From NCBI GenBank assembly GCA_025054935.1, contig JANWZD010000003.1, positions 248,001-312,000 on the forward strand: a stretch of DNA of 64,000 nt, read 5' to 3'. Below are positions 1-64,000 of this stretch, in pieces. The notes under the pieces were generated by a model. That model made no database searches, was not told the origin of the DNA, and was given only the letters and a program-made list of their open reading frames with translations. This stretch comes from Dehalococcoidia bacterium (lineage in GTDB: Bacteria; Chloroflexota; Dehalococcoidia; SpSt-223). Position numbers and translations under genes: made by a program. Numbering within the stretch: position 1 is the stretch's first letter; every line of letters begins with the position of its first letter.

Positions 1-1190
<1,190 letters not shown>

Positions 1191-1264
1191 TTAGCGGCCA
1201 CGCCGCAGCCTCTCCCGCCGTCGGATGGCACCATCCAGCGCACTGCAAGGGTGGGACATGGCTA

Positions 1265-1270
1265 AGTATA
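1265..1270 (-). promoter_or_regulatory. -10 box of the guaB promoter
   Basis: TATACT on the minus strand. The -35 is weak. Transcription would start near 1258, giving a ~170-nt leader. Confidence 0.45.
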
Positions 1271-1326
1271 GATCGCGGCTTCTCGGCTTGACGAGATGCT
1301 CGCCCCGCAGGAAACTGGTAGTAGTG

Positions 1327-1611
1327 ATGAAGGCGCTTGGCCAACCGTGGTGGCCTCACGTTCAGCTCCGAACGGCTGCCTATTGGCGCGGGCGGGCGTG
1401 GCTGTTCCGCGTCGTCGCCGAGGCAACACTCGAGTTTGCCGACCGACTCGAAGTGTACGAACTGGACGACGCCGAGTTCGAGCGGTTGCAGCAGCTTTCC
1501 TATCACGACCGAATTGCGGCGCTGCTCAACCGGCGTCCCGACCGCATCGAGCGCAAGCTTCCCTCGCTCTCTCCGCCTGCTCCGGCCGGCGACCCGTCCC
1601 CCTCCCCCTAG
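1327..1611 (+). CDS. hypothetical protein (94 aa)
   Basis: Unrecognised small soluble protein starting MKALGQPWWP. It is rich in Trp and Arg near the N-terminus (WWPH, YWRGRAW), has an acidic helix-like middle (YELDDAEFERLQQL) and a Pro/Ser-rich tail. The frame is open upstream to an ATG at 1258 and another at 1225. I chose 1327 because 1258-1326 overlaps the divergent guaB promoter and uses codons such as AGA and GTA that are rare in neighbouring genes. The ribosome binding site is weak (AGGAAA, 12 nt away). No function can be assigned. Confidence 0.5.
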   Translation: MKALGQPWWPHVQLRTAAYWRGRAWLFRVVAEATLEFADRLEVYELDDAEFERLQQLSYHDRIAALLNRRPDRIERKLPSLSPPAPAGDPSPSP

Positions 1612-1617
1612 CGCGCC

Positions 1618-2184
1618 TCAGACCGATGGGCGCGGCTTGGGTGCGCCTCTCCACCACCATGCGATGACAACTGCCGCGCTCGCGAGCGGGAGGAGGAGGA
1701 GGAGCGGCGCCACAATCGCAAGAATGGTCGTAGTGCCGGCGAGGACATCTTCGATTGCGCTGACAACCGGCGTGGCGATGCCAAACGTGAGGGCGGTCAC
1801 CACTGGCCGGGCGGTCGCCTTGACGGCGTGGACACTGCCGGCGGCAAGGACCCCGAGGAGAATGGCGAGCGCGGGATGGATCTCGCTGATCACATTGCCG
1901 GCCGCCGCGAACAAGATCGCGCCTGCTGCCGGCCGGAGAACCGTATTGAGCACGTCGTTCGCGTGATCAACCCCTGGGATTTTGTCGGCGAAGAACTCGA
2001 CCCCGAAGAGCAGCGCGAGCCCAAGCAAGACCCATTCATTAGTCAGCCAGGTGAACGGGTCGTTCAGCGTAATCCAGGAAGTGAACCGCGCTGTTATCCC
2101 GACGAGCAGCAGCGGCACGTACGCATTCAGCCCGGCCGGCGCGCTGATGCCGAATGCGGTCAGGATGGCGAGCAGTTCGCTCAC
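1618..2184 (-). CDS. DUF4126-type membrane protein
   Basis: A 188-residue integral membrane protein beginning VSELLAILTAFG (read as Met). It has several hydrophobic helices, including the conserved-looking N-terminal GISAPAGLNAYVPLL helix and a C-terminal LLLLLPLASAAVVIAWWW helix. The family is uncharacterised. The GTG start at 2184 has GGAGG five bases upstream and lies one base after the stop codon of the zinc-ribbon gene at 2186, so the two are translationally coupled. A longer frame to 2229 would overlap the preceding gene and has no Shine-Dalgarno sequence. Confidence 0.8.
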   Translation of the reverse strand: MSELLAILTAFGISAPAGLNAYVPLLLVGITARFTSWITLNDPFTWLTNEWVLLGLALLFGVEFFADKIPGVDHANDVLNTVLRPAAGAILFAAAGNVISEIHPALAILLGVLAAGSVHAVKATARPVVTALTFGIATPVVSAIEDVLAGTTTILAIVAPLLLLLPLASAAVVIAWWWRGAPKPRPSV

Positions 2185-2185
2185 C

Positions 2186-2809
2186 TCAGCCTCCGACCAG
2201 CAGCCTGAGAAGGTCGGGATTAGTCGCAAAGAAGAAGAGGTTCATCCCGCAGAGGAAGAGCGCGCCGAGAACGCCGAGGACGATCCCGGCGGTTGCCATC
2301 CCGCTTCCCGTCAGCATTCCTCCCGAATTGTTGATTTGACTGCGCGCGATCAGCCCCGTGACCACCGCGACGATGGAGGGAATGAAGAAGAAGTTGCAGA
2401 TGGTCAGAACGGCGAGAATACCGAAGATGAGAGACGCGATTGCCAGTCCGGACCGGCGCACAAGCCTTCCTGCAGGCGGTGGAGCAGCAGCTGAAGCGGG
2501 TCCGCCGGCGGCCGAAGGGCTGAACGCCCCCGCTGCGCTGGATGCGGTGGCGAATGAGGCGGTCGGCGCATCCGCGACATTCGCGCTCGGAACGGCCGGA
2601 GGAGGGCTCGGCGGCGGCTCTGGCGGGCGCGGCGGCGGAGGGGACGCTGCTCCCGGCGGGGCCTGCATTACCACCGTCCGCTCGGCCGGCGGCTCTGACT
2701 GGGGCGCCGGCGGCGTGGCCGGCTGGCTGGGCCGCGTGAGCGCTGTTCCGCAGTTGTAGCAGAAGCGCGCAGTGGCGGCGTTTTCGCTCCCGCAGTTTGG
2801 GCAGTTCAT
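2186..2809 (-). CDS. zinc-ribbon / proline-rich / DUF4190 membrane protein
   Basis: 207 residues. An N-terminal zinc ribbon (CPNCG ... CYNCG, first ~25 residues) is followed by a ~100-residue Pro/Ala-rich linker and a C-terminal DUF4190-like region. That region has two hydrophobic helices (LAIASLIFGILAVLTIC and AGIVLGVLGALFLCG). Such proteins are usually small membrane adaptors of unknown role. The ATG at 2809 has AAGGGGG upstream; an ATG 15 bases earlier is in frame but lies inside this ribosome binding site. A possible -10 (TATACC, 2859-2864) lies upstream. It forms a two-gene unit with the DUF4126 gene. Confidence 0.8.
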   Translation of the reverse strand: MNCPNCGSENAATARFCYNCGTALTRPSQPATPPAPQSEPPAERTVVMQAPPGAASPPPPRPPEPPPSPPPAVPSANVADAPTASFATASSAAGAFSPSAAGGPASAAAPPPAGRLVRRSGLAIASLIFGILAVLTICNFFFIPSIVAVVTGLIARSQINNSGGMLTGSGMATAGIVLGVLGALFLCGMNLFFFATNPDLLRLLVGG

Positions 2810-2994
2810 GCCGTCCCCCTTCACCGTGCGATCGATTCGTGGCGCCTGCTTCTCTCCCGGTATAACTGCTGGCCCGCCTGAGAAGTTCCCCGTGGCGCCG
2901 CGCTCCTCATGCTTCGCCGGTCCATTCCTTCGGCGGGAGGATCAGCCCGCAGCGCGGGCGGTGCGTCGCTTTCTGGCCGTGCGCAGGACAGGCG

Positions 2995-3705
2995 CTAAAG
3001 GGCGTAGCCGGCAGCGACGGCATCCTCATGGAATTGGCGCACCGTCTCAAGCGAGTAGACCTCGAGATCCTTGCCGTACAGCGGCAGCTTTTTCAGCAGG
3101 TCTGAGGTAACGGTGATGATGTGGCAGCCTACCTGGTCCGCTTGGTAGACGTTCAGCACTTCGCGGGGGCTGGCCCAGATCAGTTCGAGCGCGGGATAGG
3201 GGCGCAGCATTTCAACTGCTGCCGCCATCAGCGGCACTGGGTCACGCCCCGTGTCGGCGATGCGTCCGGCGAAGACCGAGATATACGAGGAATGGCTCTC
3301 GGCGAGCGCTTCGGCGACGCGGCGGACTTGGCCGAGCGTGGTCAGCGCCGTGATATTCAGCTTGATGCCGTCGCGCGCGAGCCGTCGGACGAGCTCGTCA
3401 GTCCACTCGCCGCGCGTGTTGGTGACGGGGATCTTGACGTAGACGTTGTCGCCCCAACTCGCGATCTCGCGCGCTTGGCGCTCCATCTCGGCCGTCTCGT
3501 CGCTGAACACCTCGAAGGAGATGGGACGGTCCGGAATGGCGCGCAGCACATCCTTCGCAAAGGCGCGGTAGTCGCGCACTCCTGCCTTGCGCATGAGCGT
3601 CGGGTTGGTGGTGAAGCCGGCGACCCAAGGCTGGGCGGCGAGCTCAAGCATGCTGGCTTTATCGGCGCCGTCGGCAAAGATCTTGACGCGCAGTCCTTCG
3701 TGCAT
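2995..3705 (-). CDS. transaldolase (short, fructose-6-phosphate aldolase/TalC-like family)
   Basis: 236 residues, the size of the short transaldolases. The Schiff-base lysine is K91 in NVYVKIPVTN. TTNPTLMRK near residue 32 and the FAGRIADTG segment are typical. It exchanges a dihydroxyacetone unit between sugar phosphates and so makes or consumes sedoheptulose 7-phosphate. It is the last gene of the glycan operon, 10 bp after the GmhB-like phosphatase. That position fits a role in supplying heptose precursor. The ATG at 3705 has GAGGA upstream; a longer frame to 3774 overlaps the previous gene. Confidence 0.88.
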   Translation of the reverse strand: MHEGLRVKIFADGADKASMLELAAQPWVAGFTTNPTLMRKAGVRDYRAFAKDVLRAIPDRPISFEVFSDETAEMERQAREIASWGDNVYVKIPVTNTRGEWTDELVRRLARDGIKLNITALTTLGQVRRVAEALAESHSSYISVFAGRIADTGRDPVPLMAAAVEMLRPYPALELIWASPREVLNVYQADQVGCHIITVTSDLLKKLPLYGKDLEVYSLETVRQFHEDAVAAGYAL

Positions 3706-3715
3706 TGCGGCATCC

Positions 3716-4270
3716 TCATCGCGATCTTGCGCGGGTGACGATCCAAGGGAGCGCTTCAGCGAGCGACCCGACAACGAGGTCGGGCGCGGGCGCGGAAGGA
3801 GGCGCGGTCTCAGCGTAGCGATAGTCTATCAAGACCGTCGCAACTCCTGCTTGCTTGCCCGCCGCGATGTCTTTCCAGCGGTCGCCGACGAGCACCGAGC
3901 GGCGCAGGTCGAGGCGGAGCGCCCGGGCAGCGGCGAGGATCAGTCCCGGCCGAGGCTTGCGGCAGCTGCAGCCGTCGGCGTCGTCGTGCCAGCAGACTTC
4001 GATCGAGTCGATGGCAAGCTCCTCGCGGAGCCGCTGGTGGATCGCGTCGACGGCAGCGCGGCTGGTGGCGCCGCGCGCGACGTCGGGCTGGTTGGTGACG
4101 ATGACGATCGCGAAGCCGGCATGCCGCAAGGCCGCGATCGCTGCCGCCACGCCGGGCAGGATCTCGAGTTCCTGCACCGAGGCGGGCGGGTAGGGCCGGC
4201 CGTTGCGGACGATCGCGCGGTTGACGACCCCGTCGCGATCGAGGAAGACGGCCGGCCTACGGGCGGGCAT
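3716..4270 (-). CDS. HAD-family D-glycero-manno-heptose 1,7-bisphosphate phosphatase-like (GmhB/HisB-N type)
   Basis: 184 residues. The HAD motif I FLDRDGVVN supplies the nucleophile and acid/base aspartates. Motif II lies in IVTNQ. A zinc-binding loop of the form Cys-x-His ... Cys-x-Cys (CWHDDADGCSCRKP) is characteristic of the GmhB/histidinol-phosphatase branch, and GDRWKDI gives motif III/IV. Within a glycan operon, with a gmhA-like gene next to it, the likely reaction is removal of the C7 phosphate of heptose 1,7-bisphosphate. The start (ATG 4270) overlaps the upstream oxidoreductase stop by 14 nt. Histidinol phosphatase is a less likely alternative. Confidence 0.85.
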   Translation of the reverse strand: MPARRPAVFLDRDGVVNRAIVRNGRPYPPASVQELEILPGVAAAIAALRHAGFAIVIVTNQPDVARGATSRAAVDAIHQRLREELAIDSIEVCWHDDADGCSCRKPRPGLILAAARALRLDLRRSVLVGDRWKDIAAGKQAGVATVLIDYRYAETAPPSAPAPDLVVGSLAEALPWIVTRARSR

Positions 4271-5243
4271 AGCCTGACGCCTTGTACACCTGCTCAACGA
4301 TGGCAAGGCAGGCGCGCGCCTCGGCGAGGCCGGCGGCTGGCGGCCGGTCGAGCCGGATATCCTCCAGAAACTCCTGCAGCTCGATCGCCCATGACCGGTC
4401 GCCCATCGGATACTCCCAGATCGTCGTCTCGGGCGGTCCCATTTCGGGCAGCATTTTGTAGAACGCGATGCGCTCTGTGCCGTAGGAGCCGCCCAATCCT
4501 TCGATGTGCAGCTTGGCGCTGCGTCCATAGATTTCGAAGGAGAAGAGGTTTTTCCATTCAGTACACGAGACATGAAGAAAGGCGACCTGCTGGCGCGCCG
4601 TCTTCAGGGTTAGGAAGGCATTGTCCTCGACCGGCATATCCCAGTAGTAGGTGTGGGCAAAGCCGTACCATTCGGTGAAATCGCCGAGGAACCAGCGCGC
4701 GAGGTCGATGACATGAACTCCCTGGTCGATCAGTTCGCCGCCGCCCGAGCGCGCCGGGTCGGCGCGCCATTCTCGGTCGTAGCCGACGCGGCCGCCGTGT
4801 CCGTAGCGGCCGCGGATGAACATCAGCTCGCCGAGCGCGCCCGCCTCAAACAAGCGGCGGGCCTGGAGAACTGCCGGGTGATAACGGTGATTGAACCCCA
4901 CCCGCACGAGCCGGCCGCTTCGCGTGGCCGCCTCCTCGATCTGTGCTAGCTCGGCGAGCGACCGCGCGGCGGGCTTTTCCACCAACACATGCTTGCCCGC
5001 CTCGAGGGCGCCCACTGCCACTTCGGCGAGGGCGTCGTTCGTTGTCGCGACGATAACGAGGTCGACATCGTTCCGCTCGACAGCATGCCGCCAGTCGGTT
5101 GTCGCAAGCGCGCCCGCTGGACGCGCCAGCCGCTCGGCGCGTTCGCGGTCGAGGTCGGCGCAGACACGAAGCTGTCCGCTCGCTAGGGCCTGCGCTCGCT
5201 TTGTGCCGACGAGCCCGCAGCCGACAATAGCGACACCGCCCAT
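4257..5243 (-). CDS. Gfo/Idh/MocA-family NAD(P)-dependent sugar oxidoreductase
   Basis: 328 residues. An N-terminal Rossmann fold (VAIVGCGLVGTKRA), the family EKP motif (HVLVEKPAARS) and a C-terminal alpha/beta domain with GFNHRYHP and the catalytic-type DQGVHVIDL are visible. Such enzymes oxidise or reduce sugar hydroxyls, commonly in nucleotide-sugar modification. The ATG at 5243 follows the SDR stop by one base and has GGAGTGGGG upstream. It is third from the end of the operon. The substrate cannot be told from sequence. Confidence 0.88.
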   Translation of the reverse strand: MGGVAIVGCGLVGTKRAQALASGQLRVCADLDRERAERLARPAGALATTDWRHAVERNDVDLVIVATTNDALAEVAVGALEAGKHVLVEKPAARSLAELAQIEEAATRSGRLVRVGFNHRYHPAVLQARRLFEAGALGELMFIRGRYGHGGRVGYDREWRADPARSGGGELIDQGVHVIDLARWFLGDFTEWYGFAHTYYWDMPVEDNAFLTLKTARQQVAFLHVSCTEWKNLFSFEIYGRSAKLHIEGLGGSYGTERIAFYKMLPEMGPPETTIWEYPMGDRSWAIELQEFLEDIRLDRPPAAGLAEARACLAIVEQVYKASGYARP

Positions 5244-5244
5244 G

Positions 5245-6114
5245 CTAGCCCCACTCCAAGCCGCGGTCCTTCGGCACGATGCGGCGCAGCGTGTAGACAT
5301 CGCTGCTGCTCAGGTCATCGCGATAGCGCCCGAGGTCGCGCCACGGATCCCACACCGCGCTGATCAGCTTGCCCGTAATTCCATCGCTCGCCGAGGAGGC
5401 GAGCCAGACCGCAAGCGCTGCCGCTTGGTCGATCGGCGCGCCGCCCTCGTCCCGCTGGCGGAGGGCGCGCCGGTAGTACTCCTCGCCGACCCGCTCCGGT
5501 CCTGCCGCGATGATCTCGTCGAGCATCCCGGTGTTGATGGCGCCGGGAGCGATCGCGTTGACGTCGATCCTTGCGTCGCGCACTTCAAGCGCGAGCGACT
5601 CGACGAAACGGACCACCGCTGCCTTGGAGGCGGCGTAGGCCGTGAGGTAGGGCATCGGGCTGGTTGCGCCGCCTCCCGACAGCTGGATGATCTTCCCGCC
5701 GCCATGGGCGCGGAGGTGAGGCAGCAGGGCGCGCGCGGCGTAAACTGAGCCGATGAGGTTGACCCGGAGCGCCTGCTCCCACTCCTCCCACGCGATCGTC
5801 TCGAGCCGTCCTTTCGGCCCGTAGATCCCGGCGTTGTTAACGAGGATGTGCACGCGCCCGAACGTCTCCACCGCTTGAGAGATGAGAGCGTCGATCTGGG
5901 CGCGCTCGCCCACATCGACCGCCAGGGAACGGAGCTGCTGGCCTGCGCCGAGCCGCGGACGGAGCGCTGCCTCCGTTTCAGCGAGCGCTTGGGACGAACG
6001 GGCGGCGATCAAGACGCTCGCGCCTGCCTCGACAAACGCCTCGGCGATTGCGCGGCCGATCCCGCGGCTCGCGCCGGTGATAATGGCGGTCCGGCCAGCG
6101 AGGACCCCGCTCAC
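5245..6114 (-). CDS. short-chain dehydrogenase/reductase
   Basis: 289 residues of a classical SDR: cofactor motif TGASRGIG, NNAG, and the catalytic pair in YAASK. An unusually long C-terminal tail of ~50 residues follows the fold (AVWDPWRDLGRYR ...). The GTG start at 6114 overlaps the epimerase stop (GTGA). It lies inside the glycan operon, so a nucleotide- or lipid-linked sugar is a likely substrate, but this is inference from context. Confidence 0.88.
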   Translation of the reverse strand: MSGVLAGRTAIITGASRGIGRAIAEAFVEAGASVLIAARSSQALAETEAALRPRLGAGQQLRSLAVDVGERAQIDALISQAVETFGRVHILVNNAGIYGPKGRLETIAWEEWEQALRVNLIGSVYAARALLPHLRAHGGGKIIQLSGGGATSPMPYLTAYAASKAAVVRFVESLALEVRDARIDVNAIAPGAINTGMLDEIIAAGPERVGEEYYRRALRQRDEGGAPIDQAAALAVWLASSASDGITGKLISAVWDPWRDLGRYRDDLSSSDVYTLRRIVPKDRGLEWG

Positions 6115-7067
6115 TCGCGCACCAGCAGGATGTCCGGATTCGCGATCAGCCAGTCGAGGGTGCGGATAACTCCCTCCCGGATCGACAGTTTCGGCCGCCA
6201 GCCGAGAGCGCGGACGCGGCGGGTGTCGAGGAAGATGAACGGACTGTCGCCGACCCAGCCGCGGTCTCCCCCGGTGTAGGTGATCGTCGGCGTGAGCCCC
6301 AGCCGCTCTGTGATCCAGCGGACCGAGTCGTTCACCTCGCAGTACTCGTCGGTGCCGAGGTTGTAGATGTTCACGCGGGCGTCGGCCTTCTCAATGACGC
6401 AGAGCATGGCATCGATGCAGTCTTGGACATAGAGGTACGATTTTCGCTGCCTGCCGTTGCCGAGCACCTCAAGGCGGGTAGGATCGGCGCGAAGTTTCTT
6501 ATAGAAGTCGAAGACATGCCCGTGGGTATACCGTTCACCGAGAATAGAGACGAAGCGGAAGATGTACGCTTGAAAGCCGAAGCCTTCGCAGTAGGCGGTG
6601 ATCAGCCCCTCGCCGGCGACTTTGGACGCCCCGTAAAGCGAAGTCTGGATTGGGAAGGGCGCGTCTTCAGGCGTTGGGAAAACGGTCGCGTCGCCATAGA
6701 CGGAGCCGGTGGAGGAGAAGGCGATCCGCCGAACCCCGCTGACCCGCATCGCTTCAAGGACGTTGAACGTCGCGATCGTATTCTGTTCGAGGTCCTTCTT
6801 CGGATGCTTCGTCCCGTGGCGGACATCGGCATTAGCGGCGAGATGGACAACAAAGTCCACTCCTGCCATTGCCTTGGTCAACTGGTCGCAGTCGAGCAGG
6901 TCGGCGGTGATCAGCGTCAACCGCGGCGACCGCAGCGCATCGTCGAGAAAGCGCAGTTGGCCGGTTGAAAAATTGTCATAGACAACGACCTCGTGGCCGT
7001 CGCGGAGTAATCGGTCGACGAGGTGGCTCCCGATAAAGCCCGCGCCGCCAGTCACAAGCCATTTCAC
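6111..7067 (-). CDS. NAD-dependent epimerase/dehydratase (UDP-glucose 4-epimerase-like)
   Basis: 318 residues, extended SDR. It has the motifs GGAGFIGSHL, YDNFSTGQ, an SSTGSVYG segment and catalytic YGASK. The C-terminal substrate region contains GNGRQRKSYLYVQDC, typical of GalE/WbpP-type epimerases. It converts one nucleotide-sugar epimer to another. The GTG start at 7067 overlaps the sugar-transferase stop (GTGA) and is the first codon of the motif MKWLVTGG. Position two in the operon. Confidence 0.9.
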   Translation of the reverse strand: MKWLVTGGAGFIGSHLVDRLLRDGHEVVVYDNFSTGQLRFLDDALRSPRLTLITADLLDCDQLTKAMAGVDFVVHLAANADVRHGTKHPKKDLEQNTIATFNVLEAMRVSGVRRIAFSSTGSVYGDATVFPTPEDAPFPIQTSLYGASKVAGEGLITAYCEGFGFQAYIFRFVSILGERYTHGHVFDFYKKLRADPTRLEVLGNGRQRKSYLYVQDCIDAMLCVIEKADARVNIYNLGTDEYCEVNDSVRWITERLGLTPTITYTGGDRGWVGDSPFIFLDTRRVRALGWRPKLSIREGVIRTLDWLIANPDILLVRE

Positions 7068-8551
7068 GACCCAGTTCCCCGCAAGACAACGAAGATCGTT
7101 CGCCACAAGATCTTCAGGTCGAGCCACAGCGACCAGTTGTCGATGTATTCCAAGTCCATGCGCACCCAATCATCGAAATTGTTGATGGCGTTGCGTCCCC
7201 GCACTTGCCAGAGGCAGGTGATGCCGGGGCGGATGCTCAGCTTCCGCTTGTGCCAAAACTCATAGCGTTCGAGTTCATGGGGGCCTGCGGGACGCGGTCC
7301 GACGAGGCTCATGTGCCCTTGAAGCACGGTCCACAGTTGGGGAAGCTCGTTAATGTCGAACTTGCGCAGCCACTTGCCGAGGGGGGTGACGCGGGGGTCA
7401 TTCTTGATCTTGAACACTGGCCCGCTCATCTCGTTGAGATGAGCGAGCTTCTCCTTCGCTTCGTCGCCGGCGGTCATGGTTGTGAACTTCCAGCTGGTGA
7501 ATCGGACGCCGTTCTGGCCGACAACGTGCCAAGGATAGAAGACGGGAAGATGCGGTGTCGTGATCTTGATCAAAATGGCCGTCACCAGAAAGACCGGCGA
7601 TAAGACCACTAGCAAAATCGACGCTACGACGATATCGAACAGCCGCTTGAGGAACAGATCCTCCGAGTTGAACTTGGGCGGCTGGAGGATCACAGCCGGT
7701 AAGTGAAGCGGCTCGTTATGGTAGACCAGCCGCAGCGATTGCTGCTCGAGGGTAGTGAGCGCCTCCGGGATCACCCACAGCAGCACGCCGAGGTAATCGC
7801 ACGCCCGGATCACCGGGCCGATCCAGTTGCCTCCTTGGGCAGGATGCATCACGAAGACTTGATGGGTCGGCTTGGTGATCAAGATGTCGTTGATATCCTC
7901 GACATTCCCCAAGCAGGGGATCACTGTCCCGTCGAGTGTCAGCGCTGGCTGATCCGGACGAACCCGCAGGTAGCCGAGGATGCTGTACTCGGCTGGTGAG
8001 GTGTTCTCGGCGAGATAGCGCGCCAGCCACGAGAGTCCGGAGTGATCGCCGATCAGGAGAACGCTGCGCGCATAGTAGCCGGCCTTCTGGCGACGGCGGA
8101 AATAGGCGCGCAGCAGGAGGCGCGAGCCGCCAAAGGCGAGCGCCGCCAGCGCCGCGAACGTCGCAAGGAACAGCCGGTTTGAATCGGTGGAGCGGAAGGC
8201 GAGAAGGACAAGCGCGATCATGCCGAGCGCGACCACCGGGGCGACGACCGCTCCGACGACAATGCGGGTGAGGGACTGCTCTAGGAGCGGACGGTAGTTG
8301 CCGCACGCCGACAGCGTCACGAGCGCGCTGACGGCGAAGATCGGCGCTATCCAGAGCACCTCGGTGACCGGGGGGAGATACCAGGGATATGGAAAGGCGC
8401 TCGCGATCTCGCTCGGGACGAAGCGGCTGAGGTGAGGGCTGACCAGCGGGACGGCGAGATTGTAGAGCCGGCGTGCGACAAGATACGCAACAGCAAAGGC
8501 AGCGCCGACAGAGAAGAGGTCGAGCGCCCAGAAGACCCGCCGCGGGATCAC
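7064..8551 (-). CDS. polyprenyl glycosylphosphotransferase (WbaP/ExoY type)
   Basis: 495 residues. Four N-terminal transmembrane helices and a soluble nucleotide-binding-like middle are followed by a membrane re-entrant helix (KRLFDIVVASILLVVLSPVF). The C-terminal catalytic domain ends with the NELPQLWTVL and MSLVGPRP signatures. It transfers sugar-1-phosphate from a nucleotide sugar to undecaprenyl phosphate, starting lipid-linked glycan assembly. It is the first gene of the minus-strand operon. The GTG start has a GAGG about nine bases upstream. Confidence 0.93.
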   Translation of the reverse strand: MIPRRVFWALDLFSVGAAFAVAYLVARRLYNLAVPLVSPHLSRFVPSEIASAFPYPWYLPPVTEVLWIAPIFAVSALVTLSACGNYRPLLEQSLTRIVVGAVVAPVVALGMIALVLLAFRSTDSNRLFLATFAALAALAFGGSRLLLRAYFRRRQKAGYYARSVLLIGDHSGLSWLARYLAENTSPAEYSILGYLRVRPDQPALTLDGTVIPCLGNVEDINDILITKPTHQVFVMHPAQGGNWIGPVIRACDYLGVLLWVIPEALTTLEQQSLRLVYHNEPLHLPAVILQPPKFNSEDLFLKRLFDIVVASILLVVLSPVFLVTAILIKITTPHLPVFYPWHVVGQNGVRFTSWKFTTMTAGDEAKEKLAHLNEMSGPVFKIKNDPRVTPLGKWLRKFDINELPQLWTVLQGHMSLVGPRPAGPHELERYEFWHKRKLSIRPGITCLWQVRGRNAINNFDDWVRMDLEYIDNWSLWLDLKILWRTIFVVLRGTGS

Positions 8552-8911
8552 CGGCGCCGTCCTCGCTGGGTCGGCCAGTGTGACCGGTTCCGACGGCTTT
8601 CACGCCACACTGCTCGCCCTTTCTGTTGCCACCGGTTGACGAGGCCGCGAGAGCGGTTTTGTCCCTCGGAACATCTGGCTCGCTGTTCGCTCGCTTGCTC
8701 GGTCGGACGCCGGAAGAAGTATATCATTGCCTGCGAGCAGGGCGATGGCGCGCCGCTTCCGCGGCCCAGCGACGCCGGCGCCGCTGCCCGCCAAGGCGGT
8801 GCAAGGAGGGGGGCTCGGCGCGCTCTTCCCGTTGCCGCAGGGCGCCGACGATGCTACGCTACCCCTGTTGTCGCCGAAGGACGGGTGAGCTCGAGGCGGC
8901 CAGGGCAGGGG
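8552..8911. other. divergent intergenic region between the glycan operon and the gmhA-like gene
   Basis: 360 bp without a convincing gene on either strand. A minus-strand -10 (TATACT at 8723-8718) could serve the glycan operon with a ~165-nt leader. Nothing else is recognisable, and no strong -35 is seen for either direction. Confidence 0.4.
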
Positions 8912-9529
8912 ATGAGCGCGGTCATTCGCCAGTATCTCGCGACGGCAGAGGCGGCGCGCCAAGCGCTCGACCTTGGCGCGCTCGCTGCCGCTGCCGCCCG
9001 CATCGCCGAAGCGCGCGCTTGCGGCGCGACCGTCTTCCTTTGCGGGAATGGCGGCAGCGCCGCAACCGCCTCCCACTTCGCGACTGACCTGCAGAAATCG
9101 ACCCGGGTTGGCGGGCAGCCGCCGGTTCGCGCCATCGCGCTGAACGACAACGTCAGCGTCCTGACGGCGTGGGCAAACGATGTCGACTACTGCCGGGTGT
9201 TTGCTGAGCCGCTCGCTACTTTCGCGCGCCCCGGGGATGTGCTCGTCGCTATCAGCGCCAGCGGGAATTCGCCGAATGTTCTGGAGGCCGTCGCGACTGC
9301 GGAGGCGCTCGGCCTGACGATTATCGGGCTGACGGGATTCGACGGGGGGGCGCTCCGTTCACGCTCGACGATCTCGATCCACATCCCTGTGCACTCGTAT
9401 GAGATCGCAGAGGATATTCACCTGATGGTCTGCCATCTCATCACGACCTTGTTGAAAGCAGGGGCGGCAAGCGCCGATGCAGCGGCCGATCACGTCACTG
9501 ACGGCGCGCTTTCGCCTGTGCGCTCATGA
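8912..9529 (+). CDS. gmhA: phosphoheptose isomerase-like SIS-domain protein (GmhA)
   Basis: 205 residues, the usual GmhA length. The SIS-domain motif CGNGGSAATASHFATDL matches the phosphoheptose isomerase signature. ISASGNSPNV binds the sugar phosphate, and EDIHLMVCH near the C-terminus matches the catalytic Glu/His region. The enzyme converts sedoheptulose 7-phosphate to D-glycero-D-manno-heptose 7-phosphate. The ATG at 8912 follows AGGGCAGGGG. It is divergent from the glycan operon, which carries the GmhB-like phosphatase and transaldolase. A DiaA-type SIS protein is a less likely alternative. Confidence 0.88.
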   Translation: MSAVIRQYLATAEAARQALDLGALAAAAARIAEARACGATVFLCGNGGSAATASHFATDLQKSTRVGGQPPVRAIALNDNVSVLTAWANDVDYCRVFAEPLATFARPGDVLVAISASGNSPNVLEAVATAEALGLTIIGLTGFDGGALRSRSTISIHIPVHSYEIAEDIHLMVCHLITTLLKAGAASADAAADHVTDGALSPVRS

Positions 9530-10341
9530 ATGCCGCCCGCCGATAGAGTGAACTGGGGCGAACGGCGGCCGTTGTCGCGCGCAACCTTCTGCTTGGCGGC
9601 AACCTGACTGCGCTTCGGCTCGCTCGTCATCCGCAGCGGCTTCTCAATTACGTCAACGAAGCGCTCTTCTTGTTTCAGACCTTTGCCGATCGCCGCCCGC
9701 TTCCTCAGCGATCGGTGTTCGACGCGTTCGGCGTTACTGGCGATGTGACAATCCGGCTTGCGAACCCGCCGGGCGGGACATGGTTTCATGCCATCGCCTC
9801 GTACGCGGTCGATATTGTGAGTCTTTGCCTAATCACGCGCATCGTGCAGCCGAACGTCGTTTTCGAGATCGGGACACTCCACGGCTACACGGCGCTTCAC
9901 TTTGCGCTCAACACGCCGGACGACGCCGAAATTTTCACCCTCGATCTGCCGCGAGGACATGCAGGTCCCCTTCAGCTGGCGACGACCATCGTCGATGACC
10001 AGCATATTCGCTCGTCGGTCATGACCAAGCGCTACGTCTTCGACGGCTACCCGGAAGCGCGAAAAATTCGCTGCCTCTTCGGCGATAGCGCCACGTTCGA
10101 CTTCTCGCCGTTTTACAATCGTGTCGGCCTCTTCTTTATCGACGGCGCGCATTCTTACGAATATGTGCGCTCAGACACGCTCAACGCCCTGAAGTGCTGT
10201 CCGCCGGGGGCGGTGATCGCTTGGCATGACTTCGGGCGCCTTGGCGTAAATGGCGTCACGCGCTGGCTGGCAACGCTTGCTCCTCACTACGACATCGTCG
10301 CCACTCCCGGCGGCTCGCTCGCGTACCTCATCGTCAAATAA
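9526..10341 (+). CDS. class I SAM-dependent methyltransferase, interrupted by an in-frame TAG at codon 7
   Basis: The core is a Methyltransf_24-like Rossmann methyltransferase (VVFEIGTLHGYTALHFA, then FFIDGAHSYEYV and AVIAWHDF). The ATG at 9526 overlaps the gmhA stop as ATGA, the junction used throughout this window, and is in frame. Codon 7 (9544-9546) is TAG. The frame after it (SELGRTAAVVARNLLL ...) looks fully coding but offers only CTG at 9553 and then TTG at 9670 as starts. So either the first codons are lost to a nonsense change or sequence error, or translation restarts inside. If TTG 9670 is used the protein has 223 residues and keeps the SAM-binding motif. Confidence 0.7.
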
Positions 10342-10884
10342 CCGCGAGGACGAGCGGCGCTGCTCGCTAGGAGGACAGCGGCTGGCAGCTGCGGCGGCAG
10401 CAGAAGGCTGGCGCTCCCGCTCAACCTGGCGCGGCACATTCCCTTCGAGAAAACAGCGCCGCTGCGGGGCTTGGGGAACAGCGCCCCTCGTTAGTGCCCA
10501 CCAGCGAAGAGCCTCGATCGCGTTCGGAGCGTTCCCCCGTGCTCGCTGCCTTGCGTCATGAGGCGAAGAGGGCGGCGCTGGCCGACCAGCAGCCTTGCGC
10601 AAGGGCGCGCCATCTTACGGCCGCGCTGGAGAGCGCATGAACGCGCGCCGCCTCTCCTCGCTCTGCTCCGCCAGCGCTGTGCTGCCGCGCGCGGACGGAC
10701 GGCCGCTGCGCTCACGCGGGAAAGCTCCTCCAGCGGACGGGTCGATTTGGCGGTTCGGGCGCGGGCGGCTGCTGCGGCCGGATGCGCCCAGAGGGGCAGG
10801 TATAGCAGAACGAGCGGTTCGTTGTTCACCTCAAGGGAGGTGATATACTTTCCAAGCCTCCGCCGCGCGCGGAGCGGAGACCCC
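10342..10884. other. 543-bp intergenic region upstream of gatB
   Basis: Longest gene-free stretch in the window. Open frames on both strands have Arg/Ala-rich, low-complexity translations without a ribosome binding site, so I do not call a gene. No tRNA arms or known structured RNA were recognised. The last 65 bp hold the gatB promoter. Confidence 0.5.
10822..10849 (+). promoter_or_regulatory. gatB promoter with an inverted repeat in the spacer
   Basis: TTGTTC (10822-10827), a 16-bp spacer and TATACT (10844-10849). A perfect repeat CACCTC-AAGG-GAGGTG (10827-10842) fills the spacer and could bind a regulator. Transcription would start about 30 nt before the gatB ATG. Confidence 0.55.
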
Positions 10885-12345
10885 ATGCGCTACGAAGCCG
10901 TCATTGGCCTAGAAGTTCACGCTCAGCTTATCACCAAGACCAAGATGTTCTGTTCGTGCAGCGCGGCCTACGCCGATGCGCCGCCGAACAGCATCGTCTG
11001 CCCGATCTGCTTGGGAATGCCCGGCACCTTGCCTGTCGCCAACAAGCAGGCAATCGACTACACCATCATGACTGGGCTTGCGCTCGGGTGCTCTATCCCG
11101 GAGTGGGCGAAGTTCGACCGCAAGAACTACCCCTATCCGGACCTGATGAAGGGGTATCAGATCTCCCAGTATGACGCCCCTCTCTGTGTCAATGGCGCGC
11201 TTTCGATCACCCTGCCCGATGGCACGCGCCGCCGGATCGGCATCATCCGCGTGCACTTGGAAGAAGATACGGCGCGCCTCCTCCACCGCGCCGATCCCAG
11301 CGGCGAGACGTATTCGCTGATCGACGTCAATCGCGCTGGGATCCCGCTGCTGGAGATTGTCAGCGCGCCCGACCTGCGCACCCCGGAAGAGGCAAAACTG
11401 TACTTGCAGAAGCTGCGCCGTATCCTGCGCTATCTGGGCGTCTCAAGCGGCAACATGGAGGAAGGTAGCTTCCGCTGCGACGCCAACATCTCGCTGCGGC
11501 CGCTGGGTGCGACGGAGTTTGGCGCGAAGGTCGAGATCAAGAACATGAACAGCTTTGCCGCGGTCGAGCGGGCGCTCAGCTATGAGATCGCTCGTCAAAC
11601 CGAACTGCTGGACCGCGGCGAGCGCATTGTCCAAGAGACGCGCGGCTGGGTCGAAGACAAAGGCAGTACGGTCGGGCAGCGCAGCAAGGAGCACGCCCAC
11701 GACTACCGCTACTTCCCCGAGCCGGACTTGCCGCCGCTGGTCATTGACCGGGCGTGGGTGGAGCGGCTCCGCGCTGCGATGCCGGAACTGCCGGACGAGA
11801 AAGAGGAACGCTACCGCACTCTGCTCGGCCTGAGCGACTATGACGCGCGGCAGCTTGTTGCCGACCGCCACGTCGCCGAATACTTCGAGGCGGCCCTTGC
11901 CGCGTCGTCGGGAGGGAACGGCCGCGCCAAGGCCCTTGCCAATTGGATCATCAACGATGTCAACGCGGTGCTCAACGCGCGCGGCATCGATATCACGGCC
12001 TTCCCCGTGCGTCCTCACGACTTGAATGAGCTGCTCGACCTCGTCGACTCGGGCGAGATCAGCCTCAAGATTGCGCGCGATGTCTTTGCTCGCATGGTCG
12101 AAACCGGGCGCTCGGCGACGGCGATCGTGGAGGAGCAGGGGCTGCGCCAAATTTCCGACGACGCGGTCGTGCTCCGCGCGATCGACGAGGCGATGGCAGA
12201 GAACCCGAAGGCGGTCGAAGATTATCGGGCTGGCAAAGCGGCTGCGCTTGAGTTCCTCTTCGGCAAGGTGATGAAGGCGACCCGCGGCAAGGCGAACCCG
12301 CAGCTGACGCGCCGTCTCTTGAGCGAGAAACTTGGATCGGTCTGA
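10885..12345 (+). CDS. gatB: aspartyl/glutamyl-tRNA(Asn/Gln) amidotransferase subunit B
   Basis: 486 residues, full length. It begins [15 protein letters not shown], the family signature. It contains the zinc-site cysteines ([17 protein letters not shown]), and [18 protein letters not shown] and [12 protein letters not shown] further on. A helical YqeY-like C-terminal domain binds tRNA. The subunit phosphorylates and amidates mischarged Glu-tRNA(Gln) or Asp-tRNA(Asn) together with GatA and GatC, neither of which is in this window. The ATG at 10885 has GGAG upstream; the longer frame upstream is non-coding. Confidence 0.97.
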
Positions 12346-13414
12346 GCCGCAGCGCCCCGGGATCAATTGGGCGGTCGTGCGCACGACCGCCCACCGCGCT
12401 GTCGGCGACAACTGGCTCGAAGTCGGCGAGCCTCTCGAGCAGCTCCGCGCGCGCTATGCCGCCTTCGTCGCCGACGCGAAACACCTGATCGCCGAGTTCA
12501 CCGGCTGGTCCCTGCCGGCTGTGCCGGAGAATGTCGACGTCACCGACCGCGAGGGGTGGGTCGACGTCAATATCGATCAGTTTCGCCGGCTGTTCGACGC
12601 GCTCACCCCTGCGTTCCTTCCTGAGCCCGGACCAAGCGCGCTCAATCGTGTTCTTGCGGGGGCAGGCGCCACTGCGCTCTCGGTGCAGGTCGGCTTGCTG
12701 CTCGGTTTTCTCGCGCGGCTGGTGCTCGGGCAGTTCGATGTCGCGCTCTTCGGCGCCGCCGCCGACCGGCGGGTACTCTTTGTCGAGCCGAACATTCAGG
12801 GGATGATCGAGTCGATGGGGGTCGACCCCGACTCGTTTCGCTTCTATCTCAGCCTCCACGAGACCACGCATGCCGCCGAGTTCGCCGCACACCCGTGGCT
12901 GGCTGAGTATCTAATGGACTTGCTTCGCGAATATGCCGGCTCGGCCGGCGACAACTCCCTCTCCGCTCTTCTCGGGCATCTGGTCGGTCATTATCTCGAC
13001 GACGAGCCGGCCGGCGCGCTCGGCCACTTGATCTCGGAGGAGCAGCGCGCCATCTTTGCCCGGCTTCAGGCCGTGATGAGCCTAATCGAGGGGTACAGCG
13101 ATTACGTGATGCACGAACTCGCCCCCCGCCGGCTGCGAGACGCTGCGGCAATCGAGCGGGAATTCGCCGCGCGGCGTCAGCACCGCTCGGCGCTCCGCCG
13201 GGTTCTCTTCCAGCTGACCGGCCTCGATCTCAAGCTCGCCCAGTATGAGATGGGCAGACAGTTTGTCTCGCAGGTCATTGAACAGGCCGGCCGCGCTGCT
13301 ATCGACCATGTTTGGCGCGGCCCCGAATCGCTCCCCACGCTGAGTGAGATCCAGCACCCCTCCCGCTGGCTCAAACGGATGGGGTTCGCCGCATCGGCCG
13401 AGGACGAGAGGTGA
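12332..13414 (+). CDS. DUF2342-type zinc-dependent metalloprotease (F420-biosynthesis-associated zincin family)
   Basis: 360 residues. The zinc-binding HETTH (H176, E177, H180) sits in a long helix, and the N-terminus [15 protein letters not shown] and [10 protein letters not shown] are typical of this family. The family occurs in Actinobacteria and Chloroflexota and is named for its genomic association with coenzyme F420 genes; its substrate is unknown. No transmembrane helix or signal peptide is obvious. The TTG start at 12332 overlaps the gatB 3' end by 14 nt, so it is probably co-transcribed with gatB. Confidence 0.82.
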
Positions 13415-13417
13415 GCC

Positions 13418-16159
13418 GTGCTCCGAGCCGGTCCGGTCGCTCTCGCGGTTCTGAGCGCGGCGGCGCTCGCCTTTGCGCTGCGGGTTGCCGGGCTCGGCAC
13501 CCAAAGCCTGTGGTATGACGAGGGGTTCAGCGTCTTCCTTGCCTCCCGGCCGCTTGCTGACATCACGCAGCTGACTGCCGGCGATATCCATCCGCCGTTC
13601 TACTACTACCTCCTGCACGGATGGATCGCGCTCACCGGCACGAACGAATTTGCGCTCCGCTTTCTCTCCCTCCTTCCTTCTGTGCTGACTGTCCCGCTAG
13701 TCGCGCGTCTTGCCGGCCGCGGGGGGCGGGTGGCGGCGGCAGTCGGCGCGATTTTCGCCGCCTGCGCTCCAGCAGCGGTGTGGTATGGCCAAGAAGCGCG
13801 GATGTATGCGCTGGTAGTCTTCCTTGTCGCGCTTTCGCTCGACCGCTTCCTCGCTCTTCTCGAGCGCGGGAGCGTGGTTGCCGGCGCGGGCTGGGGCATC
13901 GCGTCAGTCACCGCCATCTACAGCCACTTCTATGGCGCGTTCGTCGTGGCAGCAGAAGCGGTGGTCGCCGCAGCGTGGGCGCTTCTCCACCTCTGCAGGC
14001 CTGCCGGGCGCCGTCGGGCGGCCGCCTTTGCCGCGGGCTTCGCCCTGATCGCGCTCTCCTACCTTCCATGGCTCAGCCCGGCACTGACGCGGCTGGAAGG
14101 CGACGCGAGCTACTACCAAGGCGCAATCGATCCTGCGCAGGTGTTCCGGGAGGCCTCGACCCTGATTGCCGTGGGAGGAACCCTCGACGGCGTTCTTGTG
14201 CCGGTTGGGGGGATCGCCTTTGGAGTCGCGCTGCTGGGCGGCGTCTGGGCGCTCCGCCGCCGGCCGCTTTTCGTCAGCCTCTATCTCGCTGCGGTTGCGC
14301 TGCCCGTCGTGCTGCTTCTCCTCGTTAGCTGGAACCGCCCGAAGTTCCATCCGCGTTACCTCCTGATTACCCTTCCCGCTGCGCAGGCGCTTGCCGCGGG
14401 CGGGGTCGGCTGGCTTCTCGCGCCCTCTCGGCTGCGCGGCGGTCGGATTGCCGGCGCCGGTCTTGCCCTCTCGCTCGCGGTGCCGTGGGCGGTGTCGCTC
14501 ACCAATGCTGCCTTCGACAGCCGCTACGCGCGGGATGACTGGCGGGCGGCGGTCGCCGCGCTTGAGGTTGCCCCCGATGATGCGGTTGTTCTGGTCTCGG
14601 GCCACGCCTTCCCCGTCTTCGCCTACTACTACGGCAACCGGCCATTCACGCCGCTGCCCGAGGTGCTCACTCTCTCCACCCGCGAGACGCTCGGCTACCC
14701 CGTGGCCGCCGTTTTGAATGACCTCGCCGCGCGCGCCCGTCGGCTTTGGGTGGTGCGCTGGCAAGATGAGGTGGTTGATCCGAACGGCGTGCTTACGCGG
14801 CTGCTCCTCTCGGGCGCGGACCGCGAACCGCTCGACGCAGCCCCGCACGGCGTCGGTATCGAACGCTACCGCTTCCGACCGGGAGCACAGTTTGCAGCCG
14901 CGCCGGCGATCGCCCACCAGGTGGAGGCAAACTTCGGCAACGCACTCCGCTTGCTCGGCTATGACCGTCTCGGCGCCGAGCCTGCAGCGCCGCTCGCTGT
15001 CTCCGCGGGCGAGAGCATGACGCTGACGTTCTACTGGCAGGCGATGGGCGAGCTGCAGGCAGACTATAAGGTGGCGCTTCGTCTCGTCGACGAGCGCGGG
15101 ATCGTCTGGGGCCGCAACGACCGGCGGCCAGCGGCCTATTTCTATCCGACAGTGCGTTGGAAGCCCGGCGAGATCGTCTTTGGCGACCTGCCTGTGCCCC
15201 TCGACCCGACCACGCCTCCCGGCGTCTATTGGCTGGAGGTTGAGGTGTATGCAGAAGACGGCCCTCGTCTTGCGCCGCTCGATGTGCTCGATGCGCTTGG
15301 CAACCGGGCCGGCCACGCGCTGCGGCTCGCCCGTCTCCACGTCCTAGTGCCGTCGGGCGCGCAGCCGCCCGTCACCCTCGCGCGGTCGACCAGCGCCTTC
15401 TTGGGGGGGGTCCAGGTTGTCGGCCTTCCCCCCCGGCGGGACCTCGGCGTGGTGCGCCCCGGCGAGCGGGTGCTGCTCGAGCTCTATTGGCGGCGAGCTG
15501 CGGGCGGCGCTGTGGGGCTCGTTGCTCGACTGCAGCAAGGGGAGCGCCTGATTGCAGAACGGAGCGACCCCCTCGGCAGGAGCGACGAGATCGAGCAATG
15601 GCCGGCGGGCTGGACGTGGCGAGCGCTCTGGACCTTCTCGATCCCCCCCGACGCTCCTGCAGGACCAGTCGAGGCGCAGCTCTTCGACGGGCAAACCGCG
15701 CTTACCCTCCTCACCGCGACGGTCGACCCCGGAGAGCGGTCTTTCATTCTGCCCGCCGACCTCGCGATCCCGCTTGCGGCACCGTTCGGCGATCTTGCTG
15801 TTCTTCGCGGGTGGGAGGCCGACCGGCTGACGGCACCGGCAGGCCAGGCCTTCACTATTCGTCTCGTCTGGCAGGCGCGCCGCGCCTCACACACCCCGCT
15901 GAAAGTGTTTCTCCATCTTGTCGACCAGACAGGACGGGTTGTTGCCCAGCGCGACGCGGAACCGGGTGACGGCCGCTGGCCAACGACGGGGTGGCTTCCT
16001 GACCAAGTGGTGATCGACCGGGCGTTGGTGACGCTGCCCACCACATTGCCCCCCGGCGAATACGGCATCGTGGTGGGGCTGTACGATCCGGTCAGCGGCG
16101 AGCGGCTGCCGACCAGCGGAGGTGACAGCCTTCGTCTCGGCACAATCACTGTTCAGTGA
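13418..16159 (+). CDS. large ArnT/PMT-type (GT39/GT83-like) membrane glycosyltransferase with beta-sandwich C-terminal region
   Basis: 913 residues. The first ~360 residues hold about ten hydrophobic helices. Near the N-terminus is SLWYDEGFS with the conserved catalytic-type acidic residues, and IHPPFYYYLLHGW is the usual second motif. Such enzymes move sugars from polyprenyl phosphate onto proteins or lipids outside the membrane. The remaining ~550 residues look extracytoplasmic, with at least two or three repeats of the kind YWQAMGELQADYKVALRLVD / LVWQARRASHTPLKVFLHLVD. This suggests tandem immunoglobulin-like or carbohydrate-binding folds. The GTG start lies 3 bp after the zincin stop. Confidence 0.85.
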   Translation: MLRAGPVALAVLSAAALAFALRVAGLGTQSLWYDEGFSVFLASRPLADITQLTAGDIHPPFYYYLLHGWIALTGTNEFALRFLSLLPSVLTVPLVARLAGRGGRVAAAVGAIFAACAPAAVWYGQEARMYALVVFLVALSLDRFLALLERGSVVAGAGWGIASVTAIYSHFYGAFVVAAEAVVAAAWALLHLCRPAGRRRAAAFAAGFALIALSYLPWLSPALTRLEGDASYYQGAIDPAQVFREASTLIAVGGTLDGVLVPVGGIAFGVALLGGVWALRRRPLFVSLYLAAVALPVVLLLLVSWNRPKFHPRYLLITLPAAQALAAGGVGWLLAPSRLRGGRIAGAGLALSLAVPWAVSLTNAAFDSRYARDDWRAAVAALEVAPDDAVVLVSGHAFPVFAYYYGNRPFTPLPEVLTLSTRETLGYPVAAVLNDLAARARRLWVVRWQDEVVDPNGVLTRLLLSGADREPLDAAPHGVGIERYRFRPGAQFAAAPAIAHQVEANFGNALRLLGYDRLGAEPAAPLAVSAGESMTLTFYWQAMGELQADYKVALRLVDERGIVWGRNDRRPAAYFYPTVRWKPGEIVFGDLPVPLDPTTPPGVYWLEVEVYAEDGPRLAPLDVLDALGNRAGHALRLARLHVLVPSGAQPPVTLARSTSAFLGGVQVVGLPPRRDLGVVRPGERVLLELYWRRAAGGAVGLVARLQQGERLIAERSDPLGRSDEIEQWPAGWTWRALWTFSIPPDAPAGPVEAQLFDGQTALTLLTATVDPGERSFILPADLAIPLAAPFGDLAVLRGWEADRLTAPAGQAFTIRLVWQARRASHTPLKVFLHLVDQTGRVVAQRDAEPGDGRWPTTGWLPDQVVIDRALVTLPTTLPPGEYGIVVGLYDPVSGERLPTSGGDSLRLGTITVQ

Positions 16160-16165
16160 GCCTGG

Positions 16166-16171
16166 TATACT
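16166..16171 (+). promoter_or_regulatory. -10 box upstream of the pyrE-like gene
   Basis: TATACT, with a possible start of transcription near 16178 and about 18 nt of leader. The -35 is poor. Confidence 0.35.
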
Positions 16172-16195
16172 GCCGCGAAATTCCCCGAGGTGGCG

Positions 16196-16867
16196 ATGTC
16201 TTCCCGAGAAGGCGCGGAAAACCTGTGGCTGGCGAAGGCGCTGTTTGATCTCGGCGGCATTCAGTTCGGGAATTTCACCTTTCCTCACGGCACCCTCAAT
16301 TCGCCGATTTATGTCAATCCGCGCGTGCTGATCAGCGAGCCGGAAGTGCTGCGCCGCACCGCAGAAGTGATCGCGCATGAAACGGCCTCGGGCTCGCTCC
16401 GCCGTCGGCCGCGCGTCTCGCCCTTCACCCTCGTTGCCGGGGTGCCGTTCGGCGGGCTTCATCTGGCAACCGCCTATTCTCTGCTGACGGGCACCCCGAT
16501 GATCTATCCCCGCCCGCCGCGCACGGGCGGCCTCGGCGACATCATTGAGGGGCGGTTTCGGGAAGGGCAGACCGTCCTGATCATCGATGACCTCATCACT
16601 CATGGCGGGAGCATTCTGCAAACGAAGTCGCTTCTCGAGGAAGCAGGACTGCGCGTCCGCGACGCAGTCGTCCTTGTCGACCGAGAAGCGGGGGGCGCCG
16701 AGCGTTTGAGACGGCACGGCATCAACCTCATCGCCATCCTGAAGTTGAAGACGATGCTCAATCACTATCTCGCTCTCGGGCTGATCAGTTCTGAAGACTT
16801 TCACCGCAGCATGGCCTACCTCGAGAAGCCCTCGATCGACCTAGGAAGCGAAGCGAGCGGCGCCTAG
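16196..16867 (+). CDS. orotate phosphoribosyltransferase-like protein (PyrE family) with an altered catalytic loop
   Basis: 223 residues. The PRPP-binding motif IIDDLITHGGS and the DREAGGAERL segment match PyrE and the OPRT half of UMP synthase. At the place of the flexible loop that normally carries two catalytic lysines and a histidine (RKEAKDHG in E. coli), this protein reads RPPRTGGLGD and has no lysine. The ATG at 16196 follows GAGGTGG; a GTG two codons earlier is also possible. Either it is a divergent OPRT or it acts on another base. Neighbours give no pyrimidine context. Confidence 0.75.
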   Translation: MSSREGAENLWLAKALFDLGGIQFGNFTFPHGTLNSPIYVNPRVLISEPEVLRRTAEVIAHETASGSLRRRPRVSPFTLVAGVPFGGLHLATAYSLLTGTPMIYPRPPRTGGLGDIIEGRFREGQTVLIIDDLITHGGSILQTKSLLEEAGLRVRDAVVLVDREAGGAERLRRHGINLIAILKLKTMLNHYLALGLISSEDFHRSMAYLEKPSIDLGSEASGA

Positions 16868-16963
16868 CGTCCGCTGGTTCTCCGTTCCGAATCGCCTGCT
16901 TAACTGCTAGTCGCCAGCCGAGCGTTGCAGTAGGCTGGAGGCTGCGGGCGGATAGGCGAGACG

Positions 16964-17881
16964 GTGCACTGGATCTGGCCGATCCTCATCGTGATAGCGC
17001 TGACGCTCAGCGGCTGCAGTCGAGGGCGGACGCTTCCGGACGACCCGGCGCTCGGGCTGCGCACGCCCCCGACCCCGAGCCCGACGCCGCCTCGGTTGCC
17101 TGAGTCAGGAAGGACCACGAGCCCGTCCCCGCGGGCAACCGCAACGGAGATAGCAGGGGCGCCCGCCTTGACATCCCCGCGGTTTGTCCTGCCGACGATC
17201 GCGGCGCCGACGCTTGTCCCGACCTCGGCTCCCCCGGCGACGCCGACCCCGCCTGCCGCAGGGTCGCTTCCCCCCCCTCCTGAACCGCCGACCCCCGATG
17301 TCCAGCTGCGGGCGCCGAGACCGGCCGTGACGCCGTTCGCGCCGCCAGCCGAGCCGACTGTGCCGCGACCGCGCGAAACCGCGACGCCCATCCTCACTCC
17401 GTCCCCGACGCCGCGGCCGGTGCACTCCCCGACGGTCCCGCCCCGGCCGACCGAGACCCCCACCCCCTCGCCCCGGCCGACGGAAACGCGCACCCCGACA
17501 GCGACCCGTGAGCCGCCTACGACGCCGACCCCCGCTCATCCCTTTGTCGTCGAGCGCACCTACAGCGCCCCGAACTGTGCTGCGACAGAGGTCCGCGGGC
17601 GTTTCTTAGACAAGGCCGGACGAGGCGTGGCGGGCAATGTGGTGCGCGTGACGCCGCTCCATCGCGATGCAGCGCCCATTCTCGGATTGCCGAGCCGCGC
17701 CGATGGCACGTATGAGGTCGTCCTCCGGCAGGGACCAGAAGCTGGCCGCTGGCAGGTGCAGGCGCTTGCTGCGGGGGGACAGCCGCTTTCGCCGCCGATC
17801 CTCGTCGAGACGACAGCCGACCACTGCCGCTCCGCGGCAGGACGACAGACGGTCTACGTTGAGTTCCGGCAGGCGCGCTAG
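16964..17881 (+). CDS. Pro/Thr-rich lipoprotein with C-terminal carboxypeptidase-regulatory-like domain
   Basis: 305 residues. It has a lipoprotein signal with lipobox LSGC at about residue 18. Next is a ~165-residue spacer of Pro/Thr/Ser repeats (PTPSPTPP, PRPTETPTPSPRPTET). The last ~100 residues form a folded domain containing GRFLDKAGRGVAGNVVRV and DGTYEVVL, the pattern of Ig-like carboxypeptidase-regulatory domains. It is probably surface-anchored, with the spacer crossing the cell wall. Two cysteines in the domain (NCAAT, DHCRS) could form a disulfide. The function is unknown. The start is GTG at 16964. Confidence 0.75.
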   Translation: MHWIWPILIVIALTLSGCSRGRTLPDDPALGLRTPPTPSPTPPRLPESGRTTSPSPRATATEIAGAPALTSPRFVLPTIAAPTLVPTSAPPATPTPPAAGSLPPPPEPPTPDVQLRAPRPAVTPFAPPAEPTVPRPRETATPILTPSPTPRPVHSPTVPPRPTETPTPSPRPTETRTPTATREPPTTPTPAHPFVVERTYSAPNCAATEVRGRFLDKAGRGVAGNVVRVTPLHRDAAPILGLPSRADGTYEVVLRQGPEAGRWQVQALAAGGQPLSPPILVETTADHCRSAAGRQTVYVEFRQAR

Positions 17882-17884
17882 AAG

Positions 17885-18907
17885 CTACTCGCTCAGGCCC
17901 AGCCGTCTGCCATACAGTTGGAGGTAGAACTCGCGAAACTCGCCCGTGCGGATCGGGCGCCACCAGCTTGTATTCTGCTGGTACCACTCGACGGTTGCGG
18001 CAATGGCGGAGCGGAAGTCATGCTGCGGGTGCCAGCCGAGCGCTCGCAGCTTGCTGCTGTCGACCGCGTAACGTCGGTCGTGCCCCGGGCGATCTTCGAC
18101 GAAGCGGATCAGAGTGCGCGGACGGTTCAGCAGGGAAAGGATCGCGTCGGCGAGGGTGAGCGTGGTGATCTCTTCGTTATTGCCGATGTTGTACACCTCG
18201 CCCGGCTGGCCGGCTTCCAGCGCGAGCATGATCGCGCGGCAGTGATCTTCGACGTAGAGATAGTCGCGGATCGCCGTGCCGTCTCCGTAGATCGGGAGCG
18301 GCTGGCCCTCGATTGCGTTCGTGATGAAGAGGGGGGCCGCTTTCTCAGGATACTGGTATGGCCCGATCGTGTTAGCGCCCCGAGTGATGACAACATCGAG
18401 CCCATAGGTGACATGGTAGGAGAGGGCGAGGAGATCGCCCGCCGCCTTCGCCGCCGCATAGGGGCTGCGCGGCGCGACAGGATCGCGCTCGGTCGAGCGG
18501 CCGCTGAGAACCTCTCCATACACTTCGTCCGTGGATACGTGGAGGAAGCGGCGGGGGCGGAAAGCACGGCATGCCTCGAGCAGCACGTAGACCCCATGAA
18601 CGTTGGTGCGAAGAAAGGCAGAGGGGTCAAGCACCGAGCGGTCGACGTGGCTCTCCGCCGCGAAATTGACGATCGCGTCGACAGGCTCGCTTTCGAGGAC
18701 GCGCCGGACTGCCTCGGGGTCAGCGATATCCCCTTGGACAAAGCGGAACCGGGGGTCGCGATCGAGCCCGGCGAGATTAGCAAGATTGCCGGCGTAGGTC
18801 AGTTTGTCGAAGACGATCAGCCGCTCAAGGTCTGACCGCTGCAGCGCGAGCCGCACCCAATTGCTGCCGATGAACCCCGCGCCGCCGGTCACCAGCAGTC
18901 GCTTCAC
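17885..18907 (-). CDS. rfbB: dTDP-glucose 4,6-dehydratase
   Basis: 340 residues. It has the Rossmann motif GGAGFIGSNW, the dehydratase signature FDKLTYAGN, the catalytic segment STDEVYGEV and catalytic YAAAK. It makes dTDP-4-keto-6-deoxyglucose, the branch point to rhamnose and other deoxysugars. The GTG at 18907 is preceded by GAGGAGGA. RmlA is encoded just upstream; rmlC and rmlD are not in the window. Confidence 0.95.
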   Translation of the reverse strand: MKRLLVTGGAGFIGSNWVRLALQRSDLERLIVFDKLTYAGNLANLAGLDRDPRFRFVQGDIADPEAVRRVLESEPVDAIVNFAAESHVDRSVLDPSAFLRTNVHGVYVLLEACRAFRPRRFLHVSTDEVYGEVLSGRSTERDPVAPRSPYAAAKAAGDLLALSYHVTYGLDVVITRGANTIGPYQYPEKAAPLFITNAIEGQPLPIYGDGTAIRDYLYVEDHCRAIMLALEAGQPGEVYNIGNNEEITTLTLADAILSLLNRPRTLIRFVEDRPGHDRRYAVDSSKLRALGWHPQHDFRSAIAATVEWYQQNTSWWRPIRTGEFREFYLQLYGRRLGLSE

Positions 18908-19048
18908 GTGTTCCTCCTCGGCCAGGGCGTTCGCGCTGCTCCCCAGCATTCCTCGCTCGTTTGCCGGGCGCAGCGGCAGCGCCGTTCCCGCCCCGCAGGG
19001 CAGGAGGCCGATACCCCGTCCGTCTCCTTGCGCCTAGAGAAGATCGCC

Positions 19049-20449
19049 TCAACTCGCCGGGGAAAGCACCAGGCGCCGCACCTTGCGGATCGCTTTCTTC
19101 GGCGATGCATACCGCTTCCAAGCGGCGCGGAGCGTGCGTCGAAGCTGGTTGGTCCATTTCCGCTTTTTCGACTCTTCGAGCGCCCACATCAAGAACTGGA
19201 TATCCTGCCCGACAATCTTCGTTTCGGTCGGGTTGCGCCGGAAACTGTTGTGGTCGGAGACGGTCGAGATGCCGTGCTCCATGCAGTAGTCATACAGATC
19301 GGAGCCCGGATGGGGCGTGTAGAACGACGGGCTGTAGTAATCGGGGTCGATCTCTTTCAGCATCGAGATCGTCTCGCGCGTCTCCTCGGGCGTCTCGGTC
19401 GGAATGCCGAGCATGTAGTTCGCCCAGATTGTCAGGCCGTACTTCTTGCACACTTTCGCGGCGTCGAGGTTCTTTTGGCGCGTCGTCCCCTTGTGAATGA
19501 ACTTGAGGACACGGTCGGACCCGCTCTCGAAGCCGATGAAATAGCCTTTCAGGCCGACTGAGGCCATTAGGGCGACCATGTCTTCATGCTTGACGATGAT
19601 ATCGGCGCGGCTTTGGCAGAAAAACGGCTGGGTGAACCCCTCGGCCTTATAGGCGGCACAGAACTCTTCAACCCATTTCCGGTCTTCGGTCAGGCAGTCA
19701 TCGTGGAACATGAAGCTGCGGAAGTGGTAGCGGTCCCGCAGCTCTTTCAGTTCCTGGATGACATTGGCGACGCTGCGGCGGCGGGTGCCGCGACCGAACA
19801 TGAAATCTTCATGCGGCTTGCAGAAGTTGCAGGTGTAGCGGCAGCCGCGCCCCGCGATGACGGTGACGAACGGGCCGGGCAGTTCGGGGATGAACGGCAC
19901 TTCCGGTGAGTCGAGGTCATAGCCGAACTTGCGCCACTCATTGAGAAACAGGTCGCGGTCGGCGAAGGGCAGCTGGTCGAGCACCGGGTGAATGCCGCGT
20001 AGCACGCGGTCTGCTGGCCGCCGATCCTCATGGATCGCTTTGAGCAGGTTGGTGAAAGTGATCTCGCCCTCGCTCACCACCGTGTAGTCGATATTCGGGT
20101 TGCGTGCGCATTCTTCCGTCGCGACTGTCGGGTGCGGGCCGCCGACGACGGTGATGATCGAGGGGTCGACTTCCTTGACGATCTTGACCGCTTCCATCAC
20201 CGGGTTGTAGTCGACGCTCATCATGCTGAACCCGGCGACCTGCGGACGGCGCGCCTCGACCTCCTGACGGAAGTGCGCCCAGTCCCGCAGCGCGCGCAGA
20301 TCGATCAAGTCCATGGGGAAGCCTTGGCTCTTGCCGTAGGCAGCGATTGAGCAGAGGCCATGGCTAATCCAGCCGGAGTCCATGCCCTGCTTCAAGCTGT
20401 TGAAGCCTTTGCCGGCGATCCCGGCGTAGACCAGTGTTGTTCGCAGCAT
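19049..20449 (-). CDS. B12-binding-domain radical SAM protein
   Basis: 466 residues. An N-terminal cobalamin-binding-like domain contains VVGGPHPTVATEE. The radical SAM cluster motif CRYTCNFC (C203, C207, C210) follows, and then the partial TIM barrel with FIGFESGSDRVL and IPTETPEET. Relatives methylate, cyclise or rearrange lipids, antibiotics and tetrapyrroles. It sits between rmlA and rmlB on the same strand, so a role in modifying a surface sugar or lipid is plausible but unproven. The ATG at 20449 has GGAG nine bases upstream. Confidence 0.88.
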   Translation of the reverse strand: MLRTTLVYAGIAGKGFNSLKQGMDSGWISHGLCSIAAYGKSQGFPMDLIDLRALRDWAHFRQEVEARRPQVAGFSMMSVDYNPVMEAVKIVKEVDPSIITVVGGPHPTVATEECARNPNIDYTVVSEGEITFTNLLKAIHEDRRPADRVLRGIHPVLDQLPFADRDLFLNEWRKFGYDLDSPEVPFIPELPGPFVTVIAGRGCRYTCNFCKPHEDFMFGRGTRRRSVANVIQELKELRDRYHFRSFMFHDDCLTEDRKWVEEFCAAYKAEGFTQPFFCQSRADIIVKHEDMVALMASVGLKGYFIGFESGSDRVLKFIHKGTTRQKNLDAAKVCKKYGLTIWANYMLGIPTETPEETRETISMLKEIDPDYYSPSFYTPHPGSDLYDYCMEHGISTVSDHNSFRRNPTETKIVGQDIQFLMWALEESKKRKWTNQLRRTLRAAWKRYASPKKAIRKVRRLVLSPAS

Positions 20450-20494
20450 CGCAACTCCACTCCCGGCCGATTGCCTCGACGGCGGGGATATGCT

Positions 20495-21559
20495 CTATGG
20501 AATCCCCACTCGGCTATGGTCTCCCAACAGCAGCCGCGTCGCGACCGGCTTTGCCTGGGCATGACGCACTTCAGCAAATCGGCCGATCAGGCTGTCCTCA
20601 ATGCGGGTCGGGAAATTCTCGATGATAGCGTGCTCCAAGACAATCGAATGCTCGATTTCGCTGTTGACGATCCGGCAGTCGTGATCGATCGCGGAGAAAG
20701 GACCGATAAAGCTGTTGACGATCTCGCAGTTCTCCCCGACGATCACCGGCCCCCGCAAGTGACTGTTGATGATCCGCGCCCCGCGCGCAATGATCACTTT
20801 ACCGACGAGCCGTGAGGCGGCGTCGACCTCTCCTTCCACGCTGCCCTCGAGGGTCTCGAGCACCAGCCGATTCGCCTCCAGCATATCTTCCATCTTACCA
20901 GTGTCGATCCATGGTGTCGTCAGGATTTCCGCGTCGACCTGCAGCCCCGCATCGACAAGCCACTGGATTGCGTCCGTAATCTCCAACTCGCCGCGGAACG
21001 AGGGGCGGATCGCCTCGACTGCCTCGAATACGGTCTGGTCAAAGAAGTAGATACCGACCAAGGCGAGGTCGCTCGGCGGATGCTTCGGTTTTTCCACTAA
21101 GCGGATGACGCGGGTGCCGTCCAGTTCGGCGACACCGAAGTTGCGGGGGTCGGGAACGCGAGAGAGCAGGATCTGGGCGTTGGCGGTGCCGCGGCGGAAC
21201 CGCTCGACGAACGGGCGAATGCCTTCTCGCAGAAAGTTATCGCCGAGGAAGAGAACGAAACGGTCGTTGCCGAGAAAATGGCGGGCAATTTTGACCCCAT
21301 GCGCAAGCCCCCGCGGCGCATCCTGCTGGATATAGCAGACCGAGGCGCCAAACTTGGAGCCATCGCCGACCGCGGCGATGATCTGCTCGCGCGTGTCGCC
21401 GACGACAATGCCGAGGTCAGTGATCCCTGCCGAGACGAGATTTTCGATGGCATAGAAGAGGACGGGCTTATTGGCAACGGGGACGAGCTGTTTCGCCCCC
21501 GTATAGGTGAGGGGTCGGAGCCGCGTTCCTTTCCCGCCGGAGAGGATCAGCCCCTTCAT
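20495..21559 (-). CDS. rmlA: glucose-1-phosphate thymidylyltransferase, long form
   Basis: 354 residues. It has the nucleotidyltransferase signature GGKGTRLRPLT, FLGDNF and LVEKPKHPPSD. A C-terminal left-handed beta-helix of hexapeptide repeats marks the long RmlA (StrD-like) class. It couples glucose 1-phosphate to dTTP. The ATG at 21559 overlaps the CpsB-like gene's stop (ATGA). It provides the substrate for RmlB. Confidence 0.93.
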   Translation of the reverse strand: MKGLILSGGKGTRLRPLTYTGAKQLVPVANKPVLFYAIENLVSAGITDLGIVVGDTREQIIAAVGDGSKFGASVCYIQQDAPRGLAHGVKIARHFLGNDRFVLFLGDNFLREGIRPFVERFRRGTANAQILLSRVPDPRNFGVAELDGTRVIRLVEKPKHPPSDLALVGIYFFDQTVFEAVEAIRPSFRGELEITDAIQWLVDAGLQVDAEILTTPWIDTGKMEDMLEANRLVLETLEGSVEGEVDAASRLVGKVIIARGARIINSHLRGPVIVGENCEIVNSFIGPFSAIDHDCRIVNSEIEHSIVLEHAIIENFPTRIEDSLIGRFAEVRHAQAKPVATRLLLGDHSRVGIP

Positions 21560-22347
21560 TGCCGTGCTCCGACCGCCCACCGCTTCCAGAAGGCCCAGCT
21601 GCTCGCCCGCGGCTCGACCGGCGGCAGGTCGATCAGTTCGCCGCGCAGGATGGCCGCCGGCAGGTCCTCGGTCATCGCCTGAGCGCGCGCCTCACCCACC
21701 AGTTCGGCGGCGCGCTGCCGCGCCCGCACGATCGCGGTGCTCCGACTGCCGCTTGGCCGATGAGCGTCGGTCGCGATGAGGTGGGCCAAGCCCTCCTGCA
21801 GGAACAGTTCTGCTGCTGCCTTGGCGCTCTTTCCGAAGGCGCCGAGCAGGCTCCCGGCCGTGATCTGAGCGAGAACGCCCCGGGCGACCAGCGTCCGGAG
21901 GATCGAGGGGTCGCGCTGGAAGGCGACATAGCGCTCAGGATGGGCGAGGATGATGCGGGCTCCCCGAGCTTGCAGCTGGAAAATCGTCTCTTCGACGTAC
22001 CAGGGATACTCGTGGAACGCTGTCTCCACGAGGAGAAAATCGGTGCCAGCGAGCGGCAGCAGATTACCGGCGTCCCACTGTTGCGGCGAGTCGGGCGTGA
22101 GATACAGTTCGCACCCCGGGTGGATCGTCAGCGGAATGTCTTCGGCGGCGAGCGCCGCTTGGAGCGCGCTCACGCGCCGCACGACATCGTCTCTGGGCTG
22201 ACGCTGGTCGAGCATGTGATGGTGGGGGGTGGCGACGATGTCGCGGATCCCCTCGGCGACTGCCAGCCGCGCCATCGCCAGCGCGTCTTCGTGGCTCTCG
22301 GCGCCATCGTCGACGCATGGGAGGATATGACAATGGAGATCTCTCAC
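21556..22347 (-). CDS. CpsB/YwqE-type PHP-domain protein-tyrosine phosphatase
   Basis: 263 residues. The metal-binding DLHCHILPCVDDGA at the N-terminus, ATPHHHM, LILAHPERY (here IILAHPERY) and ATDAHRP supply the PHP metal ligands. In Gram-positive capsule systems this family dephosphorylates the tyrosine kinase that controls polysaccharide length. It heads the rmlA/radical SAM/rmlB run, which fits. I chose the GTG at 22347 because a strong promoter at 22416-22388 excludes longer starts. No partner tyrosine kinase is in the window. Confidence 0.88.
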   Translation of the reverse strand: MRDLHCHILPCVDDGAESHEDALAMARLAVAEGIRDIVATPHHHMLDQRQPRDDVVRRVSALQAALAAEDIPLTIHPGCELYLTPDSPQQWDAGNLLPLAGTDFLLVETAFHEYPWYVEETIFQLQARGARIILAHPERYVAFQRDPSILRTLVARGVLAQITAGSLLGAFGKSAKAAAELFLQEGLAHLIATDAHRPSGSRSTAIVRARQRAAELVGEARAQAMTEDLPAAILRGELIDLPPVEPRASSWAFWKRWAVGARQ

Positions 22348-22387
22348 GCGTGCTACCGAAGCGCCCTTCTGACTGTCGATCGGCGCG

Positions 22388-22416
22388 AGTATAGAGGGGG
22401 GGACGCGGGGAATCAA
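22388..22416 (-). promoter_or_regulatory. promoter of the cpsB-like/rmlA operon
   Basis: On the minus strand TTGATT, a 17-bp spacer, and TATACT; transcription would start near 22381, about 34 nt before the GTG. The -35 overlaps the end of comB. Confidence 0.65.
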
Positions 22417-23138
22417 GGCAGGCGGCTGTCGCGCTGGGTGACGAGGAGCGGGGGCCGGCGCCCGACTGCGACCGGCACGATCGGGGTCCAGTCGGTTTGC
22501 GCGCACCAGTCGAGGTCTGCTGCAAGGCCGAGCGTGACAAGGTGGCGGCCGTGCTCGCTCGCGAGGAAGGCCGCGAGCGGGGTGGGGTACGCGCGCGCGC
22601 ACGCCGCGGCAATGCGCGCGCCGTCGAGGAGGCGAGCTCCGCCCTCCTCCGCCAGCAGCGCGAGCCGGCCGGCGACGTAGACGTCGTCAAGCCCGACAAA
22701 CCGGCCGCCGCGGTGGCCGGCACAGACGACTACCACATCCTCTCTCAGAGCAAGCGCGGCGGAAGCCGCAGCGGTGAGATTAGCGAGCGCGCCGATGATG
22801 ACCCGCTTCCGCCGAGCAGCCGCTCGGATGGCAAGCGTGCCGTTTGTCGTGCTGAGGACGAGAGAACGTCCAGCGACGGCGTCGGCGGTGAATGCGCTAG
22901 GCGAATTCCCAAAGTCGAACCCCGCCGGGGGCAAGCCGCCTTGCTCGCCGGCGACAAGGAAGCCTCGCCGGCGGCCGTATTCAAGCGCGCGTTCGGGCGA
23001 ACGCTCGATCGCGACGGCGCGCGCGCCGTTGGCGAGCATCGTCACCATGCTGGTAGTGGCGCGGAGCACATCGACGACGAGAGCGACAGGTGCCTCCGGC
23101 AGCGGGTCTGCCGGCCGGAACGCGACGTCCCACCGCAT
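22413..23138 (-). CDS. comB: 2-phosphosulfolactate phosphatase family protein (ComB)
   Basis: 241 residues, the family length. Conserved stretches DVLRATTS, AGEQGG, GFDFGNSP, STTNGT and CAGHRGG match ComB, the Mg-dependent phosphatase of coenzyme M synthesis. No other coenzyme M or sulfolactate gene is nearby, so the physiological substrate here is uncertain. The ATG overlaps the upstream stop (TAATG), making it translationally coupled to the transglycosylase-like gene. Confidence 0.88.
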   Translation of the reverse strand: MRWDVAFRPADPLPEAPVALVVDVLRATTSMVTMLANGARAVAIERSPERALEYGRRRGFLVAGEQGGLPPAGFDFGNSPSAFTADAVAGRSLVLSTTNGTLAIRAAARRKRVIIGALANLTAAASAALALREDVVVVCAGHRGGRFVGLDDVYVAGRLALLAEEGGARLLDGARIAAACARAYPTPLAAFLASEHGRHLVTLGLAADLDWCAQTDWTPIVPVAVGRRPPLLVTQRDSRLP

Positions 23139-24007
23139 TAGCGCCAGTCGAGACCGCTGCGGTCAGGGATCGAAGGGAGGTAGGGGTCCGGCGCGAGGCA
23201 GAAAGCGCGGTGAACAACGCGCGGCTCCGGGATGGCGTCGGGAGAGATGCCGATCGCGCCGGCATCGGGCAAAGAGAGCGGCACTGCCTGCCACAGAGGC
23301 GCGCCGTTCACGCGGGGCGGGTTTGCGGCGAGGCCGAAGACAAGCTCCTGATACGGATAGTGGCTCACGGGCTGCGTGCCGGTGTAGGGCGGGCGCGGCC
23401 ACGGAAAGTCGGGGTTGTTCGGGTTGTTGCGCCAGCTCCAGCTGTTGTAGGCCCAGACGGCGTAGTACCAATGCTCGGCGATTGTCGGGTCGGCGTTGCC
23501 GATCGGCGGCGTCGCGTTCCATTTCTGGCCGAGGATCTGGACGCCGTACGCGATGTTGTAGATGTAGTTGCTGGCAATCGCAAGCTGGACCGGACGCGGC
23601 AGCTCGCCAGCGTAGCGCATCCCGGTCGATGTCTGCATCACGCCGACGCCGCACCCGCCGCGTCCGGTGAGAACAGGACCGACACTGCCCCGCGCAACGC
23701 CGCTCGCTTGTCTCCACCCGCTCTCAACCCACCCGATCGCCTGCGGCAGGACGCAGGGGACCGTCCCGGTGACAATGGTCGTCTCGGGATAGCCGCTCAG
23801 CAGTCGCGGGAGACGCGGATAGGAAGGGCCCAGCGTTCCTGCCGCGGCGCGAAGCATGGCCACCTGCGCTTCCGCGTGCGTCGGCTGATACGCCACAGCA
23901 TTGGTGCCGGCACAATCCTCGGCGGCAGCCTCCTGGAGCGGGTGGACGGGCGAGAGCAGCGCCAGCAGTGCCCCCAGCGCCAACGCCAGCATCAATCGTC
24001 GTCTCAT
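23138..24007 (-). CDS. secreted lytic-transglycosylase-like protein
   Basis: 289 residues. A signal peptide (MRRRLMLALALGALLALL ... AAA) is followed by a domain with the SLT-type catalytic glutamate in IGWVESGW and the GVGVMQTSTG motif. NYIYNIAYGVQIL matches the later helix of the fold. It would cleave peptidoglycan glycan strands outside the membrane. The ATG at 24007 overlaps the lipoprotein stop (ATGA) and has GGAGAG upstream; an alternative ATG lies four codons earlier. The C-terminal ~110 residues are of unknown fold and rich in Pro and aromatic residues. Confidence 0.72.
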   Translation of the reverse strand: MRRRLMLALALGALLALLSPVHPLQEAAAEDCAGTNAVAYQPTHAEAQVAMLRAAAGTLGPSYPRLPRLLSGYPETTIVTGTVPCVLPQAIGWVESGWRQASGVARGSVGPVLTGRGGCGVGVMQTSTGMRYAGELPRPVQLAIASNYIYNIAYGVQILGQKWNATPPIGNADPTIAEHWYYAVWAYNSWSWRNNPNNPDFPWPRPPYTGTQPVSHYPYQELVFGLAANPPRVNGAPLWQAVPLSLPDAGAIGISPDAIPEPRVVHRAFCLAPDPYLPSIPDRSGLDWR

Positions 24008-25026
24008 TCTTCTCTCCATCCAAGCGGCTCGACGAGACCAGCGAGGCGCACAGTTCGTCGCTGCCCATCTGGCCCGATCAGCTCGAGCCACTCGTCAGTG
24101 ACAGTGTTCCCCGGGCCGAGCTGGACCGTCCGCGCTGCGACCCAGCCGCTCCGACCGACCGCTGCCGGCAAGGCGACGGTGCCCGGCGCGGCAGCAATGC
24201 TCACGACCGGCACCGGCGCTACAGCGACCACCTCGCTCGCCCCTCCTCGGGTGCTGGCGATGCGCAGCGTTCCATCCGGGCCCCACGCGGGATGAACGAA
24301 CGGCCCAGAGAGGGGCAGCCGCACCACCCCGCCCGGTCCGAGCAGGCCAAGTGTCGGCCCGCTTGCATAGTCGCTGAAGGCGATCCAGCGGCCGTCTGGC
24401 GAGAGGGTGAAATCGCGCGCGACGCCGCTCGAAACGTGCGTTCCTTCCTCTCCCTCGGCGCCGATCCAGCTGCCCTCGCTCGCGAGGCGAAGCAGGTGGA
24501 TCCCTGCGGCGTTCCAGCCAACGGCGTAACGGCCGATCGCGCGGCTGTCGGCGGCGAGTGACCGCGCTGTGCCGTCGGCGACGCTCACCGCGAGCAGTTC
24601 GTCGACACTCTCCTGCGGGCCGACCCGCGAACGCCGAACGACGATCTCGCTCTCCTCGGGCGACCAGAGAGGACGCCCACGAACGTCGATGGCGTCGTAC
24701 AGCTGCGCAACCGTGCCTCGGTCGAGGTCAGCGAGAAGCAGCCGCGCCTCCTGCCCCGCAGGGCGGCCCGGGCTCGCCACCGTCATGGCGACGCGCATGC
24801 TTGCGGGCGCGAGCGCCGCGCGGATCCCCATCCCGCCGGGGTCATCGACCGTCAGGCGCGCCGAGAAGCGGCCGGTTAGGTCGATGACGCCGAACGTTGC
24901 CGTTGTCCCCGTCCACACCATGACAACGAGGCGCGCCGGTGCGGGCTGCCGCGGCCCGGGAGCGGCCGGCAGCGGGCCGCAGGCCGCGAGCAGCATGGCA
25001 CAGAGAGCGAGCAGGCGAGCAGACAT
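24004..25026 (-). CDS. lipoprotein with WD40/TolB-like beta-propeller
   Basis: 340 residues. A lipoprotein signal (MSARLLALCAMLLAACG, lipobox LAAC) precedes a series of beta-propeller-like repeats with phrases such as RPLWSPEESEIVV, DFTLSPDGRWIAFS and HPAWGPDGTLRIAS. The function is unknown; such propellers usually bind other envelope proteins. It is the first gene of a three-gene coupled unit (lipoprotein, transglycosylase-like, comB). The ATG at 25026 lies seven bases after a TATACT box, so the mRNA is probably leaderless. Confidence 0.75.
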   Translation of the reverse strand: MSARLLALCAMLLAACGPLPAAPGPRQPAPARLVVMVWTGTTATFGVIDLTGRFSARLTVDDPGGMGIRAALAPASMRVAMTVASPGRPAGQEARLLLADLDRGTVAQLYDAIDVRGRPLWSPEESEIVVRRSRVGPQESVDELLAVSVADGTARSLAADSRAIGRYAVGWNAAGIHLLRLASEGSWIGAEGEEGTHVSSGVARDFTLSPDGRWIAFSDYASGPTLGLLGPGGVVRLPLSGPFVHPAWGPDGTLRIASTRGGASEVVAVAPVPVVSIAAAPGTVALPAAVGRSGWVAARTVQLGPGNTVTDEWLELIGPDGQRRTVRLAGLVEPLGWREE

Positions 25027-25033
25027 CACGCGG

Positions 25034-25039
25034 AGTATA
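25034..25039 (-). promoter_or_regulatory. -10 box, leaderless-type promoter of the lipoprotein operon
   Basis: TATACT on the minus strand with 7 nt (cgcgg-type, no Shine-Dalgarno) before the ATG at 25026. The -35 is weak. Confidence 0.5.
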
Positions 25040-25145
25040 GAGACCGCCCGTCTCGATTTCCTGCGCTTAGCGCTTCGGGTTGGCAGTGCTGGCGGGATGA
25101 GGAGAGGGCGGCGGCGAGCTAGAATTTGAACAAGGAGGCAGAGAG

Positions 25146-25886
25146 ATGAGCCTGCAGTTCCGGCGCGGGTCGCCGGACCGGCCGCGCGGGCACGCGATCG
25201 TCTACTTCGAGGTGACGGAGCAGCCCGGCAGCATTGTGGCGACCTATGTCGTCCTCTCGCCGATCGTCTTCGATATCGTCAAATACCTCCCGCCGATGTT
25301 TGCGGGCGGCGTCGACCTGAGCCAGTTGGGCGGTTCCTTCGTTGCGCTGCCGCCCATCCCGGAGCGGGTCGAAAGCATCGCCCTTCTCGAGCGGCTGGCC
25401 GAGCTGCGCGACGACGATCTGGTCGACGGCGGCCGTGTTGGGAGCACCCTCGACCGCCAGATGCAAGCAACGGCCGAAGCTGTGCACGCCTATCAGCGCC
25501 TCTACGATGCCGGCACAAAGCCGCTTGCTGCCGAGCCGCCCGCGGCGCCGCTCGACGTCGATGACGTTGTCTACGAGCTGATGACCGACCAAGTGCGCGT
25601 CAGCGAGCTTGCAAAGCTGACGGGGAAGCTGCGCTACGCCGTCGAAACCGGAGACCGGCACCTCCTCGAAGAGACGATCGGGGAGGTCCGGCGAATCGGA
25701 CGCTACCTTCCTCCCAGCTACCGCGTTGAGGCGTTTCTGCGCGCTGCTACCTCATCTCGTCCCGAGGCCGGCAAGCTGACCCAGCTGTACCTTGAGCGCT
25801 GCTACAAGCTTGCTGCCGAGGAGTATGGTGATGTCGCCCGCCTCGACCGCGAAATTCGCGAATTCGAGGCGGAGCACGCGACCTGA
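25146..25886 (+). CDS. hypothetical protein (246 aa)
   Basis: Unrecognised soluble protein. The first ~90 residues are mixed alpha/beta, starting MSLQFRRGSPDRPRGH with YFEVTEQPGSIVATYVVL and YLPPMFAGG. The remainder is mainly helical and charged (ELAKLTGKLRYAVETGD, YLERCYKLAAEEYGD). No signal peptide. The start is well supported by AAGGAGG ten bases upstream and a TAGAAT -10 at 25120-25125. It stands alone between oppositely oriented transcription units. It may be specific to this phylum. Confidence 0.7.
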   Translation: MSLQFRRGSPDRPRGHAIVYFEVTEQPGSIVATYVVLSPIVFDIVKYLPPMFAGGVDLSQLGGSFVALPPIPERVESIALLERLAELRDDDLVDGGRVGSTLDRQMQATAEAVHAYQRLYDAGTKPLAAEPPAAPLDVDDVVYELMTDQVRVSELAKLTGKLRYAVETGDRHLLEETIGEVRRIGRYLPPSYRVEAFLRAATSSRPEAGKLTQLYLERCYKLAAEEYGDVARLDREIREFEAEHAT

Positions 25887-25992
25887 GCGCTCTTATGCCG
25901 CCCGCCGGAGCAGACGCTCCAAGAGCAGAAACCTAGCGCGGGGAGGCCGCTCACCGGCAGCAGCAGCAGGCTGTCCTGCCTGTGGCTCCCGA

Positions 25993-26022
25993 TTGCAATG
26001 TCTGCTTGCTTGCTAGTACAAT
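25993..26022 (+). promoter_or_regulatory. leaderless-type promoter of the PGRP amidase gene
   Basis: TTGCAA (25993-25998), 18-bp spacer, TACAAT (26017-26022), then only 7 nt to the ATG at 26030 and no Shine-Dalgarno sequence. Confidence 0.6.
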
Positions 26023-26029
26023 CCCGGCG

Positions 26030-27550
26030 ATGCCGCTTCGCTTCTCGCGGCGTGCGTTTCTTGCCCTGTCCGGCGCAGCGGGGGTCGGCGCGCCCCTGCT
26101 TGCCGCCACGCCGCAGGGTGTCTCTGCCGAGCCGCCGCCTGCCCGCGTCCACCTCTGGGAGAGCGACCCATCGCCGGCAGCCGCAGAGTCGGAGGTGCTG
26201 GTCGCCCCCGCGCCGTTCAACGCGGTGGGGATTTGCTGGCAGGGGCCAGACGACGCGCTTGAGGTGCGCGCCGGCGCCCAAGGAGGGTGGTCGCCTTGGC
26301 TGCCGGTGCATCAGCATCCGGGCGGTCATCCCCTCGCGGCGAGCGATTGGCGCGTCGGAGAGCTTGTCGCCTTCCGCTCCTCGACCCACCTCCAGTATCG
26401 GACGCGCGTGCCGGGTGTTCAGCGCGTCCGCTGCCATCTCATTGATACATCCACGGGGCCGAGCGCGTCCGGGCGGTCTGCCCTCCGCGGCGGGTTTATC
26501 ACCCGCGCCGGCTGGGGCTGCGACGAGCGCTTGCGCTTTCGCAACGGCGTGGAGATCTGGCCGGTCGAATACGCTCCGGTTGAGAAGGTGATCATCCATC
26601 ACACGGTGACCCAGACGGAGGAGGCGGATCCGGCGGCAACGGTTCGTTCAATTTATGTCTACCATGCAACGCTCGTTCCCACGCGCAGCGGCTCGTTCGG
26701 CTGGGGCGACATCGGCTACAACTTGCTTATCGACTGGAAAGGCAATGTCTACGAGGGCCGGTTCGGCGGTCGCGGAGCAGTCGGCGCTCATACCCTCGGC
26801 TACAACACCGGGTCGGTGGGCATCGCCTTCCTCGGAACCTACACCACTGCCTACTTCAACGCAGACTCCGAAGCTGCCTTCGCCTCGACGGTTGCCTCCA
26901 ACTTCCCCTGGATCGACCCCTTCGGCAGCAGCTTTTTCGCCGACAAAGAACTCCCGAACATCTGCGGCCACCGCGACTGCGTGCCGACGGAGTGCCCCGG
27001 CGCGTACGGATATCGGCAGCTTCCGAACCTGCGCGACGCCGTCGCGCGCGCTCGCGGGACGCCGCGTCCACAAGCGCAGCTGACCTACGCCCGGTTCACG
27101 AGCGAGGCCGGCGCGGAGGATATCGTTCGCTTTGAGATCGAGGTGTGGAATAACTCGAGGAGCCGTCTCGAGACCCAAGGGCCCGACCCCGGCTTTGTCT
27201 ACGATGAAACCGATCATTCGATTACGGTGGGGCACCCCGGCCAGTTCAACCGCTGGCGAGTGGGGGTCGATTTCGCCGACAACATCACCGGCCGCCTCTA
27301 CCCATTCCGCTGGGGTCTCGGCGGACCGCTCGATCCCGGCGAACGGCGGAGAGTGACCGGTCAGGTCGAGCTTATTGTCCCGAAGCGATCGATTTGGTGG
27401 GCGAGCCTAATCCAAGAAGGGGTAGCATTCCGCACCGAACTGTTCGGCGTCAGTCGGCCGGTGCTGACGCAGCCGTCGCGCGTGTTTGTCCCTCTCGCCC
27501 ACCGCACGGTCGCGCCCGGGGGCAGCGACCTGCTGCAAGCCCGTCCCTAG
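26030..27550 (+). CDS. Tat-exported peptidoglycan-recognition (PGRP/amidase_2) protein
   Basis: 506 residues. A twin-arginine signal (RFSRRAFLALSG) precedes ~140 residues of unassigned beta-rich sequence. Next is a PGRP-type N-acetylmuramoyl-L-alanine amidase domain at about 170-345. It has FITRAGWGCDE, zinc-type histidines in VIIHHTVTQ and NICGHRDCVPTECPG, and GDIGYNLLID with YEGRFGG. The last ~150 residues form another beta-rich domain. It would hydrolyse the amide between muramic acid and peptide outside the membrane. It is convergent with ddl; the two stops share one CTAG. Confidence 0.87.
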   Translation: MPLRFSRRAFLALSGAAGVGAPLLAATPQGVSAEPPPARVHLWESDPSPAAAESEVLVAPAPFNAVGICWQGPDDALEVRAGAQGGWSPWLPVHQHPGGHPLAASDWRVGELVAFRSSTHLQYRTRVPGVQRVRCHLIDTSTGPSASGRSALRGGFITRAGWGCDERLRFRNGVEIWPVEYAPVEKVIIHHTVTQTEEADPAATVRSIYVYHATLVPTRSGSFGWGDIGYNLLIDWKGNVYEGRFGGRGAVGAHTLGYNTGSVGIAFLGTYTTAYFNADSEAAFASTVASNFPWIDPFGSSFFADKELPNICGHRDCVPTECPGAYGYRQLPNLRDAVARARGTPRPQAQLTYARFTSEAGAEDIVRFEIEVWNNSRSRLETQGPDPGFVYDETDHSITVGHPGQFNRWRVGVDFADNITGRLYPFRWGLGGPLDPGERRRVTGQVELIVPKRSIWWASLIQEGVAFRTELFGVSRPVLTQPSRVFVPLAHRTVAPGGSDLLQARP

Positions 27551-28734
27551 ATTCGGCCGCTGACCTTCTGGCCTCCAGCGTGGCTGAGCAAGGCGTTGTC
27601 GTAGTGGGTCAGGCGCTCTTGCCGCTCGCGGTGGCGTTCGAAGGCGAGCGCGATCAGGCGGTCGCAGAGGGCGGTAAAGGAGATCCCTAGCGGCTCCCAG
27701 AGATAGAAGGCGAGGGAGCCCGGCATGGTGTTGATTTCGTTCACCCACACCCGTCCGTCAGCGAGGCGGACCATCGTGTCAACCCGAGCGATCCCCGCGC
27801 AGTCGATCGCTTTGAACGCCGCAACTGCCAGCCGCTGGACCTCGCGGGTGAGCGCGTCGCCGATCGGCGCCGGGATCTGCCGGCGCGCCCCGCTCATCCC
27901 CTTCGCCTTTCCGCCCGCCAGATATTTGTCTTCAAACGAAAGAAGGTCTTGCCAGCGTGCCGGCTGCTCGCAGACGGAGGGCTCGGGCGTGTCGTTGCCG
28001 AGGACGGCGCAGTTCACTTCAACGATGTCCGTCAGCCCTTGTTCGACGAGGATCCGCCGGTCATAGCGGAGAGCGACTTCGATCGCGTACTCCAAGCCGT
28101 TGCGATCGTCGGCGCGGCTGATGCCCACGCTTGAGCCGAGGTTGGCAGGCTTGACGTACATCGGGTAGGGCAGCGCCGCCTCAAGGCGGTCGAGCACGCC
28201 CTCTTTCTCGCGCAGCCATTCGCTGCGGGTGAACCAGCGCGACTCGACGACCGGGATGCCGGCGTCGCGGAAGACGGCCTTCATCACGATCTTGTCCATC
28301 CCAAGCGCGGCGCCGGTCACGCCCGCGCCGACATAGGGAAGGTTTGCGAGTTCGAACAGCCCTTGGAGGGTGCCGTCCTCGCCGTTCGTCCCGTGGACGC
28401 AGGGGAAGGCGACGTCAAGCGGTGGAAGCGCGGCGCGGCCGAGACCGAGAAATCCTTTCCCCCCAGCGGCGGCTAAGGCCCGCCGCTGCGGGTCCGGCAG
28501 CAGGGTCGCTTCAACAACCCCGGGAAGCGTCGGCGCGCGCCGCTTAAAGTCGGCGAGCGGCGCCGTCGCCAACGCCTCGCCGACGAGCCAGCGCCCTTCC
28601 TCGGTGATGTAGATGGGCACCACGTCATATTTCGCGCGGTCGAGGGCGGCCATGACCTGCCGTGCGGTCACGATCGAGACATCATGCTCAACCGACCGGC
28701 TGCCGAAGAGCACGCCCACGCGCAGCTTTGCCAT
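27547..28734 (-). CDS. ddl: D-alanine--D-alanine ligase family protein
   Basis: 395 residues, ATP-grasp. The N-terminus VLFGSRSVEHDVSI, PCVHGTNGEDGTLQG, KPANLGSSVGISR and the C-terminal NEINTMPGS with metal and ATP ligands are visible. It makes the D-Ala-D-Ala dipeptide for MurF. The specificity loop reads LSFEDKYLAGGKAKGM and the end reads INTMPGSLAFYLWEP, a variant seen in a branch of Ddl-like ligases rather than E. coli DdlB. A VanA-like specificity is therefore not excluded. It is 34 bp downstream of murF, with GAGGAGG before the ATG. Confidence 0.9.
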   Translation of the reverse strand: MAKLRVGVLFGSRSVEHDVSIVTARQVMAALDRAKYDVVPIYITEEGRWLVGEALATAPLADFKRRAPTLPGVVEATLLPDPQRRALAAAGGKGFLGLGRAALPPLDVAFPCVHGTNGEDGTLQGLFELANLPYVGAGVTGAALGMDKIVMKAVFRDAGIPVVESRWFTRSEWLREKEGVLDRLEAALPYPMYVKPANLGSSVGISRADDRNGLEYAIEVALRYDRRILVEQGLTDIVEVNCAVLGNDTPEPSVCEQPARWQDLLSFEDKYLAGGKAKGMSGARRQIPAPIGDALTREVQRLAVAAFKAIDCAGIARVDTMVRLADGRVWVNEINTMPGSLAFYLWEPLGISFTALCDRLIALAFERHRERQERLTHYDNALLSHAGGQKVSGRI

Positions 28735-28768
28735 TGGTCCTCCTCGAGGCGCGAGGATTTTAGCTCAG

Positions 28769-30385
28769 CTACTCGTTGTACTGGTCGGGGAGGTCGTTGC
28801 AGAACAAGACAATGTCTGCCGGCGCTGCGCGGAGGCGGAGGAGGTCGGTCGCCTCGGCGAGCGACCGAACGACGAACAGCCGCTCCTCCGGAAACCCCGC
28901 GGCGCGCAGCCCTGCCTGGATCGGCGCAGTGCGTCGCGGTCCCACCAGAATGACGAGGTCGCAGACGGCTGCAGCAGCTTCGCCGAAGCGCCGGTTCTCC
29001 TCCTCCTCGACGGGGCCCAGTTCGACCATCCCCGGCGTAACGAGGATCTTCTTGCCTCCTGGCATCTCGGCGAGCACCTCAAGCGCCGCGCGCACGCCCA
29101 CCGGGTTCGCGTTGTAGGCATCGTCGATGATCGTGGGGCCGCCCGGCGTCGGGATCAGCTGAAGACGATGCTCCGGCGCCGTAATGCCGGCAGCGGCGCG
29201 GACGATCGCCTCGGGCGCCACTCCCAGCTCGCGGGCGACGGCGATGCCGGCGAGGAGGTTGAGGGCGTTGTGCCGGCCGAGCAGCCCGCAGCGAACATGG
29301 AACCGCTCGTCGCCGCGCACTACCTCGATCTCAATGCCGCGCGGGCTGGTCTGGATCTGCGCGGCAGTCACGTCGGGCCGTCCCTCCGGCTGCAGACCGT
29401 AGCGAACGACGCGGACATGGCGCGTCGCATCAGCGAGGCGGCGGACGCGCTCATCGTCGACGTTGAAAAAGGCGATCCCGTCCGGCGGAAGCGCCTCGAT
29501 CAGTTCATATTTTGTCTGCTCGATCGCTTCAATCGTTCCGAACCGCTCGAGGTGCTCCGGCCCGATCGCGGTGAGCACGCCCGCGCTCGGGGCGACGAGG
29601 TCGCACAGCGCCTTGATATCGCCTCGCCCGTAGGCGCCCATCTCGGCAACGAAGAAGCGGTGGTGCGGCGCAAGCCACCGATTGATGGTCAGGCACAGCC
29701 CCATCAGCGTGTTGTAAGAGCCGGGAGGTTTCAATGTTTCTGCTTTCGCGCTCAGCAGCGCCGCGATGATCTCTTTCGTTGAGGTCTTGCCGTAGCTGCC
29801 GGTGACCCCGATCACGTAGGGGCCGACAGCGCGCAGCTTGCGGCGCGCCTGCCAGAGGTAGAACCGGCGGACTGCCGCTTCGACCGGCTGAGCAAGAAGG
29901 TTCGCGAGTGCCAAGACCGGCCCATCCAGAACAGTGAGCAGCCCCATCGCTCCGAGCGCGACTGCCGCCCGTAAGGGCGCGGCGCTTGCAGTGAGACCAG
30001 CCGCCGCCACCCCCGCAACGACGACAGCCGTGAGACCGAAAAGCCGCTTGGCGCGCGCAGTCCAGACGAGCGGCTTCTTCGCGGGGACACGGGACCGACG
30101 GAAGAAGCGGACGCCGAACAGGACCGCCCAGCCAACGCCGGCGAAGATGCCGAACAGCTCCGGAAGGCCGAATGCCGGCAGTGCTGCCAGCGCCAGCAGC
30201 GCGAGCATGCCGAGCCACGTCGGCGCGCCGATCGATCGGGCGGCTTCGGCCCGCCACCACCGGAGGAAGCGCCGGCTCTGATATTCCTCGAGCTGGAAGA
30301 TGTGCAGGTTGCGGACAGCGCGGGCGACCCAGAACAGCGCCCATGCGGGGACGGCGAGCAGCACCCCAAGGTCGGCGGCGATCAC
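28769..30385 (-). CDS. murF: MurF-like Mur ligase with an N-terminal multi-helix membrane domain
   Basis: 538 residues. Residues 1-160 hold about five hydrophobic helices. The Mur ligase P-loop GVTGSYGKTSTKE is at ~193-205, followed by SYNTLMGLCLTINRW, AEMGAYGRGDI, GRHNALNLLAGIAVA and DDAYNANP. It would add D-Ala-D-Ala to UDP-MurNAc-tripeptide. The usual soluble MurF N-terminal substrate domain seems to be replaced by the membrane region. The GTG at 30385 overlaps the hydrolase stop (GTGA). The adjacent ddl supports the function; a MurT-like or other amide ligase role is a weaker alternative. Confidence 0.85.
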   Translation of the reverse strand: MIAADLGVLLAVPAWALFWVARAVRNLHIFQLEEYQSRRFLRWWRAEAARSIGAPTWLGMLALLALAALPAFGLPELFGIFAGVGWAVLFGVRFFRRSRVPAKKPLVWTARAKRLFGLTAVVVAGVAAAGLTASAAPLRAAVALGAMGLLTVLDGPVLALANLLAQPVEAAVRRFYLWQARRKLRAVGPYVIGVTGSYGKTSTKEIIAALLSAKAETLKPPGSYNTLMGLCLTINRWLAPHHRFFVAEMGAYGRGDIKALCDLVAPSAGVLTAIGPEHLERFGTIEAIEQTKYELIEALPPDGIAFFNVDDERVRRLADATRHVRVVRYGLQPEGRPDVTAAQIQTSPRGIEIEVVRGDERFHVRCGLLGRHNALNLLAGIAVARELGVAPEAIVRAAAGITAPEHRLQLIPTPGGPTIIDDAYNANPVGVRAALEVLAEMPGGKKILVTPGMVELGPVEEEENRRFGEAAAAVCDLVILVGPRRTAPIQAGLRAAGFPEERLFVVRSLAEATDLLRLRAAPADIVLFCNDLPDQYNE

Positions 30386-31140
30386 GCTGCCAAAAACGCT
30401 CGGACGTCGGCCACGAATTGCTCGGGCGCGTCGAGATAGGAGAAGTGTCCCGCGTAGGGGTAGACGATGAGCCGCGCGTTCGGAATTTCTCGGGCCATCG
30501 TCTTGCCGTCGGCGAGCGGAGTAGCGTCGTCCTTCTCCCCCCAAATGATGAGCGTCGGCGCCTGGATCCGCGGCAGAAGCGGCCGGAGGTCTTGATTGAC
30601 GACGCGGACAAAGGTCGGTCGGAGCGGGCCTGCCTGCGCGTAGTCGCTTGCGCCGAGGAGCTGATAGAAGCGCCGCTCCAGCTGAGGGCGCAGCCGGGCG
30701 AGCGGCGGCGCGGCGAGCGCGCGGCGGCCGAGACGCGCCGCGCGCACTTTCAGGCGGTAGCCGAGCGTGCGTCGCGGCACAAGACCGGCGCTATCGACGA
30801 GCACGAGCTTGGCGACCCGTTCGGGATAGGCCGCGGCAAGCATGATCGCGATGCGCCCGCCGAAGGAATGACCAAGCACTGACGCCCGCTCCAAGCCGAG
30901 GGTGTCTAGCCAGCCGACGACATGGTCGGCGTACTCCTCGACGCCCCAGGCAGCCGGCGGGAGGGCGCTCCGGCCGAAGCCGGGCAAGTCGAGCGCGAGG
31001 GTGCGGAAGTGCGGCGCGAGCGCGTGCTGGATGGGAAAGAACGATCGGCTGTCGCCGCCCCAGCCGTGCAGGAACACCAACGGCGCGCCGGTGCCCGCTT
31101 CACGGTAGCCGAGTCGAACGCCGGCGACACGAGCAAACAT
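30382..31140 (-). CDS. alpha/beta-fold hydrolase
   Basis: 252 residues. The oxyanion-hole HGWGGDS, the nucleophile elbow VLGHSFGGRI, the acid region IIWGEKDDATP and the catalytic-histidine segment PYAGHFSYLDAPEQF give a complete triad. No signal peptide. The substrate is unknown. It is the first gene of a hydrolase-murF-ddl transcription unit. The ATG at 31140 follows a -10 by seven bases, so the transcript is probably leaderless. Confidence 0.88.
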   Translation of the reverse strand: MFARVAGVRLGYREAGTGAPLVFLHGWGGDSRSFFPIQHALAPHFRTLALDLPGFGRSALPPAAWGVEEYADHVVGWLDTLGLERASVLGHSFGGRIAIMLAAAYPERVAKLVLVDSAGLVPRRTLGYRLKVRAARLGRRALAAPPLARLRPQLERRFYQLLGASDYAQAGPLRPTFVRVVNQDLRPLLPRIQAPTLIIWGEKDDATPLADGKTMAREIPNARLIVYPYAGHFSYLDAPEQFVADVRAFLAA

Positions 31141-31147
31141 CGACCAA

Positions 31148-31177
31148 CCTATAGCAAAGCCCGACCGTTCTCCTCAA
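31148..31177 (-). promoter_or_regulatory. leaderless-type promoter of the hydrolase-murF-ddl operon
   Basis: On the minus strand TTGAGG (31177-31172), 18-bp spacer, TATAGG (31153-31148), then 7 nt to the ATG with no Shine-Dalgarno. Confidence 0.6.
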
Positions 31178-31402
31178 GGGGAGTTGCGCTGCAGCTCGCT
31201 CGGGAACGACCGCGCCTCGCCGGGCAAGGGAGAGGCGCAGGAGACGGGGCGTCCTCGCTCGGCGCTGGGAACGAAATGGGAGAATGCGCCGTCCTCGTCC
31301 TCCTGCCCGCTCGCCAGCCCGTCGGCCGCGCTGCGTGGCGGCGCTCCCGACGCGAAAGCGCCGCGCCCTCCGCTCTGCGGAGCGAAGCGGGGCAGGCCGC
31401 TG

Positions 31403-33064
31403 CTACCCATGGAGTGTCAGGAATGCGAGCCAGAGCGCGAGCACGCCGGTAAACAGCATCATTCCTATGCCGGCGTAGGTGAGAAAATCGCGGCCTTCAA
31501 ACGAAAGCAGGATCACCGAGCTGATAATGCCGGCGACGACAACGAGCGCAAGCACAATCCGGTTCGCGAGGCGGACAAAGCCAGACTCTGTGTCGGGGAG
31601 CGCGGGCACAGTATTGATCCGCAGTTCGCCTTTTTCGATGAGACTGAGCATGCCGTCGACCCGCTTCGGGATCAGCCGAGCGAGGCTGAGATACTCGACG
31701 GCCGCCATCTGGATCTGCTCCCAGGTCTGCCCCAGCCCGAACCGCTCTGCCATCAAGCGGCGCCCGAACGGCTCGGCGACAGAGACGATCGAGATGTCGG
31801 GGTCGAGCGTCAGCGCGACGCCTTCCATTGTCGACATCGCGCGCCCGAGCAGCGCGAGGTCGGCGGGCAGCTGCAGGTGGTAGCGGTAGGCGACTTGAAG
31901 CGTGTCCTGAATGACGTCGCTGATAGGGATCTGCCGGAGCGGCACGTTGTAATACCGCCGGAGGAGACGGGCGAGGTCGGCCCGAAAGCGGCGGAAGTCG
32001 ATCCGCTCATGAATGACCCCGATGTCGAGCAGCTCGCGCGTGATCTCCGAAACGTCCCGCCGCACCAGCGCGAGCACAAGTTGGACAAGCTCCTCCTTCA
32101 GGCTTTCATCGAGATAGCCGACCATGCCGAAGTCGAGAAAGGCGATCTTGCCGTCAGGGGTGACGAGGACATTGCCGGGGTGGGGATCGGCATGGAAGAA
32201 ACCGTGGATCAGCACCTGCTCGAGGATGATCTCCGCGAAGCGGCGGGCAAGCCGCCGGCGGTCGATTCCGGCAGCGGCGAGGGCGGCGGTGTCGGTGATC
32301 TTGAAGCCGCCGATCCAGCGCATCGTCAGGATGCGCCGGGTGGTGTACTCCCAAAAGACCGAGGGGAATATCACGCCCGGCTGCCCGGCGAAGGTGCGGG
32401 CGAACAGTTCGATATTCCGCCCTTCGGACGTGAAGTCCAGCTCTTCCCGGATGGTGCGCGCGAACTCCTCCGCGGTCTCGGTGAGGTTATAGGCGCGGGC
32501 CCATTCGGTGCGCCGTTCGAGAATCTGAGCAATCCGGAGGGTGATGTCGATGTCGGTCTCGATCTGGCGGACGATCCCCGGCCGCTGCACCTTCACGGCG
32601 ACCTCAACGCCGTTGCGCAGTCGAGCGCGGTGCACTTGCGCAAGCGAGGCGGCGGCGACGGGGGTCTCGTCAAACTCCAGGAAAATGGCGTCCATCTCGC
32701 GCCCAAACTCTTCCCGCACGATCTGGACGACATCTGCGAACGGAAAGGGTGGGACGGTGTCCTGCAGCTTGATCAACTCCCGCAGCAGGTCGGGCGGGAC
32801 AAAATCCGGCCGGGTCGAGAGGACCTGCCCGAGCTTAATCGCGGTCGGGCCGATCTCTTCGATCACCAGCCGCAGTCGTTCTGGGGCGGAGTAGGGCGGC
32901 TGCTTGCGGCGCCCGAAGAGCCGGATCGGCCACGGCTGCAGCCCGGAATAGTCGAGAATGAAGCCAAAGCCATGGCGCGCGAGAATGTTCGCGATCTCGC
33001 GAAACCGTTTCGCGCTTCGTGCCGCTGTCCACGGTCGCAGAAAGTAGGAGGTCATCAGGCTCAA
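31403..33064 (-). CDS. ABC1/UbiB-family atypical kinase
   Basis: 553 residues. It has the KxGQ-type motif AIKLGQVLSTRPD, the Ala-rich loop AAASLAQVHRA, VAVKVQRPG, the catalytic FFHADPHPGN, DFGMVG, and two C-terminal transmembrane helices. UbiB/COQ8 proteins are ATPases that help quinone or other isoprenoid-lipid metabolism at the membrane. I chose TTG at 33064 (GGGAG upstream); ATG at 33055 is the alternative. A 262-bp gap downstream holds two small hairpins (for example ctccgc/gcggag at 31368-31382) but no T-run. Confidence 0.9.
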   Translation of the reverse strand: MSLMTSYFLRPWTAARSAKRFREIANILARHGFGFILDYSGLQPWPIRLFGRRKQPPYSAPERLRLVIEEIGPTAIKLGQVLSTRPDFVPPDLLRELIKLQDTVPPFPFADVVQIVREEFGREMDAIFLEFDETPVAAASLAQVHRARLRNGVEVAVKVQRPGIVRQIETDIDITLRIAQILERRTEWARAYNLTETAEEFARTIREELDFTSEGRNIELFARTFAGQPGVIFPSVFWEYTTRRILTMRWIGGFKITDTAALAAAGIDRRRLARRFAEIILEQVLIHGFFHADPHPGNVLVTPDGKIAFLDFGMVGYLDESLKEELVQLVLALVRRDVSEITRELLDIGVIHERIDFRRFRADLARLLRRYYNVPLRQIPISDVIQDTLQVAYRYHLQLPADLALLGRAMSTMEGVALTLDPDISIVSVAEPFGRRLMAERFGLGQTWEQIQMAAVEYLSLARLIPKRVDGMLSLIEKGELRINTVPALPDTESGFVRLANRIVLALVVVAGIISSVILLSFEGRDFLTYAGIGMMLFTGVLALWLAFLTLHG

Positions 33065-33093
33065 TCATCTCCCGCAGGCGCCGTGTCCGTTCG

Positions 33094-33099
33094 ACTATA
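33094..33099 (-). promoter_or_regulatory. -10 box of the ubiB-family gene
   Basis: TATAGT on the minus strand, ~30 nt before the start codon. The -35 is weak. Confidence 0.35.
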
Positions 33100-33217
33100 G
33101 AGCATTGCCCCGCGCGAGGAGCAGACTGGCGAGTGGTCCTCCCGGCGAAGTGGCAGCCCGCTCCCCCGAAAAGCGGGAGCGCAGGCGCGGTTTGGTCGGC
33201 GGGGGGGGCGCCACGCT

Positions 33218-33223
33218 TACAAT
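33218..33223 (+). promoter_or_regulatory. -10 box, leaderless-type promoter of the GT9 operon
   Basis: TACAAT followed by 6 nt (tctgcc) and the ATG at 33230, with no Shine-Dalgarno. A possible -35 TTGGTC (33192-33197) has a long 20-bp spacer. Confidence 0.45.
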
Positions 33224-33229
33224 TCTGCC

Positions 33230-34363
33230 ATGACGGTCGCTCTCTCCCGTCGGGCGCGCTGGCGGCGGCGCGGCCTCTTGCTCTTGGGCATGCTTCCCTG
33301 GCCGGTGCGTCGTCCGACGCCGCTCCGGCGTCTTGCGCTCTTCCGGCCCGACCATCTGGGGGATCTCATCCTCGCTGCGCCGGCGATCGAGCGGCTGCGC
33401 CTTGCGTTGCCCGCCGCGGAGGTTCATCTCTGGGTCGGCCCGTGGGCGGAGCCGCTCGCCAAGGGGATCGCCGGCGTCACAGTCCGAACGCTGCCGTTCC
33501 CCGGCTTCGAACGTGCCCCGAAGCGCTCCGCGCTCGCGCCGTACCGCCTGCTGGTTGCGGAAGCGGCGCGTCTCCGCGCAGAGCGCTACGATGCGGTCGT
33601 TCTCCTTCGCTTCGACCACTGGTGGGGGGCGCTGCTCAGCCGGCTGGCGGGCATCCCGCTTCGTCTCGGCTATGCTCAACCGGATGCTGCGCCCTTCCTC
33701 ACTCACCGCGTTCGCTACCGGCCTGGTCGGCATGAGACGCTGCAAAACAGCCGCCTCATCGACCATCTGATCCGTCTCGCGGGCGGAACCCCCCCCGCAC
33801 AGCCTCCCGGCCGCCCGCGGATAGTCTTCCCGGACGAGGCGCCGCCGGACGGATTGCCGGCGCGCTTTGTCGTCCTCCATCCGGGAGCAGGTTCCCCGGT
33901 CAAGCGCTGGCGTCCTGACGGCTACGCTGCGGTGGCGCGCTGGCTTGCGGACCGGGGGTTCGCCCTCCTCGTTTCCGGCAGCGAAAGGGAGCGGATACTC
34001 GTCGAAGAAACGGTCGCGGCCATGCCGGTGCCGGCGCGGGCGCTCATCGGGCTGCCGCTTCCCGCGCTTGCCGCGACGCTCCGGCGGGCGACGCTCGCTC
34101 TCGGGCCAGATTCGGGGATCATGCACCTTGCCTCTGCCGTGGGGACGCCGACGGTGCGCCTCTACGGTCCGGTTGACCATCGCGCCTTCGGTCCGTGGGC
34201 CGACCCAGCGAGCGTGGTGGTCGCCTCCTCCTTTCTCTGCGCTCCCTGCAATCGGCTCGACTGGCAAGAGCGCGACCTGCCGGCGCATCCGTGTGTCTTC
34301 GACCTCCCGGTCTCTCGCGTGATCGCCGCGGTCGAGCAGGCGCTGCTCGTGGCGGTTCCATGA
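33230..34363 (+). CDS. glycosyltransferase family 9 (heptosyltransferase-like) 1
   Basis: 377 residues. FRPDHLGDLILAAPAIERL at about residue 39 is the GT9 N-terminal signature. LHPGAGSPVKRW and LGPDSGIMHLASAVGTPTV form the nucleotide-sugar pocket. A cysteine-rich tail (FLCAPCNRL ... HPCVFD) is typical of the group. Family members transfer ADP-heptose or related sugars to surface glycolipids. It is first in an ATGA-coupled operon of four genes ending with an HldE-like kinase, which supports a heptose donor. Confidence 0.9.
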   Translation: MTVALSRRARWRRRGLLLLGMLPWPVRRPTPLRRLALFRPDHLGDLILAAPAIERLRLALPAAEVHLWVGPWAEPLAKGIAGVTVRTLPFPGFERAPKRSALAPYRLLVAEAARLRAERYDAVVLLRFDHWWGALLSRLAGIPLRLGYAQPDAAPFLTHRVRYRPGRHETLQNSRLIDHLIRLAGGTPPAQPPGRPRIVFPDEAPPDGLPARFVVLHPGAGSPVKRWRPDGYAAVARWLADRGFALLVSGSERERILVEETVAAMPVPARALIGLPLPALAATLRRATLALGPDSGIMHLASAVGTPTVRLYGPVDHRAFGPWADPASVVVASSFLCAPCNRLDWQERDLPAHPCVFDLPVSRVIAAVEQALLVAVP

Positions 34364-35538
34364 TCCGCCCGCGCCGCTGGCTGCGCCGTCAAGCGATCCG
34401 GACCGCCCTCGCCGTCCTAGGCGTGCCGTTCGGCATCCTCGCGCTTCTGCAGCGCCTGATCGATCGTCCCCCCGGCCCCATTCGCCGGCTGCTGGTCATC
34501 CGCTTGGACCTGCTGGGGGACGTCGTGCTGTCGCTGCCGGCAGTGCGCGCCTTGCGCGCGGCATACCCGGAGGCCGAAATTGCGATGCTGGTTCGGCCGG
34601 CCGCTGCCGACATCGCTCGCCGCTGTCCGGCTGTCGACCGCGTTCTCACTTTCGACCCCGACCGGCTGCGCCCCTCGGGCGCGCCCTTCTCACCATCCTC
34701 TTGGACGGCACTCTTCGCCGCGCTTCGGCTCGTCCGCCAGTCGCGGTTCGACCTTGTCGTCGGGCTGTTCGGGGTGTGGGCAAGTCTCTTTGCTGTCGCT
34801 TCGGGAGCGCCGCTGCGCGTCGGCTACCGGCGAGAAGGCGTTCCATTCGCCTATACGCTTGCCGTGCCTGGTCGCCGCTACCGCCCGGTTCGCCATGAGC
34901 AGGCGTATTGCCTTCGGCTTGCGAGCGTCGCGGGCGGCATGCTCCTCCCCGGACGCGATATCGTCGCCGCGCCCGAGGACCGCGCCGCCGCGGACCGGCT
35001 TTTGCGCGCTGCAGGGTGGGATGGCCGGCCGCTTGTGGTGATCAATGCGGGCGCAGCGGCAGGCGATGCGAAGCGCTGGACCGCCAGCGGCTGGCGCGAG
35101 TTGATCCAGTGGCTGCAGGGGCGCGGCGCAGCGGTGGCGCTTGTCGGCGCTTCCGCTGACCGCCCGCTCGCGGAGCAGATCGGGGCGGGGCTTTCGCCGA
35201 TGCCGATGCTGCTCGCGGGCCGAACAACGGTGGCCGAGCTGATCGGCGTGCTCGATCGAGCGGCGCTCGTCGTCAGCGGCGACTCTGGTCCGCTGCATCT
35301 CGCCGCTGCGCTCGGCGTGCCGGTCGTTGCGATCCACGGCCCGAGCGACCCCCGCATCAGCGGACCGCGATCGGAGCGCGCCGCGGTGGTCCGGCTGAAC
35401 CTTCCCTGCAGTCCGTGCTACGATGCTACCTATCCAGCCGAGTGTCCGCTCGGCCATCATCGGTGTATGCGCGACCTCACGAGCATCCGCGTTGTCGGTG
35501 CGGTGGAGCCATTCTTGCCACTCCGTTCAGTGCGATGA
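34360..35538 (+). CDS. glycosyltransferase family 9 (heptosyltransferase-like) 2
   Basis: 392 residues, a divergent paralogue of the preceding gene. Motifs are IRLDLLGDVVLSLPAVRAL, INAGAAAGDAKRW and VSGDSGPLHLAAALGVPVV, with a C-terminal cysteine cluster (CSPCYD, CPLGHHRCM). A hydrophobic N-terminal helix may anchor it to the membrane. The ATG overlaps the first GT9 stop. Two successive GT9 enzymes suggest consecutive sugar additions to one glycan. Confidence 0.9.
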   Translation: MIRPRRWLRRQAIRTALAVLGVPFGILALLQRLIDRPPGPIRRLLVIRLDLLGDVVLSLPAVRALRAAYPEAEIAMLVRPAAADIARRCPAVDRVLTFDPDRLRPSGAPFSPSSWTALFAALRLVRQSRFDLVVGLFGVWASLFAVASGAPLRVGYRREGVPFAYTLAVPGRRYRPVRHEQAYCLRLASVAGGMLLPGRDIVAAPEDRAAADRLLRAAGWDGRPLVVINAGAAAGDAKRWTASGWRELIQWLQGRGAAVALVGASADRPLAEQIGAGLSPMPMLLAGRTTVAELIGVLDRAALVVSGDSGPLHLAAALGVPVVAIHGPSDPRISGPRSERAAVVRLNLPCSPCYDATYPAECPLGHHRCMRDLTSIRVVGAVEPFLPLRSVR

Positions 35539-36095
35539 CGCTAACGCCTGAAACGCCGCTCCGCTGCGCTGAGCATCCGGCGGTGGAGACCTATCTGCGC
35601 TGTGGACGCTGCGAGACCCCGATCTGTCCGCGCTGCCTAATCTACACGCCAGTCGGGACGCGCTGCCGCGCCTGTGCCCGACTTCGGAAGCTGCCGACGT
35701 ATGATGTGCGCGCCGGAACCTATCTGGTAGCGAGCCTGACCGGCCTTGCGCTGGCCGGCGGGTTCGGTCTCCTGTGGGCGCTCCTTGTCCTGCTTGGGCT
35801 AGGCGCGGGGTTCTTCTCGCTCTGGATTGTGCTCTTCCTTGGCTACGGCATCGGCGAGCTGATCGCCCGCGCGGTCAATCGCAAGCGCGGGCCGGGGCTG
35901 ATGGCGATCGCGGGGGGCAGTGTCGCCCTCGCGTTCCTCCTCAGTCGGCTGGTTCCGCTCTTCCTGATCGCAGGACCTGCGCTCGTGACGGGCTCGCCGG
36001 CAGCGATGCGGCTGCTCTCCCAAGCGCTGCTCGACCCGATTGCTTGGCTGATCGTCGCCATCGGCGCCGTGCTCGCCGCATCTCGTCTCCGATGA
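35535..36095 (+). CDS. B-box-type zinc-finger membrane protein
   Basis: 186 residues. An N-terminal zinc-binding segment (CAEHP ... CGRCETPICPRC ... CRAC) is followed by a membrane part with three to four helices (LVASLTGLALAGGFGLLWAL, FFSLWIVLFLGYGIGELI, ALVTGSPAAMRLL and a final helix). Proteins of this layout are common in Chloroflexota and Actinobacteria and are uncharacterised. It is coupled by ATGA overlaps to both neighbours in the GT9/kinase operon. Confidence 0.78.
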   Translation: MTLTPETPLRCAEHPAVETYLRCGRCETPICPRCLIYTPVGTRCRACARLRKLPTYDVRAGTYLVASLTGLALAGGFGLLWALLVLLGLGAGFFSLWIVLFLGYGIGELIARAVNRKRGPGLMAIAGGSVALAFLLSRLVPLFLIAGPALVTGSPAAMRLLSQALLDPIAWLIVAIGAVLAASRLR

Positions 36096-37096
36096 GCAGC
36101 AGTCTCGCCGCCCTTGTTCCCCGTCTCGCAGGCCGCCGCATCCTGGTGATCGGCGATGTCTGTCTTGATGAATATCTCATCGGCCGGCCCGAGCGGTTAT
36201 CGCGCGAGGCGCCCGTGCCCGTTCTCGACTTCACGCGCCGCCTCGCCATCCCAGGAGCAGCTGCTAACCCTGCGCGCAACGTTGTCGCCTTAGGCAGCGC
36301 TGCCGCCCTTGTCGGCGTGATCGGCGACGATGCTGCCGGGCAGGAGCTGCGCGCGCTCCTGCGCGAGGCAGGGATTGACGTTGCCGGCCTCGTCGTTGAC
36401 CCCGCGCGGCCGACGACGCTCAAGACCCGTGTCCTGGCGGATGTCGACCTCCGCTTTCCGCAGCAGGTCGTGCGCTTGGACCGGAGCGTCCGTTCCCCGC
36501 TGGGCGGTCCAATCCGGCAGCTGGTTACCGAGGCGATCGAGCGCGCTGCTCGCGCCGCCGACGTGATCCTCGTTTCAGACTACCGCGCCGGCGTGCTGGA
36601 CGACAGGATGATCGAGACCATCCGCCGCGTCGCGGCTCAAACTTGCCGTCCCACGGTGGTCGACTCGCAGGGCGACCTTTGGCGGTTTCGCGAGTTTACG
36701 CTCGTCCGCTCGAACACGCCAGATGCTGAAGCGACCCTCCGGCGCCCGCTTCGCGACGAAGCCGATTTGCGCGCCGCAACCGCCGAACTGCGCGAGGGCC
36801 TTGGGGCGGAAAGCGTGGTCATTACTCGCGGCGCGGCGGGCATCGTCTTTCGGGATGCGCGCGGCTTTGCCGCCTTGCCGGCCTCGAACCGGAGCGAGGT
36901 GTACGATGCGGTAGGGGCGGGCGACACGGTGATCGCCGTCCTCGCCCTCGGCGTGGCGGCGGGACTGCCGCTGCGCGACAGCGTCCAGCTGGCGACTGCC
37001 GCTGCCGGGATCGTCGTTCGCCGGTTCGGCAACGCCGTCGTCTCGCCGGAGGAGCTTGCCGACGCGGTCGCGCACGCGCCTTATTCGGCGACGTGA
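36092..37096 (+). CDS. PfkB-family kinase, HldE/RfaE N-terminal-like (heptose 7-phosphate kinase)
   Basis: 334 residues, equal to the kinase half of HldE. Matches include ILVIGDVCLDEYLIG, SREAPVPVLDF, the substrate loop with PGAAANPARN (PGGAANVAMN in HldE), and the catalytic DAVGAGDTVIAVLALGVA. The nucleotidyltransferase half is absent. It would phosphorylate C1 of D-glycero-D-manno-heptose 7-phosphate, between the GmhA and GmhB steps. It is the last gene of the GT9 operon and overlaps the convergent GlcG-like gene by 16 bp. Confidence 0.85.
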   Translation: MSSSLAALVPRLAGRRILVIGDVCLDEYLIGRPERLSREAPVPVLDFTRRLAIPGAAANPARNVVALGSAAALVGVIGDDAAGQELRALLREAGIDVAGLVVDPARPTTLKTRVLADVDLRFPQQVVRLDRSVRSPLGGPIRQLVTEAIERAARAADVILVSDYRAGVLDDRMIETIRRVAAQTCRPTVVDSQGDLWRFREFTLVRSNTPDAEATLRRPLRDEADLRAATAELREGLGAESVVITRGAAGIVFRDARGFAALPASNRSEVYDAVGAGDTVIAVLALGVAAGLPLRDSVQLATAAAGIVVRRFGNAVVSPEELADAVAHAPYSAT

Positions 37097-37500
37097 AGAC
37101 CGATCGCGGCAAGGCCGGCGAGGGCGCAGGCGCGATCTTGCGCCCCGCTGCCGCCGCTCACTCCGATTGCGCCTTCGAGCCGGCCATTGAGCACGATGGG
37201 GATCCCGGCATCGCCGGCAAGCGGCGGCTGCCCGCCGGCGACGGTGATGGCATTGAACCAGCGGTCTTGCACGAACGGTTTCAGCCGCGCTCCTTCGATC
37301 CCGAACGCCGCTGCGGTCTCCGCCATCGCTTGGGCGATGGTCGCGGTCGCCCAGCCGGCGCCGTCCATCCGGCCGAAGGCGATGAGATGCCCGCCGGCGT
37401 CGACGACGGCGATCGCCATCGGCACGCCGATAGCGCGGGCCTTGGCAGCGGCTGCGGCCACAATGTGCTGTGCTTGCTCGAAGGTCAGTCCACGCTCCAT
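37081..37500 (-). CDS. GlcG/HbpS-family protein
   Basis: 139 residues. The family pattern is clear: an N-terminal helix (LTFEQAQHIVAAAAAKA), then AIAVVDAGGHLIAFGRMDGA and a C-terminal GAIGVSGGSGAQD. Members include the haem-binding HbpS and the uncharacterised GlcG; some bind corrinoids or haem. The ATG at 37500 lies seven bases after the CoA-transferase stop with GAGGAA between, so the two are co-transcribed. The 3' end overlaps the HldE-like gene. Confidence 0.88.
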   Translation of the reverse strand: MERGLTFEQAQHIVAAAAAKARAIGVPMAIAVVDAGGHLIAFGRMDGAGWATATIAQAMAETAAAFGIEGARLKPFVQDRWFNAITVAGGQPPLAGDAGIPIVLNGRLEGAIGVSGGSGAQDRACALAGLAAIGLHVAE

Positions 37501-37507
37501 CGGTTCC

Positions 37508-39817
37508 TCACACAAAAACTCCTGCTGCAACGAGTCGTTCCCACTCCTCGTCGGAAAGGGCGAGCAGGGTTCGGATCACCTCTTCCGTGTGCTGGCCGAG
37601 CAGAGGTGCCGGCCTCAACTCCGCCGGCGTGCGCGCAAGACGAAAGGCCGGGGGGTCGTATGGCGTTTCTCCCGCCGCGGGATGATCCAGCAGCGTGCCG
37701 AAGCCCCAGGCGCGAAGCTGGGGGTCGTCCGCGGCGCTGACGACATCGCGAACCGGGGCAGCGGGAACGCCGGCTTCTTGGAGGGCCGCTGCGGCGGCGT
37801 CGGCATCGTGGGAACGACACCACTGCGCAAGCCAGTCGTCGATCGCGAGCCGCGCCTCCCGCCGCACCGCGAGCGGAGCGCGCGCTGGAACAGGCGGGCT
37901 GCCGATGAAGGCGGCAAGGCGCGTCCAGTCGTCCTCTTCAAGGCAGGCGATGGCAATCCAGCAGTCTTCGTCCCGGCAGCGATAGACCCCGTGAGGAACG
38001 GCAAGGTCGACCCCTCCTCCAAGCAAACGGTTGCCTGCGCGCTCCACGGCTCCGGCGCATTGGACGGCGATGAGCGGTTCGCGAAACAACGTCAGCGTCG
38101 CTTCGAGCTGTGAGGCATCAAGAGCGTAGCCTCTGCCTGCGCGCCGCTGTTGGAGGAGCGCCGCGAGGAGGGTCGGCAGGACAGCGAAGGGAGCGATCCA
38201 GTCCGTGAACGGCACGCCGGTCGCGACTGGGTCGCGATCGGGCCAGCCGGTCACAGCCGGGTAGCCGGCAGCAGCCTGCAGCACGGTGCCGAAACCGAGC
38301 GCATCGCGGTGAGGACCGGTTGCGCCGAGCATGGAAAGACTGAGGACAATCAGGTCAGGGTGGTCTCGGCGCAAGGCGGCGTGATCGAGCCCCCAGCGCG
38401 GCATCACGCGGGGAGTAAAGCTGTCGACCACGATATCGCACCGGGCGGCAAGCTGACGCGCAATGGCGCGCCCTTCCGCGGTCGCGAGGTTGAGGGCGAT
38501 GCTGCGCTTGCTGGCGTTGAGGGGGAAGAAATAGCCGCTGGTCTCGAGGTTCGGCTCGCCGCGAACGTAGGGCGGCGACAGGCGGAGCACGTCTGGCCGC
38601 AGCGCCGACTCGACGCGGATCACCTCCGCGCCGTGCGCTGCCAGCTGGAAGGTCAGCAGCGGCCCCGCGCCGACCCACGAGAAATCGAGCACGCGCACGC
38701 CCGCCAGCGCGCCCGTGCTCGCGGAGGAGTCCGCTCTCTGCGGCGCAGCAGCGGCGCCCGCCGAGACAATCGTCACCGGCGTGCCGGGAACGAGACATGT
38801 CTGACCGCTCGGCGTTGCGGCAGCGGCGAAGAAGCGGCGCGCTTGGAGATGCGGGTCGGCGAGCAAGTCGGCCGGCGTGTTGACGGGGAAGAGGATAATG
38901 CGCCGGCGTTGGCCTTCTTCGTACAGCTCGCGCCGTGTCTTGCGCAAGAGAAACGGCGCGATCAGGTCGTCCACTTGGTCGATGGTCGCCTGATCAACTC
39001 CTCCCGGGACGACGCTGGCGCGATGCGCCGCTTCCGTCAGAAGCGGGTCCCGCAGGCGCGGGTCATCCATCCCTTCTTCGGTGGCCCAGGCTACGAACGC
39101 CGGCCACTCCCGGCCGAGCACGCCTTGCACCGCAACGTAGCCGTCGGCACAGGGAAAGATCAGCCGGCGGCGGGCCGCGCCGAACGGGCGATAGCATCCG
39201 GCGCGGCTGGTCCGCTGGCCCTCCAGACGCCACATCGGCCGAGTGGGATGGGTGGCCCAAGCCGCGGCTGCCTGCTGCGAAACATCGACGCGCTGACCGC
39301 GTCCGGAGCGGTCGCGCTCGATGAGCGCGATCAGGGCGGCAGTTGCGGCCTGGGCGCCGGCGACGCTTTCGATCGGATGGCCGCCAATCATCACGGGAGG
39401 ACGGTCTGGGTCGCCGACAAGGGCGAGCAGCCCACTCGCGGCTTGCACAATCAGCTCGCTGCCGCGCCAGTGCGCGCAGGGACCGCTCGGCCCGAACGGC
39501 GAGATCCGCACCACGATCACCGGGTCTGGCGCGGGAGGCGGCTCATTGGTGACGATCAGGATATCGAGAGCGGAGAGGTCGAGGTCGGCAAGTGCCCCGC
39601 GCACGATCTCCATCCCGCGGGTCAGCTCCCACCAGACGGCACCGACCCCGCCGGTGAGGGGCGGCTGAGCGCGCAGCGGATGGCCTGCCGGCGGTTCGAC
39701 GACAACGCAAGCCGCTCCGAGGTCGGCGAGCAGCCGCGCCGCCACGAGTGCCGGCCGATCACCCGCCGCAGCGACGCGCAGCCCGGCGAGCAGAGGAGGA
39801 AGGGGATCGCCGTCCAT
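37508..39817 (-). CDS. duplicated class III (CaiB/BaiF) CoA-transferase
   Basis: 769 residues, about twice the ~400 of a normal family III enzyme. The first half runs to ~365, with a possible catalytic aspartate at D178 in GRGQRVDVSQ. The second half starts at ~371 (LAGVRVLDFSWVGAGPL), continues with HGAEVIRVE and NASKRSIALNL, and has its own YALDASQLEA. This enzyme class normally swaps CoA between carboxylic acids as an interlocked dimer, so the fusion may form the dimer within one chain. The substrate is unknown. A weak TAGACT box lies nine bases before the ATG. Confidence 0.9.
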   Translation of the reverse strand: MDGDPLPPLLAGLRVAAAGDRPALVAARLLADLGAACVVVEPPAGHPLRAQPPLTGGVGAVWWELTRGMEIVRGALADLDLSALDILIVTNEPPPAPDPVIVVRISPFGPSGPCAHWRGSELIVQAASGLLALVGDPDRPPVMIGGHPIESVAGAQAATAALIALIERDRSGRGQRVDVSQQAAAAWATHPTRPMWRLEGQRTSRAGCYRPFGAARRRLIFPCADGYVAVQGVLGREWPAFVAWATEEGMDDPRLRDPLLTEAAHRASVVPGGVDQATIDQVDDLIAPFLLRKTRRELYEEGQRRRIILFPVNTPADLLADPHLQARRFFAAAATPSGQTCLVPGTPVTIVSAGAAAAPQRADSSASTGALAGVRVLDFSWVGAGPLLTFQLAAHGAEVIRVESALRPDVLRLSPPYVRGEPNLETSGYFFPLNASKRSIALNLATAEGRAIARQLAARCDIVVDSFTPRVMPRWGLDHAALRRDHPDLIVLSLSMLGATGPHRDALGFGTVLQAAAGYPAVTGWPDRDPVATGVPFTDWIAPFAVLPTLLAALLQQRRAGRGYALDASQLEATLTLFREPLIAVQCAGAVERAGNRLLGGGVDLAVPHGVYRCRDEDCWIAIACLEEDDWTRLAAFIGSPPVPARAPLAVRREARLAIDDWLAQWCRSHDADAAAAALQEAGVPAAPVRDVVSAADDPQLRAWGFGTLLDHPAAGETPYDPPAFRLARTPAELRPAPLLGQHTEEVIRTLLALSDEEWERLVAAGVFV

Positions 39818-39896
39818 CGTCTCATCAGTCTACGCAAAACGGGCGGCGCATCGCGGGAGGAGGAAGGAGCCGAGGAGCATCCGCGCCGCGAGCGGC

Positions 39897-39902
39897 TATA
39901 CT
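39897..39902 (+). promoter_or_regulatory. -10 box of the reductase-like/hydrolase/FabZ-like operon
   Basis: TATACT, with transcription likely starting ~16 nt before the ATG and a GGGGAG ribosome binding site between. The -35 is not clear. Confidence 0.45.
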
Positions 39903-39924
39903 GGCGTGACAGTTGGGGAGACGG

Positions 39925-41172
39925 ATGACGATCGAACTGCCGCCCTACCTGCCGCCCCCGCACGTGACGCCTTACCTTGAGCGGATGAAGCCGATTGCCG
40001 AGGAGGTAGTGGCTGAGGGTGAGCTGCTGCACGAAGAGGACGGGATCGACCTGCGGCCTCAGTCGCTCGGCTACAACACCGGTCTGGCGCTCGGCTTCAA
40101 GCTCCCCTATCGAACGCCGAAGCTTGAGCGCTTTGTGCCGGGAAGCTCCTCCATCTTCGGGCGAGTGCACGCGCAGACCTTCACTGCCCAAGCTGCCGAC
40201 GGCTACGACATTCCGAACTTGTTCCTCGAATGGGCGGAACTCGACGAGACGCTTTCGGGGGTCATCGACTTGTTTCCGCTCTTCGACCTCGCCCTCGACG
40301 AGGAGTACCGGAAACGGGTCTACGATCCGCTCGAACCAGTGTGGGAGCAGTTCCGCCGCTTCGCCGGCGCCGGCTACCACCAAAACATGTTTCGGTTTGT
40401 CCGTGCCTTCGCCTCTCCGGTCTATATCGGCTATCACCTGCCGAAGACGCCTCAAAACGTTGAGCGCTGTCTCGCGGTCCACGAGACGTACTTTCGGCAT
40501 TGGGCGCAGCTGGTTCGCGACGCCCAGCCCCTTGCCGACCCCGAGCGCGCCGCCTCTGCCTGCCGACGCAAACGAGCGATGATCGGCGCGATGCTCAGCC
40601 AAGCGACCGATATCAACGACCTGATCCCCCAATTGATCGGGTGGGAACGCGCGCGCATCATGGGGCCGGTCACCGCAAAGGGTGTTCCGCCGGCAGAGCG
40701 GGGAACAACCGGCCTAAACCGGTTCGTTGCGCCGGCGCCGGTGGTGGTTCCCGATGAGCGGAGTGAAGCGGCAGAGCGCTTCGCGGCCGCGCTGCAGCTC
40801 GGCGTGGAAGAAACGGCTCCTTTCATTCCGCCGGAGTGGAACGAGGTGGTCGCGGTGGTGCTGCCGGAAGGGGGAACGGTGTCGATCCGGTTTCAGAACG
40901 GGCGTATGACGGCGCGCTGCGGCAGCGAGGGCGACCCGGATCACGTCTTGCGCCAGTCGCTCGCTGACTTTGCCGATGCCGTGGCGGACCGAATCCCGTT
41001 TCCGACGCTGTGGACGCGCCTGTCCGAGCCGGCAAACCGCGACTATGTTCTGAAAGGCAACGGCCTGAAGTTGGTCTATCTTTATCAAGCCGTGCGCCAG
41101 GCGTACCGTGACCGGCCGCGCCGGCGACCCGAGATCGCAGCGCTGCTCGGCGTGACGCCTGCAGGCGGATGA
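39925..41172 (+). CDS. protein resembling red chlorophyll catabolite reductase / bilin reductases, with extra C-terminal domain
   Basis: 415 residues. Residues ~95-175 align by eye with plant red chlorophyll catabolite reductase: a strand with FLEW, then VIDLFPLFDLALDEEY (plant: VLDLPPRKDLVLHPDY), a PLEPVWEQF helix, and FRFVRAFASPVYI (plant: LYIRSVLSPTAI). The glutamate in FLEW (E102) sits where the plant enzyme has its essential Glu. The C-terminal ~170 residues (VSIRFQNGRMTARC, DHVLRQSLADFADAV) look like an SCP2-type lipid-binding domain. A ferredoxin-dependent reductase role is inference only. First gene of a three-gene unit. Confidence 0.6.
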   Translation: MTIELPPYLPPPHVTPYLERMKPIAEEVVAEGELLHEEDGIDLRPQSLGYNTGLALGFKLPYRTPKLERFVPGSSSIFGRVHAQTFTAQAADGYDIPNLFLEWAELDETLSGVIDLFPLFDLALDEEYRKRVYDPLEPVWEQFRRFAGAGYHQNMFRFVRAFASPVYIGYHLPKTPQNVERCLAVHETYFRHWAQLVRDAQPLADPERAASACRRKRAMIGAMLSQATDINDLIPQLIGWERARIMGPVTAKGVPPAERGTTGLNRFVAPAPVVVPDERSEAAERFAAALQLGVEETAPFIPPEWNEVVAVVLPEGGTVSIRFQNGRMTARCGSEGDPDHVLRQSLADFADAVADRIPFPTLWTRLSEPANRDYVLKGNGLKLVYLYQAVRQAYRDRPRRRPEIAALLGVTPAGG

Positions 41173-41180
41173 GGAAGGCG

Positions 41181-42035
41181 ATGAAGCTCGAAGTAGTCAG
41201 CATAGTCACCCGCGACCAAGTTCAGATTTTTGGCGGGTTTTGGGAGCCGCGCGCGCCGGCGCCGGTGTCGCGGGCGGTCGAAGCGTGGCTGCTGCTGCCG
41301 GGGGCGAGCGGCGCGTTTTACAGCCAAGTGCAGGGGCCGTTCGCCTCGGCGCTCGCCGATGCGGGCTATCCTGTGCTCACGCTCTCGACGCGCGGCCACG
41401 ACCTCGCCTGGCTGAACCGGCTGAACGGCAAGGTCTATGGGCTTGCCGCCGAGATCATCGCCGAGGCAGGCGAGGACATCGTCGCCGCCCTCGACGAGCT
41501 GGAGCGGCGCGGGTACCGGCGGATTGGGCTGCTCGGCCACAGCATGGGAGCGATCAAGGGCAGCTACTTTCTCGCTCACGGAGGCGACCCGCGCATCTGT
41601 CTCTTTGTCCAGACCTCGGGCGGTCGGATAGGCCGCTCGCGGTGGGAGGGGGCGCCCAACCGCGACAAAATTGCGCAAGAACTGGAGCGGGCTGAGCGGC
41701 TCGTTGCGGAAGGGCGCGGCGACGAGCTGATGCTGTTTGAAGCGTCGCTCCAAGGCCGCTCCTACTTTACGCCGAACGCCTTTCTTGACCGCCATCGCGA
41801 TGACCGCTACGACACGCTCGCCCTGGCCGCCGGCTTGACCGTGCCCACAATCTTTCTCGGGGGAAGCAACGAGCCAGAGATGATCCCGCCGGGGCTGCTT
41901 GAGCAGTTTCAAGCGGCCGCCACACGAGCGAAGCCGTCCGCGATTGCGACCATCGAGGGCGCCGACCACTTCTATACTGGGAAGGCGAAAGAAGCGATCG
42001 ACGCCGTCCTTGCCTTTCTGCGGCAGATGGAGTAA
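41181..42035 (+). CDS. alpha/beta-fold hydrolase (esterase-like)
   Basis: 284 residues. The nucleophile elbow LLGHSMGAIKG is clear, TLSTRGHDLAW follows the oxyanion region, and EGADHFYTGK holds the catalytic histidine. Asp may be in GGSNEPE. The ATG at 41181 has an excellent GAGGAAGG five bases upstream. An ATG at 41169 overlapping the previous stop is possible but less likely. Closest in style to DUF1749/peptidase-S9-like hydrolases. It is part of the unit with the reductase-like and FabZ-like genes. Confidence 0.85.
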   Translation: MKLEVVSIVTRDQVQIFGGFWEPRAPAPVSRAVEAWLLLPGASGAFYSQVQGPFASALADAGYPVLTLSTRGHDLAWLNRLNGKVYGLAAEIIAEAGEDIVAALDELERRGYRRIGLLGHSMGAIKGSYFLAHGGDPRICLFVQTSGGRIGRSRWEGAPNRDKIAQELERAERLVAEGRGDELMLFEASLQGRSYFTPNAFLDRHRDDRYDTLALAAGLTVPTIFLGGSNEPEMIPPGLLEQFQAAATRAKPSAIATIEGADHFYTGKAKEAIDAVLAFLRQME

Positions 42036-42039
42036 GCCG

Positions 42040-42528
42040 ATGCCTGCGCTGAGCCGCGCCGAGATCGAGCGTCTCCTTCCGCACCGCGAGCCATTCCTGT
42101 TTCTGGACCGGATTGTCGAGTGTGAATTTGGCGAGCGCGCCGTCGGCGAGATCGATGATGTCGGGCAGTATCATGAGCACGTCCTGCGCGGCCATTTCCC
42201 CGCGTTTCCGGTGCTGCCGGGGGCGATCATTGTCGAAGCGCTTGCGGAAGTCGGGGCGGTGGCGGCGCTCGGCCTTCCAGAAAATGCCGGCAAGATCGCA
42301 ATGCTGACCGGCCTCGATGGCTGGAAGTTCCGCCGTCCTGTCCGGCCCGGCGATAAGCTCCGCCTCGAGACGACGCTCATTCGCTCTCGCGGGCGGTTCG
42401 GCAGAGGCAAGGGGGTCGCCACGGTCGACGGCATGCTGGTCGCCGAGGGAGAGCTGAGCTTCGCGATCGTCGACCCGCCGGCAGAACTGGCTCGTTCAGA
42501 AGGCAGCGCCGAGCGCGAACTGGCATAA
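42040..42528 (+). CDS. FabZ/FabA-type hotdog dehydratase
   Basis: 162 residues. LLPHREPFLFLDRI and GHFPAFPVLPGAIIVEALAEVGA reproduce the FabZ active-site histidine and helix glutamate. KFRRPVRPGDKL is the second conserved block. FabZ dehydrates 3-hydroxyacyl-ACP in fatty acid synthesis. No other fab genes are nearby, so it may be the housekeeping FabZ or a specialised paralogue. It starts 4 bp after the hydrolase stop. The FabZ-typical FPG is FPA here. Confidence 0.88.
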   Translation: MPALSRAEIERLLPHREPFLFLDRIVECEFGERAVGEIDDVGQYHEHVLRGHFPAFPVLPGAIIVEALAEVGAVAALGLPENAGKIAMLTGLDGWKFRRPVRPGDKLRLETTLIRSRGRFGRGKGVATVDGMLVAEGELSFAIVDPPAELARSEGSAERELA

Positions 42529-42577
42529 TCGCGGCGGCAGCCACGCGCCGTACTGAGACGACAAAGGAATTCTGGCG

Positions 42578-44413
42578 ATGAGCCACGATCTCTGGCGTGA
42601 ACTGGCCCGCCAGCTCCGGGTGGACAGTATTCGCTGTTCGACTGCGGCTGGCTCGGGCCACCCAACGTCTGCGCTTTCGGCCGCCGATTTGATGGCGGTT
42701 CTCCTCAGCAGCTATTTGCGCTATGACTGGCGCCGTCCGGACAGCCTCGATAACGACCAGCTGATCTTCTCGAAGGGGCATGCCTCGCCGCTGCTCTACA
42801 GCATGCTTCGCGCTGTCGGAGTGATCTCCGACGAGGAGTTCCTCACCTATCGGCGCCTCGGCAGCCGCCTTCAAGGGCATCCGGCGCCGGTGCTGCCGTG
42901 GGTCAAAGTGGCGACCGGCTCGCTGGGCCAAGGGATCGGCGCTGCCGTCGGGATGGCGCTCTCTGCCAAGCGCTTAGAGGGTCGTCCGATCCGCGTCTGG
43001 TGTCTTCTCGGCGACAGCGAGATGACCGAAGGGTCGGTGTGGGAGTCGTTCGACCAAGCGTGGGGCGAGCGGTTGACGAACCTGATCGCGATTGTCGATG
43101 TCAACCGTCTCGGCCAAACGGGAGAGACTGCCCTTGGGTGGCGAACCGAAGTCTATGCGGAGCGGGCACGCGCCTTCGGCTGGCGCGCTCTCGAGATCGA
43201 CGGGCATGACTTTGCCCAGATCGATGCCGCCTATCGCGAGGCGACCGACGGCCGCGCTCCGACGCTGATCGTCGCGAAGACCGTCAAAGGGAAGGGGGTG
43301 TCGTTTCTCGAGGATAAGAATGGCTGGCACGGTAAAGCGCTGAACGAGGAAGAAGCGCGCCGCGCCTACGCTGAGCTTGGCGGCGAGCGTCCTCCCGTAG
43401 TGTTCACCCCCCCGCGGCCGTTGGCGGCCGAGCCGAGAGCGCTGCCCCGCCGCACGCCCCTCGCGATGCCCACCTTCAGCGAGCCGATCTCTACCCGCGA
43501 AGCATACGGACGCGCGCTCGCCGCCCTCGGCACAGTCAACGAGCGCGTCGTGGTGCTCGACGCCGAGGTCGGCAATTCGACCTACAGCGAAATTGCCGAG
43601 CAGGTCATCCCGGAGCGGTTTGTCCAGACCTACATCCGCGAGCAGGCGATGGTCGCGACCGCTGTCGGCCTGCAGGCGCGGGGGTGGGTGCCGTTCGCGG
43701 CGACGTTCGGCGCCTTCGTCACTCGCGCCTACGACTTCATTCGGATGGCGGCGATCTCGCGCGCCAACTTGAAGATCTGCGGCTCCCATGCTGGGGTCTC
43801 GATCGGCGAGGACGGCCCCTCCCAGATGGCCTTAGAGGACCTCGCCATGATGCGTGCGGTTGCCGGCAGCGTCGTGCTCTATCCGGCCGACGGAACGCAG
43901 TCCGCGCGCCTCGTTGAAGCGGCCGCCGCGCACGAGGGCATCACCTACCTCCGTACCACGCGCGAAAAGACGCCGAAGCTGTATGACGACGGCGCCTTTC
44001 CCATCGGCGGCTCGCGGACGCTTCGCTCCTCGCCGGCGGACCGGGTGACCGTCGTGGCGGCGGGGGTGACGGTCTTTGAAGCGCTGAAAGCGCACGAGAT
44101 GCTTGCCACCGAGGGGATTGCCATTCGCGTTGTCGATGCCTACTCGGTCAAGCCGATCGACATCGACATGCTGACCCGGGCGGCGAAGGAGACGATCGCG
44201 ATTGTGGTCGTCGAGGATCATCATCCCGAAGGGGGGCTCGGCAGCGCGGTGCTGGATGCCTTCGCCGACGCCGGGATGCGGCCGCCGCCCGTCGTCAAGC
44301 TGGCAGTCCGCGAACTTCCGGGCTCCGGAACACCTGCCGAGCTCCGCGCGTTCGCCGGCATCGACGCCGATCACATCGCGCTCACTGTGCGCTCGCTCCT
44401 CAGGGGGGATTGA
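42578..44413 (+). CDS. tkt: transketolase
   Basis: 611 residues, in the size range of the shorter transketolases. The thiamine diphosphate motif is GDSEMTEGSVWE ... DVNRLGQTG. The catalytic Glu that activates the cofactor is in IREQAMVATAVGL, and SHAGVSIGEDGPSQMALED is the usual pyrimidine-domain signature. It moves two-carbon units between sugar phosphates and so interconverts pentoses, sedoheptulose 7-phosphate and glycolytic sugars. AAAGGA is nine bases before the ATG. It sits 50 bp after the FabZ-like gene, where a weak CATAAT box may give its own promoter. Confidence 0.95.
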   Translation: MSHDLWRELARQLRVDSIRCSTAAGSGHPTSALSAADLMAVLLSSYLRYDWRRPDSLDNDQLIFSKGHASPLLYSMLRAVGVISDEEFLTYRRLGSRLQGHPAPVLPWVKVATGSLGQGIGAAVGMALSAKRLEGRPIRVWCLLGDSEMTEGSVWESFDQAWGERLTNLIAIVDVNRLGQTGETALGWRTEVYAERARAFGWRALEIDGHDFAQIDAAYREATDGRAPTLIVAKTVKGKGVSFLEDKNGWHGKALNEEEARRAYAELGGERPPVVFTPPRPLAAEPRALPRRTPLAMPTFSEPISTREAYGRALAALGTVNERVVVLDAEVGNSTYSEIAEQVIPERFVQTYIREQAMVATAVGLQARGWVPFAATFGAFVTRAYDFIRMAAISRANLKICGSHAGVSIGEDGPSQMALEDLAMMRAVAGSVVLYPADGTQSARLVEAAAAHEGITYLRTTREKTPKLYDDGAFPIGGSRTLRSSPADRVTVVAAGVTVFEALKAHEMLATEGIAIRVVDAYSVKPIDIDMLTRAAKETIAIVVVEDHHPEGGLGSAVLDAFADAGMRPPPVVKLAVRELPGSGTPAELRAFAGIDADHIALTVRSLLRGD

Positions 44414-44465
44414 GCGGCAAGCGGAGACGGCCTGCCGCCGCTGGCGCGCCGTCGGGTCGGCGGCG

Positions 44466-45299
44466 TCACGCCGGCGGCTGGCGAGGGGGGAGAAGGCCGT
44501 CGAAGTAGTAGCGATGGAGCGCTGTCCACCGGCTGCTCCGGCGAAGCGCGGCGAGGAGTTCGTCGACCGCGCGGAGCAGGTCCGGCTGGTGGCGCGCCGC
44601 CCCGACGACGAGCGGATGCTCTTCGAGCAGGTCGGCCCCGATCGCGGTTGCGGGGTCCTCGAGGGCGAGGCGGACAAGCAGCGGGATCTCGCCCACCATC
44701 GCGCCGGCGCTCCCGCCGGCAAGTGCAGCGAGGCATTCGGTTCCGGTGTCGACCAGCACCGTTCGGGCCTCGGGGATGCGCGCGCGAAGGGCCTCTGCCG
44801 CTCCCGAACGTGCCACAGCGCAAACCGGCGTTCGGCTGAGTTCTTCTATGGGAACGGCGGCGCGTCCGCGGGGAACCAGATAGCCGATGCCGCTCACAAA
44901 GTACGGGCTCGAAACCGCAATCTCGCGGCTGAGATCGCGGGACAGCTGGGCGATGACAAGGTCGGCCGAGCCGTCCTGCAGGGGGGCGAGCGGCTGTGCC
45001 GCGGCGACGCGAACGAGTTCAAGTTTGGCGGGGTCCCCAAGCAGGGCGGCTGCGATCTCGCGGGCGAGCGCGACCTCAAAACCGTGCCAGCGGTTGGTTC
45101 TCGGCTCGAGGTACGCGAACCGCGGCAGGTCCTGCCGCAGCCCAACCCGCAGCACGCCGCGCTCGCGGATCGCGGAAATCGCCTCTCCCTGCTCGGACAC
45201 CGGCAGGGAGAGGCGGGGGGCGCAAATGGCACCGCTTGCGAGGGCTGCAATGAGCGCAGCGAACAGCGCACTGCGCCAGCGGCGGGGAGCGGTTCGCAC
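44466..45299 (-). CDS. extracellular solute-binding protein, family 3
   Basis: 277 residues. A Sec signal (ALFAALIAALASGAICA) is followed by the family-3 opening ISAIRERGVLRVGLRQDLPRFAYLE. Other family features are WHGFEVALAREIAAAL, DLVIAQLSRDLSREIAVSSPYF and a C-terminal helix pair. It would bind an amino acid or similar small molecule for an ABC transporter, but no permease or ATPase gene is adjacent. The GTG start lies six bases after a TACACT box, again a leaderless layout. Confidence 0.85.
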   Translation of the reverse strand: MRTAPRRWRSALFAALIAALASGAICAPRLSLPVSEQGEAISAIRERGVLRVGLRQDLPRFAYLEPRTNRWHGFEVALAREIAAALLGDPAKLELVRVAAAQPLAPLQDGSADLVIAQLSRDLSREIAVSSPYFVSGIGYLVPRGRAAVPIEELSRTPVCAVARSGAAEALRARIPEARTVLVDTGTECLAALAGGSAGAMVGEIPLLVRLALEDPATAIGADLLEEHPLVVGAARHQPDLLRAVDELLAALRRSSRWTALHRYYFDGLLPPRQPPA

Positions 45300-45305
45300 G
45301 CCGGA

Positions 45306-45311
45306 AGTGTA
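45306..45311 (-). promoter_or_regulatory. -10 box, leaderless-type promoter of the solute-binding protein gene
   Basis: TACACT on the minus strand, 6 nt before the GTG start. No Shine-Dalgarno. The -35 is weak. Confidence 0.45.
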
Positions 45312-45386
45312 GCTGCTTGCAGGAGCTCCCCTCGGCCGGTAGACTGCGCTTTATCCAGGGGAGCAGTCGCTGAGCGAGGACACCCG

Positions 45387-45415
45387 TTGCACGCTGACGA
45401 GCCCTCTGCTAAGGT
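45387..45415 (+). promoter_or_regulatory. promoter of the HTH gene
   Basis: TTGCAC, a 17-bp spacer and TAAGGT. Transcription would start near 45422. Confidence 0.45.
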
Positions 45416-45469
45416 AGACGGCATCTTTTGGCACTCCTGTTCTAGCCCATGTCGGAGAGCTGCTGGTCT

Positions 45470-45712
45470 ATGATGCCTATTGCGGTTTCTGTTGGCGCTG
45501 AGTTGTATCACCGCCGGCTTGCCGCCGGACTGCCGATCGCCCAGGTCGCGCGTCGCGTTGGCATCTCGCCCTCCTTCTTGGAGACCATCGAACGCAACGG
45601 TCATCTTCCGCCGGCGCGGCTGGTCGAAGAGATCCGCGCCGCGATCCTCGAGCTGTCAGGCGGGTATTGGGATCCCTTCAGCGACGAATATCTCCTCCCT
45701 GAGCCGCGTTGA
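45470..45712 (+). CDS. small XRE-type helix-turn-helix protein
   Basis: 80 residues. GLPIAQVARRVGISPSFLETIERN fits the XRE/Cro helix-turn-helix, with the recognition helix around SPSFLETIE. The C-terminus is Trp- and acid-rich (GGYWDPFSDEYLLPEPR). It may be a small regulator; its target is unknown. I chose the ATG at 45470 because GGAG lies nine bases before it. The ATG at 45449 gives a protein seven residues longer. It precedes rpsU by 100 bp. Confidence 0.7.
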   Translation: MMPIAVSVGAELYHRRLAAGLPIAQVARRVGISPSFLETIERNGHLPPARLVEEIRAAILELSGGYWDPFSDEYLLPEPR

Positions 45713-45752
45713 CGGCGGCGCTGCTCCCACGCTACTCTTGAAAAGCGGTTGG

Positions 45753-45773
45753 CTGGCAGCACTGTGCTGCCAG
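45753..45773 (+). terminator. perfect hairpin between the HTH gene and rpsU
   Basis: CTGGCAGCA / TGCTGCCAG, 9-bp perfect stem and 3-nt loop, followed by ttcctgtctc. It may terminate the HTH transcript or be part of the rpsU leader. The T-run is imperfect. Confidence 0.45.
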
Positions 45774-45812
45774 TTCCTGTCTCAATTGCCTGAGGAAAGG
45801 GGTAGACGGTCG

Positions 45813-46007
45813 TTGGAGGTTCGACTTCAGGAAGGTGAGGGGTTCGAGCAACTGCTGAAGCGCTTCCGCGCCAGCGTTGCGAAGAACGGCATTCTCACCG
45901 ATCTCAAGCGTCACCAAGAGTATCGCAGTAAGGGCGAGCGGCTGCGCGCGAAAATGCGCAAGGCGATCCGACGCCGGCTCAAGCAGAACGCTCGCCGCGC
46001 CCAGTAG
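45813..46007 (+). CDS. rpsU: 30S ribosomal protein S21
   Basis: 64 residues, normal for S21. The translation is EVRLQEGEGFEQLLKRFR at the N-terminus, LKRHQEYRSKGERLR in the middle, then a basic C-terminal helix (KMRKAIRRRLKQNARR). It binds the platform of the small subunit near the 16S 3' end. No ATG or GTG precedes the conserved N-terminus in this frame, so TTG at 45813 is the only sensible start, with AGGAAAGGGG ten bases upstream. Confidence 0.88.
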   Translation: MEVRLQEGEGFEQLLKRFRASVAKNGILTDLKRHQEYRSKGERLRAKMRKAIRRRLKQNARRAQ

Positions 46008-46140
46008 GCGGTTTCGAAACCCTCAGCGCGCTGCGGCTCGGCATTCGCCGGGCCGTTCGCATGTCTGAGCGCGCGCTCATTCGGGCGCGCCGTCAGCCCT
46101 GTCCGGCGTACCGCGCTGCACCGGCGAAGGTGGTGTTCGC

Positions 46141-48576
46141 CTAGCCGTTGGGCTCGCCGTTGGCGCGGATGCGGGTAGTAGAGACCACCCGGTCCCTCTC
46201 GCCGAGCCGCATCACGTGAACCCCTTGGGCGTGGCGGCCGAGCAGCGAGATACTGTTGGCGGGCAGGCGGATGACGACGCCCTCAGAGGAGATTACCATC
46301 ACCTCGTCCTCGTCGCGGACGACACACGTCGCGGCGACTGGCCCCGTCTTCTGAGTGGTGGTGAGCGCGATGACGCCCTGCGTGCCGCGTCCTTTCGCGG
46401 GGAAATGGCGCAGGAGGGTCCGCTTCCCGTAGCCGTTGGCAGTAATGAGCAGCAGCGCCGCATCCGGCTCGACGATCTCCGCTCCGACGAGAACGTCAGT
46501 CCCCACGAGGCGCATTCCGCGAACGCCTCCGCTGCCGCGGTTGGAGACCCGAACGTCTTCCATCGCGAACCGAACGGCCTTGCCGCCCGCCGAGATCAAC
46601 ATCGCGTCGTCGCTCGAATTTGTCAGCTTGACCCAGCACAGCTCATCGCCGGGTTCGATGGTCATGGCGTTCAGCCCGCTGGAGCGAACCGTCGCGAAGT
46701 CCTGGATGCCGACCCGCTTGACCTCGCCGCGCCGCGTGACGAACAGGAGGTTCTCCGCGGCGTTGAAATCGCGGATGGCAATCAGGCTTGTCGCGACCTC
46801 ATCGGGCGCGATATTCACGAGGTTGATCAAGGGCACGCCCTTCCCGGTGCGCGAGAGCTCGGGGATCTCGTGCGCCTTGATCTGGTAGACCCGTCCCCGA
46901 TTGGTGAAGAAGAGTACGCTGTCGTGGGTATCGGCGACGGTGATGTGCTGGACCGCGTCGGCTTCGCGCGTGATCATGCCGGTAACGCCGCGGCCGCCTC
47001 GTCGCTGAGTGCGGTAGGTATCGGCAGGAAGACGCTTGATGTAGCCGCGCTGGCTCAGGGTGATCACAACCCGCTGCGAGGGGATCAGGTCCTCGACCGT
47101 GAAGTCGGCATTCCCGTCGGGCTGCACCACTGTCCGGCGCGGGTCGCCATATTTCTCTTTGATCGCCGCCAAATCTTCTTTGAGGACGCCGTAGATTTTC
47201 TTCGGATTGGCGAGCAGCCCCTCGAGGTAGGCGATCTGCTTCTGGGTCTCTTTCAGCTCATTGAGGATCCGCTTTGTCTCGAGAGCAGCGAGGCGGCGGA
47301 GCTGCATGTCAAGGATCGCCTGAGCTTGGATCTCGGTCAGGCCGAACTGTTTCATCAGCCGAGTGCGGGCAGCCTCGGCGTTTGGCGACTCACGGATCGT
47401 CTTGATGACGGCGTCGAGGTTGTCGAGCGCGATTTTCAGTCCTTCGAGAATATGGGCGCGTTCCCGCGCCTTTTGCAGGTCGAACTCCGAGCGCCGACGA
47501 ACGATCTCAAAGCGATGGGAGATGTATTGCTGGAGCATCATTTTGAGGGTCAGCACGCGGGGCTGTCCTTCGACCAGCGCCAGCAGATTGATCGAAAAGG
47601 CGGTCTGCAGCTGAGTGTGTTTGTAGAGGTTGTTCAGCAGGGCGCGCGGATTGGCGCCGCGGCCGACCTCGATGACGATGCGGATGCCTTGACGATCCGA
47701 CTCGTCGCGCAATTCGGCGATCCCGTCGATCTTCTTCTCTTTGACGAGATCGGCGATCTTGGCGATCAGCGCCGCTTTATTCACTTGGTAGGGGATCTCG
47801 GTGATGACAATTTGCGCCCGGCCGCTGCGGCTCTCCTCGATATGCGCTTTGGCGCGGACAACGATGCGCCCGCGGCCGGTTGCGTAGGCTTGTTTCACCC
47901 CTTCCGTTCCCACGAGGATGCCCCGCGTCGGGAAATCCGGCCCCTTCACGAAGCGCATCAGGTCGTCGACGGTTGCGTCCTCATGGTCAATGAGGTAGAT
48001 CGCGGCATCGCAGACCTCGGCGAGGTTGTGCGGCGGGATATTCGTTGCCATGCCAACGGCAATGCCGGATGACCCATTGACGAGCAGGTTCGGGAAGCGC
48101 GCGGGCAGCACGAGCGGTTCGCGCTGCGAGCCGTCGAAGTTGTCGCCGAAATCGACGGTGTTTTTGTCGATATCCGCGAGCAGTTCGCTCGCGATCTCGG
48201 AAAGCCGCACCTCGGTGTAGCGCATCGCCGCTGGGGGATCGTCGTCGATGCTGCCAAAATTGCCTTGGCCATCGATCAGCGGGACGCGCATCGAGAAGTC
48301 TTGTGCCATCCGCACGAGGGCCTCGTAGACGGCGCTGTCGCCGTGCGGGTGGTATTTCCCGAGCACTTCGCCGACAACCCGCGCGCTCTTGCGATAGGGC
48401 GTGTCGTGGCGGATGTTCATCTCGTCCATGGCGTAGATGATCCGCCGCTGGACGGGCTTCAGCCCGTCGCGCACGTCCGGCAACGCTCGCGAGACGATGA
48501 CGCTCATCGCGTAGTCCAGATAGGACTCGCGCATCTCCGTTTCGATATTGACAAGCCGAACGTTGCCGATCTCCAT
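46141..48576 (-). CDS. gyrA: DNA gyrase subunit A
   Basis: 811 residues, full length. The catalytic tyrosine is Y120 (AAMRYTEV). The quinolone-determining region reads [14 protein letters not shown], with Ser81 and Glu85 where E. coli has Ser83 and Asp87, which is a normal sensitive-type sequence. The GyrA box [10 protein letters not shown] starts the C-terminal beta-pinwheel. It introduces negative supercoils with GyrB, which is not in the window. The ATG at 48576 follows AAGGATAGG. The 133-bp tail-to-tail gap with rpsU holds palindromes ggtttcgaaacc (46010-46021) and gagcgcgcgctc (46067-46078). Confidence 0.97.
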
Positions 48577-48629
48577 CAGCCCTATCCTTCGTCCTTCTCT
48601 TCAGCGCTCCTCCCGCTCGTGCGAGGGGC

Positions 48630-49301
48630 TCAAGGGGTGTCGCCGGCTGCGGCTCGCACAAATGCCTCAAACAGCCCGGCGAAACGGGGGTCGACTTCGT
48701 CTGCCCGCTCGGGATGGCACTGAACGCCGACAACCCAGCGATGCCGCGGGGACTCGAGCGCCTCGATCAGCCCGTCCGGGCTGACCGCGGCGACAACGAG
48801 AGTAGCAGCGCGCTCGGTCTCGCGGACGGCTTGATGATGGCGCGTGTTGACGAGCACGCTTCCGCTCGTCCCCAGTGCCTTGGCGAGGTGGGTTCCGGGC
48901 GTGATGTCGATTTCGTGCTGCCCCCCGTCGAACCGGGCGTGCCCTTCGACATGCTGAACGAGCGAGCCGTCGCAGACGACGTTCAGCAGCTGAAATCCGC
49001 GGCAGATCGCGAGGATCGGCAGGTCGCGGATCAACGCCGTTTTCGCAAGCGAGAACTCCAGTTCGTCGCGCGCGTCATCCACGCCGGCCGTGTGCGGGTC
49101 ACGGTCTTGCCCGTAACGAGCAGGATTGATATCGCCGCCGCCGGAGAGAAGAAGGCCGTCAAACGCTTCCAGAGCAACGTCATCGCCCGGCCGAACCGGC
49201 GTGGGAATGCCTCCGGCACGCTCGACGGCAGCGAGATAGCGGGCGACGGAGTCCTCAGGAGCGGTGGCGCCGACGGTAACAGCGATGCGTGGCTTCCGCA
49301 T
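48630..49301 (-). CDS. class I glutamine amidotransferase, peptidase C26 (gamma-glutamyl-gamma-aminobutyrate hydrolase-like)
   Basis: 223 residues. The triad is C100 (ILAICRGFQLLN), H196 and E198 (QCHPE), and LLLSGGGDINP is the PuuD-type N-terminal motif. These enzymes hydrolyse gamma-glutamyl amides such as gamma-glutamyl-GABA. No polyamine genes are adjacent. The ATG at 49301 has AGAGG upstream, and a TATACT -10 lies at 49337-49332. It is 53 bp upstream of gyrA on the same strand and may be co-transcribed with it. Confidence 0.88.
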   Translation of the reverse strand: MRKPRIAVTVGATAPEDSVARYLAAVERAGGIPTPVRPGDDVALEAFDGLLLSGGGDINPARYGQDRDPHTAGVDDARDELEFSLAKTALIRDLPILAICRGFQLLNVVCDGSLVQHVEGHARFDGGQHEIDITPGTHLAKALGTSGSVLVNTRHHQAVRETERAATLVVAAVSPDGLIEALESPRHRWVVGVQCHPERADEVDPRFAGLFEAFVRAAAGDTP

Positions 49302-49378
49302 CCAACCTCTGAGCGCGCCGAACTCCCTCAAAGTATACCTGCGCGCTCGGCGCCAGTTCCAGACGATACACGGCGCTC

Positions 49379-50734
49379 TCAGGGGAGCGGGAGGTCGGCC
49401 GGGAGCGGCGCTCCCGCCTGAATGACCGCGCGATAGTAGCGGCCGCTGTCTTTCAATGTCCGTTCCTGCGTCGCGTAGTCGGTGTAGTAGAGCCCGAACC
49501 GTTTGGCGAAGCCTTCAGCCCATTCGAAGTTGTCGAGCAGCGACCAGACGAAGTAGCCCCGCAGGGGAACGCCGTCGGCGATTGCGCGCGCTGCCTCGGC
49601 AAGATAGCCGGCGAGATAGCGCACGCGCGCCGGGTCGGCGACGCGGCCCGCGACAGGAGGAGGGTCCGGGAAGGCAGCGCCGTTCTCGGTTACGACAAGA
49701 TCGAGCGGGCCGTACTCGCGGTGGAGCCGCGTCAGCAGGTCGTAGAAAGCGCGCGGCTGCACTACCCACCCCATTGCGGTCACCTCGGCTCCGGGGGGAG
49801 TGATCCGCCGGAGCCGCAGATAGGGGTCGGCAGGGTCGTGGGCGACGATCGCGGGGAAGTAGTGGTTGACGCCGAGAAAGTCGATCGGCGCAGCGATGAG
49901 GTCGAGGTCGGACGAGGCGATGCGAGGAACGGCGTGCCGCCACCAAGCGAGCATCTCGCCGGGATAGCCGCGGCCGAGAACGGGGTCGAGAAACCAGCGG
50001 TTGAAGGCGGCATCGTAGCGCGCGGCGGCGGCAAGGTCGAGGGGGGCGTCGCTTGCGGGATAGGCGGGCGTGAGAATGTGGGTGATGCCGACCCGCGCCT
50101 CTGGCCAGAGCGCGCGGAGAGCGCGCGCCGCCATGCCGTGGCCGAGGAGGAGGGTGTGGGCGGCGCGAAGCGCAAGCGGCGTGCTCCGCTTCCCGGGGGC
50201 GTGTTCGCCCCGTTCATAGCCGAGAATGCTGCTGCACCACGGCTCATTCAGGGTGATCCAATGCTTGACCCGGTCGCCCAGCCGGCGCGCCACGATCTCC
50301 GCGTAGTCGGCAAAGGCGGCCGCCGTTTCGCGATTCGGCCACCCTCCTTCATCCTCAAGCGCCTGCGGGAGATCCCAATGGTAGAGAGTCACCCACGGGG
50401 TGATCCCTGCCTCGAGCAGACCGTCGACAAGCCGATCGTAGAAGGCGATCCCGCGCTCATTGACCGCACCCCGGCCGCTCGGCAGGATGCGCGGCCAGGC
50501 GATCGAGAAGCGGTAGGCATTCACGCCGAGCGCCCGCATCAGGGCGATGTCGGTCTGCCAACGGTGGTAGTGGTCGCAGGCGATGTCGGCGGTCTCGTTA
50601 TTGGCAATGGTGCCGGGCGTGTGGGCAAACCGGTCCCAGATCGACTCGCCCCGGCCATCCTCGGCCACTGCCCCTTCGATCTGGTAGGCAGCGGTCGCCG
50701 TGCCCCAGACAAACTCGGAAGGGAACGCACGCAT
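49379..50734 (-). CDS. glycoside hydrolase family 1 beta-glucosidase
   Basis: 451 residues. FVWGTATAAYQIEGA is the GH1 N-terminal signature, the acid/base glutamate is E164 in TLNEPW and the nucleophile is E350 in VVTENGAAF. WSLLDNFEWAEGF near the C-terminus lines the sugar site. It is cytoplasmic (no signal) and hydrolyses beta-glucosides or related disaccharides. The ATG at 50734 is six bases after a -10 box, so the mRNA is probably leaderless. It stands alone, and no sugar transporter is beside it. Confidence 0.95.
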   Translation of the reverse strand: MRAFPSEFVWGTATAAYQIEGAVAEDGRGESIWDRFAHTPGTIANNETADIACDHYHRWQTDIALMRALGVNAYRFSIAWPRILPSGRGAVNERGIAFYDRLVDGLLEAGITPWVTLYHWDLPQALEDEGGWPNRETAAAFADYAEIVARRLGDRVKHWITLNEPWCSSILGYERGEHAPGKRSTPLALRAAHTLLLGHGMAARALRALWPEARVGITHILTPAYPASDAPLDLAAAARYDAAFNRWFLDPVLGRGYPGEMLAWWRHAVPRIASSDLDLIAAPIDFLGVNHYFPAIVAHDPADPYLRLRRITPPGAEVTAMGWVVQPRAFYDLLTRLHREYGPLDLVVTENGAAFPDPPPVAGRVADPARVRYLAGYLAEAARAIADGVPLRGYFVWSLLDNFEWAEGFAKRFGLYYTDYATQERTLKDSGRYYRAVIQAGAPLPADLPLP

Positions 50735-50740
50735 TGGACA

Positions 50741-50769
50741 ATTGTCGGGTCTCTTCCTTTCCGCCGCAA
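50741..50769 (-). promoter_or_regulatory. leaderless-type promoter of the GH1 gene
   Basis: On the minus strand TTGCGG (50769-50764), 17-bp spacer, GACAAT (50746-50741), then 6 nt to the ATG. Confidence 0.6.
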
Positions 50770-50843
50770 CTCTCGCCCGCCTGCCGCGGCATCTTCCTGC
50801 TTTCGCGGCCGTGCAATACTTGAACTAGAAGAGGAGCGCGAGC

Positions 50844-51749
50844 GTGAAAGTGGCAATCACCGGCGCCTCGGGGTTCATCGGCCGAAAGCTGGCAGCAGTC
50901 CTCCGCGACGCTGGGCATGTGCCGCTCGCCATCAGCCACAATGTCGAGCGTGCCGCGTCGGCGCTGCCCGGTGCCGAGGTCATCTCGTTCAATCAGGCGA
51001 TAGCCGACTGGCCGGCGGTTGACGCCGTGGTGAACCTGATGGGTGAGCCTGTGACCGGCCGCTGGACTGCCGAAAAGAAACGCGAAATCCATGACAGCCG
51101 CGTCATCGGAACGCGAAAGCTCGTCGAGGCGATTGAGCGGGCGGGGCAGCGGCCGCGCCGGTTCGTCAGCGCATCGGCTGTCGGCTATTACGGCGACCGG
51201 GGCGACGAAGAGCTGATCGAGGACTCCCCGCCCGGCCGGTCGTTTCTCGCCGAGGTCTGCCAGCGATGGGAAGCCGAGGCAAAGCAGGTCGGGCCGCTTG
51301 GCGTGTCGTGGGCGATTGTCCGGATTGGGCTTGTCCTCGGCGAGGGCGGCGGAGCGCTCGCGCCGCTGACGACCTTGTTCAAACTCGGGCTTGGCGGACC
51401 CATCGGCAGCGGCCGCCAGTGGATGCCGTGGGTCAGTCTCGAAGATACGGCCCGGCTGATACACTTCTTGGTCGAGAGCGATCACGAGGGGGTGTTCCTC
51501 GCGACGGCCCCGGAGCCGGTTCGTCAAGCGGAATTCGCGAGCGCCCTCGGCAAGGTGCTCGGCCGGCCGGCCGTTCTCCCCGCTCCTGCCTTCGCGATCC
51601 GTCTGGTCGTGGGCGAATTTGCCGCTGAACTGCTCGACAGCCGCCGCTGCCTTCCAGCGCGGACGACCGCCGTCGGGTTCCGGTTTGAGTATCCCCGTTT
51701 GGTGCCGGCATTGCGGGCCGCCCTCCGTGCGGCGGTGGAGGCGAAGTGA
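50844..51749 (+). CDS. TIGR01777-family NAD(P)-dependent epimerase
   Basis: 301 residues. VAITGASGFIGRKL, VVNLMGEPV with GRWTAEKKREIHDSRV, SASAVGYYGDRG, and a C-terminal DUF1731-like part define this SDR branch (YfcH-like). Its reaction is unknown; one role proposed for homologues is in cell division or sugar metabolism. The GTG start at 50844 has GAGGAG upstream, and an AATACT box lies ~25 nt before. It heads a four-gene GTGA/ATGA-coupled operon. Confidence 0.88.
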   Translation: MKVAITGASGFIGRKLAAVLRDAGHVPLAISHNVERAASALPGAEVISFNQAIADWPAVDAVVNLMGEPVTGRWTAEKKREIHDSRVIGTRKLVEAIERAGQRPRRFVSASAVGYYGDRGDEELIEDSPPGRSFLAEVCQRWEAEAKQVGPLGVSWAIVRIGLVLGEGGGALAPLTTLFKLGLGGPIGSGRQWMPWVSLEDTARLIHFLVESDHEGVFLATAPEPVRQAEFASALGKVLGRPAVLPAPAFAIRLVVGEFAAELLDSRRCLPARTTAVGFRFEYPRLVPALRAALRAAVEAK

Positions 51750-52309
51750 CGACCGCGGCGCGTTCGACGTGGGAGCAGGTGCGCGAGGGCGTGCTGACGT
51801 GCGAGCAGCAGCTGCGCGTGCCGGTCACTGGCTCGCCTGATCTCGTTGCTATTCTCGATCGGCTCGAACGTGTCCATTTCGCCGAGGTCGAGCGGGCGAC
51901 CTTCGGGGTGATCCGCTGTCATCGTCGCGGCGCAGAGATAGTCTGTCACGTGGGCGAACGCTGGCCGGTCCTGACGTTCGGCGCGCCCGAGACGGTCGTG
52001 AGCGCCACGGCGGCCGAGCGGCGCTGGCCGATCCGGGCGGGGCTGCTCGCTCGGCCGAGCGCGGCGCGGGGCGAGCTGATCCTGCGCGCCGAGCGCGGCC
52101 AGGAGGGGCAAGAAGTGCTTCTGACGAACGCTGTAGACGGCTTCCCCTCCCGGTTCCTCGGCGACCCGCTGCCGGGCATGCCGAGACTGCTCTGGCGCCT
52201 GCTCAGCGACGTCTATCTTGCCTACCACCGGCTGGTCTCATTTCGCGGACTCGAGCGGGTTGCCTGCGAGCTCCGACGCGAAACGCATCGCTTTGAGCGT
52301 GAGAGGTGA
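51746..52309 (+). CDS. hypothetical protein (187 aa)
   Basis: Unrecognised soluble protein starting VTTAARSTWEQVREG (GTG read as Met). It has beta-rich stretches (RHHRGAEIV-like IRCHRRGAEIVCHVG, RGELILRAERGQE) and a helical C-terminus (LLWRLLSDVYLAYHRLVSFRG). Both ends overlap their neighbours by 4 nt, so it is translated with two NAD(P)-binding proteins. It may be a partner or a substrate-handling protein for them. No signal peptide or membrane helix. Confidence 0.65.
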   Translation: MTTAARSTWEQVREGVLTCEQQLRVPVTGSPDLVAILDRLERVHFAEVERATFGVIRCHRRGAEIVCHVGERWPVLTFGAPETVVSATAAERRWPIRAGLLARPSAARGELILRAERGQEGQEVLLTNAVDGFPSRFLGDPLPGMPRLLWRLLSDVYLAYHRLVSFRGLERVACELRRETHRFERER

Positions 52310-53388
52310 GGAGCGAGCGTCCTATTCTGGTTACCGGCGCGACGGGGTTTGTCGGCCGCGCGCTCAGCGCCGCGCTCCTCCGAGAAGGGCGCGCTGTGCG
52401 CTGCGCGAGCCGAGCACCGGAACGCGGCCGCCATCTGCTGGCAGAGGTTCCCTGGGTTCGCCTAGACGTGAATGACCCAGCGACGATCGAGCCGGCGCTC
52501 GCGGGCTGCTGGGCGGCGTACTACCTCGTCCATAGCATGGGCGACCGGCAGGGGGACTACGCGCGCCGCGAGCGGGAAGCAGCGCAGGCATTTGCCGCGG
52601 CGGCGGCCCGGGCAGGCCTTGAGCGGATTATCTATCTCGGCGGAATTCGGCCGCTGGGGCGCCCATCGAAGCATCTGGCGAGCCGGCTGGCGGTGGGCGC
52701 GCTCTTGCGTCAGGGGCCGGTGCTGACAATCGAACTGCGGGCGGCGATGATCGTCGGACATGGCAGCGAGTCGTGGCGGATCTGTCGGGATCTCGCCGCA
52801 ACGCTGCCAGGCATGATCCTGCCGCGGTGGACCCGGTCGCGGAGCGAACCGGTCGCCCTCGACGATGTCCTAGTCGCGCTGCGCCGCGCGCTCGACCTGC
52901 CGCTTGCCCGCAGCGCAAGCTACGACTTGCCAGGACCGGAGCCGCTCACGGTTCGGGAGATCCTCCGCACGACCGCGCGCGTCCTCGACCTGCCCGACCC
53001 CTTGTTTCTCGACGTGCCGGTGCTCTCCCCACGCCTGTCGGCGTACTGGCTGCGGCTGGTCACGCGGGCCGATTGGCGGGTTGCCCGTGAGTTGGTGCAC
53101 GGTCTCGAGCACGACCTGCTCGCCCGCGATGACCGCTATTGGTCGCTGATCGGGCATCCCCACCGCCTGCCGTTTGAAGAAGCGGCCCGACGCGCCATTG
53201 CGGCAGAAGGGCCGCGGCGCCCTCGACACTTCCTCGACCGCCTGCAGCAGCTTCGCCGGCAGAGCACGGCGCACCGGCAGCGCCGTTGCCGCGACGACCG
53301 TCTGTCCGACGAAGGGAGAGCGCTCTCTTCCCTCGCTTCAGAGGTATCCTTATCCCGAGCCCAGCGTGAGACCAAGGAGGAGCCATGA
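52306..53388 (+). CDS. NAD(P)-binding atypical SDR (NmrA/complex I NDUFA9-like)
   Basis: 360 residues. The glycine-rich ILVTGATGFVGRALSAAL opens an atypical SDR with YYLVHSMGD and IIYLGGIRP, but no clear Tyr-x3-Lys. The last ~45 residues are basic and low-complexity (HRQRRCRDDR) and may be disordered. Similar proteins act as NAD(P)-sensing or quinone-linked factors. The start GTG overlaps the previous stop and its end overlaps the LLM gene. Confidence 0.8.
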   Translation: MRSERPILVTGATGFVGRALSAALLREGRAVRCASRAPERGRHLLAEVPWVRLDVNDPATIEPALAGCWAAYYLVHSMGDRQGDYARREREAAQAFAAAAARAGLERIIYLGGIRPLGRPSKHLASRLAVGALLRQGPVLTIELRAAMIVGHGSESWRICRDLAATLPGMILPRWTRSRSEPVALDDVLVALRRALDLPLARSASYDLPGPEPLTVREILRTTARVLDLPDPLFLDVPVLSPRLSAYWLRLVTRADWRVARELVHGLEHDLLARDDRYWSLIGHPHRLPFEEAARRAIAAEGPRRPRHFLDRLQQLRRQSTAHRQRRCRDDRLSDEGRALSSLASEVSLSRAQRETKEEP

Positions 53389-54425
53389 AGGTCGGGATCT
53401 CGCTGACCGCGACCGCGAATGGGGTGCACTCGCACGACTCTATCGACTACTGCCGCTGGGCGGCGCGATTTGCCGACGAAGCGGGGTTCGATGTCGTCTG
53501 GACGACAGAGCACCACTTCACCGCGATCGCGCACACGGGAGCGCCGAGCGCCGCGCTCGCCTACTACGCCGGGGTAACGGAGCGCGTGCGCCTCGGGTAT
53601 GCGGTGGCGATCGTTCCGCTCCATCATCCGCTGCGGCTGGCAGAAGAGTTCCTCTGGGTCGACAACCTGTCTGATGGGCGGCTGATCGGCGGGATCAGTC
53701 CCGGCTGGGCGGCATATGAGTTCGAGCTGTTCGGCGTTCCGCTTGAGGAGCGGCGCGACCGGCTGGCGGAGGCCTGGGAGATCATCCGGCGCGCCTGTGC
53801 CGGCGAGCCGGTGCAGTTTTCCGGAAAGTACTTCCACGTTCCTGAACTCGTGATCTATCCGCCCCCGCGCCAAGCCGGCGGGATCCCGTTCATCCTCTCG
53901 ACCGGGCATGTCGAGTCGGTCCGCCAAGCAGCGAAATGGCGGGTGAGCCCCGTCTTCGGCGCTCCGCCCGTGCCGGTCATCGTCGACCTGCTCGCTGCCT
54001 ACGACGCTGCCTGTCGCGAGGAAGGGTATTCCGACGCCGAGATCGCCACGCTCCACGAGTGGGTTGGCGTTCGTCGTTTCGTCACCATCGGCCGGACGGA
54101 AGACGAAGCGCGGGAAGAAGCGCTCATCCATTCCGCGCGGCTGCAGAGCAGCCTTGACTTCCTTTCCACGACCCGCGGCTCCGAACGGCAGGGCGACCCG
54201 CGCAACCCCCGAACGCTCGCGAACGATGTCTGGGGCACGGTTGAGCGGGTGACAGAGCAGCTGCTCGAGCTTGAGCGGATCGGGATGCGGCATTTCATCT
54301 GCAACTTCACGATCGGCAGCCGCGGGCTTGAGGGGACAAAAGAGACAATCCGCCTCTTTGCGCGGGAGATCCTGCCCGTCCTCCAAGCGAGTGAGCGGCG
54401 CGCGGCAGCGACAGTGGCGTCCTAG
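53385..54425 (+). CDS. LLM-class flavin- (or F420-) dependent oxidoreductase
   Basis: 346 residues. VVWTTEHHFTA, RVRLGYAVAIVPLHHPLRLAEE and SDGRLIGGISPGW are the luciferase-like monooxygenase signatures. The family uses FMNH2 or F420H2; which one cannot be read with confidence. The substrate is unknown. It is the last gene of the epimerase operon (ATGA overlap) and ends tail-to-tail with the ABM gene, sharing one CTAG. Confidence 0.9.
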   Translation: MKVGISLTATANGVHSHDSIDYCRWAARFADEAGFDVVWTTEHHFTAIAHTGAPSAALAYYAGVTERVRLGYAVAIVPLHHPLRLAEEFLWVDNLSDGRLIGGISPGWAAYEFELFGVPLEERRDRLAEAWEIIRRACAGEPVQFSGKYFHVPELVIYPPPRQAGGIPFILSTGHVESVRQAAKWRVSPVFGAPPVPVIVDLLAAYDAACREEGYSDAEIATLHEWVGVRRFVTIGRTEDEAREEALIHSARLQSSLDFLSTTRGSERQGDPRNPRTLANDVWGTVERVTEQLLELERIGMRHFICNFTIGSRGLEGTKETIRLFAREILPVLQASERRAAATVAS

Positions 54426-54739
54426 GTCGCCGCTAGGCCTGCAGCTTCATCGAGGATGACGTCGCATTCCTCGAACCGGATCCGGGTGACGAGGTCGGTG
54501 ATGCCGAGCGCTGCGGCGGCCTGCTTGAACTCTTCGGACGTGGAAAAGGCGATCGCCTGCTCTGCCGTCTCCCAGAACGTGATGTAATGAAAGCGGCGCG
54601 GCTCTTCCTTGCTGCGCAGAAGCAGACGCTTCCGCCAGCCCGGCGCGCGATGCATCATCGCGCCTTCCCGCCGTTTCCAGCGTTCCCAGGCGCCTCCATC
54701 GTCGCTCTTATCAATCACCTCGACATACACTACGTACAT
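54422..54739 (-). CDS. antibiotic-biosynthesis-monooxygenase (ABM) domain protein
   Basis: 105 residues. A ferredoxin-like fold is suggested by YVVYVEVID, GWRKRLLLRSKEEPRRFHYITFWE and the helix EEFKQAAAALG. The RFHYITFW segment is typical of ABM dimers. Family members include haem-degrading and quinone-forming enzymes, but many are uncharacterised. The ATG at 54739 has AAAGGGG upstream. It is divergent from clpB and its stop codon overlaps the LLM stop. A longer frame upstream is not coding-like. Confidence 0.75.
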   Translation of the reverse strand: MYVVYVEVIDKSDDGGAWERWKRREGAMMHRAPGWRKRLLLRSKEEPRRFHYITFWETAEQAIAFSTSEEFKQAAAALGITDLVTRIRFEECDVILDEAAGLAAT

Positions 54740-54888
54740 GCCGTTGCCCCTTTCGCGCCCATTGTCCCCGTTCTCTTTGGCGGCGGCAACCCCGCTGCAA
54801 GGGCGTGGCACTGGGACGGCCGGCACTTTCGCCATGTTGGGAGCTCGCTCTCCCCTTGGCGCAGGCGTCGAGATGGGAACTCCCCAAG

Positions 54889-54909
54889 CTTGATATGCGT
54901 TGTATAAAG
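54889..54909 (+). promoter_or_regulatory. HAIR-like inverted repeat at the clpB promoter
   Basis: CTTGATA - 7 nt - TATAAAG. The geometry (7-7-7) equals the HspR-binding HAIR element (CTTGAGT-N7-ACTCAAG), though the sequence is degenerate. TATAAA inside the right arm could be the -10. The site ends 22 nt before the clpB ATG. Confidence 0.4.
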
Positions 54910-54931
54910 CAGCATGACATGAGGGGGATCA

Positions 54932-57520
<2,589 letters not shown>

Positions 57521-57523
57521 CGG

Positions 57524-59341
57524 TCAGCGGAGGCTGCTGGGGTCGGGCAGTTTCAGCAGCCCGACCCCTGTCGCATAGTAGCCGTAGGCGCCGCCCGGAC
57601 GGAGCGAGACCGCGTGCTCCAGCAGGAATTTCTGGATCTGATCTGCAGTCCAGTTCGGAAACCGCGACTTGACTAGCGCGGCAGCGCCTGAGACATGGGG
57701 CGCCGCCGCGCTGGTTCCGGCGAAGCCGTACTCTTGGTCCTGGTAGACAAAGACCGAGACATGGCTCGGCGCCGTGATCTCGGGCTTCCAGCGTCCGTCG
57801 AGGGTAGGGCCCCACGAGCTGTAGACCGCCAACTGTCCTGTCTTCCAATCGGCAGCGGCGACTGCGACCGCCCCGCGCGCCGAGGCGGTGTCGACGATAC
57901 TGCGCGAGGCAGAACGGTAGACCGGGGGGATCTCGCCGCGCGCGACTTGGACGCGAAAGAGGGTGGGTGGCCCGCTCTTCTGCTCGACGGCAACCAAGAA
58001 CGAGTCGGTGCCGATCTTTCGGTCGAGCGCGCCGACGATCACCGGTTGGCCTGAGACCGCCCGCCGCTCGAACGAGGCGTAGATCTTGCCCGCACTGTCG
58101 GCGAGGTGCAGCACAAACTCCGCTTGCGGGTTCGCCCAAATAAGCCGCACCAGCGGCAGCACATCGCTGCGCGCCCAGTAGCTGACCGGAATGAACTCGG
58201 GCCCGTCCGGCATGATCGGCACCAGCCCAGGGACCCCGGTCGACTGCCCGAGGACCGACTTATTCCCCTCGTTGCCGGCCGAGACGACGACTAGGACGCC
58301 GCGCTGCCGCGCTTCGTCGATCTTTCTCGCGGCGGGAGACGTGCCGTCGAACGCGAAGTTCGGGAAGCCGAGCGAGATCGAGATGATGTCGACGCGCTGA
58401 CTGAGCAGCCAGTCCATCGCGTTCAGAAACTGAGTGAGGTCGTCGGTATTGGCAAAGAGCAGCGTGGCATCGGGGGCCATCTCATAGATGATCTGGGCGA
58501 CGCCGGTGCCGTGAATATCGGTCTCGCGCTCGAACCCTTTGCCGGTGAAGTCGCGCGCGATGATCTGGCTGGCCGGGGGGAGGTAGCGTCCCTGCAGCTC
58601 GCGATACTTCGCGAAGCTGTCGATGATGCCGACCCGGACGTTTTGCCCCCGGATGCCCGCCGCATGCCACTTGTCAGCGCCGGTGACCTTCACCCCTTCG
58701 ACCGACCCAGAAGACGCCGGCAAAGCCCCCTCGCGCTCCGCGGAGGCGAGCGGAACGACCTCGTCCCGCTCCGGGCGCTGAGGCGCGTCGACGTCGATGA
58801 TCTCGGGAAAGCTGAGCAGCGCGCGGAGGTAATCGAATTCGCGTTGGGCGCTCAACTGGAGCAGACGGTCGATCGGGAGCTGGACCGTGACCCGGTTGTC
58901 GTGCCAACTCTCCACTTCTACTCCCATTGCGCGCAGACGCTGCCCGAACGCCTCCGTATACGGACGGTCGAGGATAAGGACAGCTTCAATGTTGTTGTCA
59001 TCGAGGAGCCCGAGATTGCGCGCCATCGCCTCGGCGGCGGGGAACCCGCCTTCGGAATAAGCGCGGAACAGCAGCACATAGATCGCTGCCAGTTTCGACC
59101 CGTTGGCGGGGTCGAGCAGGCGCGGGTCGACCCGGGCATTGTCGGGGAGCGCTCTCGGTGCGGGAGCGAGGCGCGGCACAGCGGTACTGGTACGCGGCGG
59201 AGGGCCTTGCCCGCGTTCTTGGAAGAGCACAGAAGCGGAGATGCCGAGAATGCCGAGAGCGAGCGCGGCCGCCAGCACGAGACTAGGGAGAAACCAGCGC
59301 CGGCTAGCGAGCTCGTCGAGGGTCAGCGGTCGAGACGGCAT
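57524..59341 (-). CDS. membrane-anchored subtilisin-like (S8) serine protease
   Basis: 605 residues. A single transmembrane helix at 16-40 has a short cytoplasmic N-terminus and no obvious cleavage site, so it is probably anchored with the protease outside. The triad is D241 (VGIIDSFAKY), H277 (DIHGTGVAQI) and S544 (GTSAAAPHVSG), with oxyanion N357 (SAGNEGN). A ~180-residue region precedes the catalytic domain. A ~120-residue insert of beta type lies between the oxyanion Asn and the Ser. AAGGGAGG precedes the ATG. It lies 13 bp after the FHA/SUMF1 gene and is co-transcribed with it. Confidence 0.9.
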   Translation of the reverse strand: MPSRPLTLDELASRRWFLPSLVLAAALALGILGISASVLFQERGQGPPPRTSTAVPRLAPAPRALPDNARVDPRLLDPANGSKLAAIYVLLFRAYSEGGFPAAEAMARNLGLLDDNNIEAVLILDRPYTEAFGQRLRAMGVEVESWHDNRVTVQLPIDRLLQLSAQREFDYLRALLSFPEIIDVDAPQRPERDEVVPLASAEREGALPASSGSVEGVKVTGADKWHAAGIRGQNVRVGIIDSFAKYRELQGRYLPPASQIIARDFTGKGFERETDIHGTGVAQIIYEMAPDATLLFANTDDLTQFLNAMDWLLSQRVDIISISLGFPNFAFDGTSPAARKIDEARQRGVLVVVSAGNEGNKSVLGQSTGVPGLVPIMPDGPEFIPVSYWARSDVLPLVRLIWANPQAEFVLHLADSAGKIYASFERRAVSGQPVIVGALDRKIGTDSFLVAVEQKSGPPTLFRVQVARGEIPPVYRSASRSIVDTASARGAVAVAAADWKTGQLAVYSSWGPTLDGRWKPEITAPSHVSVFVYQDQEYGFAGTSAAAPHVSGAAALVKSRFPNWTADQIQKFLLEHAVSLRPGGAYGYYATGVGLLKLPDPSSLR

Positions 59342-59354
59342 CGGTCCTCCCTTG

Positions 59355-60869
59355 TCATTCCGCGCATCGGAACCCGAGATCGGGGCTCGCCTCGTTCGGA
59401 TGCTGCCAGCCGCGCGCCGTTGTCCGGACATCGCGGCTGTAGTTATTGATTCGAAAGCCGCCCCGGGTCACGCGAAAGCGCTCCTTCGGCACCTCAAACC
59501 CGAGCGGCGCCGCGCCGGGGTACGGCGCATACCAGTCGGCCACCCACTCGCGCGGGCCGCCGGCGACGTCGAGCACGCCGTAAACGCTTGCGCCCTGGGG
59601 GACAGCGCCGGCTGGGCCCCAGGTCTTGCCGAAGGTCGCAATTGGATACGCCGAAAACTTGAAACTGCCGAAGTCAACGCGAGTGGGATCCCAATTGTTC
59701 CCCCACGGATACACCCGTCCGTCGTCGCCTCGCGCCGCTTTCTCCCATTCTGCTTCAGTAGGCAAGCGCCGGCCCTGGGCCTTGCAGTAGTTTTCTGCGT
59801 CGGCGTAGGTGACCCCGACAACTGGCGATTTCGGATCGGCATCGCGCGACCACGCGCCTTGGACACGGTGAGCGGCAGCCCAGCGGCTGAACATCTCGAC
59901 GGTCACCTTTGTGCGGTCGATCGAGTAGGCGGGCAGTTCAACGACACGGACGGGCGCTTCATCCGCTTCGCCGCTCTCCGATCCCATGATGAAGGGGCCA
60001 GCGGGGATCCGCACGAGGGGCATTCCATCGCGGCCGATGCTGCCCGGCTCGCTCCGTCCGCCGAGCGGGGCCCGCGGCGTCGTCACGACGAGGGCAGCCA
60101 ATCCCCCGGCAAGGCAGGCGCAGACACAGAGCGCGGCCACAGTTGCGGTTGCGGCGGCGATCGCGCCGCCTGCGCCTCGCCGCGGCGGCGGGGACGCGGG
60201 GCGGTCGTGCGGCACGCCGCGCGGCAGCGTCGGCGGCAAGTCGCGGGCGGGCCCAGGTCCAAACCGGACGATCACCTCGACATCGCCAATCTGAATTGTG
60301 TCGCCGTCCTGAAGGCGCGTTTCGACCCCCGGCGCGACTGGCGCGCCGTTAATCCGGCTGCCGTTCCGGCTGCCGAGGTCGACATAGACGACGCCCGCCG
60401 CAGTCTGGCGGAACTCGCCGTGGCGGGAAGAGATAGTGGGGCGCGCAAGAGAGAGGTCGTTCTCGTCGCTGCGACCGAGACGAAACGGGAAGGCAGTCAC
60501 CTCAAGCTGGCGGCTGCCGATTGCGGCGCCCCGGATCTCCAGCTGCAGCCGCGGCGCGTCATCCGGCTCCGCGCTCTCGATCACTAGGAGCACGGAGCCG
60601 AGCTGGAGGCGATCGCCGGGAGTGAGGCGGCTGGCCACACCGGGCTGAAGCAGCATCCCGTTGAGGCGGGTGCCGTTCCGGCTGCCGCGGTCGACGAAGG
60701 CGAGCGCGCCATCGCTCAGCGCGATAATCTCGCCGTGCCGGCTTGAAACTGTCGGATGCAGGACGGGGATGCTGTTTTCGGGCGCGCGCCCGACCGTATA
60801 GGGCGGACGATCGAGCGCGATGGTGGTGATCGCGCCGCCGGGGATGGTGATGCGCGCGCGCAGTGCCAT
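59355..60869 (-). CDS. FHA-FHA-transmembrane-SUMF1 (formylglycine-generating-like) protein
   Basis: 504 residues. The first FHA domain (~residues 22-95) has VGRAPENS, SSRHGE and GSRNGT; the second (~125-200) has LGRSDEND, SSRHGEF and GSRNGS. Both keep the phosphothreonine-binding Arg, Ser and His. A Pro-rich linker and one transmembrane helix (~232-262) follow, then an FGE-sulfatase/SUMF1 domain outside (IPAGPFIMGSE, LPTEAEWEKAARG, YPWGN, RVTRGGF). The active-site cysteine pair of true FGE is not evident. It probably senses kinase signals inside and has a binding or modifying role outside. Confidence 0.87.
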   Translation of the reverse strand: MALRARITIPGGAITTIALDRPPYTVGRAPENSIPVLHPTVSSRHGEIIALSDGALAFVDRGSRNGTRLNGMLLQPGVASRLTPGDRLQLGSVLLVIESAEPDDAPRLQLEIRGAAIGSRQLEVTAFPFRLGRSDENDLSLARPTISSRHGEFRQTAAGVVYVDLGSRNGSRINGAPVAPGVETRLQDGDTIQIGDVEVIVRFGPGPARDLPPTLPRGVPHDRPASPPPRRGAGGAIAAATATVAALCVCACLAGGLAALVVTTPRAPLGGRSEPGSIGRDGMPLVRIPAGPFIMGSESGEADEAPVRVVELPAYSIDRTKVTVEMFSRWAAAHRVQGAWSRDADPKSPVVGVTYADAENYCKAQGRRLPTEAEWEKAARGDDGRVYPWGNNWDPTRVDFGSFKFSAYPIATFGKTWGPAGAVPQGASVYGVLDVAGGPREWVADWYAPYPGAAPLGFEVPKERFRVTRGGFRINNYSRDVRTTARGWQHPNEASPDLGFRCAE

Positions 60870-60870
60870 C

Positions 60871-60895
60871 AGCCAGTCAATTATAAGAACTGGCT
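60871..60895 (-). promoter_or_regulatory. palindromic operator centred on the -10 box of the FHA/SUMF1-protease operon
   Basis: Perfect 7-bp inverted repeat AGCCAGT / ACTGGCT with 11 bp between. The centre contains TATAAT (minus strand, 60885-60880), ten bases before the ATG at 60869. A repressor bound here would cover the promoter. Confidence 0.55.
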
Positions 60896-60914
60896 CATGG
60901 CAGGAACGCCCCTC

Positions 60915-61760
60915 TCAGATGCCGGCAGCGACGCGCTCGCCGCCTGCGCGGGGGGTGTGAGGGGCGTGGAGGCCGACCAGCTGGCCCTCGGGGTCGGCGA
61001 AGTAGGCGAAGGTGCCCTCGTCGGTCTGGAAGGGGTCGTGGACGAACCGGACGCCGTGGGCGCGGAGCCGGTCGACCTCGCGGTCCAGATCATCGACCCG
61101 CAGGATGAACAGATTATTGGCCGCAAATCGGTCGGCGGCGGCTGGCTGGACCCGACCGCCGCCTTTTGCGTCGAGCAGCACGGTCGGCCCGAGGGAGAGG
61201 AGCGCCCCGCCCCCGTGGACGGTGTTGCCCGAGTCAGGAAGGCCGACGACATCCCGGTAGAACCGAATGGCGCGCGCTTCGTCCTGAAACCAGGAGACCA
61301 CCCAGCCCAAGCCGTACAGGTCGGGCGGAAGCGGGGAGACGCCAGGAAGGAGGGGTGCTCCGCGCTCGAGCCGTCGGAACGCTTCGCGATCTTCGGGGCG
61401 GGGGGAGGTGCGGGAGCGCTCTTGGAAGCCCGTCACATTCCCTGAGGGATCGACAATGTAAACGAGCCGGCCGTGGATGAGCTGGCGGTCGTTGAGGATC
61501 GGCCGGCCGGCAGCGAGGATGCGGGCGAGCACAGAGGCGAGGTCGAGGCACCGGAACACCGGAATGCATGTCGTTTCGGCGCGGTCGGTGTAGGGCGGCG
61601 GGAGCGTGCCGCCGGCGCCAACAGCAAAAATCATTGACTCGCCGGCCCAGAACAGCTGGGTCTCCCCCTCTGTCCGCAGGAGGGGCAGCCCGACGACCTC
61701 CCGATAGAATGCCGCGGTCTGCTCGAGCGCAGGGGTACGCCGGACGAACCAGCCGATCAT
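60915..61760 (-). CDS. tandem VOC-domain (glyoxalase/dioxygenase-like) protein
   Basis: 281 residues with two vicinal-oxygen-chelate domains. The first starts MIGWFVRRTPALEQTAAFYREVVGLPLL; the second starts YGLGWVVSWFQDEARAIRFYRDVVGLP and ends FAYFADPEGQLVGLH. The repeated YREVVGLP / YRDVVGLP shows the duplication. The usual metal-binding histidines are incomplete, so enzyme activity is uncertain. The ATG at 61760 overlaps the amidohydrolase stop (ATGA); the longer frame upstream is not coding. Confidence 0.85.
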   Translation of the reverse strand: MIGWFVRRTPALEQTAAFYREVVGLPLLRTEGETQLFWAGESMIFAVGAGGTLPPPYTDRAETTCIPVFRCLDLASVLARILAAGRPILNDRQLIHGRLVYIVDPSGNVTGFQERSRTSPRPEDREAFRRLERGAPLLPGVSPLPPDLYGLGWVVSWFQDEARAIRFYRDVVGLPDSGNTVHGGGALLSLGPTVLLDAKGGGRVQPAAADRFAANNLFILRVDDLDREVDRLRAHGVRFVHDPFQTDEGTFAYFADPEGQLVGLHAPHTPRAGGERVAAGI

Positions 61761-62623
61761 CGCCGCCTCCGGAGCGATGTCGACCCCACGCCGGCCGGCC
61801 AGCCGTAGAGAGCAGCGGCGTTCTCGCCGAGGATGAGGCGGCGATCGGTGGCGGAGAGGAAATCGAGTGCCAGCCGAATGAGGTCTAGCTGCTCGGCGTA
61901 GGTCGCCCGTCGGCGCGCCAGCTGCTGGGTGTGGTCGGTCCCCCAGAGCATGCGGGAGGGACCGTAGGCTGCGTAGACAGCGCGCAGGAGCTCGTGCGTC
62001 TCGACAAACGGATACCCTGTCAGCGAGCGCGAGGCGATCGCAGTCAGTTTCACCCAGAGATTGGGGAAGCGCGCCAGCCCCAGCATGCGCTCGCGCTCGG
62101 GGAAAGCGGGCCCGTCGTCGATGAACGGCATGCCGAGATGATCGAGCACGAAGCGGACACCGGGATGGCGCGCAACAATCTGCTCGGCGATGGCGACGGC
62201 TCGCGGCGCGAAGAGCGAGACGACGATGCCTTGGGCGGCGCAGACGGCGAGGAAGGGATCGAGCGCAGCGATGCTTCCCCATCGCTGCCGCTCCGCCTCG
62301 ACCAGCCGGAGGCGCACGCCCACCATCCCCGGTTGGTCGAGCCACCTCGTCATCACCTCTTGGATATCCGGGCGCACGGGGTCGACGACGCCGACGACGG
62401 CGAACCGATCCGGCCAGCGCGCAGCGCATTCGAGGGCGTAGGCGTTGTTTTCGCCCAGCAGGCTCGGAGGCACGATCAGGGCGCGGTCCACCCCGGCGCT
62501 GTCCATCAGCGTGAGGGCATCTTCGGCACGAAACGGCTCGGGCAGCCCCGGCCTGATGCCGGGGACCCACGGCCGGTCTGGACGGTCCGCCTCCCACAGG
62601 TGGATCTGCGTGTCGATAATCAC
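61757..62623 (-). CDS. amidohydrolase-2 family metal-dependent hydrolase
   Basis: 288 residues. IIDTQIHLWE at the N-terminus is a variant of the DxHxH metal motif (here D-T-Q-I-H). FVLDHLGMP, LWVKLTAIAS and MLWGTDH carry the other ligands of the TIM barrel. Relatives hydrolyse lactones or decarboxylate aromatic acids (2-pyrone-4,6-dicarboxylate lactonase type). It is coupled to the VOC gene; the pair may handle one catabolite. The GTG start has GGAAGGAG upstream. Confidence 0.88.
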   Translation of the reverse strand: MIIDTQIHLWEADRPDRPWVPGIRPGLPEPFRAEDALTLMDSAGVDRALIVPPSLLGENNAYALECAARWPDRFAVVGVVDPVRPDIQEVMTRWLDQPGMVGVRLRLVEAERQRWGSIAALDPFLAVCAAQGIVVSLFAPRAVAIAEQIVARHPGVRFVLDHLGMPFIDDGPAFPERERMLGLARFPNLWVKLTAIASRSLTGYPFVETHELLRAVYAAYGPSRMLWGTDHTQQLARRRATYAEQLDLIRLALDFLSATDRRLILGENAAALYGWPAGVGSTSLRRRR

Positions 62624-62716
62624 GAGGCCGCGCTCCTTCCCTCCCAGCGGGCAGCGGTTTGGGCGCGCTCTCTGACGGCCGCTCTTGCGCTCGCACCGCT
62701 GCCGAGCAGCGGCGTG

Positions 62717-64000
<1,284 letters not shown>

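Follow-up and report, generated by a model that had tools for sequence, protein, structure and literature searches.

A putative two-gene envelope unit pairing an FHA–pseudo-FGE membrane protein with a subtilase precursor in Dehalococcoidia

Described systems and the architecture of the locus

The function of many FGE-domain proteins devoid of catalytic cysteines is, to our knowledge, largely open. FGS/FGE domains have been proposed to act in conflict systems as lectin-like sensors that bind invaders (PMC8195603, PMC7159879); according to the former, the partner domains of STAND-FGS proteins include FHA and peptidases (PMC8195603), and a third paper describes one CLec locus at which CLec/FGE targets have a trypsin-like peptidase and an S8 peptidase in their vicinity (PMC10907252). 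In the open-access literature we found no paper combining FHA with FGE, SUMF1 or subtilase, nor one combining FGE-sulfatase with a kinase architecture.

Our own survey covered 121 open reading frames (ORFs) with an FGE domain. Among the 64 in which more than 120 residues precede the domain, 17 match a protein kinase, seven a TIR_2, three a Trypsin_2 and two a caspase domain, counts that do not represent independent events since a number of the kinases (L150, L152, L156, L157, L160, L161, L169) appear to be orthologues of each other. FHA was absent from the 25 families shown (of 26) for these 64 proteins, and a profile search was likewise negative. An internal hydrophobic segment lies ahead of the FGE domain in 30/121 ORFs, and kinase-TM-FGE as well as TIR-TM-FGE proteins recur in Chloroflexota. 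At one Anaerolineaceae locus (L069), a kinase-TM-FGE gene (6150-8105) is followed after about 4.5 kb by two ORFs with FHA (12663-15632), i.e., writer-FGE and reader domains share one neighbourhood.

The window, by which we mean the whole analysed stretch of 64,000 nucleotides from a Dehalococcoidia bacterium, contains the following features:

59355..60869, minus strand: predicted FHA-FHA-TM-pseudoFGE membrane protein, an ORF of 504 aa (Pfam; orthologue at L012 10001-11524)
60579..60797, minus strand: FHA domain 1, residues about 25-97 (R28, S42, H45, N65)
60261..60482, minus strand: FHA domain 2, residues about 130-203 (R133, S147, H150, N169)
60075..60176, minus strand: predicted transmembrane helix region, residues 232-265, with the Cys cluster CVCAC
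59358..60017, minus strand: FGE-sulfatase (SUMF1-fold) domain, residues 285-504, without either catalytic Cys
59342..59354, minus strand: intergenic gap of 13 bp with a Shine-Dalgarno-like AGGGAGG before the ATG of the S8 gene
57524..59341, minus strand: S8 subtilase precursor of 605 aa, with a predicted N-terminal membrane helix at about 15-42, a predicted propeptide fold at about 83-185 and a catalytic domain with a beta-rich insert
60880..60885, minus strand: TATAAT, unique in the window, 10 bp upstream of the FHA-FGE ATG

An earlier sequence-only reading of this DNA had described two intact FHA domains, a membrane helix and a SUMF1-fold domain beyond it, and this description is borne out by Pfam, by the hydrophobic stretch and by the residues of the phosphothreonine site. 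In Pfam, FHA is matched twice (E 6.7e-30), and FGE-sulfatase PF03781 scores 158.4 bits at residues 285-503 (E 3.4e-46; cut-off 23.3); the Pfam families of the protein are FHA, an FHA-like YscD model and FGE, with no NTPase domain among them. The only hydrophobic stretch comprises residues 232-265, and its CVCAC cluster is retained in the relative described below. Lys and Arg residues before and after the helix number 4/3 in the window protein and 3/1 in the relative, which amounts to a weak N-in bias. The predicted topology has the FHA domains inside and the FGE domain outside.

Each FHA domain (PF00498) has the Arg, Ser, His and Asn of the phosphothreonine site (R28/S42/H45/N65 and R133/S147/H150/N169), and all eight residues are identical in the relative, in keeping with the earlier claim that these domains bind phosphothreonine; a loss of such residues in homologues, which the sequence-only reading had named as an argument against itself, is thus not seen in this orthologue. 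The pair would probably bind phosphothreonine peptides. The same reading had recommended a search for Ser/Thr kinases, and the genome indeed yields ten Pkinase matches over cut-off; none lies inside the window, and about 68 kb separate the locus from the nearest one on its contig. The genome (G000) has eleven FHA matches in all, two of which are those of the FHA-FGE protein: G000:C1:91324-92271 and G000:C2:121754-122650 contribute three each, in long open frames of 986 and 1009 aa, and the remaining five, with the FHA-FGE pair included, sit in frames of 243-519 aa.

Given the kinase and TIR domains that precede FGE, and the internal hydrophobic segments, in other FGE proteins, the window protein appears to be an FHA version of a known plan, namely a cytoplasmic signalling domain, a membrane helix and a C-terminal FGE-like ectodomain. 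It shares with the membrane Ser/Thr kinases of Chloroflexota that end in an FGE domain (e.g., L013, L069, L150, L154) the cytoplasmic phospho-signalling domain, the hydrophobic helix and the C-terminal FGE-like domain, but has an FHA pair (a reader) in place of the kinase (a writer), and an S8 gene adjoins it. With the STAND/EAD-FGS conflict proteins (PMC8195603, PMC7159879), it shares the C-terminal position of the FGE domain, whereas it has no NTPase domain, possesses a membrane helix and is not diversified. The fold is that of SUMF1/FGE and SUMF2, but the Cys pair of SUMF1 is lacking and the domain is fused to FHA-TM. The architecture is unusual as a combination, just as the sequence-only reading had it, but the placement of C-terminal FGE domains on membrane signalling proteins is a recurrent one.

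Fold and missing cysteines of the outer domain

A structural model of the FHA-FGE protein, for which the window protein, its orthologue and 42 FGE fragments (picked from 104) served as input, has a mean pLDDT of 78.6 and a pTM of 0.51, with values above 90 for most of the FGE part and below 50 for residues 207-272. In a structure search the outer domain of this model aligns best with CalU17 among the entries named here (Z 28.3; rmsd 2.2, 221 aligned residues), followed by the listed FGE entries (Z 23.8-24.9; 1y1e, Z 24.6) and SUMF2 (1y4j, listed as human FGE paralogue; Z 23.9). Fold and sequence matches of the outer domain include members that are not FGEs, that is, SUMF2, the T9SS ring protein PorK and a Treponema variable protein.

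In the alignment to human FGE, the active-site cysteines C336 and C341, the catalytic copper-binding pair, have no counterpart in the window's outer domain, and its active-site segment (residues 466-487) contains no Cys at all; Cys of any number occurs in this segment in only 3/44 aligned FGE rows. Two other loci have CSFYKC in the active-site loop (L037 1978-3036 and L071 9629-10705), with the cysteines five residues apart as in human FGE, and for these two rows true FGE-type chemistry is possible. A PF00884 sulfatase was not detected in the window's own genome, which is listed as 96.81% complete (E 0.001, three candidates scored; control detected in 10/14), and its only PF03781 match is that of the FHA-FGE protein.

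The strong Pfam and fold matches would, by themselves, suit a true formylglycine-generating enzyme acting on a non-sulfatase substrate. With both catalytic cysteines missing and no PF00884 sulfatase detected, we consider such an enzyme most improbable, and formylglycine generation, which the sequence-only reading had implied for this domain, is rejected as its activity. The outer domain is, as judged from its sequence, a pseudo-FGE with a SUMF1 fold and no recognisable catalytic centre, for which the absence of the Cys pair and of a detectable sulfatase makes a binding role likelier than catalysis.

The subtilase gene and the pair in a second genome

That an S8 protease gene follows after 13 bp was likewise seen correctly in the earlier reading, and the encoded protein has an intact triad: the Pfam match is clear (E 8.5e-33), and D241, H277 and S544 as well as the oxyanion residue N357 are invariant in 13/13 aligned subtilases (two orthologues and 11 further S8 loci). 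In its model (mean pLDDT 69.0), a helix at the N-terminus is followed by a module of beta-alpha-beta-beta-alpha-beta topology (about 117-185) and by a subtilisin domain that contains a beta-rich insert (about 380-470); the model scores Z 31.8-33.0 against the 50 structures listed; pro-subtilisin E (3whi) aligns to residues 116-604 (Z 32.9; rmsd 3.8, 320 aligned). Subtilisins normally self-process, and since the helix precedes the predicted propeptide, self-processing would leave the mature protease unanchored. The former description of an anchored subtilase thus fits the precursor, with its N-terminal helix, but is doubtful for the mature enzyme, which, according to this model, may be released. 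Lys and Arg counts around the helix (2/3 in the window, 1/2 in the relative) do not favour an N-in orientation.

Mycosins of T7SS are membrane-associated subtilases, and in this they resemble the S8 precursor. The window protein shares the NCBIfam match to TIGR03921, but at 74.9 bits it stays far below the cut-off of 278.75 and, compared with the T7SS mycosin, has its helix at the N-terminus; an identity as mycosin was hence rejected.

The sole full-length relative of the FHA-FGE protein that we found is from 'Dehalococcoidia bacterium KatS3mg060' (L012; G002 in the genome searches), where the FHA-FGE protein is 73% and the S8 protein 80% identical. In the window, a glyoxalase-like gene (45-bp gap), an amidohydrolase gene and Lon lie upstream of the FHA-FGE gene on the same strand, and the ClpB gene converges on the pair from the opposite side. 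The gene order from Lon to ClpB is the same in KatS3mg060; there, 217 bp separate the glyoxalase and FHA-FGE genes, and the gap between the FHA-FGE gene and the conserved S8 start is 14 bp. With the same order and pair in a second genome, the association of the two genes is more than chance.

The relative has a single TATAAT in 20 kb, located 6 bp before the same FHA-FGE start. Since 1.1 such hexamers are expected by chance in the window (and 0.36 in the relative's 20 kb), the weight of the motif is confined to its place before the ATG, for which 0.14 are expected by chance, and to its recurrence in the relative; the motif is missing from the output of a promoter scan because it lacks a suitable -35 box. 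The spacing suggests co-transcription, and these findings would fit a unit of the FHA-FGE and S8 genes that has a separate start point and a leader that is short or lacking.

Comparison of the two genomes also reveals how differently the parts of the pair evolve. The FGE domain is 91% identical (203/224; its C part 92%) with a dN/dS of 0.056, and ClpB is 93% identical with a dN/dS of 0.045, whereas FHA1 and FHA2 are only 61% and 60% identical (dN/dS 0.22 and 0.21), ratios which are rough because dS is about 1; in terms of dN, the rate of the outer domain is about a quarter of that of the FHA domains. For the S8 protein, the catalytic parts are 86% and the helix and stalk 58% identical. The outer domain is under strong purifying selection and evolves at about the pace of ClpB.

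This constraint bears on whether the pair could be a counter-invader module in which the FGE domain senses the invader and the protease is the effector, as has been proposed for STAND-FGS. The peptidase and FHA associations quoted at the outset from PMC8195603, and the CLec/FGE targets near peptidases quoted from PMC10907252, point in this direction, as do the matches of the S8 protein to a subtilase model of PADLOC (E 1.7e-16) and, with less strength, to IetS models (best E 2.8e-6), matches which any subtilase might give. The FHA-FGE protein, however, has no PADLOC match, an NTPase domain is absent from both proteins, and the outer domain is highly conserved rather than diversified; no PF00078 reverse transcriptase was detected in the own genome by a profile search (control detected in 3/14). 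We thus regard a conflict module as quite improbable. The lack of diversification and of a detectable reverse transcriptase also argues against a hypervariable antigen sensor, and a DGR-diversified CLec/FGE sensor was rejected on the same grounds.

Proposed function and distribution

We tentatively favour, at somewhat less than an even chance, the view that the pair encodes an envelope signalling unit with a receptor that docks on phosphothreonine inside and, through its outer domain, on a conserved partner, which may be the protease. The two cytoplasmic FHA domains would bind a Thr-phosphorylated partner, probably a Ser/Thr kinase of the cell or a kinase substrate; the outer SUMF1-fold domain would bind a protein or glycan that is conserved and lies beyond the cytoplasm; and the subtilisin-type protease would be synthesised as a zymogen that is bound to the membrane and carries a propeptide. 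Most likely, the two products would be linked in one of two ways: receptor and protease share an outer partner on which they act, or the protease (or the propeptide) is itself bound by the pseudo-FGE, which governs its activation or release depending on the phosphorylation state inside. As the only other gene of the presumed unit encodes it, the best candidate partner is the protease, or its propeptide. This view draws on the domains with their intact FHA and S8 residues, on the missing Cys pair and sulfatase, on the fold members that are not FGEs, on the constraint on the outer domain, on the ten Pkinase matches, on the kinase-TM-FGE proteins of the phylum, on the pro-subtilisin E alignment and on the spacing and TATAAT common to both genomes. 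Against it count the distance to the nearest Pkinase match on the contig, the charge counts around both helices and, from the searches described below, the restriction of the pair to two genomes, the other FGE loci without such an S8 gene in their flanks and the third genome of the genus, in which neither gene was found.

Independence of protease and receptor is nearly as likely as the coupled reading. The pseudo-FGE would then be a ligand sensor of an outside-in receptor, the FHA domains would recruit a phosphorylated partner upon ligand binding, and the S8 protein would be an independent exported protease whose gene is adjacent by coincidence. In favour of this, C-terminal FGE domains are found on kinases and TIR proteins, and S8 relatives in the class occur without an FGE gene on the short stretches examined (L114-L131). 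Against it speak the spacing of 13 and 14 bp in the two genomes, the Shine-Dalgarno-like gap and the TATAAT before the first gene in both.

Returning to the coupled reading, it is tempting to speculate about its most specific form, an inside-out switch in which Thr phosphorylation read by the FHA domains makes the pseudo-FGE ectodomain capture or free the subtilase zymogen. We consider this form unlikely; if true, kinase signalling would control extracellular proteolysis, and the switch would be a bacterial counterpart of control by SUMF2-like pseudo-enzymes. The locus places a pseudo-FGE that evolves about as slowly as ClpB across a predicted helix from two intact phosphothreonine readers and beside one candidate partner, and thus provides a small system for studying the ligands of a pseudo-FGE ectodomain and a possible control of their binding by cytoplasmic phosphorylation.

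The sequence-only reading had proposed to look for a neighbourhood conserved across Chloroflexota, and as far as our searches extend this check fails, as the fusion occurs in two genomes of one genus. Among the matches listed for 393 genomes of the class, those spanning FHA and FGE come from the own genome and G002 only; the fusion was found in the same two among 60 relatives, and, among the matches listed, in the own genome alone for 400 genomes of the phylum, a sample to which G002 does not belong. A profile scan of 193 loci (with an FHA profile made from eleven seeds) detected FGE ORFs in 134, of which 11 are from the two genomes and all carry the fusion (11/11). In none of the 123 others, which are loci and not independent genomes, is FHA in the same ORF as FGE, nor does an S8 gene of this kind lie near FGE within flanks of 1.5 to 10 kb. 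Of 355 matching plasmid records, none has a single site that spans 80% of the query. Divergent FHA-FGE fusions may exist elsewhere, since three best candidates were scored per genome in the class-wide and phylum-wide searches, 80 of 218 relatives were retained, and the search for the S8 protein extended to 60 relatives.

The genus comprises two genomes besides the window's own, and one of them has the fusion. In the assembly of the third (G001), neither an FHA-FGE nor an S8 orthologue was found; the clpB contig ends within the gene, the best glyoxalase match is 45% identical, and the best Lon match (79%) is on a 6.3-kb contig without a match to the window's neighbouring genes. Both genes are likely absent from G001, although these contig ends leave this short of proof. 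With the pair known from two genomes, functional coupling and shared descent are not separable.

The wider set of FGE loci offers two further arrangements. At a Nitrospirales locus (L015 5353-6840), an N-terminal hydrophobic stretch precedes a Trypsin_2 domain fused to an FGE domain, so that protease and pseudo-FGE are there one chain and in the window two genes. Tandem FGE-domain ORFs of about 300 aa each are present at 11/13 loci from Nitrospira and relatives (L019-L031; e.g., L022 9890-11712).
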